Assembly (NCBI GenBank): GCA_030141605.1
Contig: JAQGDQ010000001.1
Coordinates: forward strand, 1,302,001 to 1,366,000
Reading direction: 5' to 3'
DNA: 64,000 nucleotides
DNA from: Tubiluchus corallicola
Taxonomy: Eukaryota; Priapulida; Priapulimorpha; Priapulimorphida; Tubiluchidae
In this document: in pieces, positions 1 through 64,000 of the stretch
Numbering within the stretch: position 1 is the first letter of the stretch
How the letters are laid out: each line of letters starts with the position of its first letter
Notes under the pieces: model-generated
The model's database searches: none
Seen by the model: the letters and a program-made list of their open reading frames with translations, nothing else
What the model was told of the DNA's origin: nothing
Position numbers and translations under genes: made by a program

Positions 1-348
1 CCAAAAGAGAGCTGTAAAACAGTAGAAAGCTTCACTATTATGCTTTAGCATGCTCTGTGGCAATATAATTTTCATTATCTTTCGTTTTGCTTTGAATGGT
101 TTGTGTAACTAATCTGATATACATGTTGGGTGCCGACTCCTTGTTTATAGCGAATGATAGTTTCGACCTTAGGCTAAAAATTAGTATAATAAGTGTTTAT
201 AATAGAGAAAAAACAGACTGTGGGAAAATTTTTAAAAACGTGTATCATTTAGCAGATGACCCCGGTTTAAAACCTTTTTTTAAAATTAGTAATAAAAGTG
301 AATAAGAATAACTTTTTGTTTCGTTGTAGGAAGTTTATTTAATTTACA
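1..348 (+). other. Intron end and 5' UTR exon upstream of AFMID
   Basis: A pyrimidine-rich stretch ends in a splice acceptor AG at 328-329, so the AFMID coding exon begins at 330 with 19 bases of 5' UTR. An in-frame TAA at 340-342 lies inside this exon, which makes the ATG at 349 the true start if the acceptor is used. The first exon and promoter lie left of the window. The 69-codon open frame at 96-305 shows no domain and looks like intron sequence. Confidence 0.5.
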
Positions 349-1290
349 ATGGATGATTGTCACTACACTGTAGATGAGCTAGAAGCACAGTACCAGTGTT
401 CGCAATGGAACCGAAGGGGACCAAGTGGACAAAAAATACCTTCTGAGGATGTTATGAAGGAATTTTATGAAAATTTAGTTGCAAAGTCTGAACAAGTTAG
501 AACTGCTTATCCTAGACAGCTTGGGATTGTTTATGGTACGACTGAGCGACAAATATATGATATTTTTGCAGCTCCTGATTGTGGCATAGATGCACCTATT
601 CTGATTTACATACATGGTGGATATTGGCAAGAAGGACATCCATCTGATTATAGTGGAATAGTTAAGCCGTTTCTAGGAGCTAACACTGTAGTTGCAATTT
701 TGGGCTATGATTTGTGCCCGCATGTTACAGTGGGTGAGATTGTCGACGAAATTAAAAAAGGTGTCGGTCATATTTTGCGCATGGCATACAGGAATGGCTC
801 TCGGGGTGTTTATATTGCAGGACATTCTGCTGGGGCACATTTAACTGCTATGTTACTCACTACTGACTGGACAGAAGAATTCAAACCATCATCTCTTATC
901 AAAGGTGCTATTCTTTTGAGTGGCGTGTATGACCTTCGGCCTCTTGTTTTGACTTCAATAGGCCGTGGAGCAATGCTAACAGAAGCAGATGCCACAGCAC
1001 TGAGTCCTCTAAATAATGAAGAGCTAAAGGAAATGATGCACAAGCAACTGTCTAAATATAATAAGACATTTAGTGCCCTCTTTGCTTTAGGCGAATATGA
1101 ATCAGACGAGTTTCATCGCCAAAGCAAAGAATTTGCACAGTTTTTTAGATCCATTGATGTTCACGTGACTGAATTGATTGTAAAGGGCTGTGATCATATT
1201 AATTTAATAGAAAACATAGCTGTAAAAGAAGATTATGAATTAACTCACGCAATCATGAAGGCAATGCAAATTGAGACAGGCAGCTGTTGA
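349..1290 (+). CDS. AFMID: Kynurenine formamidase (arylformamidase)
   Basis: This enzyme hydrolyses N-formylkynurenine to kynurenine and formate, the second step of tryptophan breakdown, usually in the cytosol. The 313-residue protein is an alpha/beta-hydrolase of normal family length (about 300). Visible motifs are the oxyanion-hole HGGYW at residues 89-93, the nucleophile elbow GHSAG with Ser160, and the catalytic His283 in DHINLIEN. The acid should lie near residue 251, in GEYESDEF: the residue 32 before the His is Glu251, with Asp253 two residues on, so the acid may be replaced or shifted. The whole coding sequence is in one exon, whereas vertebrate AFMID has many exons; intron loss or retroposition are both possible. 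There are no internal stops. A downstream AATAAA lies at 1698-1703. The next gene, XPR1, runs in the same direction 3.3 kb on. Confidence 0.87.
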   Translation: MDDCHYTVDELEAQYQCSQWNRRGPSGQKIPSEDVMKEFYENLVAKSEQVRTAYPRQLGIVYGTTERQIYDIFAAPDCGIDAPILIYIHGGYWQEGHPSDYSGIVKPFLGANTVVAILGYDLCPHVTVGEIVDEIKKGVGHILRMAYRNGSRGVYIAGHSAGAHLTAMLLTTDWTEEFKPSSLIKGAILLSGVYDLRPLVLTSIGRGAMLTEADATALSPLNNEELKEMMHKQLSKYNKTFSALFALGEYESDEFHRQSKEFAQFFRSIDVHVTELIVKGCDHINLIENIAVKEDYELTHAIMKAMQIETGSC

Positions 1291-4200
1291 TACACGTTTA
1301 TACATTAAATCTAGCCATTTAACTTCAATACGTGTAATGAAGTACTTTGAGTACTATAATTATGTAAGTTACAACATAGAGCATCTCGTTCTGTGTATGT
1401 GTATGCCAAGAATCAAAGGCTAATATAAATTACATTATTTCGAATCATTTTTTGATGATGGAAATTGAACATTATTCTGTTTCACCAAACATTTTCAGAC
1501 AATTAAATTGTACATGCCAGCTGTGCAAGTACAACATCAAAGCCTTAACAAAGTGAAGTATTTGTAACTATAAATTCAAGAATTTTTTCATTTTAAATTT
1601 ATTTTGTACATTTAAAAAGTACATGGCATTATATAAAAAAATTACATTCAGCTATTTTCTGGTGAATCATGCTGGTAAGTAAGGAAAGATTAGTCAAAAT
1701 AAAGTAAATAGGTATATTAATAGAATGAAGCACTACAAGTTCTTGACATAGTGAGTTAATTGTTATAATATTTGTTTTCAATGCTTACTTAAGTGAGCAG
1801 GTATAATTAATTTTGAAAAGAAAAAATTAAGGGTGCTTTATTTTTTATGGTAATGTTTTAAATTTTGATAATTTTTTTAAATGTATGTGATGTTTTTTAA
1901 AGGAAAAGCCAAGTCTCCTGGAAAATTGAGCCTGTTTTAATATGTGAGATCCGTTGGATATATTGTACAGTATTTACATACTTTAAGGTATAGTCCTGTG
2001 GATTAAAACTATGCAAGCACTTTAAAGTTGTTGCTAATTCATCGGATGACTAATTTTTACATAAACACAATGCAAGTAAGCAATTTATTGTCATCACAAT
2101 AATACATGTAATGAAATTTGTATGGTCTTATATACTAGAGCAAAAGATAATTAGCATAAATTAATTCAATCAGTAGTCGCACAAGTGGTAATAAACTACA
2201 TACACTGCGATAGAGAATATTGCAAATTTACTGAAATTTACTGTGGACAGTGCAAATTGCAAAAGATAGAAAGAATTTGAAGTACTTGTCATTTTAGTGT
2301 TAATTGAACAGTATCTACAACCACAGGGGCGCATTTCAAAAAATTTAATACCTGTTTAGCAGTAGTTGCTAATGATAACTTACACGCTCTTTGCGACCCT
2401 CGTTTCGTACAAATGTGCTATAGGTTGCTGTTGAATTCCTGGAACAGCGGAATTTCTGAGTAAACTGCAGAATTTTACATGTACCTTCACCGCATTTACA
2501 CCATCCGGCTGACATCAAATATTTCTCAAATATGTTTGCATCGAGGTTTGTTTGGCACAGATAAAAAATATTTAAGTTTCTTGCATTTTAAAGCAATGCG
2601 CTTTTTGTGCATATACTGTGTGTTAATTTCAATATTTTTAATTGTGTTAAAATATAATGAATGTTGTTCCAGGGTTGGCTTTTCCTCTAATGTTCCTATA
2701 CTTTACAAAATAATTTCCATTGACTGTGATGCAATTATAAAATGAACATTTATTGTTAGTGAACTTTGTGTGGTTTTACGTACTAGTAAAAACTGCTAAA
2801 GAATAAAAATCTCTGTGTGATTTTACATTATAGCTTTTCTTTACTTTTGTACAGTATTGTTGCCATTCTTCGAGGTGTTGGTGGCAATAACTATTGTGTG
2901 GCTGTTCCTTTTTTATTGATATACAGTATTAGTTACTTCATATATCAGCTAATTTTACTGACTTTGCTAGCCACTTATTTAGCCTTTTCTTTCCATTTTC
3001 ATTTAAAAGTACACTTTTAAATTCTAGACTATACACACAAGATTTTTTTGTGTGTTGTGGTAGTAATTTTGGTTTCAATTTTTTGGCAGTAAACTATAAC
3101 AGACATTTATTGCAAAGTGAGCTTGTAAATAAAAATGTTCAAGTTGACATGCAATTTTAGCAAAGTTTTTCTTTACAATGCAGAAATAGTTGAGTTCTTT
3201 GCTTGGCCATTACTAATGATTATGTCATTTCTAATGCAAATAATGATATATCAGTTGCCAATGTAGAAGCATGTCTTAAATCAGAGAAACAGACTATATA
3301 AAATAATGTAAAAAAGCATTTTTAATCATGTACAACCAGTCCTGTAAGGTGTCATCCACAATTATGATGATATCATGTTTATGCCCAATTTCGAGAACCT
3401 ACCTACCTTGCGCCACTACCTATCTACCTATATTGATATCAATATTACATGGATGTAGCTTTTTCTACATTTTATTCTTCCTCCTCCCACGGACAGGCAA
3501 CATCACTTTTTGTGTTAATTGACGAGATCTGATTTGCGGATTCTTTTGACATCCGTAGTAGTGTCGTTTGCTGCTGGCATGCATGTGTAAAAAAAGCTTG
3601 AAGTCAGATAATGATAGTTATGACTAAATCAACTACCTACCTTGCATTAATGGCGTTATCACGTCTCCTGCCACCACCTATCCTAAACTTGATATCGTTG
3701 TAATGTATCGTACTGTAATTTTGTATATTAGGGACATTGTAATTTTTTAGCATTCTAGGTACTGAAAGTTCCAGTTCTGAATTTTATCAAGGCTTGCATA
3801 CGACAAATATGACTATTTTTCTATTTTTGTCGTAAAGTATGTACTGCATTTTGAACAAAAATTAAACTTGATGAAATGCTGTGTGTTTACAATATTTTAG
3901 ACCTTTGAAACCTAGTTTAGTGTTGCAGTAAATAAGACTAGATCTGATATGAAAGAAAGACCCGTAATAAAAATCGGACAATAGAGATTATACCTCTTTT
4001 GAAAAATAACGAGAAGTGAAAGTTAATGTACATAATTATATTTTCACATTTCTCACCAGTCGTGAAGAATTACTGCTTGTTTGTATGCTTATTAATTTTT
4101 TATATGTACATGTATACTACTTCCCTTGTACTATTATTATTAATTAGTTCTTACAAATTATATTTTCATGTGTATGTAACTGGGTATAATTATGGCTCTA

Positions 4201-4434
4201 TATGAGATGATTAACCTGTCATAAAACCTTTGAAATATACATTCATATTTTCACAATGCTTATGTCATTAATTTTATCCAATAAAAATTTTTATCAATGC
4301 GTATAATGCAAAGCTGAGCGGTGATAATAGGAAAAGGGAATACTGGGAACTGTTCTGTCTCTGCTAGTGCAAAGTAGATGCTGCCCTCTAACACCATATT
4401 TCAGTTATCCCGAATTTGAATTCGAAAACAGTAA
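1291..4434. other. AFMID 3' UTR and intergenic region before XPR1
   Basis: AT-rich sequence. A candidate polyadenylation signal AATAAA for AFMID is at 1698-1703. The open frames here (88, 67 and 64 codons) have low-complexity, AT-driven composition and no recognisable domain. A local motif CTACCTACCTTG recurs at about 3400 and 3640. I see no other gene. Confidence 0.4.
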
Positions 4435-4444
4435 CAGATGGCGC
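4435..4444 (+). promoter_or_regulatory. CAGATGGCGC element upstream of XPR1
   Basis: The 10-mer CAGATGGCGC lies 144 bases before the XPR1 start codon, in the likely 5' UTR or promoter. The same 10-mer occurs upstream of MMD at 39338-39347. ATGGCG is the core of the YY1 site, and AGATGGCGC resembles arthropod CTCF sites. Function is inferred from position and sharing only. Confidence 0.35.
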
Positions 4445-4587
4445 AACAGTCACCGTTGTTTGCGAAAGCTAGTTCCAGAGAAAGAGAGACATGTTATTTT
4501 TCTTTTCTTTGGAATTATTAGTTTTTGTGTACTTTTATTTGAAATAATTGAATTCCTATGGGTTAGTTGTGAGAAAGCGATTCTGAG

Positions 4588-7500
4588 ATGAAATTCGCTG
4601 AACATCTTGGTGCACATATTACACCAGAATGGCATAAACAATACATACAGTATGAGGTAAGTTTAGTGAAATGTAGGGCTTAAAAACCTACTGATACTTA
4701 CCGACAACTACTAACTTCATCTAAATGACTATATAACCGGTGGCGATGGTAGTAGGGGCTGTGAGCTTGGACAAGCTTGTGTAATTACCGACGAGTACTA
4801 GCTTCATCTAAATGACAATACAATCGGTGGCAATGGTAGTAGGGGCTGTAAGCTAGGACAAGCTTGTGTTGCACACCCCCAATCTTCAAGAACTGCTCCA
4901 AGTGGCTCTTGAAAGCATTTACACTGGTAGAGTTCACTGCTTCCTCTGTTGACCGGTTCCAGGTATTAATAACCCTTTGGATAAAACTATACTTCCTAAG
5001 ATCAAGTCCTAAGAACAAGTCTAGACCTCTTCACTATTTTTTTTTGAAGTGACCTCTTGTTCTACTATCATCATTAACAGTAAAAAAAGTAATTACATTC
5101 CAGACCTTAGAGTCAATTCACAATTATAAAAACTTCATTTCAATCAGATCCGTTCTCCGTCGACGGTGTTCTAGGGGCATTAATCTGCATCTTTTCAGTT
5201 TTTGCTCATATGTTAACTCCGCAAAACTAGGACACTCAGTCAAGTTTATAACTCTCTCTTGTATGCCTTCAAGCAATCTAATATCTTTCACGATATAGGA
5301 TCTCCATGCCTGCACGCAGTAATCTAAGTATGGTCTAACAAAACTTTTGTACAGTTTTGCAATTACTTCTTTGTCTCTGTTAATAAAAGACCTTTTTATA
5401 ATGCCCAACATTCTGTTAGCCTTCCTGATTGCTTCCACACATTGACTGCTGGACTTTAGTGATTTATTTATTAATACTCCCAAATCTTTAATTTCAGTAG
5501 TACTGTCCAATCTCATCTCCCATAAATTAATCATAACGCGCATTATTAAAACGAAAATGGATTGCACACTTCTCCACATTAAATAGCATCTGCCAATCAA
5601 GTAGCCACTCATATATTTTGCTCAAGTCTTCTTGTATGGTAAAGGCTTCTTTAGAACTACCCACTGCTTTGAAAATCTTGGTGTCATCAGCATACTTTAG
5701 AATAGCACTGAAATTGTTCTCATCGATATCATTTATACAGATTAAAAACAAAACCGGTTTCGAGTACAGATCCTTGTGGAACTCCACCTAGTACTTCACC
5801 CCTTGAAGACATATTTCCATTTACAACCACACATTGTGTTCTTTCACACACATACTACTCGATCCATTTCAACACCCATCCATCAACACCATGCATTCTC
5901 TACTTCGAAAGCAGACGTTTGTGGGGAGCCTTATCAAATTCTTTGCTAAAATTTAAATAAATGGGCTGAGTGACTTTCCAAAAAATACAATATATTAGTA
6001 AGACATGATCTACCCTTTGTGAGACCATGCTGCGAACCCCCTAATAAGATTGTTATTTTTCAAATACTCAATTCATATAATACCTTTTGGAATATTTCCA
6101 GTGACTGTTGCCAAAATTAATGCAAAAAGATATCACAAACATCTTTTGCATTGTGGCCCAATTAGTCATTTATTTAAAATGAAAGTCACTCTTAGCCTTT
6201 TTAGACGAAAGTTTTTTCCTCTTCTGAGCTGCTTTCTGTGCAAATATGTAAATGTCTGTATGCATATTTCTGTAAATAGTTTTTTTACTTCACTGCGACT
6301 GGATAAACAGCTTGAGTTGCATAGCAAATATAAAATCATTCTATGAATGGCGTATACATGCAATACTAAAAATTGCAACTTTTGGTGTTTCGGCAACTAA
6401 AACATTTAATGCCAAAAACATAGCATCTTCGTAGCAAATGTTCTGCCCTAATGCTAAATTTTACATAACAATGCTGATACAAAACATAACTTAAAATCTG
6501 ACCATTTGTGTGGGAAACTCATCAAATTTCGCTTCATTGAAAGCTGGATTCAAATTATTACGTAAAGTTTCAGAACAAAAATTAACTCATCAAATTTTGC
6601 TTCATCGGGTACTACATTAAAATTATAGTTCCTATTTTCTTTTTTAGTGTATCAGAAGCAGCCATATTTAATTTGTTGACAGTGAAATAAAACACTTTCA
6701 GGTTAATTCTGATTAAAAATTGTGTTCGCACATATAGTGTACTGTAGCAGCAAAAAAAATTATTTGTTTTCAACTCTATTTCAGCTTTTATAATTTTTGA
6801 TGTTTAAAAATTTTCAGTGATTGCAATTTGGTGATCTTCATGTTTTTAAAATTTCCTTGTTCCTGGCCTGCAAATGATCATTGATGGATGATTTTACCTG
6901 GCTTTATTATAAGTTTGCTCGACTTCAATATTAATTTTGTTCACAACAAAAATATTTGTGCTGCAAAACAACAAAAGCCTAGCATATTTTTTACTAGTGA
7001 AATACTCGGGATCATTATTCATTAATTCAAAGTTACTGCACTTATCATAATTAAGGTGTTTACCATAATTAAGTCTTAACCACAGTGCACCCATTATTTT
7101 AGTTTGTTGTTGTTACAAATGCTGTATTGAATTTTCAGAGCAACAGCCATGAATTCTATAATGGCTTGATAAAAGACTAATGACAACACTGACATGTACT
7201 TCATGATCATCGTCTAATAAATATTTTGTGCGTAGCAAAAGCATACGAAATATATTTCTTCTGTAATTTAACAACCCAAGGATGTCACTTTTGCAGAAAA
7301 AACTATTTACCATAAAGCTGTTGATAAATCCATGACAGGATTGCGTTGCAGGTTTTTCTTACAGACTTAACTAGAACCAGATTTGTATGCTATGCAATTA
7401 ACATTTCCGACTTGTGGCGCCGTATGGTGCCTATTTATTTTTCAAGTGTTAAATGCATGTTAGATGAAACAGTTTCAATCCAATTTGCTTTGCCATTGTT

Positions 7501-10500
7501 CGAAGTTCATGACAGTGTAATTGAGTAGTGGCAGAATAACTAGTTAAAGGTATTCCCTTTACTGTGAATTCTGCTGATTAGAATTTATACAAAAACTGAT
7601 TTTAGTTGTATGAACTTGCATCATTGTATGCTGCTTTCATAAGTGCACACAACTTAAGAGTTGATTGTCAGCCTCAGAAATTATTAATTAATGTAAGATT
7701 CCGGATTTTTGCAAATTATCAAATATTTTTTTACTAGTTCTAATAACAATACCTTGAAAGCAAGTCATTGTTTTTAAACTTGCACCCCAGCCTAAAAGAT
7801 GTGTGTGCAGGAGTTTTACATTAATCTTTTATTATACTAAATCTCAAATTATTACCTTGGCAGGTTAAACACATTTTTTATTCTGTGTATGACTATTTTA
7901 GGTATAGTCCACTATCCTGCATTTAATGATTTTAGAAGTTTGCAATGTTTGACAAATGTTTGTGACACTTGATAGTTTGATTTTGGCTTTTTGCAATGTT
8001 GGCTGAGTCAAGGTGACTTTGCAAAGCAGCACATTCTGTTATTGCAAAAGGAATGAAAAAAACAGAGCAATTCCAAAATAAACATCTAAATGTGGCTCAG
8101 CATTAAACAAACTAAGACCTCATGTTTAGTTCATTTATTCATAAATCTTCATTTATTTTTGTTACTAGACTACATTTTAAAATGTAAAGAGATGGTAGTG
8201 GTTTTCACTGTGACCCAAAATATGTTATATATTAAACTGCACTTAGCATGTATAATATTTGTTTGCTAATGTTAAGTTTGCTCAAAAGATGGGCATGATT
8301 ATTATTCTTTTTTGACTAAATAAAATCGCCCATTTTCGTGTTGTTTGACAGACAGTGTATTGCACTATGGCATTACTTGTGCATAAATTGACCTGCTTTG
8401 AATATAGTTAGTGGAAAGAACACGAAATTGGGTTTTCATACAAACTAAAATTTGTCAACATTGTTTGGAGCTCTCTGGTTCCTTCTGTAATGGATATAGA
8501 AGAATTCCAGATATTTCTGAATGTTAAGGTGATGTTTTGTGAGATTATGTGGATACATTTCTTCCATTATTTATTTTTGGAAAAAAAATCTGCTGCATTC
8601 TCTAAATCTTTCTACCATCATAAACAAGTCTAGGCTGTAAAGCATATTAGACTGATTCAAAGTTGTTAAATGGTACAAATGAACAGGATAATAACTGAAT
8701 AACTGAATGTAGTTACCAAGAAAACACAAAATGCAAACTTGATCTGCTTTTACTATCTCTCATATCTCTCATAACAGCTAGGCACTTGCTGTTAAAATTA
8801 TGTTTAGTGGCATATATATATATATAGATACAGTTTTTGGTTACTCTATATATTAATTCTACTGGTATATATATATATATATAAGATTCAAGGCTACAGC
8901 TCCGACGACGGTACCATTTGCGGCGATCTATATACCAAACGAAAGGTCTCGATCTAGTGTCGTGCCATTGGGGGTTTATTTTTTGAATCGGGCCCACCGG
9001 GACAAACGGGGGGGGGGGGGGGGTGGCGAAATCTTTATTGAATCTGAAACAGTATAAAAATGTACTTTATAAGGATGCATGTTAACTAGAACGAGCCACT
9101 GGGAGACAAACCATATTATAACACTTAAGGCCTTTCTGTAACTCTGACTATGGTTTCCTGCATAATATACAATTACCAACCATTGTGGCTTGTAAAATAC
9201 AATTTAAAGAAGTGAATAGCAATAGAAAAAATGGAACAGTCATTCTTCCAAATAATAATAGTTTGGTTAGCTACCATATTACAGTTAGACACTAGCAAGG
9301 AACAAACAAAGCAAAACAATACAGACTCATCAAAGCCACACCCTATCCACAACTGTACCACATCAGGAGCCACCAGGAGGAACTTTACTGGGATCTTTGG
9401 TGACTTGAGTATATTCAACTGTGAAAATTATGTACATTTCCTCAATTCTTGTAGCATTGGCAAAAATTATTTGCTGACTTCTGGGCTAGCATTTTTAAAT
9501 ATGGTCACTGAGCAATTGACTGCTTGTAATAGTTCTGCTGGAACTTTTACATTATATAATAGTGGGCATATACTTATAAATAAATTTTTCTTAACTGCTG
9601 AAAGCTGAATACATGGCTCTTCCTGGAAGATGCATGAAAAATTCTGGGAAAATTCTTGCTCTTAACCAGAGCCTTTAACTTAAAACAGTGAAATTTTTAT
9701 TGGGCATATAACTGTTCTTACACTGCTGGCTTTAATTTATTAGCATGTAACACTCAGCGCCGTCAGTTTAAAAAGACAAAAAATAATCTATTAACACAAT
9801 AAGTCATTAAATTTATCTGACTGAATTTTTACTTAATGTAGATCTGCAACAAGTTGGAGTCTGTCCTTATACTTAGAAGATATGTGAAATTTATGGTAGC
9901 TGTATTTTTTTCCTATTTTTGTTTGTATTGTTGTTTACTGTATTTCAGTAATTTTGCCTGTGTTCGCTTTTAAGGAATTTGTGATTGTCTATCTGCCCAC
10001 AGCTCTTATATGCAAGACACGTTTGATATGTGATTGATGGTGTTTTCAGTATATTGTTACATCTCTGTTTGTTTATACTGAACTAGTTTTTGTTTATTTC
10101 AGCCACTCAAAGAAATGCTGTATGCAGCACAGGAGGAAGCACCCAATCCAGAAGGTAATATGATTAGCCTGCCTATCTGTATATATATATTTTCTTGCAT
10201 CTGCTTGAAAATTGCATATTCAGCAAAACTGATTTCGAGCCATAAACAATTTTAGCTCTTTAACCACACAGTGTCAGAACTCTTACCCCAGTTGTCTACC
10301 CTACAATCTTTGTATCTATGTACTATAGTTTTAGAGTTATTCGGTGTAATGTCTCGAACTGACAATGTCCTGTGTCTTGGCTGTTTCACCTTGTCACCGT
10401 TCACCATGTCTATGTCTGCCCCAGATGTTTATGGTGCAAAGGGCTTAGCCTTCTGCGTTAAGTGGCAAAGACACTTGACCTAATTTTTACATTTTGGTTT

Positions 10501-11521
10501 CTGTCTCGGGGCCCTTAAAGAATCCCAGCTTTTTAAAGCTATTTTCCCACAATCCTAAATACTTAGGAAAAAAATTTGATTGCAGTCGAACAACTGACTG
10601 AGGTCACCATCACCATTAACAATAATAGGAAATCTACTTATGGATTCCCTTAGATTCACGGTCCTCACAGATAACAATGCACACTAATGAAAGAGTCAAA
10701 CAGTGGCATATCACTTTCATTTCAACAAGCCATGATATGTCGTATTGGAGTGCAACAGTGCAGTATCATGTTTGCTCAACATGATGATGTTCCATGTTAC
10801 TTCTGGCTGAAAATGATCATAATTCATGAGAAAATCTTCACATTTTGTTTTACTCAAATTAAGAACTAAGACATGAAATTGCTTCCTCGTTCATGTTAGT
10901 AAGAGTTGATTTCAATGATTTACATTGGTACATGCATTACATAGCTTAAGTTTTAGCAGCAACACTCAAAGAGCTTTATTTTTTTTAGCAATTTCAAAAT
11001 GATAATGATGTTTCTTTGTTGTTTTTGTAAAAATGATAAGCTTCTTCAAGTTCTTTCAAAGAATAATATATAGTACCAAATGTTGACACTGTTTATTAAA
11101 CTTGTTTTGTTGTTTTGCAGAATGATAGTTTGTAATAAAATAATTTTTGTTTTTTGTAGCTTCAGAACATTGGTATCTATATGCACTGAAGCTTCAAAGT
11201 AGGCTAGGTCTTGTACTTTGTGCTTTGTACACAAATAAAGCTTTCCCAATACACATAATACACATAAAACAAGATAGCTTGAAGAAAGTGTAGTAGCACT
11301 TTCATTGGGGTCTGGTTATTTGTTTTATTAAGTTTACTAACCAGCAACAGCAGCTGTGGTCGCAAAGCAGTCACTCAGCCTAGCTGAGTGATGTTGAACC
11401 CACTCGAGTTGACTTACTTTGATATGTCTGCAAATATTCTCTTGTAAATGTCAAATATAAACTCACTCTTTTTTTTAACAGAGTACATATTTGATGATAA
11501 AAATAATTTTTATCAAAATAA

Positions 11522-11560
<39 letters not shown>

Positions 11561-14500
11561 TTTGAAACAACTTAAGTTTTATTTGGGGTTAGGGGAACAG
11601 CTGACAGCTATGTTGTGTGCTTAGATCCAAACTTGTGCATTATAACGATAATATTGTTTATTTTTTTTTGGCTTTTTTAAACACTAACTATCATAATCCA
11701 AAAATTAAACATAGACAATCGGTGTTAATTCATAATATAAACACACACTGTTCTAGGGAAATATGTCAGGTGCAAGCTGAACTATAAGTGCAGCAAGAAA
11801 TTCAAAGCGAAAACAGATAAACTATGGACATACAGTGCATGCTATTACAAAGACTCTTCTTTTTTAAACTGTCCTCTTTCTGATATCATTGCTTTGAGCA
11901 TTCCTTTCGCTATTAAAAACTTCGCATATTTTTGACAACCGTTGTGCAATGACTTGAACTGTTGTTTTATCATGTGCATTCGCAAATCATTTAAACACGC
12001 AAGCGGTGTTTTTGTAAAACAGCTGATGTTAATGGGCGGCTTCGCTTTTTGAAATATCAGCATGAGAGTTTTGGCTCAACAAGTATGTGTTTGTTAAGCT
12101 CCCAGCTGCAGCAGTAGCTATGCGCCGTTCTCATATTTCCAACACGAATAGTTATGTTGTTTACATACATGTTTATCTTTTCCACGCACAGGATGAACAA
12201 ACTAAAACAATGTGAAATTGTGGCTGAAATTCTGTGGAATTATTACGTCATCCACTCACTCTGTGCATAGATTAGAATATATGCAATCTTTGCGATATTA
12301 TTTCGAGTACAATTTGTAGTCATAGCTTTCGTATATAAGCCCAAAGGTGTTTTGCAAATTACTAGACTAGAGCTTGGTTTTGTAGTCTAGCGTCTCATCT
12401 GCTTAATCTATTTTTTACGGTTTGCCTGAACAAGCTACGGTCAATCCATTCAAACATGCTTAGAAACCCTTAGTAAAATAGAGTTCCAGAAAAATGCAAG
12501 TCTTATTTTTAATTTTGGAAGGAGTTTACAATTCCCCACTCAATTCAAACACCCTAACCCTGACCCTTGCTCTACCCTTAACCTAACCCTAATCCTATCC
12601 GTAACTCTAACGCCAACCCTAATTTTAAGCCTGATCCTAATCCGCTTCACAAACTAATTTATCGTGTGTGGGGAATTGTAAACTTTTGCCATTAATTCTC
12701 TGGTGACAGGAAGTGTCCGTGTTCTCTGTAGTGAAATGATTCCAAAAATTTGTTCTGTTAACACATGCTTTAATTACTATTATCCTGTGTTTCTACAGAA
12801 GAAATCAGAAATCCTTTTCCCACTTTATAACTTATTAAACATAATAAGTGAAAGTTGTTGAACATTAGCTCTACAATGCTAAATCAAACTGCATATGTTT
12901 GAATTGTTTATTCAATAATAATTTTTGTTAATGTTTCTTTATCATGTTCAAGCATGAATAAATCTTCAAAAAGAAAGCAATGGTAGCAGTCTTCAGTTCT
13001 TTTGATTTTCAGCTGTGGATGATGACCACGTTCAGCGATTTCTTGCTAGCTTCGAGGAGCGCTTCTTCCTTACATGTGACAAAGAACTTGCGAAGATCAA
13101 CACTTTTTACTCTGGTGTGTATTTTTGCATTGTAAATGTGTATATTCGCTTTTAGACAAAATCTAGTTCTGTTACTTACATTTACTGAATTGTGTAGTTA
13201 CAAGTCAAAAAAATAGTCTAGAACTAAGAGAGTTGCCTTTCCTAGTTTTTCAAACTAATTACGAATAATTGAAAAATGTTGTTGCCAAATTGCTTCCTCT
13301 ACTGGAAAAACTGCTCCATTGTGCCTGCTGATACTTATCTCATTGCGGGAGGATGTATACACATCTGAACGTAGTTAAGCTGTATGATTTAATGTCTGAT
13401 CTTTCCCTTGTGAAGTAAGCTAGATTCTGGTCCCACCACAACAATTTACATTAGTATTGAGTGCTGGATTCCAGCTACAATTGTGTAGCCAAAATCACAA
13501 AATTTTAAGCCACTACTGTGTCGATGAAAGCCACTTATGTTTTTGAAGCACAAGAAAGCAATTCGTAAATAAAGCTAAAAAAATTTGTCCAGCTAAAATT
13601 TTGTATGACTTGCATGCTGTTGTATTGCATACAGAGTTTGCATTAGCAGTAATGCTGTATAAAACTCTCGCGACGACATTCGGCATAGCTATTTTAACAG
13701 TAAGTCATCCGAAACAAGTTTAAATAACATTGCGTAAAGTTTCAAAAAAATAATCAGAACTCTCTTTGCCACTTTGTTGACATGTTCCCTATCTAGGAAA
13801 GAATACAAAGTACTTTTTATTGTCAATAAGGTCAATAATTTGTTTTATATTGAACCAGTGAAGCACACAGGGATGGTGGTGCAGTGATATTTTACCATTT
13901 GGCACAAACATTTTAAATTATTAAGAATTTCCTTTTCCTTCAAACAGGTAAGCATAATGTTATGTAATGTAACTTTGTGTACAAAGTTTTCTGTGATAAA
14001 TTATAAAACTTCCTTATTCCCCTTTTACGTAAAGGAGGATAGACCCATTGGTAAATTTCATTTGGTGAATAATTTTGAAATTATGAATTTAATATGAACT
14101 GCCAAGATATTGCAGTTGGAGGACAAAGGAGTATTCAGAGTGCCGAAGATGCATTTGAGAAGTCATTGAAAGAAGTGGAAAAAAGTTTTGAACAAGCTAG
14201 TTAAAAATTCAATGAAATAAAATTCTCGAGTCACCAGAACATGTTTGCTCTGTTGCTTCTTGCTGATTATTCAAGAACTATCCTTTTTCATCTCTTGGGA
14301 TTTCTAATATTTTAAAAGACAGTTAACATATTTCTTCTTTTAACATCTTAGAGAAACTTGCAGAAGCTCAGAGAAGGTTTGCTAACTTGAAAAATGAACT
14401 AGGTGCTATTGAGGAAAGAGATCGCCAGCAGCAGACGGTGCGTCATCGCAAACTGCCATCTGTTGTACATAAAGACAAGGAAAAACAGGTACTCATAATT

Positions 14501-17500
14501 ACTGTATAAGTTTTTAAAGTGCCTGAAAACTTGAAGAATCATAAGAACATATTTATAGTACTGAGTCTGTGTGCTGAATAGTACTGCTTAGTGCTTACAG
14601 TTAAACTTTTGCCATACTCTAAAATTTGCGTTTTGCTTTTGACTCATCCACAGCAACAGTTTACTATTGTATTGTATCATCTGTGTTACAGACCTGCTGC
14701 ACGTTGAATATTAATTGTTTTGTGTAGCGCCTTACATAAATTTATCAAGTGTTTAAAGAACAGCTAGTTAAACACCAAAGGTCATTTGAATGTTGCAGTG
14801 AGCAAGAACAGTCAACTTATTATGTAAATAGATAAGTGATTGCGATAATTGTAATTAATCTTTGGATATTATGTAGGACTTGAGCACAGGTGAATTTAAA
14901 CTGTTCTCACTTATATGTACATAGTAAGACACTGGCGAAACGTGATGTTTACTGCTGGTACAGAAACATACGTAACATACTTTTTCTATTCAAACGTCAT
15001 TTGCGGAAATAAGCAAGCTAAAGCAAGTTCCAGGTTTGTTGATGGAGAGGCCTAAAGCATATAGACTATTAAAAGCATGTGGCCTACAATGAAACAGTGA
15101 GGTTATGCACTACCAATAGAAATGTTTTTTAGAGTTCACTAATACAACAATTTTAATAGTTCTTAAAGATTTTGATGTCCTCGCATTTAACTGTTTTGGG
15201 AAGTTGTACCAATTTTGATGTTTGTGAAACATAGCACTGAATACACTGTACAATCTTCTCCTAGAAAAATGATGGTGTAAGATACCAATACAATTATCAT
15301 ACATACCTAGAAAAAATTGCAAAAATACCTAGTCAGTGATTTTATTTGACTACTGTTGCTCTAAATATGCAACAGCAAAAGCATGTTTAAATGGCGTCTA
15401 TAGACCAGCTGACTCTAACCTCGGCCAGTTTTGCAAAGCCATCACTAAAGCCATTTAGTGTTGCCTTATTGCCACAGTCACTATTGAGAGCATTTTGCGT
15501 TTCATAAAAGGTTGTCAGAGCATCGCTAATTACTGATTGTCTCAAAAAACTACAGCAGAAAGTTCATACTGCACGTCATAAAACGATATATAAGTAGCTA
15601 CATTGAGCCTGACCAAGCTGGGAATATGGTCTCGCGGTATTAAATACTTACTTCGAGGTTGCATGCATAAAAGCTATAATAGTCTACACTGTTGTCTCAC
15701 AGTAATTTCTGATGCACCACAATCGCATTAAATGTTTGTCTATTAAATAATTTTTTTTAGATTTTGATTTTGATGCATTTATTTTCTCGTTTTTATGGCA
15801 ATTTTTTCACATAGCAACATAATGCCAGGATGACTTATTGAGACTAAGAGAGTCTCGATATTTAGGATGGGATTGATGTAATGTGTTGGAATCGAGTCGC
15901 TACAAAAATATTTTTTAACCTGAAACGCATACATCCTACTTTGTTGTTGCTGTGGGGAAACTAAGCGCTACCACTGAGCATTAATGTTCCGTATTCGATT
16001 GTTTTTCTTCTTTTCAAATTGTGATACGTGTCAATTACAATCAATAGTGCACGAACATTCCACAGAGTGCTTGTTTACACTTCTTTAAAGGACAAGAAAA
16101 GGGGCACCTGAAGTAGGCTTTAGCTAAATCGCCTTAAAAAATTATACTACTTTACAGCAATTTTATACACATGTTTGAATCGAGTTGAAAGGAATTTTCG
16201 TTTGTTTTCATTTTAAATCTCCCTCTATACTGTTCCTACGGCACCATTACATGATGTCACCCCGCCACGTAAATCAGGGGAAGAAAAGGCAATGTTAAAT
16301 TATGACCCATAAAACTTTCCTATATTATCTATATTATATTATTTCCTAAATCTATATTACTTAGCCTTTCACTTACCTGCTGGAAAGACTTAACTAGACT
16401 AATAATTTAAAATGCTTGTGCCAGTTGGTAAAATGTCGCTGACTCACTCTCCAGGGTGCGCCACTCACTAGCCAAAAACGTACTTTTAATCTTATTGACA
16501 AGATACAGTAATTTGAAATTTTACTTAATTAGCAACATGTATGCTACGAATGCTCTGATTATTTTTTCAAACTTTACTAATGTTATCAGACCTTGTTTCA
16601 AATGACCTACCATTAAAATGGCTGCGCCTAACGGTCATCGCAGGAGTTTAAATTTACACATTTTATACAGCGTTACAGCAAGCCATGCATACGAAAAGTT
16701 AGTACGTAAGTGGTATAAAATTTTGAGACAATTTTTTTAAGCTTTATGTAAGTGGGGGGTTTTATTGTGCTTTAACCATTTGGTGATCGTAACAGACTGA
16801 CAAATATGTGTATTTGTGCATTACTATAGCTTTTAGGGCTATATACGTATGTTCTAGCCAAGTCCTTCGCTGTCTAAAGAGCTGTGATACTCCCTCTGAC
16901 ACCTCATGACGTGCCTCATGAATGTTTTTTGTACATGGTGTTCAGTCAAGCTTTGTGAAAGAAACGAGCAAAAAAGCACCCATTTTGAAAGTTTTCATGC
17001 CCTTCCTCTGCCCAGGAATCTGCGTCGAAATACACTTTTTCCCCCTTCCCGTTACATCCGCCACAAAGCTTTGTGGAAGTCTGTTAAGTAATTTTTACAT
17101 AAGTTCCTTGGCAGAGAAAAAATAATTAAGATACTTATTCCCCTCAGTAGGGAATAAAATAAGTATTCCCCAACCGTAACCCTAAACACATTATTTTACA
17201 AGTGTGCCATTTTTTTCTAATTTTCCATTTGTGCCCTTTTTCCTATGCTTTTTGCTGCTATTTTTACCATGCCGTTTTTACCTGTACCATTTTTACGTCT
17301 GGCATTTTTACAATGCACCGAAGGCTCATAACAAACAATTCTAAAAAACAATGCTATAATGCTCCTGGACAGTTAAGCAAACTGAACTAAATAAATAGGG
17401 CAGGGACCCTCAAGTTCAAAGCACTATGCTAGTGCATTATATACAGCTTAATTATTATGATCATGCTCGTGATCCCTTAATGGTGCTGCTTCCTACCCAT

Positions 17501-20500
17501 CATTATTTTTGTCACTAAATAGTGACATCCTTAAAACAACGACAGCTTTGTGAAATACAAATGCTAACGAGCTCGACGAACCGATAATAACAACATCGTT
17601 AACTTTGTGACAGCTTTGTTAAACCGGCCCTAGATCTTAAATTTTGTTTTAACATTTACCTTTACCGTTAGCAATGCACTTACAAAACAGCGAATAGTGA
17701 TGTATTTAAAATGGATCATGTATACAAAGAAAATGCACATGGTACTGACAGTTTCACACTTTCATAATTTATTATACTAGGGCACTGCTCTTTCCCTGAG
17801 TCTAAATTGTGCCATCCTTGCAATTGGTAATTCTGGTTCCAACAGCACACACATATTCTGCCTAGATTGCCTTTGTCATATGGATGGGCATGGCCACTTT
17901 TGGAAATACTAGTCTGCATTGGATCTTTTATAAGTCTTAGTAAAACCAATTTACTGTCATTCCACATCTCTTGAATGCAATCATTCTATTGTGGAGTTAG
18001 TGAATTTCAAACAAGAAGAAAAAATACTTTAACCATGTAGTACACTTTTCTCATTGCGGAACATTTGTTTGCTTCTTAATCTTTGTTTGGAGTATCATTG
18101 TTGCAGCAATTTTGTACGTGGAAGAAAAGCCCTGTGGCATCGCAAGTCAATGTGGACCTTAGGCCAGCACAAGTCATGAGCCCTGGGTCCCCTACCCAAA
18201 CTGCTACATATTCTTTAATATGTAGTAATGTGTACCAAATTATGAAATGCCAAGTTAACTTACTTATACTAATATGCCAAGTTATAACTGTGGTAATAAA
18301 TGACATCAAGAATATACGATGAAAAGAGACACACACATGAGCTTACTAGCTGCTATGATACTGTTCTGCGTGTATTGTTTAGGTACTACAGTCATGACAC
18401 GATGAGCATTAAAAATTAAGTAATCTCAATAAATGAGTGAAACCAGCTATTAAGTTATTAAGGCAAATTAGCATGTTATTGTTTAATTTGAATTAACTAG
18501 CTGGACTTATGCTAAAAAACTTTTTTACAGGTGACTGTAAGAAATGTACATAACATGAAGCTTGCTTTCAGTGAATTCTACCTTAGCCTTATTCTGCTGC
18601 AAAACTACCAACAACTCAACTTTACAGGCTTTAGAAAAATATTGAAGAAGCATGACAAGGTGAGCTACAGATTGTAATTCTGTGTTTTACTAGTTGCTAT
18701 GAGTTTCGATCACACATGATACTCTGGTATATTTTTGTGTCACATACTTGGCATTTATTTTTATTGTGTGTGTTCATTAGAATAGTTTTACTATAAGCAC
18801 CCCCACACACTTTAAAACAAATGCATATGCCTTGACTGTGCTTATGAAATGATTTTTATATCTCAGAGAAATCCCTTTTTTTTCATATTAGCGCAAATAT
18901 ACATTGCAGCCAAAAATAATTCTTCCGCCAGTGAGAACAGCTAGCTGCACACAGCAATAAACTGTGATATTAAATACTCGTTATGTACATTTTGTTATGT
19001 GCAAAAAAACATACATAATGGCACTCAAGCAAGAAGTGCATTCACTTGTGAAAGTTCTATCCACTTTGGCATTTTATGAATTCCAAAAAGTGCAAAGTTG
19101 CAAACTGCAAACGTTGTCACCAGCATACCTGTATTCTGCAAGCACTGCAAAGATAACATTAAATTATGTTTTCCAAGATTTGTAAAGATATAAACTGTAG
19201 CTCATAGTGACCAAGCTACTCTTTCCAAAGCTGTAGATTCACAACAACTGTAAATCAAATACCATTTTTACACTGAAGACTTTTGTGTCAACTATTAACT
19301 TAGTTTACATGTCAAAAATTAGCAGATCTGAATTATCAAGTAATAGTAGATGTTTTTTTAATCATCTACATGTAGTACTAGAAAAAAGAAAATTTGTTCC
19401 CTCCACTGCATCCTTGACTGATCTCAACTAACGTGAAATCGAGATTCTTTGCATTCAGTGTAACTAGGGTGTTCGTGTTTTTTTCTTTTTGTAAAAGCGA
19501 GATAAATACTGAGAATGATTTCTCCTTATTAAAAAATTACATCAATCCAGTCTTAATCTTTTTTACATATGTATGTAAAACTGGTGTTTTGTCATTTCTA
19601 AGCTTGAGCTGCTTCTCTTCTGAACTGAATTGTTACTTTATTTGTTACTGGATCATTTCATCACTTTTATTATTTCATTCTTCTAGTTGATGCAGACATG
19701 TAAGGGAGCAGAATGGAGATCGGCTCATGTAGAAAGTGCACCTTTTTACACAAACAAAGATATAGATAGACTTATTATAGATACAGAGGTGAGTGTATAG
19801 TACTGCAGTTACGTGCCAGTTTGACTTATACTAATACGTTTCCTTGAAACGTGCCTTACTTTGATCACTTCTGTGCTTAACATTGGAGCCAGTTTAAAAT
19901 ATTGAATACACCAAGTGAATTCTTTAGGCATGAAAATTCACTCAAGAAAAAAGCTGAAAAACTGTTTGTAATGACTTCAGAAATCAGCAACTATAAATCT
20001 CCTTAAATATCACTCTAGACTATAAGTTTGCTTAAAGGGTCGCACCTACAATTTTCAAGGACATTTTAAATCAGTAATGTTGGGTGGTGCTCACTAAGCA
20101 CGTCCTGTTTTAAATAATGCCCAGTTTTCTTTGGTAACCATAATATAATGTAATATATGATTATAGTAAAATCGTAGTCAAATTTCAGACTAACAATGGT
20201 ATTTTTATATACCATCCACTATGTGCTATATTTGGAAAATATGGTTCACAGTGGATAAGTTCAAGCTAATCAATAAATACCTAAAATTATATAAATTTTA
20301 GAAGTAGGAATTCTGAAATTTGTTACCTCTGATGAGGCTTCTGATGAATAAAGGTTGTACTGCAGCTAGCCAGGGAAATAATGGCAGTTTCTGTTATGTC
20401 CTAGTGTTGGGAGGGAAGTATGCTTTCTGTGCAGCCGGAAAACTGCACATAAACTCAATTGCACACCTGTATGCTGAAAGAAACGTATAATTGCTGTGAG

Positions 20501-23500
20501 TGCATGGTCAAATATGTATATTTAGTATATGCTTTTAGTGCAGTACAGAATGGGAGTACTTTGAATAATTTAGTAATTTGGTATTTAGAAGGCAAAAATT
20601 TTTTTATCTCGCAACTTATTTACATCTTTGAAGTTTTTCCTATAGACCAAAACATTCACAAGTCTCTTGGTAGTCATGCAAGAGACTGCTAATTTGTTAC
20701 AGGAGACATTTGTTAATTCACCCTTGAGATTGAAAAAATAAATTAGTACTGTTAATGTAGGGGTTAATCTCTGAATTCTTAGATATGATAAAATCGCTGA
20801 ACATACTTGTCGGCATACTTTGTATTATATTTGAGTTTAATTGCTACTCAATAACTAGAGACTTTGTAACTGATACAAACTTAATAGTATTTTGTCTATA
20901 AGTGTTTGGGTTCATTTGCTATGTGTAATCTTCTATCAGACTCTATTAGGCACACTATTGATAACTCTATGATTTAACTTGTAGAGCTGTCGAAGATGTG
21001 TTACTAAGCTAAAGTAAAAATTTAGTACTAAGATACATGTTCACAGATTGGTTTTGTTTTAAACTGTATAAAAGCATGATTGTGCAGTATTAAGTGACTG
21101 TCTTTTTATTAACACATAAATTCATAAAAGTGAATGTAGTCAACTGAAAGCTATTCATTTCTTCATATGGTAGTACATGCAATTATTTGACATAAATGCT
21201 GGACTGCAAGCAACTCGACTCTAGTGCAGAAGTTTTACGTGAGGCAAATTTTCCTTGAGGCTCTAGTCGTACCGCACCGGTATTTCAGACCCTTGACTTG
21301 CAAGATACGATTGAGGCTCGAGACAAACAGTTCATCTGATAGCAAACGATGTCGGCAACCAAGCGGTGCTGGACTTGGACCCTTGTATCTACATGGTAGC
21401 TTTAGGCTAATGTTACTTGCACTGACCAGATATAAGGAAAACGGCACATTTTCACGCAAAGGGTGAAAATATTGACAGTTGCTTTCCCAGTTCTTTTTAC
21501 GTACATTTTATTATACAGAAATTTCTGTGTAGTAATTTTCATTCTTCTTCTGCTAAACACTGCATAGCATAAGGTTTTTTATTGCTTTTTTGAGCAACGA
21601 GTTCTTGTTATCCTGAAGTACAATTAGAATAATACTTGACTATGAATTTGTGATTCAAAACCAATCTGCTTTAACTTGATGTTTATCGAACCTTTATTTT
21701 ATACATCTCTGTATGTTACAGTTAAATAATATTCTTATCAAAATTTATTTTTGAGATAATTAGTTGTTCATCCAAGATAGCAAATACAATAAAAAACAAC
21801 ACCAGATATCAGCTGTTCTATAGATCAAGGCCCATTACTTAGTTATCTGGATGGTTCGGCTTGTATGTATCGCTATTATAGCAACTTTCCCTCAACTGTA
21901 CATGCACTAACCTCATGTTTGTTGTGTGATTTAGTGTAGACTCTGTACTTGTTGAGCCTCTCACCAGCTAATCTACTATTTAGTAGCAGTCTGTTCTTAT
22001 TTGTTGAATACTATTGCGAGTACTTGAACTTGCAGAGCCTCTGCATACTCCGGCTAAATTTCGACTTTTTACTTAGTGAATTTGTTAAATGGTACAGTGT
22101 GACAGCTGATGGTGCGCTCTATATTTGACATTTTTGCCTTTCACTCTTGTTTTTCTGAAGTTGTTTTCTTCTCTGTGAAGTGAGTTATTATAGTGGGAAA
22201 AAATTGCACGGTGGAATATATATGTATGTGAAAACACTTGGCTGTCTCAGTAGATCTTCACAAAACTTCTGACAATCAAAAATTTTATACTGTTTTCGAA
22301 TGTATGTGTTGTCAGACTACAAGTGGACATGATTAGTTTTCATCTTAACTGACTCATCTACATCAACACCCTTTTTGGAAAACTGTCAAACATGTGGCCA
22401 GATGGAATAATAATGGAAAAGCCTGCCCTTAGTCCCATTACACATCAAATCACTCCTTGTATAACCAAGTATCGTTTTTTCGTTTTCATTGGTAGTTGTC
22501 ATAATGACTGGTTTCATAACATTATGACATCCCATTCTTAAAAGATTTTCTATCTTTGAAATTGACCATAGCTAGTGCTACTTGATTTGTTTGATGGAAT
22601 TACGGGCTCGTATGGTGCCCAGATCTAGCCGTTCTATAACGCATTATACCTCAGTTGATGCCAAATCTGACTATGAGTTGTCAGAAGAACACAAAAAGTT
22701 GCTTGCCGAAGAGTCAAATGCAACAGAAGCGGTAACTGTTTTTCCACAAATTTTAGCTATATATTCCCACCTACTGCACTTGCTTTTTGACTAATTTTGC
22801 ATCTGCAGGGGTTTAATATCAGTGTAGGATTAGAGATTAATGAAATGCAATAAATTTGCAATAGCTTTACCATTTTTTGCTATTAAGCTTATATTTACCA
22901 TTAAAGGTTTTGAAACAAAGTTATAACATCTACCAGCACTCAACTGCTAAAGTATGTTGTAAAAGAACAGTGCACTCATTGATGCTTGCTTTATGTATAG
23001 AACTGAACAGTAAGTTATTTGCTTAAACATTTTTGGCTTTTCATACATTTGTGTTTTGAGCAAAGAAGAGCTTTAACTGATTAAGTGCTGCTTATACTGA
23101 GCATTCTGTTTTGTGTTGAGCATAAATTGTTTTGTGAAACTACCATTATAAAAAATCAGTGGGTTGATTTCTTTTTCAGTTAAATTGCATTTTAGCGTAA
23201 GTCTTTCAGTTACATTACAAAAAATGAAATTAAATCAATGATCATAATTATGATACTATTACTAATTCATCGGTTGAAAGCTTTTTAAGTGCATTTCTAC
23301 AAACCGTGCTTCATTGTTTTAGGACAATTATTTATGTCCCTACTCCATTTTTGCGGGATACAATTAACTCATATTATTAGTCTTGATAAATATGTATTTT
23401 TATATCTACTGGCAGCTAGCAGTACTTACCAGCCATAACATAAACAAGTAACACCTTGTGAATTGCATTTCAAAGTAAAAGTTACTTGTACTTTAGGTGA

Positions 23501-26500
23501 AGTATTAATAATTTGGGTTTGTGCACTGTGTGCTTATAAATTGAAATGTTCTTTACTTCCTTTCATTCAATTTTTTATTTTTTTATTTATTTTACATTGA
23601 ATGTTTAAGTTGTAACACTTCTCAAACTATATGGCATATGCCCACATGGTTTCAGAAAATAAAACTTATATCTGAACTGTTATGTTTTCAGCATAAGCAC
23701 AAAGCGTGAGTTTATATTTATCTTTACAACTATAATTATGGGAATTATCATTGGTTAGTATCCAGCACAGATTTTAAAAATGCCATCTTTGAAGGTCATC
23801 ATCAGTTGATTTATATTTTACTTACCAGTAAAAACAACTGAGTAAAAACACATAGCTTCTGTGGGCGTGCCTGGGAAAACTTTCACTTCCTACAGCTGTT
23901 GCCAGGTCATCAAAAATAAAGTACAATGACCCATTCCCAACATGATCGTGTTAGTGGAAATTTGTCTGCTGCTCATGACCCTGAACTTTATCTGTTTAAC
24001 CAGTCAGTAAACGGTCACTAACATACGAATCCAACACAAACCAAATAATTCCTTTGAATGTTGTAGCCCATCTATTGCAAGTCCAAATAATCAAGCTTTC
24101 CCATATTTGAACTTTCTCCGTAACTCATTTTCCCGACTTTGTTTTAATTCTTCAGTTTTTATAATGCATCCCAAAAATATCTTCAATATAATGGTTTTCT
24201 TCTCTGCCATGTTCAGGTAGGTATATACAATTACACTTGTATCTAACGGTGTGCTGCCCAACTTAATATGCTTGAAGTGCACCCCAACGTGTAAATTCAG
24301 TCTGCAAAATTGTAAGCATAGCGGCATGTCTGTTCACCTTCAAAGAGTTTTCTTGCTCTTAATCGCTAGTTATCCAGACACATAGATGTCCAGATAATAT
24401 GGTGCTGTAGAATTAGAACATACAGGTAAATAGTGAACAAAGGCATGCAAATTTACAACTGTTTTCTGAAATAGGCATGCTTTCCCAGTGATATAAGATT
24501 GAATGCTAAAGCTGAAATGATTTTTAAACTCATTATGAAGATCGTGAATTTTGCCTCATAGAAGGAATTGGAATTGACAGTTATACTGATTAAACCTACT
24601 ACTGGAGTTTGTGCAAATCAAACTGTTATGTTTCCTGAATACAGTTGATTGGTTACTAAGGTCAGTGTAAAGTGTTCAAAAAATGAAGATTTTTATTGTG
24701 GTCTATTTACAGAATGTGTTCACCACCAAACTGGAAGGAGGAAATCGTCAGAAGGCGATGAAGCGCCTTCGTGTCCCTCCCCTAGAAGCGCAAGTACGTG
24801 AAAACACATGCTCCCTGTTTGACTATTACACATTTGTTTATGTGCTAATCGTATGTTTTTAGATACTTGTTAAGCACTGTGTGAATGCAAGTTTTGTCTC
24901 TAATCTAGGTATAATTTTTTTGTGAACTTATGTTTGTTAATTTAGGAAACTCCTTGGACAACATTCCGTGTTGGTCTCTTCTCAGGAATCTTTATTGTGC
25001 TGCTTATTTCATTTATATTATCTGGTAAATATGATTTTTTATATATTTATTATTTGGTGCAAACTTGTACATTCATTACCATTAGTGGTATAATCTCAGC
25101 TCACATAGAGTTTTACAAAAATGTTCAATGGTCCATAATTGTAGTACATGTTATTTATGACAAAAATATTACTATATTTCACAGGGCATGGCAAAGGGAC
25201 AAAAAGTATTAAATTGTAGAGCATCAGGTGTTTTGTGATTATAGGTTAATACCATAATGAGACAATAAGTAAATGCATGTTGACAGTTTTGAATGTTTAC
25301 CACATTTATAGCTAACAAATGTTTTTTGGTCATGCTTACATGTTTTCTGTTAAATTTCCACGAACACGTCATTATCTTTCAGCTATATTTGTGGACGTAC
25401 CTACCGAGTGGCGACCTGTCTTACGTATGTACCGTGGCATATTCCTCCTTGTGTTATTTCTGTTTCTGCTGGGTGTCAACACTTATGGTTGGCGATCATC
25501 GGGGGTTAACCATGTGTTAATATTCGAACTGGATCCACGAGATAATCTTAATCATCAACAGCTTTTAGAGGTAGGTCATTGGCATAGAAAAAGAATTGGT
25601 GACTGAAAATTTATACCAGTTTGGAATTTCGACTTTCGTCTGTTGTTTTCTTTTCTGTGTGTAAACAGTACAAGCAAAATCTTATTAATAGTGGCCTTTT
25701 GCACTTGGTTATTGAATTCAATACTGTTTATTAAATTCTCTACTTTCTCATTGGCAGCAATATTTAATTATAATGCAAATGTGTTGTATTGTCTAACATT
25801 GAGGCATTCCTATCTTTATACTAATTGGTTTAGCCAGCTCTTCATAACCATATAGCTCTACTGCCATAAGTATTAGATTGTAAGTTTGCTAATATAGTTT
25901 TGCTATTGATTTCGTATTGCTTTTTATGCATTTTTGTCAATTTTCACTATATTATATGTTTCCACAATCTGTTTACATTTTCTAACGAATTATTGAACCA
26001 TATTTTGCTTTGTTTCAGTTGTCTGGCTTCTTTGCTGTTATTTTCTGCTTAAGCATCCTTTCCAGTTTGTATGGAGATTTGTTACACATTTCCAGTATGC
26101 TGCAACCATTGATACTTGTCGGCTTCTGCATTGTGTTTGTAGTCAATCCTTTTAAAATTTGCTACTACACTTCCAGAATGTGGCTACTTCGATTGATTGT
26201 AAGTAAATGTACTGTATTTTTCATTTTCTGTCGAAAACATATCTGTTAAATTGTAACACTATTAAATATTATTTGCTTGGTGTTATAGATGTATATCAAC
26301 TTGTTGAATTTTAACAGAAAATCTTGAATGATTTTAAGGTGAAACAAATTTTCAAAACATACACAAGATTTCTTTTTCTTTACAGTGCACATTACACTTG
26401 TGACTAATTATGTAATTATTTCCTTCAATACTGCCATTTTTTGCAATTATTTTGTTCATTGCAATACATTCTCCTTAGTTAGCACAAACATGATCACTAA

Positions 26501-29500
26501 ATTGTGAATAAATTTACCTCTTTGTTGTGAAAATATCAAATGTCTGTTAACTAATATGCATTGTTCTTTCTTTTTTCTTAGGGGCGCATTTCCACCGCTC
26601 CATTTCATCATGTTGGGTTTGCAGATTTCTGGCTGGCTGATCAGTTAAATAGTTTAGTAATGGTTTTCTATGACTTTGAATATCTAGTCTGCTTCTATGC
26701 ATTTAGGATGGATTGGTCGTCGTTATCACTGAGTAAGTTACAATTCAATGCAGCATTCTGCATAGTTGTATGTAAATAAAAATTTGTCGACATGCTTGGG
26801 ATAGTCTCACGTACTAGTGCTGCCATCTCATCAAAAATAGGGTACAATGCCCATTCCCATTGTGCTAATGGAAAATTGACTTGTTTTTCCAGAACATTCC
26901 TGATTTATTTCTTATTATTTGTAATCTTACCTTAGTCAGTGTAAATAATAATCTCCTCTCTCTGTGGGCAGAGACGACAGTGATAGTATTTATAAAGATG
27001 CATGAGGCACTTCGGCAACGGTCAGTAATAATTTATTGCCATAACAGAATGTGCTTACTTGTGTACCACTCTGGAACATACAGCTCTCTGAAAGATTCAT
27101 TGTACCATTCTGAAAATGATGATTTTCCACAAATTTCTTATTTATTCACTTAATAACACTTTAGTTTAATTTGGTGTAACAACTACAATAATTCATTTAT
27201 TTTGTTGCTTTGTTTCAGAGGGAGATTTTACTGAAGATAATGATATGTGTATGTCCAATATTTATGGAATTCGTCCAGTACTAGGCTGTCTACCTGCATG
27301 GTGGCGTTTCTCTCAGTGCCTGCGACGATATCGAGATACTCGTTTAGCATTTCCTCATCTAGTGAATGCTGGAAAATACGCGACCACATTTTTCATGGTT
27401 ATATTCCATTCTTTACACGTGTGGCAAAAAAGTAAATAACTCTTATTCTTGAAACATTCTTTGATCATCAGCGATCATTGCCTTTGCCTTGTTTTAAGAT
27501 TATTGCTGGCTTGAAATTTTAAATTTGGATTTTGTAAAAGCTTGAATTTATATTCTAAATCAAAGCTGCACAGTTTCTCTTTGCATCAACCTTAAGTGCT
27601 AGAATATCAATAGCTAACACCTCTCAAAAAGCTCAGAAGTTAATGCATTAATGCATCATTGTTACCACCTGCCATAAATAAAATACAAGGACTGTAAATG
27701 TAACTCCACTATAAATGAACTGCCAAGCTGTGTTATTTATTTTGCGATAATAAATTTGCTGTGCTTTTTTTCAGGTAAATCTGATAATGAAATTTGTTTC
27801 TACTTATGGATCGCTGCATCTATAGTCAGCAGTTGCTATACACTTGCGTGGGACCTAAAGATGGATTGGGGCTTGTTTGATAAAAATGCCGGTGAAAACA
27901 GATTTCTACGTGAGGAAATTGTTTATGCTTACAAGGTCAGTAATCATTTTGTCACAACAGTTCAGTAGTAATGAACTGGCTACTTTGCATTTTATTATTA
28001 TTATTATGTTTTTGTAATGTACTAGCAGCTTTTGCTTCTTATGTTTAAATGTTTACCTGTTTATATTTGTGGGCATTGTTGATTTCTGTTATGATGCACT
28101 ATGTCACCTTAATTTTTATACAAAAGACAATGGATTGTGTTTGTGCCCGTAGGCCCATAGTAATTTAGCAACAAATTTTTATGTCCCCCAGTGTCCCGCC
28201 AGAATTAGTAAATAGTTTAACTAAAACATTTGCTAGAGAACACACAAATATTTAACTTTTCAGATCTGCTTATTTCTTTGCACACTTAAATCCTCATCTT
28301 ACTTGGTTCTCCAGTTTTGGGACTTTCCACATGACAACCTAGACTTCTTTCCATACTTATCCAATACTAAATGAATAAAAGTCTGAATAAATCTCTTTTT
28401 AATAAACACAGATATTCAGTGTTTGTTTATTTAAAATGAATTTGTCACTCAGACTAGTTTGGTTAATATAGTTCTAACCAGAGAAAATAGTAAGAAATTT
28501 GATTTCTGATCAATGTTTGACACGTTGATGATACTGTGATAGTGTAAAGAACAAGAGCTTGAACAAGTATTGAATTTGTTTGACTCTTGCCCAAAAAAGC
28601 ATTTAGCTACTAAACAGTTTAATCCTGTTCTAGTAGACAATGATGCAAAAACTTCTAATGACCTGAAATTATTTTAGTTAAAATTTACTGATAATGGCTT
28701 CCAATTTTTTTTAAACCTTTTCTCTGTTAATATATTCCAGTAGCTATTATGATGTTTTAGTTACACTGTCAAAAATTAAATGTGCATTTGTATTGTCAGT
28801 GTTAAAATACATTGGGGTAGAGTTTTTAAACTTTCTGTTTATACTTAAGTAAACTGTCTTATGGGATCTATGTTTTCAGGCTTACTACTATTTTGCTGTG
28901 ATAGAAGATACCATATTACGCTTCGCCTGGACACTGACTGTTACCCTAGCAGAGCAAAATATTATTGATCCAGATGTATTAACATCCATACTAGCAGCTT
29001 TAGAAGTTATACGGTAAGTAATAAAAATCTTATTTTGGTTTCTCGTTATTGTCTAATATGGTTATCATTAGCAACTTTTAATTAGAGAAACCCAGACTGT
29101 TGTAATGATATGGTAAAAAAATGTAAAACTGAGGTACTTTTTTGTTCTTTCTATTTTTCACATAACTAATGCTTTCTAATCTCTCTAGCTACAGACTTTA
29201 CCTTTATTAACCGTGTTTTTACATTTCTGCCCTGGTGAGCTCTAGTAAAAAGTTACAAGAGATATGTCAGAAAGCATCAATTTTTGTGTTATTTTAATTT
29301 CAATCTTATTAGTCCATGGTTTGCGAATGGATTATTAAACTTGAAATAAAACATGAACAAATAAGACGTGAAAAATTCAAACTTAGGATTTAAATGAAGC
29401 ATGTTTCGGTTAAAAGCTTTAGAAGCAGTTTTAGAAATTCGATTTAGGAAAATTTTAAAATGCAAATCGTGAGAAAATTTTAATATGTTAAATGTAACAT

Positions 29501-32500
29501 TTGTATTACAATATGTACTCAACGAAATAACAGAAACCGTTATTGGACGCTTTGATATATAATCAGTCTGCTACTTGTAAATGCTCATAGAACATATTTT
29601 TGCTTATTTTCTAGACGGTATATATGGAATTATTTTCGTCTTGAAAATGAGCACCTAAACAACTGTGGCCAATTTCGAGCTGTACGTGACATATCTATCG
29701 CACCTATAGCAACGAATGATCTTGCGCTTTTACAGCAAATGATGAACGATCTAGAAGGAGTAACACACAGACGGAAAAACCGTTTAAAAAACAAGTGAGT
29801 ATATTAATATACAACTTCGTTGTAATAGTACAGTGTTATTATATGAACCAGTTATATTACCCATGCAGTCTAATCACTAAAAATTCTTGCTAAAGCTTCG
29901 ATCTTAAATGAGACTGTATTTCTTGTCGCTAAAATTGTAGATCTGGCTAACGACGGGCTGCTACAAGTGCTTGTGAATACTGTGCAAGATGGCTATAATA
30001 TTCCAGATAACGAGCTGAATGAACATTTTCTTTGTATACCAGCACAATTGTTTTTTATATAAATAAAAATAACAAATTTGATAGGACGTTAGCTGGAAAG
30101 CATATGAAATAACTAGATCAAATTACGCAAAATTATGAAAAGGTATTAAATATTTTTCAAAGGGTATTTAAAGGCTTTCTAAATAAATTTTTTAAACAAG
30201 AAAATGTTCCAGTTAATATTTGCTTTTTTTTTGTAATCAAGCTATTTATGCTTAGTGTACTAGGAAACTAACATGATTATATTCAAATTTTTAAGTGTGG
30301 AAACTTGTCAGTGGGTAAATATCCATTTATTACCTGGCTCACCTGCAACATTCAAAGAGACCATCTGACCAATTTACTTTGTGGCCTGTACCATTTTTAA
30401 TGACAGGCCATTTGGATTGCTTGGTACATTACAAATATTGACAAAAATAAATCTTATTTTCGAACTGGGAATTAGGCAAGAATTTTAACAATTGCACTTA
30501 TGAAGCAAGTATAAAACTTGTCCAGCAGTGGTAGTTTAGTCTAACAGCCCAAGGAGCTAAATATGAGAGATAAGCTTGCAACCAAGTAGTTGTTACTGCT
30601 CAGTATTAGTAGCTTTTTAAACTAATTTGTGAAAGTAACTTGTTTTGAGCTAGTAAAGTTACCCTTTAATTCTTAGTCCGTGATTCTGCACATCAATTCT
30701 GTTGTTATCGCCTTATTACAGCTGTAAACTGCAAAAATATTTTTTAATTTTTTATTTCTAAACAAATTTTATTGGACTAGCTGTTGATGCCAATAAAAAT
30801 GATGCTATTTCGTGTCCTACAATTTTCCCTCAATAATTGAGGAACATTTTTTGAGAATAACAAAAGAGTCGATTATTGAGAACACCACTGTTAATTGGTT
30901 GAATTTTCCATGGGACCTTATAGCAGTCCTGTTTGGGAAGTTGCACATAGTGGAACATTATGGTTGAACGTTTATTTCTTCAAATTAGCTTGAATGTCAG
31001 TTTTGACAAACTCGATAGATTATAATGACACTTGCATAAGTTGATGTCGTGGTTGTATTTCAGACAACATTTAGCCCAATACATTCGACGTTATACAGTT
31101 TCCACTACAGACAGGTACTGCCTGCACGCGTGTGTGCTTGTGATCGATTAATTGTTGCAATTGAATTATCATATCATGCGGCATCCTTCCCAATTTTTTT
31201 CTTTTCATACAACACTGACTTCTCTACAGATTACTATTATACATTTTCATTTTTAATCATCATATTTTTTCAGTAATAAAATAATTTTCCCTTTTGACAA
31301 CACAATTTGATTATACACACTGGATGAATTTGTTGGTACCATTCCAAATCGCTTCCTCTTTGATGAAATCTACATGGTTTGAACTTATGAAGCAACCTGA
31401 AATGGTGCATACAGAAATTTGTCGAATAAACATTTTTATTATTATTTGATTCACAATCTTTATTGTGTTGTTACAGATGCCAACATGTGAACTTTTTAAA
31501 TAACTTAGCACATTGTGACTAATAACTTTACATGATGTACTATTCATCACCTAAAATTGATATGTTTTTGTTAGCATAAAGGTTTTAAGTGGACTACACA
31601 AATGAATGTTTTTTTATTATATTTCCAAGAAAGTGTAGTGAATTAGTAAATTGATAAATTAGTTATATTGAAGTAATCCAGAAAAAACATTATGGCTGAC
31701 GCAAAAAGTTCAATAAAAGGGGGAACTGAAATGCTAGATTTATAGTGATCTGCTTTATTGCTAAAAATTGCCAAATTTTGTTTTAACACTTTTAAGTAAA
31801 CCATTTTTCCATTTAATAGAACATAAATTTAAACAAAATACATTTTGTCAGACTAGTGAGTTCAGTAAATGCTTGTTGTTAGAGGGGCAAAAAATCTTTG
31901 GAAAATAGTTGTGGCCTGTTTTGGTATCATTAAATGATTGAAGCAAACTTCTGTTCTCTATTAAGTTGATTTTATTGTGTTGTCTGATCTGTGACAGGAA
32001 CAGGTTAAAGGTTCCAGATGAGGCTAAACTGGCTAATCCTGTTCCTCAGAAAAAATACTCATTCACTAATTTGAGTATTCACAGCTTTCGTATGTATCTA
32101 CAGCACTACCATTTGAGATTATGTCACTTGTATTATTGTAAAGTTTGCATGTTATCTCTGTACAATAGTGTACTTGGCATGCATAAAATGGTTATTTTGA
32201 GAATTTACAAGTTCAGAATGATTAATAAAAAGCATTTTACGCAACTAACACTTTTGTCGTGTTAGCTGGAATTAGAAAACTAATAAATACTCCTTGCAGT
32301 TTTTTAAACCTTTATAATAGGCTGTAACTGGATATAGCTAGAAGTACTTTGCCAAGGTGACAGTATTAGTTTTGCTTTTCATTATAGTTCTATAAATAAT
32401 ATTAACTGTGTCTGGTGCATCTGTTGCAAATATGTGAATATCAGATGAAATGCATGTTTGTTAATTGCTAAACCTGCATGGTTATGTAAGTGCCACATTT

Positions 32501-33073
32501 TTGTTTGAAATAGTGTTTCTGCTAATAACATGTATCTTTTTTAAAAGCAGGTTAGAATTACATTATAATAAACATTATTTGAACCTGCAAATTCCCACTT
32601 GCAGATGGCTAATCTTACCTATTTTTTTATTTTGCATTGGTACCTTATTGTTTCAGATTATGTGTTAGGCATTCTGATAAATTTTTCTGCCAATTTTTTT
32701 TAAATCAGTTATTTAAAATGGGTTCGTGGGTAGCTATCTTAATAAACCATTCATGTAGTTAAATAACTTGAAAAATTCCATATTGTTGAATGAATATGCA
32801 TCGCATTAATAGACTAAAATATGCTGTGGTATTTAATAACTAAGTGATCATTTCTGTTCTCTAATGAGAATCTCGATATGGTATGTTCTAGAAGAATCTC
32901 TTGGCAATCTCTTTTTCTCTTGAAAATCCATTCCACATAAGATTAGTTTGTTGTACAAAAACATAAAAAGCTCTATGCAGTTCACACCTAATCCTCTTTT
33001 TTGTTTTGCTAGACCTTCCAAGTTAAGAAAGTCTGAAACGCGATTACGACTGTTAGGATCATCAGAAACTTAG
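4588..33073 (+). CDS. XPR1: XPR1 phosphate exporter (SPX-EXS protein), 17 exons
   Basis: XPR1 exports inorganic phosphate across the plasma membrane; its N-terminal SPX domain senses inositol pyrophosphates. Coding exons: 4588-4656, 10103-10154, 13013-13114, 14352-14488, 18531-18659, 19687-19788, 24713-24793, 24946-25024, 25383-25570, 26019-26198, 26582-26732, 27219-27431, 27775-27935, 28880-29013, 29615-29794, 31064-31114, 33013-33073. All have AG acceptors and GT donors, all phases match, and the total is 2070 nt, giving 689 aa against 696 in human. SPX covers about residues 1-177, opening [15 protein letters not shown]; the lysine surface cluster KILKKHDK has Lys156, Lys159 and Lys160. Exons 8-11 encode membrane segments ([25 protein letters not shown]). 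The EXS domain spans exons 12-15 ([57 protein letters not shown]). The last two exons give the basic, Ser-rich tail and are the least certain. No exon carries a frameshift. Confidence 0.93.
4690..6060 (-). mobile_element. 5'-truncated non-LTR retrotransposon (CR1/L2-like LINE) in XPR1 intron 1, antisense
   Basis: Read on the minus strand, RT motifs come in order: [13 protein letters not shown] (about 6030), [12 protein letters not shown] (about 5930), GVPQGSVL (about 5780), FLICINDI, then the catalytic YADDTK (about 5700) and [12 protein letters not shown]. The ORF C-terminus follows, with [15 protein letters not shown] near 4970. Several frameshifts and stops break the frame (for example right after GVPQGSVL), so this copy is dead. 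The first half of the element is missing, as is usual for LINEs. The 3' end lies near 4690 and carries a two-unit tandem repeat. Motif style points to the jockey superfamily, CR1 or L2 clade. It sits opposite to XPR1 transcription. Confidence 0.85.
4699..4872 (-). repeat. Two-copy 87-bp tandem repeat in the LINE 3' end
   Basis: Two imperfect direct copies with period 87 (4699-4785 and 4786-4872) share ACTTCATCTAAATGAC and ATGGTAGTAGGGGCTGT. They lie at the 3' terminus of the antisense LINE and overlap the end of its ORF. Repeated 3' tails are known in LINEs. Confidence 0.75.
6061..8811. other. XPR1 intron 1, no gene seen
   Basis: AT-rich intron sequence between the LINE remnant and the (TA)n tracts. 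Open frames reach at most 98 codons, lack domains and are flanked by no convincing exon signals. Confidence 0.4.
8812..9023. repeat. (TA)n tracts and a GC-rich island ending in a 16-G run
   Basis: TA dinucleotide runs lie at 8812-8826 and 8866-8882. From about 8890 to 9007 comes a GC-rich block unlike its AT-rich surroundings, followed by 16 consecutive G at 9008-9023. The composition break suggests a fragment of an inserted element. I cannot name the family; both strands have short open frames without a recognised domain. Confidence 0.5.
9231..9608 (+). other. Unassigned 125-codon open frame in XPR1 intron 1
   Basis: This is one of the longer open frames outside recognised genes. The predicted protein begins with a hydrophobic stretch ([15 protein letters not shown]) that could pass for a signal peptide and is Asn/Ser/Thr-rich after it. 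No domain or homologue is recognised, and AT-rich sequence of this length can give such a frame by chance. I do not call it a gene. Confidence 0.12.
11526..11558. repeat. (TA)n microsatellite
   Basis: An uninterrupted TA dinucleotide run of about 33 bases in XPR1 intron 2. A telomere-like GGGGTTAGGGG follows at about 11586. Confidence 0.95.
12523..12684. mobile_element. 162-bp inverted-repeat element with a degenerate CCCTAA core
   Basis: Perfect 17-bp terminal inverted repeats, AGTTTACAATTCCCCAC at 12523-12539 and its reverse complement at 12668-12684, flank a core of degenerate telomere-type repeats (CCCTAACCCTGACCC and variants of ACCCTAA, about 12551-12640). This has the form of a MITE or other non-autonomous element that has captured telomere-like repeats. 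No clear target duplication is visible. It lies in XPR1 intron 2. Confidence 0.65.
14489..18530. other. XPR1 intron 4
   Basis: About 4 kb of intron. Apart from the repeat cluster at 17.1-17.3 kb I see no gene or RNA. The two overlapping open frames at 16906-17125 are short and without domains. Confidence 0.4.
17130..17320. repeat. Hairpin plus telomere-like motif and degenerate CCATTTTTAC repeats
   Basis: ATACTTATTCCC near 17131 and GGGAATAAAATAAGTAT near 17150 form an imperfect inverted repeat. TATTCCCCAACCGTAACCCTAA follows at about 17164, recalling the ATTCCCCAC/CCCTAA arrangement of the 12.5-kb element. From about 17203 to 17315 a degenerate unit of roughly 10-15 bases around CCATTTTTAC recurs several times. 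It lies in XPR1 intron 4. Confidence 0.45.
22576..22731 (+). other. Candidate in-frame cassette or alternative first exon of XPR1
   Basis: An open segment with coding-like composition lies in the 4.9-kb intron between XPR1 exons 6 and 7. A possible acceptor AG is at 22574-22575 and a good donor GCG|GTAACT at 22731/22732. The segment is 156 nt and begins and ends in phase 0, matching the phase-0 ends of exons 6 and 7. It contains an ATG at 22594, 46 codons before the donor, so it could also be an alternative first exon. The residues include [20 protein letters not shown] and a charged [18 protein letters not shown] stretch. I know no XPR1 homologue with this insert, and the acceptor is weak. 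Confidence 0.3.
23868..23965 (+). repeat. Dispersed repeat, copy 1
   Basis: Shares with 26792-26880 the blocks TCATCAAAAATA, GTACAATG and CCCATTCCCA in the same order and spacing, with similar flanks (TGCCTGGGA against TGCTTGGGA). It is in XPR1 intron 6, same orientation as copy 2. Confidence 0.7.
26792..26880 (+). repeat. Dispersed repeat, copy 2
   Basis: The second copy of the same family, in XPR1 intron 11, with small indels relative to copy 1. It is probably part of a longer interspersed repeat of unknown type. Confidence 0.7.
31998..32089 (+). other. Possible alternative 3' exon of XPR1
   Basis: An acceptor AG at 31996-31997 and donor C|GTATGT at 32089/32090 bound an open 92-nt segment ([21 protein letters not shown]...). 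It joins in frame after the exons ending at 29794 or 31114, but it changes phase, so exon 33013 would then end after a few residues. The path without it keeps the longer tail and gives a clean 690-codon total including the stop, so I treat it as alternative or spurious. Confidence 0.3.
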
Positions 33074-35202
33074 CAGTTTTTGAGATGAAAAAAGATGCCG
33101 TAACGTCGACCAGCTGCTAGGTGCTACTGCACGATGAGATGAAGCATCGAGGAAGCATAGGTCTTGACTTTTTTAACGCTATTAAATTACAGCGAGCCAT
33201 TTCAAAACCATAAGTGGGCAGTCTGCTGGCAATGGTGTTTCTTCCCATTTTACTATACACCTACTTTACTTTACTATTACTTTACTCACTATTTTGGATG
33301 AGTATTAACTGCAACAAAAACATGTAAATTTATAGAAAATTGGAATGTATAAAGACATACAAGCATTTCAATAACAGGTTAATTATTGCATTAGATTAAG
33401 CAGTAAGATTGCACAATACATTGTATTCTAATTTCATATAACACCATAGCTGACAAACAATGCTGTATTTTAATTGGTTCATCCATCCGGGAATCAGAAT
33501 TCATCTGACGTTAATTGTACTTGCAAATTGAGAAGGCAACAAGGGGATTACTTTAAATGTGAAAAAGCTTAAGGAGCATTATTTTTTATATAACACTGTA
33601 GAAGAAATGATGCTCACCACGTTACGTCATTAGGAGTATAACTGAAATGGATGAATGTGACTAAATGTGAATTTTTTGGTCAGTCTGGGAAATCCAAACA
33701 TTTTATTTCCAGAGAGCTTATAACATATTAATGTTATTATGTATAAAGCTATTTACGCTTTGTGTTGTTTTTGTTACCAATGCTATAGTGAAATAATATA
33801 ATTTGTTGTAGTTCTTGTGTAAATATTTTTTAATTGTTCTCGTAATGACCAGTTCAGATCGTAACTATGAGAGATTAGCCTCTAGGCCTAAAGAAGAGCT
33901 AGAGTCACTGTTTCTTATATACACATTAAAAATGTGTGGAATTTTGGGTAAGAAGCATACTGTAGCTACTTAGTTTACCAGTAACCAGTTAGTTTTGCTC
34001 ATTATTTACACCTAAGAACTAGGCACACAAACAACTACAGTATAAATGTAATGGTATATTTCTTGCTTCAAACAGAACTGTCTTCTGAAGGGCATAACGA
34101 CTACAACAGCATTGTTCCAATTATGAAACTTGTAGCTGTAATTTATGTATTTTTGTATATTAGATGTTTTTGTGGAACTACGGTTATTATGGTTGGTGCC
34201 TACATAACTATCAATTTGAGCATAGTTCTATCAAAAATAAGGGTATTGGTCTAGTAGGGACAGCTTATAACAGCAGGTGACTTGCATTAATTTTTGAACC
34301 CAAGTAAATAAAATTTAGCCGAGAAATGTTAAAACAATAATTATGTCTTACTAATTTTGTGCAATACCAATGTTGATATTTTTCACTTTTTGTAATTTGT
34401 ATGATGTACTGCCCATAATGCATTGTCAGTCAAAAATAATTCTTATAAAAATGTGCATACATTGTGCTGCATGTAATAGTTTATTACTCATATTTAGCGG
34501 ACTGTAATCTTAATCATTTATTGATTATGGACAAGAGCACAGATTATTAGTAAGTAATATTAATTAGTAAGTTCCTTAAAGATAAGTATGCTGTGTTACT
34601 GTTTCTGCTTGTTGAATTCGCATACAGTAAATACAAAAAATACATTAACTGCACAATCTTATTGATGCCACGTTAATACGATAATTATGGACCAAGTTAA
34701 ACTTTGTTCTTCATGCAACTTGTCTCGTTTTTATAATATAAAACTGTGAAGATGCTTTGAATGAAATGTGATTTTGCAACCACTATAAAGATTATAGTGT
34801 AGTGTATTTATTTGTGTATATATTGTTAATGATGTTTCATAATTATTTATGAATTGGTTGTAAATATTTTATAAAGTATATCCAACGAGCCTCATTTCAG
34901 AATTTAGCAGCATTTTTAATAAATTATTAGTGTTACTTTTACATCTTTATGCTTATCTTCTGTTGACCGACCTACTTTTGCAACTTCTCCACATGTCTTG
35001 TTGTTTATATGTACATATCAAAATTTTGAAAGCATTTTTAGTTGGTTTGCTTAGCTAGTTTTTTGTGGTGCATATACAATTAAATTTTTGAAGTCTTACT
35101 TTTTTAAATTCACTTAAATTAGTGAGGATAAAATTTAGTATGTAAAAGGTCTTAAGATACATGTCTTGGGATTTAATTTATTAAAGAAAAACATGGCAGT
35201 GT
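33074..35202. other. XPR1 3' UTR and intergenic sequence
   Basis: Candidate polyadenylation signal AATAAA at 34307-34312, about 1.2 kb after the stop. No gene is seen; the 67-codon open frame at 34051 has no domain. Confidence 0.35.
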
Positions 35203-35689
35203 CAGTGCCAGATTAACCAATAGCAAACAAGGTACATGCCTTAGGGCCAGCCAAAAATCCAGGTCACAAAAAATAAAGTAAAAAAATTAATAAGTTCTCT
35301 GGTGATTACAAAAATGCTTTCCTTTATTTTTATGTAAATAAATGTTTTTTTTTATTGTGACCTATGCGACAACGAGCGAATAGGACGCTATTCAGACAGG
35401 AACATTTTGTCGGAAGTTTTATCTTTATATGTTTAATGAATGACACCATTTTTTTCTTTTTAACAACGTGACAATTTTTTATTTGTTTTTTAGCTAACAC
35501 ACTGCTTCTTTGTTTTTCTTTAAGACGTTAATCTATCATTAGTTCCTATTAGACGATACCTTCTACAGCTTAGGTGCAGTCTTGTGTTAAACATGTCTGA
35601 TCTTTATACATAGAACATAGAACATTTTTTATTTTCTCCATTTAGTTTGACAAAAAGTTTTTTAAATATTACGTAATTATTATCGTGGA

Positions 35690-36382
35690 GCAGGGCAGGG
35701 AAGGACCATAGGGTCATCTAGTCTCCTGCCCTTTCTTGTAAGTAGATTAGTCTATTAAAATTAAATGGTGATGCTGCAGCTAACAAAAAACAAATAAGAA
35801 AAAATAATAAAAACAGGATAAATGATACAAATTATCAAAAAAGTAGTGAAAACAAAAAACAATAAAGTTAGATACCTAAATCTAAACAAAACAATACAAT
35901 TAATCAGTAATTATTAGGGTAATAATCAGTAATTATCATACAATAGGGGTCTTATTAACAAGGGAATTTGACCAAGGTTAGTGAGTAAAGTTAAAAAACT
36001 GAGAGTATGGAGAGATAAAATAAGTATCAAAAAAGTGTAACATAGAAAAATTTAAGAGAAAAAGTGAGTATGAGAAAGAGCAACAGTTACTTAGGAGATG
36101 AGGAGAAAAAAGAAAAAAAACTTGCTAGCTTGCTTATTAGTCTTACAAGTTATGTAATACAGGTATATTCATTTAGTAAGAATTTTGTGTGTTTTTGGAA
36201 GCAGAAAATAAGCTACCTTCAAATGTATCTTTTGGCAACGAAGTCCATAATTTAACTCGTGATTTTAAGCTATTGAAACCATGTCGGGTAAAAAATCTCT
36301 CCACAAAATACTGTTCATTAGAAGCAGCTCTTGTGAAGTAGGAATGTATATCAGAAACATTAGTGAAATATTCACTAAAAAG
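35690..36382 (-). mobile_element. CR1-type LINE 3' end
   Basis: On the minus strand a frame ending at about 36155 reads FSEYFTNVSDIHSYFTRA and then LWTSLPKDTFEGS, which fits the conserved C-terminus of LINE ORF2 (H-Y-x-TR ... LWxSLP). Downstream the 3' UTR ends near 35700 with GACTAGATGACCCTATGG and TCCTTCCCTGCCC, closely like the known CR1 3' tail (GACTAGATGA...GGTCCCTTCC). Only the last part of the element is present. It abuts the gag fragment at about 36382 and lies inside the hAT-like element. Confidence 0.75.
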
Positions 36383-37260
36383 TTATGATGGTAGTGGGTC
36401 AAGTGTAGTTGTCCAAGGTAATTTGTCTGCAGTTGGTACTTTCAATCTTGATGCTAAAGATTTGAAGGTGGAGTATAAGCTGCATGTGGAAGATTTTGAA
36501 GATTAGTTGAGTTTTCAAACTACTCCACTGACTCAAAAAGTCCTAGTTGCTGAATAGGATAGAGTTAGAGGTTTAGAAGGATTGTGCGAGGTTTGGATCT
36601 TGTTACTCAACATTCTGCAGGCAGTCAGCTAGATAGCTATGAATCTGTGAAAGCTACTTTGCAACAGTATTTTGCTCCCACTGCTAACCTTGTGTATGAA
36701 TATTTTGTCTTTCGATCTTAAGAGCAAGGTCCCTAATGAAAGCATTGACAATTTTGTAGCCGAATTGAAAATATTGGCTAAAGCTTGTAATTTTACTGAC
36801 ACCTCCTATGAGACAAATGAAAATCAAATGGTGCGTGACCAGATGATAGTAGAGTCAATGACATTAGAAGAAAATCACACGTATTGACGGAGACACACTC
36901 ACTTTGTCCAATGCCATCGATATTGCCCAAATCAGTGAGTCTTTTACTGCAAAGACTGCTGAAATGAGTGAAGCTCAGTAACACTCGGAAAACCTCCTCT
37001 TTTTTTGTTGGCCATGAAATATTCTAAGTCTACCAATCGATATAAGAGGTTCCATTGTTGATTCTACCAGATGTGGCATATCGCAAAATACTGACCATCG
37101 AAAAAGTCCAATTGTGGACAATGTTATGGTTCTTCTGATGGTAGCAAACAGCGACACTCAAATCACAAGGGGTGCCTTTGTTACAAATGACAACACCAAC
37201 CTAAGGAGGGTAAATGGGACTTATGAGCGTAATAAATTTTCTCTTGCGAAGTTTAACTTT
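36383..37260 (+). pseudogene. Decayed Ty3/gypsy gag fragment
   Basis: Several frames together resemble a Ty3/gypsy Gag capsid: DSYESVKATLQQYFAP (about 36630-36680), then SKVPNESIDNFVAELKILAK in a shifted frame (from about 36720), and RIDGDTLTLSNAIDIAQISE (about 36885). Cys-rich remnants of the nucleocapsid knuckles follow near 37110-37190. Stops and at least two frameshifts break it. No protease, RT or LTR is seen beside it, so it is a fragment. It differs from the gag at 63 kb. Confidence 0.7.
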
Positions 37261-37362
37261 TCATTTTGTTGGTGAGTCCAAGATATCTGTATTTTCAGGC
37301 AGCTTATCAAAATGTCTTTGTATATAGGGCCAGCAAAGCCTTAATCTGGCACTGTGCAGTAT

Positions 37363-39337
37363 AATTACTCTGGTACAGCAAAGAAGTGCACAAAATCTTA
37401 GTTAAATTTAATCTAAAATACTATAGTTGTTTTGGCTTGCCATTTTTATTATTTGTATTCCTTAAATCCGACCTTATTAAAGATAATGTCAAGTACGAAA
37501 TTCTCATTTTCTTCCCACTAGATACCACCGTCAGGGTTTTGGCGATATTAAAAGCGGCCGTTTTCAGCTTTGCTGATGGTATTCAGTACTCATTGACTTG
37601 AGAGATTGAAATGAAAACAATTTCACAGCCTCTCGATGTCATCAAGTTTTGTTGATAACAGATTCACGTAGTTGCTAACACGGTCACTTGGGCATAGAGC
37701 ACCAAATTAGTAACCGGGAATCTCAATACGAGCACTGGAAAAAACATAGTTTTCGAGCTTGGCACGATTACCCAGGGGCATTATTTAGAATAAAACCTTA
37801 ATTTTTCCGAAGTGTAACAAGTAAGCAATTTTTGAGAAAGGCAGTAGTTTTTCAGATCATCGTGAATAACGAGCTCGTATAGGCCTACTATTGAAGCGCC
37901 ATGCAACTGAACCGAGAGGCTGGTCGCCTTTTAGTAGACGCTCCTATCGCTTACGTAACGGTTAGACTCCTAGCGTGAATCCCACAGACCTAGCTGCTTC
38001 TGCTGCTGCTGTATCTGAATGAAAACGTTTAATGAAGCCACCACCATGACGAGGGTTTCAGATGATGTTTTGGCGTATTTATTTATTTGGTAGTTTGGTG
38101 TGAATTTAATGATGTTCGTACATTCAAAACAGAGATGTGTCACAGCAGATTCATTCAAGGAAAAAACGCACAATCTCTAAACAGCAAATGAATGCTAATA
38201 TTATTGACTGCAGTGATTAAATATTCAAAGCACAGATGTGTTGCAACGGCTTCTTGTGGGAAAAATTCCAGCAATCAATGAACGGTGATGCTTCGCACGT
38301 TCAGAATGCTGCCTTGCCTAAATCAAAGTAAGCAGTCTGGGGCTGGGTTCAGTTTAATGTAACTTTACTGTAAATTGTTGTCTAGGTTTAAATTTATTCG
38401 GTCGGAGTTATAGTGTGCTGAATGTGGGTTATAAAATCAGCAACCAGTAAAACTAATCAGCAGCCATAGTTCATGTTAGTGTTGGTTAATAATATCGACT
38501 CTATGGAAACCGCTGAGATATGAATCACAAGCAGCCTGAAATGCTGTTTGACTTGTTTGTAAGAGGAAGACACTTGATATTAGAAATAGCCTTCCTCCAA
38601 AACCCTCTTGACAAATTCTCTATTTCTGGAAAATTAAGGTAGTAACAAACAGGTTATAGTTTGTTTATGATTACAAAGGTATTACTGTTGCATCAAGCCA
38701 TCAAAATTGTACTTTTCACTTATCAATTTTATAGTGGTCAACCTACATGAAAATTCTTGGCCTTGACTCTTTACAGGCCGCCTTGTTGTTAGTCAGCTAG
38801 TATACCCTTCTCACTATTGTCTTCCTATCTTCAGGCTGCAAAGATTTGATCAAATATTTACCAGAAGCAGTTACTAGCATGAAAGCAATCACTCAGCGAA
38901 ATCTGGGAATATTTTATCATTGTCTTTGAAATAATTTATATGAAATTATAAGTCAGTAGCCTAAATAATTCCCATTGTGGTCAAAACTCAAGAACAACTA
39001 ACCAAATTCGGTTACAAAACTATATCCTCATTGCATTTTTAAGATAGTAATGCATATAAACGAAAATGAATATAATTCCACCTCAATGAAAATATCAAAT
39101 TTCGACCTTTCCAAAACTTAATACAGTACCAGTAATTCCATTTTTCCTTGTGTGCCAGTATGTTAGTTCGGACCGTCTGATAAATTCAGGCCGTCTGCCA
39201 GTTTAGATATAATTCAATAAGCTAGATCGCGGAAAACGTAAAAAATTAATCTCTGTTATGAAAAATATTAGCTGTAATACAGTTCCGCTATAATTATTGA
39301 GAATTGTTGAAAAAAATAACGTTACTGTTATTGCTAC
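37363..39337. other. Intergenic region between the hAT-like element and MMD
   Basis: No gene recognised. It includes a short CTG-type run near 38000 (CTGCTTCTGCTGCTGCTG). Open frames do not exceed 71 codons and have no domain. Confidence 0.35.
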
Positions 39338-39347
39338 CAGATGGCGC
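39338..39347 (+). promoter_or_regulatory. CAGATGGCGC element upstream of MMD
   Basis: The same 10-mer as upstream of XPR1, about 0.6 kb before the MMD start codon. A good splice donor AAT|GTAAGT at 39523/39524 lies downstream, so the site would sit in the promoter or in a non-coding first exon. Confidence 0.35.
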
Positions 39348-39951
39348 CACGGAGATTATGAAGACTGTGGTTGAGAGACTGGACTGATGTGTAGAGTGTA
39401 TTGTAAACGAACGTGAATGTCTAAGTCAAAAATATTATTAAAAATAATCATGTCTTTTACCGTAAAATTTGAATTATTGTAGTCTGAACGTTGTTTAATT
39501 GCTTGAATAAGTTGAAAGATAATGTAAGTTTATATGCCTTTAAGAAACTTTATAATTATCATAAACCTTATAGTTATAAGTTGTAAAGCTAAAGGAATGT
39601 TTGGTTGAGGTATCATCGATTACTTTGATTAGAGAATTGTGGTGTTTTGTTGACAGTACAAGAAGATTGATTGAATAGTTATCCTGTAACACCTTCGTGT
39701 TAGGCTGATGTGCATAGAGCATCTTGCTGCCTAGTAGGCCCTACTTATAATAATGTCTACATTGATTAGCAACAAAAACCTGTTTTGTGGTAACTTGAAA
39801 ATGCTAAGCTAGCTTAATTTTTAAATGGCAATAAATGTTGTTTGTCGCTTCCATTAGCCGGATTTAGCATTTTTCAGTTTTCACTAATAAATTTTGTACT
39901 AATGTATACAAGTAATTACATGCGTAAGTGTAATAACAACTTTGTAGATAC

Positions 39952-42900
39952 ATGAACTGCAGGCCAAACGGAAATGCTGCTTATATACCAACGGAATTTG
40001 AACATCGTGCAAACATCTTCACCCATGGGGTAGGCACTAAAGCAATACTTTTTATTTTTTCTATGATTGTGCAGTTAGGTTTGTTACTAAATTAGCTAAT
40101 CTAGTTTACTTGCTTTTCCTATTAAAGTAACTATAAGTTCATTGGCTACAACTTCGTATGCCTGCTATGCCAGTTTTTGAAAGTTATTAAGCCTATTTTT
40201 GTTGATTAGGTTACTTTTACAAATCGGATTGTACCGTGTATATCTTGTAATGTACGTTAATCATGCCTTTTTTATACCACAGTTTGATTTTGCTTTATAT
40301 AGGTGTTTATTTTGCCTAGCATTATTGGTCTAGGATTTTTGCTGGAGATATCTCATACTTTGGCTCAGTACCTAAATGCCCTTATTTATGGGTTGGCTTT
40401 AATTTCGCTATTCACAATGTCCACTGTATGGCATTCCATCTCATACACGGGACTTTTTAGGTAACTTATCTTGTATTGCATAAATTAATTTGCATAATTT
40501 AGTAAATGCAGCTTCTGCTCCCTTTCATTAATGATGCTTTGGCACTGCAGAGGCCAGGGTACTATTGTAATTGTAATTGTACTTCTGTGCTAATACTGAC
40601 CTATGACAATGGATTTTTATTTCTTTATATTGTGAAATTTTTAATAATTAATCATTTTCTTTACACTCGAAACATGTTTTTGCCAAAGCTCTATACTCAC
40701 AGTTTTATTCTTGATATTTGTTTCATGAATAAATTTTTATCTTGCAGGAATGTAAAAGATTTTTTCCACATAGGAGATAGAGCTGTCATATACATTTTCA
40801 TTGCAGCATCTTATACACCTTGGTGAGCAATAGTTCTTTAATAAAAATTACTGTAATTGAATCACCTGTTTTTAAAGTATTAAGTGAAAATTTTACCTGT
40901 ATGCCTAGGAATTTTTACAGAAAGTTGTATTCTTAACTTGGTTATGAGATTTATCTTAGTGGCCATTGTGTCCTGAAACTTCATGATGGACTTGACGGCC
41001 AAGTAAAAATATTTTAAAAATTGATAAAACAGAACTGATTATGTTTGGTTGTTTATAATGTTTACCTCATAATTAGCCAAAAACTTTGTCTGCATGACTT
41101 TCCTATTCCAAAATGCAACACTCACGCTTATGAGCGGCTACTGTAGCAAGCATTATCTCACCTGGGATTCTTAAAAAGTGAAACTGAATTATTTAATCAG
41201 TTGGTTATTTCAAATTGATTTGTTTGTTCTAGGTTAACATTAAAACCTTTAGCTCCCAATGGTGGACAGTGTTTATATGCTGTTTGGTTGATGGCACTAA
41301 TTGGAATGATGTACCAATATCTATACCATGAACGGTATCCAATTTAATCGAATCTTAATGTTTTCAGTTATATAATATATCTTTGCCATGTCTATAAAAT
41401 TGTAGTGCTGATGGTAGTTAAATCGAATATTGTGCCTTCAGATAAAGGGAACTAAGGGTCCTGAATATGATTGCATTTGGTACTTGGTGGCTTTTCTTAT
41501 CCTATTTTCTTCATAAAGTGTACAAGTTTAACAAGACATACAGGTATAGCTCAAACTGCAGAGCAATAATCTAAAATACACTTCCTGGCTATAGTATTAG
41601 AAAGCAACATATTAATGGTTAACGTGTTTGTTTTTAGGGTGTCGTATGTAGCGATCTAATGACCTAGAAAGTTTCAGTTCATGTACCTCAGTTTGTAGAC
41701 TTACAAAAACATTTTTCAAATTTCTACAGCAAGATAAATAGACTAAAAAATAGGCATAGCAAATGGGTACCGTGTCTGAACTATAAGTTGCTGCTATTGT
41801 GTCCTTGTAAAATAACTTTTGAGAAAAGTGTGGCCCTATTTTACTTAAAATTGCAGCCATAATGCTTCTTTCAACTGCAGCTTTTTTTTTGCACATTAAA
41901 GAATATCTTAATTGTGCACAAGTTCTTGAAATAAATTTGCCACATGCAGTATAATGCCAAGAAACCTAGCTAATCTTGTAAATGCCCAAAATCATCTAAA
42001 TTTTGTATTAAATGGCTTTCTTTGATGAGTACAACTTATTACAGGCACTTTACTGTGTGCCAGATTACACTTGATAGGATGTAGAGCTGCAATATAGGTT
42101 CGGAAAGCTGCAATTTTAGTTAAGAATGATTGCTTCCTACTGGTCTTGTCAGAAAATCCATAAATAAGTTGACATATATCAGGAAAATTAAGACAAATTA
42201 TCTGTCCCTCTGTTTATGTTTATTTTGTATAATCAGATTTAGCCTCAATAAATTTTAACAAATGGCCATGCTTTTGATGTGCATAGCATACTTTTGCATA
42301 AGATAATAATAGGGTTTTTCAAAGGTTATTCTTTATTTAAAAAATTTTGGAACCCATTTTATTTTCATAAAACAGTAAGAATATTGGTGAGTAAATCAGT
42401 TGTGTCAGTAATTTTAATTAAATATTATATGCTACTGATATACTTCACTCTGCAGAGCTATATTGTCAATTTGTCATAGCTAGCACATTGACGGCATGGT
42501 AATTTGGTTACTGTTTGTGCTTATCTACTAAGGCTAAATTGAGCCTGATTAGTGGGCAAATAGGTGACCACCATGAACTATTTCTGAACAGTTTTGTCAA
42601 TGAAATTGCTGTCAGCTAGTTACCTTTTTTGTGGAAGATGTATGCACATCCGAATGAAATTAAAGCAACTCTGTTGGATCCACATCTCACCTTAGTGAAA
42701 TTATCTGTTGATAATTAGCTAAGTTTTGGTCCGTGTCAGTTAAGTAAATTTCTGCCCATGAGTGCATTATTAGGTTGCAGGTTATGTAAAAAAGTGCAGC
42801 TGCAACTGAAAATATATCACTGCTCACATCTAAGTTTTCCTTTGCCATGCCATATTCATCAAAATTATCCTCACCAGTCACTTCTTCCAAGAAATGTACA

Positions 42901-44355
42901 GTTTTTTTAACTTTTATCCCTGTGTTGCTTTTTCATTATTTAGCTCACCTTTGAATTCAGTTTTGTATATAGAAAACCAAATTAATTACAAAGCTTATGC
43001 TTTTAGATACAAATGGCTGGAGACATTATTCTATGTTGTAATTGGCTGTTCACCAGCAGTGGCTTGGTTTTCAATGGTAAGCAAATACTCACTCTCTTTA
43101 ATTAAGTTGCTGATGTTGGATATTTTGTAACATGTGCAAATTTTCTCAGGATAAGTAAAGATCGTGCTCTATACCCTTGACGTATTTACTGAAGCTGTGT
43201 AAGTTATTAAATGAGTTTGTCCTCTCTTCTCTATAGCTACTATCAGACTAACACTAAACCTGGCCTACTAAGGAATTTAATAAATTGATTGTACCTTATT
43301 GACCAAATAGAATAAGTTGTACACATTCTGCTTACGCATAGCAAATCCAATTGCTTTAACATATGGCAGAGTTCTTGCATTTATAGCTTTGTACATATAT
43401 GTATGTATATACCACACTACTATAACTGTGTGCCACATTGAACAAATGACAGTTTTATCAAACATTCTTGTAAGTGCTTCAAACTGCATTATGTTCAAAG
43501 TCTTTCAAATGAATGCACAGCAAAAGACTGCTGTTTTGAAACTTTAGTCATTTTTTTCTGAATCTTAACTCAAATTTATTTAAGTGAAAATGCATTTAAA
43601 CAGTATTTTACTTTTTTTATAATCACAAATCTGGTAAATTTTTTGTACACTCAAAACTGTTTGAAATTTTATGTCATCACTTTTAACCCTAAATCTAAAA
43701 CTCCTGCAGTGACTGTTAGCCATTTTAGCAGTCAGTTGACTGCTAAGAAATTATATGAGTAATGATTTAGTGAATAGTGAATAAGCTATTTTTGTGTTTT
43801 TTAAAAGATGGATGAAAAACTAGTACATTAGATCACAAACTTTTTCATACTAAATAATAACATGCCATGATAATCTCAATAATAATTATTATGGTTTTGA
43901 CGTTTTGGTAGCTTTTTTGGCCATTCACTCAATCAGTTTAAATTACCAAGAATATCTTTTGTATTAATGAAAATCTTGTAAAGACGTATGACTGTGCATT
44001 GCATAATTTTTGTGGAATCTCTTTTAACACACAAGCCTGCTCCAAAATTATTGATCTTGCACCTATGTTTTGTGACAGTATGCAAATCTCGGTGTGTTGG
44101 TTGCCACTGTATTTCAACATCTAGTTATGCAGGCATTTTTAGTTGACATATTATGTTTTACAGATTGATAGAAGTGGAACGCTAGAAATGTCCATAGGTG
44201 GAATTATCTTCCTTTCTGGTATATATTTCTTCAAATCCGATGGACGGATACCCTGCGCTCATGCCATCTGGCATTTATTTGTTGTCGCTGGAGCTGCCTG
44301 CCACTACTATGCCATCTGTCAGTATCTTATGGTGCCAATACATTATAGGCATTGA
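39952..44355 (+). CDS. MMD: Monocyte-to-macrophage differentiation factor-like protein (PAQR family), 6 coding exons
   Basis: PAQR proteins are seven-TM membrane proteins with a conserved metal-site signature; MMD and MMD2 (PAQR11/10) localise to Golgi or lysosomal membranes and affect Ras and macrophage signalling in vertebrates. Coding exons: 39952-40029, 40303-40460, 40748-40822, 41233-41334, 43007-43076, 44164-44355. All splice sites are GT-AG, phases agree, and the total of 675 nt gives 224 aa (human MMD 238). Motifs: YIPTEFEHRANIFTHG at the N-terminus, STVWHSIS, then HIGDRAVIYIFIAASYTPWL, YHERYKWLE, FFKSDGRIPCAHAIWHLFV and HYYAICQYL. The His and Asp residues of the PAQR site (STVWH, GDR, HAIWH) are all kept. 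The exon holding the ATG begins at 39948. If it is spliced to the donor at 39523/39524, an in-frame TGA lies upstream, which supports this ATG. Confidence 0.92.
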
Positions 44356-44724
44356 TACACAGATTTTTAGTAATAAGGTAATCTAAATTGATATTTTGAA
44401 CCAGATGTAATATTGTCAATACATGTGTAATTGTTGCTCACTACTTTGATATTCTGGAATAAGCAGTTTTTTTATTTTTTCTTCATTAAGAAATCTGCTT
44501 GTGCAAAATCATTACATTACATATTCGCACCGTTGTTTTGAATATTAATGCTTCATAATTGGTAGCATTAATGGCAGCTTATTTCAGTTCAGTACTATTT
44601 GTTTTCAAATAGTACTATTGACCCTTTATTTTATTTGTGTCATTTTATTATACCAACTATGTATTGTGCCAAATTTGAATGATGCATTCCACAATTTCTA
44701 AAATGGCTGTAGTTCTTTAAGCTA

Positions 44725-45173
44725 GGGTTTCACAGGGACGTGACTTTTTTGCAATTGAAGTTTTCTAGATCCAATACTCACCAGCAAATTCATATGAGTG
44801 AGTTTTGCCACCAAGGTCACAAATCATTCATGTGACGTTACAAAAATTTCGAGAGATTTTTGCCACTTTTTGCAAATTTTGGGCTTTTTTCTTGGGTAAA
44901 AAACATGACAGTCTAGAAAATAGTTGACTGGTGTTGTGTATCTATAATAAAAATAAAGAGGTAGCTAAATAAAACTAGTCACAGTATTAATGATATTTTG
45001 GGAAACCTCTACTTCCCTTTGTCAGGTGACTTATAACTCAACTAATAATAAATGAAAATAACATTTTTTATGACAATGCAAACATGCATACGCATGCATT
45101 ATCCTGATGTGGAGCATATTTGTTGACCGATGAACATAGAAATTCTCAGATAATCTCACACTCTGTGAAACCC
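44725..45173. mobile_element. Probable MITE with GGGTTTCACAG inverted ends
   Basis: GGGTTTCACAG at 44725-44735 is matched by its exact reverse complement at 45163-45173, and similarity continues inward with a small indel (GGACGTGA against AGTGTGA). The 449-bp interval has no coding capacity. No clear target duplication is seen. It lies just after the MMD stop, possibly in its 3' UTR; AATAAA at 44946-44951 falls inside it. Confidence 0.45.
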
Positions 45174-48100
45174 AGTCTTTAGGAGTTACTGCGTTTGTAT
45201 TACTGTTTTTTTTTTGTTTAACATTGATTATACATAAAACTATAGTATATCTACAGATAAGAATTTAAAAAAAATATTTTGCAATGCTTGTAAAAATGAA
45301 GCAGTTGTAGAATAGAGACTGTAGTCATATACAGTAATTTGGTGTTTGCGTGGCCGTTCATTGGATTGAAAACATGCCTTCCAGTAGGAGAGAAGCATGC
45401 CGCAGTTGAACCCTAGATAATGCAGTGTAGTACTATATTTTGCCTGCATCGATTTATTAGAAACTTAATAGTAAGGGAGACAGTTTTACTATAATAAGAA
45501 ATTCCCTACTCCCTTAGTCTATGAACCGCAAGAATTACTACAAACACATATCACAAATAATGACAAATCGTAGATCTATGGTACATGTAGATAATTTAGA
45601 AAAATTGCTTTGGTATTTTTGCCAGTTAACTTTTCCAAGAATAAAAATGACTGAAAAAAAGAAATGGGCATTTTTGTGCAGGTGCTTTATTATTACTAAT
45701 TTTGAAAATTGGAAACTTAAAGGATTATACTTTTGAAAGCTTATGCCATGCTAACTAAATAATGTTTGTCTGCCTGAACTTGTTAAGTATCCAGAAATGT
45801 GAAGCGGCTTTCAGGTTAATGTAATTGATTCACCTCCATATGTCAATAGGCTTCTTTTAATGTGTTTATTTACTGAGTAAAGTGCAGGCAAATGCAATCT
45901 AGTTTGTTTTAGGAACTTAACATTACATTACAAGCTAATTACAAGTCACACATACAAGCTAATTACAATCATTAGTCAAACTATAATGAGATCTCAAATG
46001 ATCATGTAAGGCTTTGCTGTACTTCTGTAATTCTATAATGTTTATCGGTTACCCATTTCTTGAGCTTTTAGTAGTCAAGCTACTTAAGGTTTAAACTTGA
46101 TGCAAAATTTACAGTTTAATGTTTGTTAATGTTTAATATCTCGAGGATGTCAGGACGTAATTTTGTGCAGATACAAAGACACTTGACGTGTTTGAGTGAG
46201 ATGAAGTGTAACAACCTAGTCTAATTATTGTGATATCCTGTATTAAATGGTCAAAACTCTGGATGCAGCCATGAAATTACAGGCTCAGACAGGGTTATGT
46301 TTTATCTTTCTACACACGCATATAATATAATTTATGTAGAATATATGATTTATATAAAGCTTTTTAAAGATTAGCAATTATATTTCTGGTTGTATTTTAA
46401 GTATTAAATAATGTCAGTTTAATTAATAATGTTTTTATTTTATTATCATGTTACATGCTCTGTGAATGTATGCAATATTTATATTAGCCTAGCCTTACTG
46501 CCAACTGCAAGCTTTTTGATAGCATTTAAAATATATATAAATGAATTGTAACTATCACCATAAGCAAACAAGAAAAACCTATTCAGAATAAAGTTTAACA
46601 CATACATTACACAAGTCAAGAACACTGAGATTCTTTGTGTTTGACTTTACACATTTTGTGTCACAGGCCTTCGAAATTATAATTATTATAAATACACCCC
46701 GCTTTGTATGTAAGCAACATTGAAAGGTCAATCATCGTTTGAACTTCGTTTCAAATAAGTTTTATTTTAATGGATTTATAAATGCAATGTAATATGAACA
46801 AAAACTTAAGGATACGACTATTATAATGTTATTCACTCACAAGCTATCTAGGAATTGCCAGTAGTACTTGTCTGAGATGGGACTAGCTATTTGTTGATCT
46901 TCAAACAAACTGGAATTCCTTAGAGAAATTCAGTGAGCTAAATGTTCTACTTATAGTTGTCTAAATGTATTCAGGTGATCTTACGTTAGGACACATTGGA
47001 CATACATAGGCCTATTCTTGCACACCTTCACTGTTTACTCAATTTAATTATTGTTTGCCTTTGTCCATCAAGGATAAAGTCTGGTCTGTCACTGTATAAC
47101 TGTAAGAACTTGTCCTGTGTTAAATTATTAGCATTCTAAGCATATGCTATATAATGTATATTATGTGTTGAGTAGCTACAGATATCTGTTTTCGTCGCTT
47201 TCTCTGATATTTTGTTCACCAAACCCATTCTCGGCGTTGTATTAACTTATTAAACATTCATGTTTCAGTTGTATAATTATTATAACTTTGATCGAAATAT
47301 TTTGTATTCCAAAAAAGGCACGGTGCTTGATTCGTGTAGCGAACAACTATTTTTATAACTATAGTTGCCATAATAGGCTATTGCTGTTTTGCAGCTTAAA
47401 TTGTTGGTAAGTTGAATTGTAATAAACAAATTAATTCCCCAGTAGGTAAAAGCAGTTAACTGTCTGAAAATTATAAACAACCCTTTCCCCACCGGACCAG
47501 TTTTTTGAAATACTTTATTTATGATACATTGAATATTTATTACAACAGGAAGCATGAAAAATGAAGAATTTAGTCTTAAGCTGCTTGTTTTAGTTGACAT
47601 AAAACTTTCTGCATTGAAAAATAAAGACTTTATGTTTGGAGAATTTGTTCCTTTTTAATTACTTCATATTTAGGCATTAATACTGATATCAGTAAAATAG
47701 ACACTACTGGTATGAATGATATGTCTACTAAGTGATTAAGAATTTTTTTGTAAGAAAAGATGTACTCCATATCTGCACTGTATGTCCAACTCTGTGACAG
47801 ATATCACCACAACACTGGCAACATATCGCACCAAAGCGTCAGTCATCGGTAATGCGAGAATTCTACTGGTGTCAGCTATGCTCAAAAACTAAAATTGTCG
47901 TTGCAAATTTCAAACACATTTTAACAATGAAACTATACATTCCTAAAAACTATACCAACACCTATTAGATGTAATTTACTACTTCCTCCATAATATAATT
48001 TATCCGGGTTCGCGTTTATTTGTTGTCTAGCTATATGCAGTAGGAATTTATTTTCATTTCCCCCAACTTTCCAATCTTCATTCCGATGTTGTAGGCCTAC

Positions 48101-49854
48101 TTCCGAGACTCGAAATTGCTTAATATTGTGTGTTACACGAAATTTTGATATACCTATACAGCTTATTGCTATGGCTACAAGACGCTCACTCACTGCTTTT
48201 AGTGGCTACAGAGGCAACGCTGGCTACATTGGCTACAATACCTTTATATTTTCATTTAAAACTTGACTATTACACGCCTCCACAATAACTATGATGTGTT
48301 CATCGTCTCCTACTGTACAGGTTAAACCGGCATGGTTTATTTAATGCTGATGTTTGTAGTAAAACCAGAATTTGGCTTGTTGTAAAGGATAACCTGTTAT
48401 GATCAGTCAACAAGCAGAGGTATTGTGTGTCCATACGTGGAATCTGTAGGGCAAACGAAACCATCCACAGCGAGTATTGAATCCAGGTGATCAAGAAACA
48501 TTCATTTAGCAGCCTCAACATAGTTTCACTTCGGTCGAAAATCACATGCCTTGACAACTTAGCTATTCTCTTCGCCGCCGAATAGATAATGTGGCAAAAT
48601 TTGCAAAGTACATCCAGTATACCCTTCTTGTATAGCAAAGAATTGATGATGGTGTATAAAAGACAGTGTAACATTCCTGCCTACTGCTCTCCATGTAATC
48701 GCAGCCACGGGACATTTAATGATGAAATTTGTGATAATGTATTTCATTCTCTCTGCGACATCATCAACGGCCATTTAAACAGAAATTCATTTCCGCTTTA
48801 AGCAATCGGGGGCTTCATACGTGGAGTCCAATAGCGGAAATTATCTCATTCTGCAGCCGGAATTTTATTGTTGATTTGATTCTAACTGTGATTGACCCCC
48901 CGAAACGTTCAATGAATTGTAAATTTATTTTACAATTTTTTTATTGAAAAGTCATACCATTACTCAAGGCCAAACTGATTCAACATTGTACTGATCCGAA
49001 TTGTTGCGTTCGTGTTCGTTTACTTAAGACCTATTTACACGGTGCAATTTTTGCTTGCATGAGTCGCATCACTCAACACCTGTCTAATAAGCACGGTGTT
49101 TACGATGTGATTTTTTATGACTCTCGTGATAATTGCAGCATTGTGAGTCCGTGACACTGAAGTATCGTGCTCTGACAAAAGCGAATAATTCTACCAGTTA
49201 TCAATAATGCCATACTGAAGCAGTCAGTTCAGCGGCACTATTTTGAAATTGTCTTTGATGCCAATTTCCCATATCACATGCGTAACTATAACTGTGTTTT
49301 TATTTGATCTATTCAATTACACTATTATTGTGCTATAGCATATAATTATATGTGAAGACGCAGTTTAGTGACACCTCGTAAGCTCGTAGATAATCACGTG
49401 TTTCTTCTATATCTAAGTCTAATTCTCTTCTATACGAGTTTTTTAGTGTGCCATTCCAAAATTCTCGGGCATCATTGCGGTGTAGCTTTCACGTCTTATA
49501 TTGTAATTGTATAGGTCATTTTCTTGTTTTGATTATCAACACCATATGTCCAAATGCATATTATTTGCTGAATATCGTTGTAACAAGTAATAACCATTAT
49601 TTCGGTCAACATTGTGTACCTAATAATTAATGGCTTCTCGATGTTGCTACGAACAAACAGAACAAATGCTTTAAGTAAACTGAATATTTCAGCATTTGCC
49701 GTTTAGATACTGATAGGCTGCAATCTGAAACGTGAACGCACTGTATGTGCCCTACATGCTATTAAATCATCTCTAAATGTGTAGATTTTTTAATGATTTA
49801 TATATTTTAAACGAACGCGTATGTAAATTTCAACAATAAAGTTAATTGCTTTAG
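45174..49854. other. Gene-poor stretch
   Basis: No supported gene. Overlapping minus-strand frames at 48300-48774 (124 and 71 codons) have somewhat coding-like composition but no recognised domain and may be a decayed transposon gene. A short cluster of GGCTACA units lies near 48205-48235. Sequence at 49030-49110 (ATTTACACGGTGCAATTTTT and a nearby CACGGTGTTTAC) looks like a MITE end, but its partner was not found. Confidence 0.3.
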
Positions 49855-49931
49855 GTTTGCCAGATACGGTCTCCCCAATGGCATGTTCATTCCTAATTGG
49901 AAAGAAACCGACTATCATTACATTCCAGTGG
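49855..49931 (+). other. Orphan exon-like segment
   Basis: An AG acceptor at 49853-49854 and donor G|GTAAAA at 49931/49932 bound 77 nt that are open and have coding-like composition (FARYGLPNGMFIPNWKETDY, then HYIPV). Spacing of PNG and IP faintly recalls the MMD N-terminus, but the similarity is weak. No further exons of the same gene were recognised nearby. It could be one exon of an unrecognised gene, a pseudo-exon or chance. Confidence 0.25.
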
Positions 49932-52900
49932 GTAAAAGATTTACAACTTTACAATGTGCAATGCTATAGGGCTACAGAGAAGCTTCTCTTTTCGTAATAA
50001 CATAATTAGATTTGTGCGATACGCAATAAAACGTAATAAAATTACTCCGATAATTATAAGAGAGTAATTACAGTATATGTAATCCGTTCAACGAGTTTTA
50101 ATTGTGTGTCGCTTCTCCAGCGTCAAACATCATGATCCTGGACATACTCAAATTGGATATAGCCTTGGTTAGATGCTTGTATCTTGTTATTTAAAGCAGA
50201 CCCTTTTTGGCACTTTTAGTGTTGCAGTATTAACATCACACGAAATTTTTATTATACCAGCATTCTTTTATTTCCTTATTTCATTCGAAACAGCTTGTAA
50301 AAATCATGATGCAGAAATTCCCGTGCTATATACACTTTACATACAAATTAATGATACTAACAATTTTCAAGTTTAAATATTTCTCAACGTACTCGATTCA
50401 GTGTACAAAATTTTTATGCGGTTTTTGTACGGCAGAGAATGCGGAAAAACAAAAAAGGTTTTCCAAAAAACAACACTAATTAGGAATACCTGATACTCTG
50501 AAATCCAGTTGCGTATAATCCTGAACAAAATGCTAGAAAAAAGAAAAGATTGCGGTCCGTCTACTGCTACAGGCATGCTGCTGTCATTTAATTTAAAGGA
50601 AAATCGGGCCCCATCTTAAACTGTAGGTCAAAACAATCTACTCTTTATAATATTGAAATGGAACTTACTATTTTTTCAAAAATGACTTACGTGAAAAAAT
50701 TATTATAAACGCAATTTCGCTTTCGCGCCACTAATTCTTCGCTGTTACATACATTTCACCATTCGCTGGTTAGATGGGCACTAGCGCCTGCATTTCTCAA
50801 AAGTGTTGTTCAAAAAACAGGTGCTGTACCTCTCAGTTCACAGGTGTTCGTTTGTGACGTAGTACATACGCTCGACGGCTCATGCGTGAACACAACAGTA
50901 AATTTGAAATTTCTATTATTATTTTAAAATTTGCCGAGTCTTAGTACAACACACTGGATCTCTTACAGTAGCACTGTATTTTAATCTTCGCTTTCGCAAA
51001 CACCTACAACATGCTATTGAAAATTATGTTCATTTATGACGTCATTAATAGTTGGGCTCGCTCGCCGTCAATTAAGATTTTGAATTTATTATTTAATTAT
51101 CAAAACGTTTTTGCAGTATAATTGGTGTTAAAATGTATACTTTTTACCGTGCTTGAAAATGGGGTAGGATATGAAAAATCATCCTGTCTTTGTTTAAAAT
51201 TAGGCATTATCGTGGTCACTAATTAGAAGAAAATCTAAGTTTACAAATGTCAATTGCTTAAAAAGGTACCTTTGTTACCGCATGTACGTATTAATTCGTT
51301 TTCCAAGGTAGTAAAACATTTGAGAAGACGAGTCTTCATGTCTTGTGACATTGTCTAGTTCTTAGTTATGAACGTAATAAGAGAGAAGAAATTAAATTAT
51401 TTGATACAGGATATTATCTTGACGTTAAGATTATTCTTCCTTAGTTGCTACTGGCCTTGATGCGCAAATAAGTGAAATAATATATAAGGTGGATAATAAT
51501 GATGGTGATGCTGATGATGATGAATGATCATGATGATCATGGTAGTAAAACAGTACTACAGACATCGTCTGCTGGACATTACGAAAGAAATATATTTGAT
51601 GGGCCTCCGTCACCCAAGTCACCTCTATACAGATGACGTTTGGAAAGTAATCCACTCACCTCCAGCCTACCTTCATTGAGACTTTACACGTACATTTGTG
51701 GTGAAAACTACAACAATTTATGCCATACCATAATAAACACGCAACTGTGGCCACCCAGAGGTGACATTTGTGTTTTTGTCAAACGAGCATGCATCCTTCA
51801 AAATTGGGTTTGCCTTTCGTGATATGCTACAGCTTACCAGCTGCTCAAATTCTTTCCTGGGAATTTCTCGAATTTTACCTCTACCTAAAGTTCTCCAAAT
51901 ATTATGGAAGCCGCAGACCATGACTACAAGTATTCAATCTTGTTGTATCGGGGAGGGAGTGTGGTGAAGCGACGAACTAGTCTTATTTCTAAGATAGTTT
52001 AATTTAAAGTGGCTGAACAATGAATGTGCTAGTACTGCTAATTAATGACGCCAAGAGCCCAAGAGCTATAAGTGATATTACTTAATACAGTACGCCTACT
52101 AGATGTACTCTTTTATTTTGGAAGTGTTTCTTTTATTGAGCGATTTATCTTGCAATTAAAGTAATAAATGACAATATTTTAACGATTTGTGTATTGCAAT
52201 GAACAGTATGCAGTACGTAGGCCTGCTCTCGCTTCCTACAAGCGTGCATGAACGTGAAAGATTAATGTCTTACTAATTTATAGCCCATAGCCTGTGAAAA
52301 CTGGTGAACACCATAAAATGTATGAACTGATAAACCACTGTTGTAAAAACAACATTTGTTGTCTTATAACTGGCTCAGATAAAAAATTATCAAAGAAGTC
52401 CCGTGTATTTTAGTCCATAGCAACGGCATTTGTTTGGCTTCTCTGAGAAATGTTCAAATGAGCTATATGAAAGACGAAAAGTTTTACTTTGACATCACTA
52501 CACAGAATATAACTTGTTTTAGAGAATCCAGGATATCAAAAGAATGGCCATTTCCGAATACCTTCGAATTCTTTTCAGCAAAATTTCCAACCTTTATTGA
52601 CCATTAAACTACCGGCACCTGGAAATTCATCTTCAACATACATCAATAACAATTTTCAAATTTTTCAGCGAAACAAAAACTAGAGTAAACAATAAAACGT
52701 ACGCAGATTGAAAAAGCTCTAAACAATAATGTGCTTGATTGGATCTTAGCTGGAAGGTTCTACAGAGGACATTAATTCATAATGGTATACATGATAATTA
52801 AAATTTGTTACGAACAATGCAATCCGCGTATCGATAGGAAAATCGTTATCCTTAATAATGTTTGTTTATGCAAGCACACAATTCACAAAGGATCTACTAA

Positions 52901-53059
52901 TGAAGCACCCCGAAAAGAAACCTTTACTAAGCATACCACTGGCGTCGGGGAAACGTGTTTATTTCCTTCACGCTGCAGAGACATTAAATTCGAACAACTG
53001 CTGAGTACGACAACTGAAGGATATAGGTAACAGTGAAACTTGTTAATGGCTTAAACTAT
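49932..53059. other. Gene-poor stretch with a GAT-rich microsatellite
   Basis: No gene recognised. A GAT/GATG-rich microsatellite lies at about 51491-51540. Open frames are at most 82 codons and without domains. Confidence 0.4.
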
Positions 53060-53376
53060 TACATAAAAAGTAAAATAACGAAAGGAAAAATAGGCGGTAA
53101 AAAGACAAAAGTGCAAATTCAAAAAAGATAAAACCTGGTATTGTAGAGATAAGATTAAAATAAGGTAAAATTTAAAAAATGGAGAGCGGAATACGGTAAG
53201 TAAAAAATATAAAAATAAATTGCAAAAAGACAATTATAACCGAAAAGATAAATAAGAAAAAAATTAAAATGGAAAAACGTAAAAAGAACGAAAAAAAGAG
53301 AACAGAAGAAAGAAGGAAATAAAGGGAGAAAAAAGAAAAACGAAAGAATGAGTTAAAAAAGAAAGAAAGACGTGCT
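53060..53376. repeat. Purine-rich (A/G) tract
   Basis: About 315 bases are made almost wholly of A and G on the plus strand, mostly variants of AAAAGAAA and GAAAGAA, becoming purer toward the right (53270-53370). This looks like an expanded, diverged simple repeat. Confidence 0.75.
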
Positions 53377-53388
53377 GGATAGTATCGG

Positions 53389-53474
53389 GAATTCGTGGCC
53401 TACTGGCTAAGGCATTTGACTTTTAACCCGAAGACAAAGTCGTGAAACTCATGTTCAAATGTTGGCCTGAATTT
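53389..53474 (+). repeat. tRNA-like sequence, perhaps a SINE head or pseudo-tRNA
   Basis: A box-A-like GTGGCCTACTGGCTAAGGC gives a perfect GCCT/AGGC D-stem. The flanking heptamers at 53389-53395 and 53468-53474 pair along the whole acceptor stem with two G-T pairs. An anticodon-loop-like CTTTTAA and a box-B-like GTTCAAAT are present in order. The anticodon and T stems pair poorly, so a functional tRNA is unlikely. It directly follows the purine-rich tract. Confidence 0.3.
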
Positions 53475-55147
53475 TTCACCGAATAAATGACCTACTTTTC
53501 TAATGCGTGCACGATACTAAATTGCGTATAAATGACTATTTTTAAAAAACCTTTGAGGAACTGACTATTATAATACGTACACATAGAGCAATTTAGCCAT
53601 TAAAATGTTCAAATGAAAACACAGTAACACGCAATGATCAAATTATCGACTCAATAGTTACCCGCGCTGTGTTCGAGAACTTTGATTATCTAGTAAATTA
53701 TATTTTTGTACACACGTTTTCAGACTTACTGAGTGCAATCAATCGAAAACTATATGTGATTATTATATACACATCGGCAGCACCTGTAAGCCCCTATACC
53801 TGTCTCATTTTTACGAACTCTTGCTAGCAGACAACGGTTACAATATAAAATTTGTAAACAAATCACAAAATCACGAAAAATACGTGCACGTTTAGCAGCA
53901 GTTTGTTAATTGATCCAGAAAATATGTCACTGTTATATATTTCGAGAAACTACAAGAAATTGTTACGCAAGTCATTGCAAAAAACATTCATTCATTTCAC
54001 TCAAGATTTTCTCCGAAAGATTACACATTTTTGTCCTTCGACGAAATGCTTGGCGTCAATGAAAGAAAGTCAATTGAAGCACAAACTTGTTGTGAAATTA
54101 TAGCTTTTTAATTGTACTCAATGAAATTAGATTCCGATTCCGTATCATATAAAATTTATACATGATCAGTCTAAAAGACCAAACTAAGCAACAACAAAAG
54201 ATTTCCATTTCACCATCTATGATTGTACTGTGTTTCAGGGTCTCAATGACCACCTAAGCTATTGCGGCTCTCTGTAGAAAGCCACGACAGTCAACAAGTG
54301 GTATTGCAACCTATTGGATGTCCTCACTGATAGTCACACTGAAGATGAATTTTAAAAATACCAATTTGATTTACTTTTCTCCAAATTTATAACTTATTAT
54401 TTCTGTTGACAAGAGGAAAAACTGACTATATCTTCCAGCGAAAAATGTTTCAGTCAATCAAATTCAACGAGCTACTTATCAAAGTGGCTACGTGTGGAAG
54501 CAAGTGATATCATTGCAGTGCCACCCAGATTTTCATTTCCGGTATGATGAGTTGGCTGAGCTCATCGAATCAACCACGACCATCGAAGGTAACTGTGTGT
54601 CAAGCTAACAAATCTACTTTACGCATGCAAACCTAAAAAAGATGATCTGAAATTCGCTGGCATACACTAAGGAGAATGCGATTCTATGCCAAAGTCACTG
54701 GTAGCACGAATGCTTTTTCTTTTGGCAATGTGTTATTGTTCTGCTCCTAATTTCTGAGATGAGTCACTCAAATAGAAGTAATGTCTTAGTCATATTCTGA
54801 TGATTATACATTTTCTTTCAACGAAATAAATGTGACAGATGAAAGTGTCCGACAGTTTTTGACGTCCTCTCAATAATTTTCCGATCAGGTTTGACATTGC
54901 TCAAGCACTCCGTTGCTTTCCTCGTCCTGCTGACAATTGGTAAATTCTTTGCGTGAGTACTGGTCAGATGATATATTTATGCAAGGAGAAGAAAGAAATT
55001 TTTATGATGATATCAACGTAGGTTAAATTAGGATCATTTTAATGAATTCTCTTTCTGATTATTAATTACTCTTGTAGAGAAAAACCACAAATCAAACAGG
55101 TGGGCGTCTTGAACAAAGTACGAAATTCTCTCTGTGCTCTTCTGCTC
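53475..55147. other. Intergenic sequence downstream of the GPCR gene
   Basis: I see no gene. The 66-codon frame at 53903 has no recognisable domain. Confidence 0.35.
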
Positions 55148-55153
55148 TTTATT
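55148..55153 (-). terminator. Candidate polyadenylation signal of the GPCR gene
   Basis: AATAAA on the minus strand, about 220 bases after the GPCR stop codon. Another is at 55231-55236. Either could serve. Confidence 0.4.
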
Positions 55154-55374
55154 CATCTTCTAGCGTAATTATTCCCTGTCGGATATATCACTAACGACCT
55201 CACAGATGGGTAGAGGCGTTTAATTATTGTTTTATTAAATTCATTGATCCTGGAAGAATGTATGCGGATAAAACAGTAAGCAGCAAAATCTTTTTTCAGA
55301 CACATTGAAGAAAATTTAGGACCAATTCCCTCCGCGATCGGGGCGCTATTGACCTTAGATACAGTACATTTCAT

Positions 55375-56502
55375 TTAGTTATTTTCCCATTCCGTTGCTT
55401 CACTTATTTCAATAACATCAGGAACAGATGATTTTGAATGTTCCAGTGTTACTTCATTGCTATCTTTGATCCAAGTGATATTTCCGTCAGTTGTTCGAGG
55501 AACATTAGACGTCATTGTCGTTACTTCTGACATGTCGTTGTCCTTCTTCTTAAAGCACCTACACCAGGGCTTCGTCACTTTAATAAAAGCTTTTCTCATA
55601 TCTTTATTCTTCCAGGCGTATATAATCGGGTTAGCAAATGAACTTGAATAAAGCATTGCATACATGACATATCTAATCGATTTCGTGTTGTCTTCATAGA
55701 CTTCAAGGTTGATTAGAGGCATATAAACGTAGAACGGCAGCCAGCTCACAATAAACGCAAGAATAACGATGATGAAAACTTTCGCCAGTTTAAACTGTCT
55801 CTTGAAGTCGCTGGTGATATTCTGGGGAGATATGCGGCGAGTGTGAACCCAAGCAATGTGCATCAACCGTACATAAACAACAACCATGACTGTGACGTTG
55901 ACAAAGAAATGTATGCTAAGAAAGTATATTGCTCCTTTGCCTACGACCGATTCATATCCGCAACTACTTCCTGGAAACCAACGGTCATTTATTACAATAG
56001 AAAAGCTGATGACAAAAGTATAAAACCAACTAAAAAGTAGGATGATTTTTACCTTAGTTGGTGTTATAAGCTGTCTGTAGCGTAGTGGCCTGGTGATAGC
56101 TACGTACCTGTCCACAGTAACAAACAGTAAATTCACGTAAGAAATAATTGCTCCCATATTAGCGTAAAATTTGACAAAAAGGCAGACCTTCCTCTCCAAT
56201 CGCAGAAAGACCTGAGGAGGGAAACACAGTAGCATGTACGTTCCAAAGAAAAAATCACCAGCTGCTAGATTTCCCACAAACCAATGCGCCATTTCTTCAC
56301 GAAGTTTTTCTGTCCTCAGAACTGCCACGATCACAAGAGCGTTTGAGAACAAAACTACGATAGCTATGACCATTACGACGGACGTCATGATAGCGGCAAC
56401 CATGGGATGAACACCACCCAAGGTAATACTAGAAGAAGACTCATTCAGACTGAGCCCAGAAGTAGTGTTATTAGCCTTCGCAAAGAATTCTTCAATAGCC
56501 AT
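55375..56502 (-). CDS. Orphan class A (rhodopsin-like) GPCR, single exon
   Basis: A 375-residue seven-TM receptor of the plasma membrane. The N-terminus has two N-glycosylation sequons (Asn12, Asn20). TM1 carries SNALVIV (Asn54), TM2 NLAAGD (Asp83), and the TM3/loop-2 disulfide pair is probably Cys107 and Cys181. DRYVAI is at 131-136, TM6 has SWLPF (253-257) and TM7 NPIIYAW (291-297), followed by helix 8 (KNKDMRKAF) and a Ser/Thr-rich tail with a Cys pair (WCRC) suited to palmitoylation. TM5 (residues about 194-213) lacks the usual proline, and TM6 has Ser where most receptors have Cys before the Trp. Missing TM5 proline and the NPIIYA style recall the melanocortin/adenosine-like (MECA) cluster, but ligand and subfamily cannot be assigned. 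One intact coding exon, alone on the minus strand. Confidence 0.88.
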   Translation of the reverse strand: MAIEEFFAKANNTTSGLSLNESSSSITLGGVHPMVAAIMTSVVMVIAIVVLFSNALVIVAVLRTEKLREEMAHWFVGNLAAGDFFFGTYMLLCFPPQVFLRLERKVCLFVKFYANMGAIISYVNLLFVTVDRYVAITRPLRYRQLITPTKVKIILLFSWFYTFVISFSIVINDRWFPGSSCGYESVVGKGAIYFLSIHFFVNVTVMVVVYVRLMHIAWVHTRRISPQNITSDFKRQFKLAKVFIIVILAFIVSWLPFYVYMPLINLEVYEDNTKSIRYVMYAMLYSSSFANPIIYAWKNKDMRKAFIKVTKPWCRCFKKKDNDMSEVTTMTSNVPRTTDGNITWIKDSNEVTLEHSKSSVPDVIEISEATEWENN

Positions 56503-58559
56503 AAAAATATTTCTTTACTTTTCAGTTAATCTGTTTTCGGAAAATTTTGCCGCCAAAACTTGCTGCAGTTTATGCACAATTTTTTGCGCGGAATCCTGTC
56601 GTATTTGTCGCAAGTATTCTTTCATCCACAATTAAATGCTGTATATTTGTGCCATTAAAGAAATAACAAATAAAACTCTGTTAAGTGTTATCACTTTATA
56701 ATGCTGCTGTTCATAAAACTTGTCTCATATGCAACATAAAAATAATTTCTATGCCCAGCACGTAACCAAATATGTTTTCAACTTTTCAAGCAGCAGGTAG
56801 AAACACTAGTGGCCTGAAGAAAGATAAATCTGTTCCTCAGTTGAAAGAGCATGAATGCATGACGCAAAGAAAATCTTCATCTATCTATAATTTAATGTGA
56901 ACACAACGAGCCAGGTTTTTCGTTTATTTAGTCAACAAAGCACACAAATTAACCTGCTGGGCAAAGCCAAACTGCAAGTTATATTGTTAAATCAATAAGA
57001 ACCATTCTATCAGAAAGCGCATGTTCTTCGAGTTTTCTTCAGAGGAAATTCGTTCCAAAGTTCTTGCAATGATTTCAGAAAAATTATAAGAAATTGACCA
57101 TGAAATGAGTTTTGCTGAATTTAATTTTTCCCCAATTTCTATAGCGTTAGTAATCTTTAAAAGATAATTATATATTTGTTTGTGTTCTGAAGTCGCTTTT
57201 GAATTATGAAGATCAGTTGGAAAGTATATTATATAGTTTGATTAGGAAGGACTAATGCCAAATCCATTAAACCAGGTAATATGGTAAAATGGGTCAACGT
57301 TAGTTTTAGTAAAAGCCTGTCTGCAGCTCATTATCGGACACTAGCCTGTGCACGACATCAGCCCATTTGACATGCCACGATGTGTTCACTCTCAACTTCT
57401 TAAAAGTAACAGCATTTTTCTATGTATTGGTGCTTGATAGATAATTTCGAAGATACGAAATTTTCGCAAAGTGGGCGGCACAATTTAGGCTTACAACAAC
57501 ATCAATAACTAGTCTTTGTAGAAAAGTTTAATTAAGTGCGCTAGCTTAATATGCTAGTCACATTACTAGATGTCGAAGTTTTAGCTTTGTCAATACATCA
57601 AAAGTTGACTGTTAAAATTAAGAAGCCTACGTCCTTAAAAATAAAAGCCACAATTTTATCGACTTAACTATCCTCATTCGCTGCCACCTTTTACTGAAGT
57701 GTCTGTGAAGTGCTGAACGCGGTCTCATATAAGAAAATTCAAGAAATGCAAGTAGTTATCAAAAATGGATAACAACAAATTTTTCACTAATGTTCTACTT
57801 AAGGAAATTTGCATCATTTGAAAGCAGAAATTAACTTCTCTGAAGTAATAAGTGATTGATAAACCATTGCATTCCTTGAAATTTGAGGTCGGATAATCAT
57901 TGGTATCTGCTAAAGATGCAATGAGCGCAAAAATAAAACTACAGAATAATAAATAAAGTAAGGGGTGCTTCTTGCTCCTACGACCCCACAATAGATGATT
58001 CCCACGAATCGTGGGTTTTTGTTTTCGTTTTTTTCAAACCCCCAAAATATACATTACGACACAGTACAAAACTCGAGTGGTAAAAAATCCCTCGACTTAT
58101 GGGGCTTTGTTGTATTTTTAAATACTCGAAGTTTTGCCATTGTTTCCTGTCAGACTCAGTCATTTGCCAGAAATGAATAGACATGAATTTCGTTAAGTGT
58201 CGTCAATTTTAAATTCCAGCGCCGCTGCTATATGAAATCTGAATAACTATCTACAGCCGACTCAATTTTGTCGAGCCCTGAACCGCTGCCGTTTTATAGG
58301 GACCATGTTCATTTATGAAAAAACATACATATTTCCATATAAATGCATTCATACCAGCCTACCTGGTATCAGCATGGCCAAACTTGGGAAGCTATATCTC
58401 CTGAATCCCCTTTGGAATCCTCTTCAGAAATGTATATGGTACATCACCAAAACTTTGTCCTTGCGTTACGCAAGACTGAAACACCACTTATTAATGTGGC
58501 GGCAGTGGCAATAGTTCCCATCGTATTCAACGGTGTGCCACACAGCCGCCACCGCTGCA
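56503..58559. other. GPCR upstream region and flank of the retrotransposon
   Basis: No gene is established. Two overlapping plus-strand frames at 58305-58591 (69 and 82 codons) have mildly coding-like composition (a stretch with NVAAVAIVPIVFNGV) but no recognised domain. GPCR promoter elements were not identified. Confidence 0.35.
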
Positions 58560-59626
58560 GGGCTGCCACGCTACGGTCCTTTTGCGCGTAGAGGTAGGTC
58601 AATATTGAGGAATTTTATTGTGGCAAACGCGCAGTAGTGGCGAACTGAAACACTTGTTATAGTGATAACCAATGTATTAACAATGTAGAGAAATTGCGTT
58701 GGCGAACTATACACTAGTTGACGATACGTGATAGTGGGTAATCGTAGTAGTGGCGAATCTTAGTAGTGGTGAAACGTAATAGTAGCGAAGTGAAACTTAT
58801 TAATTCACTACCGCATTGAATCACAATGTTTGCTCTACCATTAAAAATTTTCAGTGATGAACTTTGGAAGTGTGGTAGTTGCTAAATTGTGTAACTAAAA
58901 TTTTACTTATGTGTATGTAACATTTGAACCTAATATGCCCATATTAGGCATTAAGTAATTATCGTTACCTGAGTAAAACAATTAAATCCACATCGTTACT
59001 GCAACGAATCAGTCTAATTTGGCTGACAAATAACATAGTAACATATGAACATTGTAACACTTCTTGCGCTCACGTGACATCCTGCATACAAGGCGAGGTC
59101 TCCTCCAGTACTTGGGTAGGACCGGTCCTTCCTCACGCACGTTGTGGTAATGCAGCAGAACGCGGTCTACGCAGCTTTCGCTCCAACTCGCCGGACACGT
59201 AGTAGAGTCTCTGGAGATCGGATAATGAGAAGATCATCTCCTCCGAGTTCCCACACAGAACGGAAGCGATTTAGATCATCGAACGTGAAGTCAAAGGTGA
59301 CAATATCTTTATCCAACGAGAAGGTGATTAGGCTATGTAACGAATGCCTAATTTAACAAATGTCTCTCAGCAGTTGCGTAACTGACGAGGTTTCACCAAC
59401 AGAACAGGAACAGCGTTCACCAATGAATAGGAAGAACATAGTAATGAACAAACCATCCATTTCTTGTTTAATCATCGTAAAAGAAACCATGATATAGTTA
59501 TATCTGAGCATTTTTCAACACGGCCATTCTACTCTCTCTCCGCCACGTAGACCAATACCGTTAAGATTAATACTTAAAGTGAAAAATAATTAGTTGCAGT
59601 AATCTGCTGGATGGGGGACCATCACA
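58560..59626 (-). repeat. Probable 3' LTR and polypurine tract
   Basis: On the minus strand AGGGGACGG (59630-59638) looks like the polypurine tract, followed after a few bases by TGTGATGG at 59626 as a likely LTR start. A polyadenylation signal AATAAA occurs near 58616. Several TAGTGGCGAA-like units lie in 58630-58795. The other LTR end is not defined because the 5' LTR is out of view; 58560 is a guess. The 290 bases between the RNase H stop and this tract hold no gene. Confidence 0.4.
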
Positions 59627-59930
59627 GAGCCGTCCCCTAAAGAATATTAAATATTTCAAGATCATGATTACGAAACTTAACATTTTTCACTGCCAAGATA
59701 AGATAACGTCATACATATACAATGACAAACATGAATAGAAGTGATGACTTTGTAGCTAACTAAGCTATTACATATTTGATCATTTGCTAACTAAGCAAAT
59801 TGATCATTACATCATACACCACGAATATATCATCAAACAAATATATGATATATAACACCAAAAAAAACTTGTTTAAGCATTGAAAAAGTACTACAACTTG
59901 TTGGGCATTTCATACTCTGATGCTTTATAT

Positions 59931-62006
59931 TTATTTCCGGCTTAAAGCATCAGCAACAAGGTTTTGAGCGCCAGCAATATGCTCAATTGTAAAGCAATAT
60001 TCTGAAAGAATGAGTGCCCAGTGACACAAACGTCTGTTATTCTTACGCATTTTTCTGAGCGCAAGCAAACTTCTCTGATCAGTGCGCAATGTAAACTGGC
60101 GGCCTTCTAAATAGTAATTTAACTTCTGCACGCAAAATACAACACTCAGAAGTTCACATTCAACTACAGAATATCTGACTTCGGTGGGTGTAAGCCTACG
60201 ACTGACATATGTGATAGGCACCTCTCCTAAGCCATCCATACGATCTTGGGTGAGTGCACCACCAATGCCCACAAAGCTGGCATCTGTAGTTAGGATAAAT
60301 GGTTTGGAATAATCAGGGGAATGTAGAACACTGTCAGAAGTCAAAGCATTCTGAAGGGTAAGAAAGCTCTTCTCACAAGCTTCTGACCAAGGTACTTGGG
60401 TGGGTGCATATTTTTCTGTTAAAGAATACAGAGGTGCAGCGATAGTGCTGAAGTTCTCGATAAAACGTCTGTAGAAGCCCACCATTCCTAGGAATCTACG
60501 TACTTGAGTTTTTGTTTGTGGCCGTGGAAAATCACATATTTGTTGTAGCTTCTTCTGTTGAGGACGTAGGCGGTTCTTGCCTATAATGTATCCAAGAAAA
60601 TTTGCCTCACGCAGAGCAAAATGGCACTTAAGTGGCTTAACAGTCAGGCCTGCCTTACGAATGCAAGTAAGCGTGCCATCTACATGTTCCAAGTGATGTG
60701 ACCAATCTCGCGACTTGATTAACACATCATCGATGTAACCTCGTGAAGAATCTCTTACGTTTTCTAAAACGCGGTCCATAAGTGACTGTGCAGTACTGGC
60801 AGCATTCAGTAAGCCGAAAGGCATGACGATGAACTCGAACTTACCAAAATCAGTTACAAAAGCTGATATGGGTTGTGATTCAGGGGCCAGTTCGATTTGC
60901 CAGTATGCCTTGGACAAATCAAGGGTCGATATCCAAGCGATGTTGTGAAGATCATCGATTATATCGTCCGGGCGAGGCATTGGATATGGGTTGAAAATTG
61001 TACGAGCATTTAACTGTCGGTAGTCAATCGTTGGTCGCCATTCACCATGCGGTTTTGGCACGAAGTGTAGAGGCGAGGCATACTCGGACTCTGATCGTCG
61101 TATTACCCCTAAATTTAGCATCTCTTGAAGTTCGCGCCAAACTATCTCTTTGCGGGATTGCGGCAGTCGATAGGGATGTAGCTTGACTGGTGTGGCATCC
61201 TTTAGGTGAATGTGGTGGCGAACTACAGTAGTGCGACCTGGTAAATCCGTAAACATTTCCGGATACTTGTTAAAAATAGCACGAAGTTCTGTGCGTTGTT
61301 GCTCTGATAGATCGTCTGATAAAGTGACATCATTTACTGACTGTGTGGCAATGGCCGTTGGCAAAAAAGCATAATCTGGAAGACCTCCAGGTTCCACTAT
61401 TCCTTTTCCGAGGTTTGTTATTGCCAAATCATACATGTCATCTTCCTCAACATCTTCATCAACGCCATATGCTAGAGCTTCACTCAAGCTTGTTCCATCA
61501 TCGTCCAAGCTCATTGCTAGAAGGATCAGGGACTCCTTTCTGTCCACATATTGCTTAAGCTTATTGATATGAACAATTCTAGTGTCCTTCCGTCTACCCT
61601 TCTTGCCAAAACAAACTTTATAAGTCCAATCGGATACTTTGTCTGTTATTTGATATGGGCCTCTCCATCCTGGTTGCATCTTTTTGCCTTTCCTCATCCT
61701 CTGAACCATCACTTTATCGCCAACCTCGAAACTTCTTTCTTTTGACACGCGATCATACCAGCGTTTCTGGGATAATTTGGCTTCCAGAAGCGATTTATGA
61801 GCGTCTTCTGTCGATGTCTCTAATGCATTAATAACTCGTGCAACGTACTCATCGACATCTTCAAGGCTTGGCGGTTTGGAACAACCCCATCGCTCTTTAA
61901 GCATGGTCAACGGACCACGTACTGGGTAGCCAAAGACAAGTTTATTTTGGGCTGTACCCTGTGGAATCCTGTGGAACTTCACGGTATGAGAAAAGCACAT
62001 AATCAA
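59931..62006 (-). CDS. Retrotransposon Pol 3' part: integrase C-terminus, reverse transcriptase, RNase H
   Basis: A 691-residue open frame. Residues about 20-155 hold the end of integrase with a GPY/F module (GWRGPY at 113-118, VHINKLKQY at 145-153). A linker with an acidic patch follows, then RT (about 280-480) with LDLSKAYWQ (Asp363), VMPFGLLNA and the catalytic YIDD at 424-427, and RNase H with TDASFVGIGGAL (Asp575), the ELL glutamate (618), TDQRSLL and ADALSR at the very end. The first roughly 20 codons are out-of-frame sequence upstream of the frameshift, so the annotated ATG is not a real start. There are no stops inside RT or RNase H. Confidence 0.9.
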   Translation of the reverse strand: MIMCFSHTVKFHRIPQGTAQNKLVFGYPVRGPLTMLKERWGCSKPPSLEDVDEYVARVINALETSTEDAHKSLLEAKLSQKRWYDRVSKERSFEVGDKVMVQRMRKGKKMQPGWRGPYQITDKVSDWTYKVCFGKKGRRKDTRIVHINKLKQYVDRKESLILLAMSLDDDGTSLSEALAYGVDEDVEEDDMYDLAITNLGKGIVEPGGLPDYAFLPTAIATQSVNDVTLSDDLSEQQRTELRAIFNKYPEMFTDLPGRTTVVRHHIHLKDATPVKLHPYRLPQSRKEIVWRELQEMLNLGVIRRSESEYASPLHFVPKPHGEWRPTIDYRQLNARTIFNPYPMPRPDDIIDDLHNIAWISTLDLSKAYWQIELAPESQPISAFVTDFGKFEFIVMPFGLLNAASTAQSLMDRVLENVRDSSRGYIDDVLIKSRDWSHHLEHVDGTLTCIRKAGLTVKPLKCHFALREANFLGYIIGKNRLRPQQKKLQQICDFPRPQTKTQVRRFLGMVGFYRRFIENFSTIAAPLYSLTEKYAPTQVPWSEACEKSFLTLQNALTSDSVLHSPDYSKPFILTTDASFVGIGGALTQDRMDGLGEVPITYVSRRLTPTEVRYSVVECELLSVVFCVQKLNYYLEGRQFTLRTDQRSLLALRKMRKNNRRLCHWALILSEYCFTIEHIAGAQNLVADALSRK

Positions 62007-62610
62007 TTGCGAGATCCCAGGGAAGAGACGAGTAATCTTGTGTTAGGCGTAAAATAGACTTCTTTAGCGTGTCATTATATTTTTCGACGAGTCCATTCGT
62101 TGAAGGTGAGTATGGACTAGTGAAAATGCCCTTGACACCGAGCTGATCCTCCAGCTCTTTCGTCAAGTTTGAAGTGAACTGGGTGCCACAGTCCGTTAAT
62201 ATTTGGCGAGGGATGCCGTATCTACAACAAAATTTCAGCAGTGCATTTAACACGGTGACAGTCTGTATATCTACTAGCGGATATGCGTCCGGATAACGTG
62301 TTGCATGGTCCACTATTACTAAAGCCCAACGATTACCAGAAGGTGTACGATCAAGCGGCCCAATTAAGTCCATCCCTATGGTACGAAATGCTGTGTCTAC
62401 AATAGGTAACGGTTTCAAAGGGGCTCTGTCGGCTCGGCGTGAACGCGCTGTTTTCTGGCACGTCAGACAGGAACGACAATATTCCCTTACGGAACGTTTA
62501 AGACGAGGCCATATATATTCTTGAAGAATTCTGTGAGTTGTCTTGTTTATGCCCAAGTGTCCGGCTAATTTACTTCCATGCGCAAGTTGTAAAACTTCCT
62601 TGCGGCGAAA
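61942..62610 (-). CDS. Retrotransposon integrase core (broken at both ends)
   Basis: The frame continues that of the Gag-protease ORF after a single TAA at 62611-62613. It holds the HHCC zinc finger (AHGSKLAGHLG, then CRSCLTC) and the DDE core. Counting from the Met at 62556, these are Asp63 in GMDLIGPL, Asp122 in TDCGTQF and Glu158 in NGLVEKYND, with the D,D35E spacing. It ends at 61942 in a stop created by a one-base length difference in an A run near 61952; the same protein carries on in the next frame. The breaks look like decay, not programmed recoding, since both fall within the integrase region. Confidence 0.88.
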   Translation of the reverse strand, partial: FRRKEVLQLAHGSKLAGHLGINKTTHRILQEYIWPRLKRSVREYCRSCLTCQKTARSRRADRAPLKPLPIVDTAFRTIGMDLIGPLDRTPSGNRWALVIVDHATRYPDAYPLVDIQTVTVLNALLKFCCRYGIPRQILTDCGTQFTSNLTKELEDQLGVKGIFTSPYSPSTNGLVEKYNDTLKKSILRLTQDYSSLPWDLAIDYVLFSYREVPQDSTGYSPK

Positions 62611-64000
62611 TTAGGGTAGTACAAGCAGCTCCTTAGGTGCTTGGTGCTGTTTTCCTTTAGATAAATAGAATAACGCACCTCCGCGCAAAAAGTAACCTTT
62701 GCCTAATTTATATGCCTCTTCTTCTGTGCACGCGTTATCAATAATATTACGTATAGTGACATCCTCTTTTTGCTCTTCGCTGATCTGTTCAATTGTGACG
62801 TCAAGAAGCTGTTTCTGATCTTCAGCAGGCGAGTCCTTAACCGCTAGGCCATCGTTGGATGCTAACGAATCAAATACTTGCTGTTGTAACAGCGTGTCCT
62901 GCTTGACTTGAGCTTCTAGCTTGTCAGCCTGCGAGCGAGTTATTGCATAAATTGACTTCACATCTGTCGCTGATTGAGGCTTTTGTTTTGGTTGTGATTT
63001 ACTTGCAGCATTCTTCTTTGGTTTAACGCTGTATTTACCCGCTTCTTTATTAAATTTTGAAGCCTTTTCAGCATTCTCAGGGAATGGCTTTAATGCTGAC
63101 TCGTAATTATTTCCAAGTAAAAAGTCAACAGGTAAATTATTGCTTACGCTTACAGTCAGGATACCAAAGAAGCCAGGCCCAATAATTTCAACCTCCGCTA
63201 ATTTACTTTGCCTCATATCACCGCACGCGCATACGAACTTGTGTCGGAGTTCATTTAAATACTGATTAGCGCGAACGAATTTAGCATGTAACATGCTTAC
63301 ACCAGCTCCAGTGTCTCTTTGACCTTTTACCACGTAACCGTTAATTTTTGCTGTAAAACCAACGGGTTGTTTTCGGCCAGGTACATGATGCCAATCATCA
63401 TCATTATTTGGCATCTTTATTTCCGGTGTGTTAAACAATTGTTTGCCAGGTCTACCGAATAAAGCAGCATTAGCAGGTCGCATGACGTGTTCACTTCCCA
63501 AACGCGATCGACATTCGCTGCGCCTATGACCAGGCTTTCCACATGCGTAACAATGCATTTTGGTTGCAAGATTCTGGCTCATATTTGTATTGCTCGCGCC
63601 TCCACCTTGCGACGTGGCAACATTTGGTTTACCAGTCTTTTTAAATGAATAAACATTTTTCCCAGGAAGGGAAGTGATTTGTCTCGCTGCGACAAATTGA
63701 TCTGCCCGTTGGGCCATCTTCTCAATTGTCCTGATGCTATCCGTCCTTAACCAAGTGGCCAAATCGTGTGGCATCAAACTAAGCGCTTGTTCAATTACTA
63801 CTGCTTCATTAACAGTCTCAAAAGTCTCAGCTTGTATGGCTTCAAGATAGTCGCGCCAACTATTATCCAAGCGTCTGAAAAGCTGACGATAACTTTCATT
63901 CTTAAGCTTTATTGTACCGCGGAATCTCTCCAGGTAAACGTCAGTGCTTAGAATATACGCGCCAAGCAAAGCTTTGCGAACGTATGTGTAGTTCCGCATC
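62611..64000 (-). CDS. Retrotransposon Gag and protease (5' partial)
   Basis: An open frame of 462 residues that reaches the window edge. Residues about 1-110 resemble the C-terminal part of a SCAN-like Gag capsid (YRQLFRRLDNSWRDYLEA, QADQFVAAR-like end). One CCHC zinc knuckle, CYACGKPGHRRSEC, is at 150-163. A retropepsin-type protease follows with the active-site triad D-T-G at 229-231 (RDTGAGVS) and FLLGNNY near 293. The last part (DVTIRNIID, YFLRGGALFYL) is the region that normally precedes the integrase zinc finger, so Gag and Pol appear to share one frame here. Ends in TAA at 62611-62613. Confidence 0.87.
   Translation of the reverse strand, partial: MRNYTYVRKALLGAYILSTDVYLERFRGTIKLKNESYRQLFRRLDNSWRDYLEAIQAETFETVNEAVVIEQALSLMPHDLATWLRTDSIRTIEKMAQRADQFVAARQITSLPGKNVYSFKKTGKPNVATSQGGGASNTNMSQNLATKMHCYACGKPGHRRSECRSRLGSEHVMRPANAALFGRPGKQLFNTPEIKMPNNDDDWHHVPGRKQPVGFTAKINGYVVKGQRDTGAGVSMLHAKFVRANQYLNELRHKFVCACGDMRQSKLAEVEIIGPGFFGILTVSVSNNLPVDFLLGNNYESALKPFPENAEKASKFNKEAGKYSVKPKKNAASKSQPKQKPQSATDVKSIYAITRSQADKLEAQVKQDTLLQQQVFDSLASNDGLAVKDSPAEDQKQLLDVTIEQISEEQKEDVTIRNIIDNACTEEEAYKLGKGYFLRGGALFYLSKGKQHQAPKELLVLP

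Follow-up and report, generated by a model that had tools for sequence, protein, structure and literature searches.

A probable Gmr1-like Ty3/gypsy retrotransposon family with integrase ahead of reverse transcriptase and a SCAN-type capsid

We found gypsy-type retrotransposon proteins in a Ty1/copia-like order on the minus strand of the analyzed window (the whole stretch of 64,000 nucleotides, contig C1874 positions 1302001–1366000 within a 343.5-Mb assembly), with the integrase (IN) ahead of the reverse transcriptase (RT). We identify the element as a copy of a Gmr1-like Ty3/gypsy LTR retrotransposon family, at a probability of roughly 0.9. Gmr1-like is the best name because the element has both the integrase-first order and a SCAN-type capsid domain; the probable membership of the Gmr1 clade rests on these two characters. 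The integrase-first order is a lineage trait of a described group, since many relatives in the same genome carry it.

Pfam matches on three minus-strand frames gave the domain order SCAN, CCHC zinc knuckle, protease, integrase, RT, and RNase H (Table 1). The open stretches of the window copy were 63999–62611, 62610–61942, and 62042–59931. The protease match (E 3e-4) lay under Pfam's curated cut-off. The catalytic triad of the integrase was assigned to D81, D140, and E176 in the numbering of the integrase frame. The top PDB match of the RT-RNase H region was the RT of yeast Ty3 (4ol8 and 7q5b, E 1e-81), which is the closest solved structure, and the copia-type RT model RVT_2 had no match in the window frames using Pfam, where only RVT_1 was matched. 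The domain series, the Ty3-closest RT, and the lack of a match to the copia RT model indicate that the unusual arrangement is real. In Ty3, RT precedes IN, unlike in the window element. The first-pass annotation had reported an integrase with HHCC, D,D35E, and GPY/F motifs before RT and RNase H on this strand and had assigned the RT, the RNase H, and the GPY/F module to the Ty3/gypsy type; the Pfam order, the models matched, and the motif reading bear this out. A scan of the window RT against the viral contigs of IMG/VR gave no match.

Table 1. Features of the integrase-first element (window numbering unless a contig is given).
Feature	Position	Strand	Evidence
SCAN-type domain of Gag capsid	63682..63942	-	Pfam SCAN, E 4e-9
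CCHC zinc knuckle of Gag	63508..63555	-	Pfam and motif
Aspartyl protease	63106..63354	-	Pfam gag-asp_proteas; DTGA motif at 63315
Integrase zinc domain (H2C2/HHCC)	62446..62604	-	Pfam Integrase_H2C2, E 6e-20
Integrase core, D,D35E	62104..62373	-	Pfam rve, E 5e-13
Integrase C-terminal GPY/F module	61554..61661	-	Pfam Integrase_p58_C, E 4e-8; GPY motif
Reverse transcriptase	60582..61061	-	Pfam RVT_1, E 2e-29; YIDD at 60737
RNase H domain, gypsy type	59997..60314	-	Pfam RT_RNaseH, E 5e-31; frame end 59931
In-frame TAA stop directly ahead of integrase	62611..62613	-	Frame reading
Frameshift, integrase core vs GPY/F-RT-RNase H frame	within 61945..62042	-	Frame reading
3' LTR, 711 bp, TG...CA	58916..59626	-	Pairing with 5' LTR
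5' LTR	C1874:1367407-1368117, past window end	-	2 differences in 711 vs 3' LTR
5-bp target-site duplication GTGTA (plus strand)	58911..58915		Exact repeat beyond far LTR
Polypurine-tract-like AGGGGACGGCTC	59627..59638	-	Directly upstream of 3' LTR; role suggested by position

The full copy with both LTRs, which the first-pass annotation had proposed to retrieve, was recovered from the contig. In window numbering the whole element, about 7.2 kb long, extends from 58916 to 66117, and the start of gag, the primer site, and the 5' LTR are located past the window end, on contig C1874 up to base 1368117. The interval first assigned to the element, 59931–64000, thus holds the coding part within the window, and the LTRs, the primer site, and the gag start fall outside it. 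The sequence TGGTGTCAGAAGT, which starts one base past the 5' LTR, is the primer site of the window copy; its complementarity to a tRNA-Leu(CAG) present in the same genome extends over 13 nt and covers the tRNA 3' end together with CCA. The primer sites of the relatives L026 and L027 are of the same kind, with a longer match stretch in L027, and L028 and L029 carry TGGTGGCAGCGGTGGGA at this site, which presumably fits another tRNA-Leu. The LTR pair, the GTGTA duplication, the tRNA-Leu primer site, and the tract AGGGGACGGCTC indicate that the element is an ordinary LTR-retrotransposon insertion. At five further places (L062, L065, L066, L067, and L069) we observed a tRNA-Leu 3' part ending in CCA where a complete tRNA gene was not found. 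Because CCA is not encoded by nuclear tRNA genes, these pieces may be primer-site or strong-stop remnants of reverse transcription, or tRNA-derived repeats.

The first two open stretches of the window copy share one frame and the third lies in another, which places a frameshift near the integrase end. With this frameshift and the TAA before the integrase, the window copy as assembled is broken in Pol and would no longer yield an intact Pol. Judging from its LTR pair, in which only 2 of 711 sites differ, the window copy is a recent insertion. The LTR pairs of the integrase-first relatives were 94.9–99.5% identical, and copies with unbroken frames are present elsewhere in the genome. The nearest copies of the window LTR elsewhere in the genome (94–96% identity) are about 358 bp longer, the extra segment falling between positions 70 and 72 of the window LTR. 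Because this segment is missing from both LTRs of the window copy, we infer that the deletion predates the last reverse transcription of this copy or arose in that round.

To find relatives in the assembly, the window RT was used as the query and gave 105 matches, a number that is a lower bound on the copies and is nevertheless inflated by redundant contigs; 87 of them had 49% identity or more. IN was located upstream of RT on the same strand in all 22 loci of this set (at least 49%) in which IN could be read, the window included. The same order was found in L070 (contig C1958), whose RT identity is 41% or less. Counting the window and L070, all 23 integrase-first places read had the same order, at RT identities to the window of 99% down to about 39%. 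In regards to L030, L031, and L071, whose RT identity is also 41% or less, the order was the classic one, RT and then IN. Contigs C1787, C2138, and C2264, and likewise C1805, C2084, and C2252, carry the same element copies at corresponding positions, which indicates partial redundancy of the assembly (haplotigs) and inflated copy counts.

The Pfam order of the window was repeated in L022 to L029 (all eight loci). Intact relatives, which the first-pass annotation had suggested looking for, were found: each of the eight relatives checked has a single Gag-Pol frame of 1,629–1,657 aa ending after RNase H, with Gag (SCAN-type capsid and CCHC) followed by Pol (protease, integrase, RT, and RNase H). 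A transcript from the LTR would be translated into a single Gag-Pol polyprotein, which would be cut by its own protease. Reverse transcription, probably primed by tRNA-Leu, would occur within particles, and integration of the mobile copy would leave the 5-bp duplication.

Two findings go beyond the first-pass annotation, namely the broken state of the window copy and the SCAN-type domain in Gag. Pfam matched SCAN in the Gag of the window copy, of L022 to L029, and of the deep lineage L070 (E 5e-12). The match was weak in the L023/L024/L025 subfamily (E 7e-4 to 2e-3; 18–20 bits against a curated cut-off of 27). SCAN was not matched by Pfam in the conventional Gags tested, those of L030 and L031, which instead matched Retrotrans_gag and Ty3_capsid, respectively. 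Furthermore, the window Gag domain gave a sequence match (E 2e-4) to 4bhx, the SCAN domain of PEG3. Published reviews trace SCAN back to the capsid part of Gag in Gmr1-like gypsy elements (PMC4592553, PMC3424704, PMC3406341). Vertebrate SCAN genes such as PEG3 and ZNF24 are a direct sequence match to the domain described here, but they are domesticated host genes, whereas the present domain belongs to a retrotransposon Gag.

Two unrooted trees were built from elements of this genome alone. In the RT-RNase H tree, L030, L031, L071, L072, L073, and L074 split from all others at 100/99; the order was read as conventional in three of the six rows on this side. L075–L079 were placed in this tree by their RT-RNase H sequence only. 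The tree of the integrase, a separate domain, separated integrase-first from conventional elements at 97/96, and L070 fell on the integrase-first side. Both trees are compatible with an old branch on which the order changed once. Together with the order in all integrase-first copies read and the SCAN domain in Gag, they support the Gmr1-like arrangement proposed in the first-pass annotation.

Convergence, in which gypsy elements without kinship to Gmr1 would have acquired the integrase-first order independently, is improbable. The deep divergence of the integrase-first family within this genome, and trees limited to elements of this genome, leave some room for it, but a SCAN-type capsid, which the literature gives as a mark of Gmr1-like Gag, accompanies the order in all integrase-first copies tested, down to the deepest lineage, whereas the conventional Gags tested lack it. 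A Ty1/copia element with a captured gypsy-type RT or IN is still less probable and was rejected: the order protease-IN-RT-RNase H is indeed that of Ty1/copia, but each of the RT, the RNase H, and the GPY/F end is of gypsy type, RVT_2 is unmatched, and the RT tree agrees with the IN tree. Local rearrangement of the pol of a conventional gypsy element in the window copy alone, for which nothing speaks except that the order is unusual for gypsy elements, is excluded for practical purposes by the congruent RT and integrase trees and by relatives of the same order at widely differing RT identities on many unlinked contigs, many of them with one unbroken frame.

The Gmr1-like element of the window shares the order protease-IN-RT-RNase H with gypsy-type domains with Gmr1 of cod (Gadus morhua) and the Gmr1 clade (PMC2582038, PMC6238403). 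The SCAN-like capsid is also common to Gmr1 of cod (PMC4592553), a likeness by description to an element of another animal host. Gmr1-like elements have been reported in crustaceans (GyRex4, Gychoro2, GyMaja1, and GyLiva4, termed the first in protostomes; PMC3587641), in the annelid Lamellibrachia (LGF3; PMC8220671), and in frogs (PMC4131045), and those of cod and the tunicate Ciona are cited in PMC8220671. Gmr1 has been counted among the clades found in several phyla (PMC8556966). The earlier suggestion that this copy may extend the range of the group therefore carries little weight; the element is an ordinary further example of an uncommon but already described group, and nothing is overturned. 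GyRex4, Gychoro2, GyMaja1, GyLiva4, and LGF3 are Gmr1-related by RT and have protostome hosts; compared with these, the integrase-first lineages of the present genome are many and divergent. It adds a diverse, apparently still young Gmr1-like set from another animal genome. A tentative and rather doubtful extension is that Gmr1-like elements have so far gone unreported in the phylum of the host and that, with several deeply split lineages, the order and the SCAN-type capsid are old and shared across bilaterian animals. That order and SCAN go together even in deeply split lineages agrees with a single ancient change of gene order. It also lends support to the published derivation of vertebrate SCAN genes from a Gmr1-like Gag.

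Three Msx-like homeodomains (L042, L046, and L047), two of them nearly identical, were observed on two contigs. Further homeodomain matches in the genome have signatures that we take to be those of Hox1 to Hox5 and Antp/Lox-type genes, and there is presumably also one gene with a UbdA-like tail and one of Abd-B/Post2 type. This homeodomain set points to a bilaterian host, probably a protostome. Bryozoans and phoronids are without Scr (PMC10675955) and are thus improbable hosts, provided that the Scr assignment is right. Searches of the genome for the arthropod cuticle family PF00379 and for mollusc haemocyanin PF14830 gave no match; both were run without a positive control and are weak. COX1 sought in the assembly also gave no match. 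Elsewhere in the window, a minus-strand frame at 5127–5621 resembles the final portion of a LINE reverse transcriptase and has no Pfam match. An intronless frame of 379 aa at 55378–56514 on the minus strand encodes a rhodopsin-family GPCR (7tm_1, E 5e-36), and a frame of 315 aa at 343–1287 on the plus strand encodes a kynurenine formamidase-like alpha/beta hydrolase (Abhydrolase_3).
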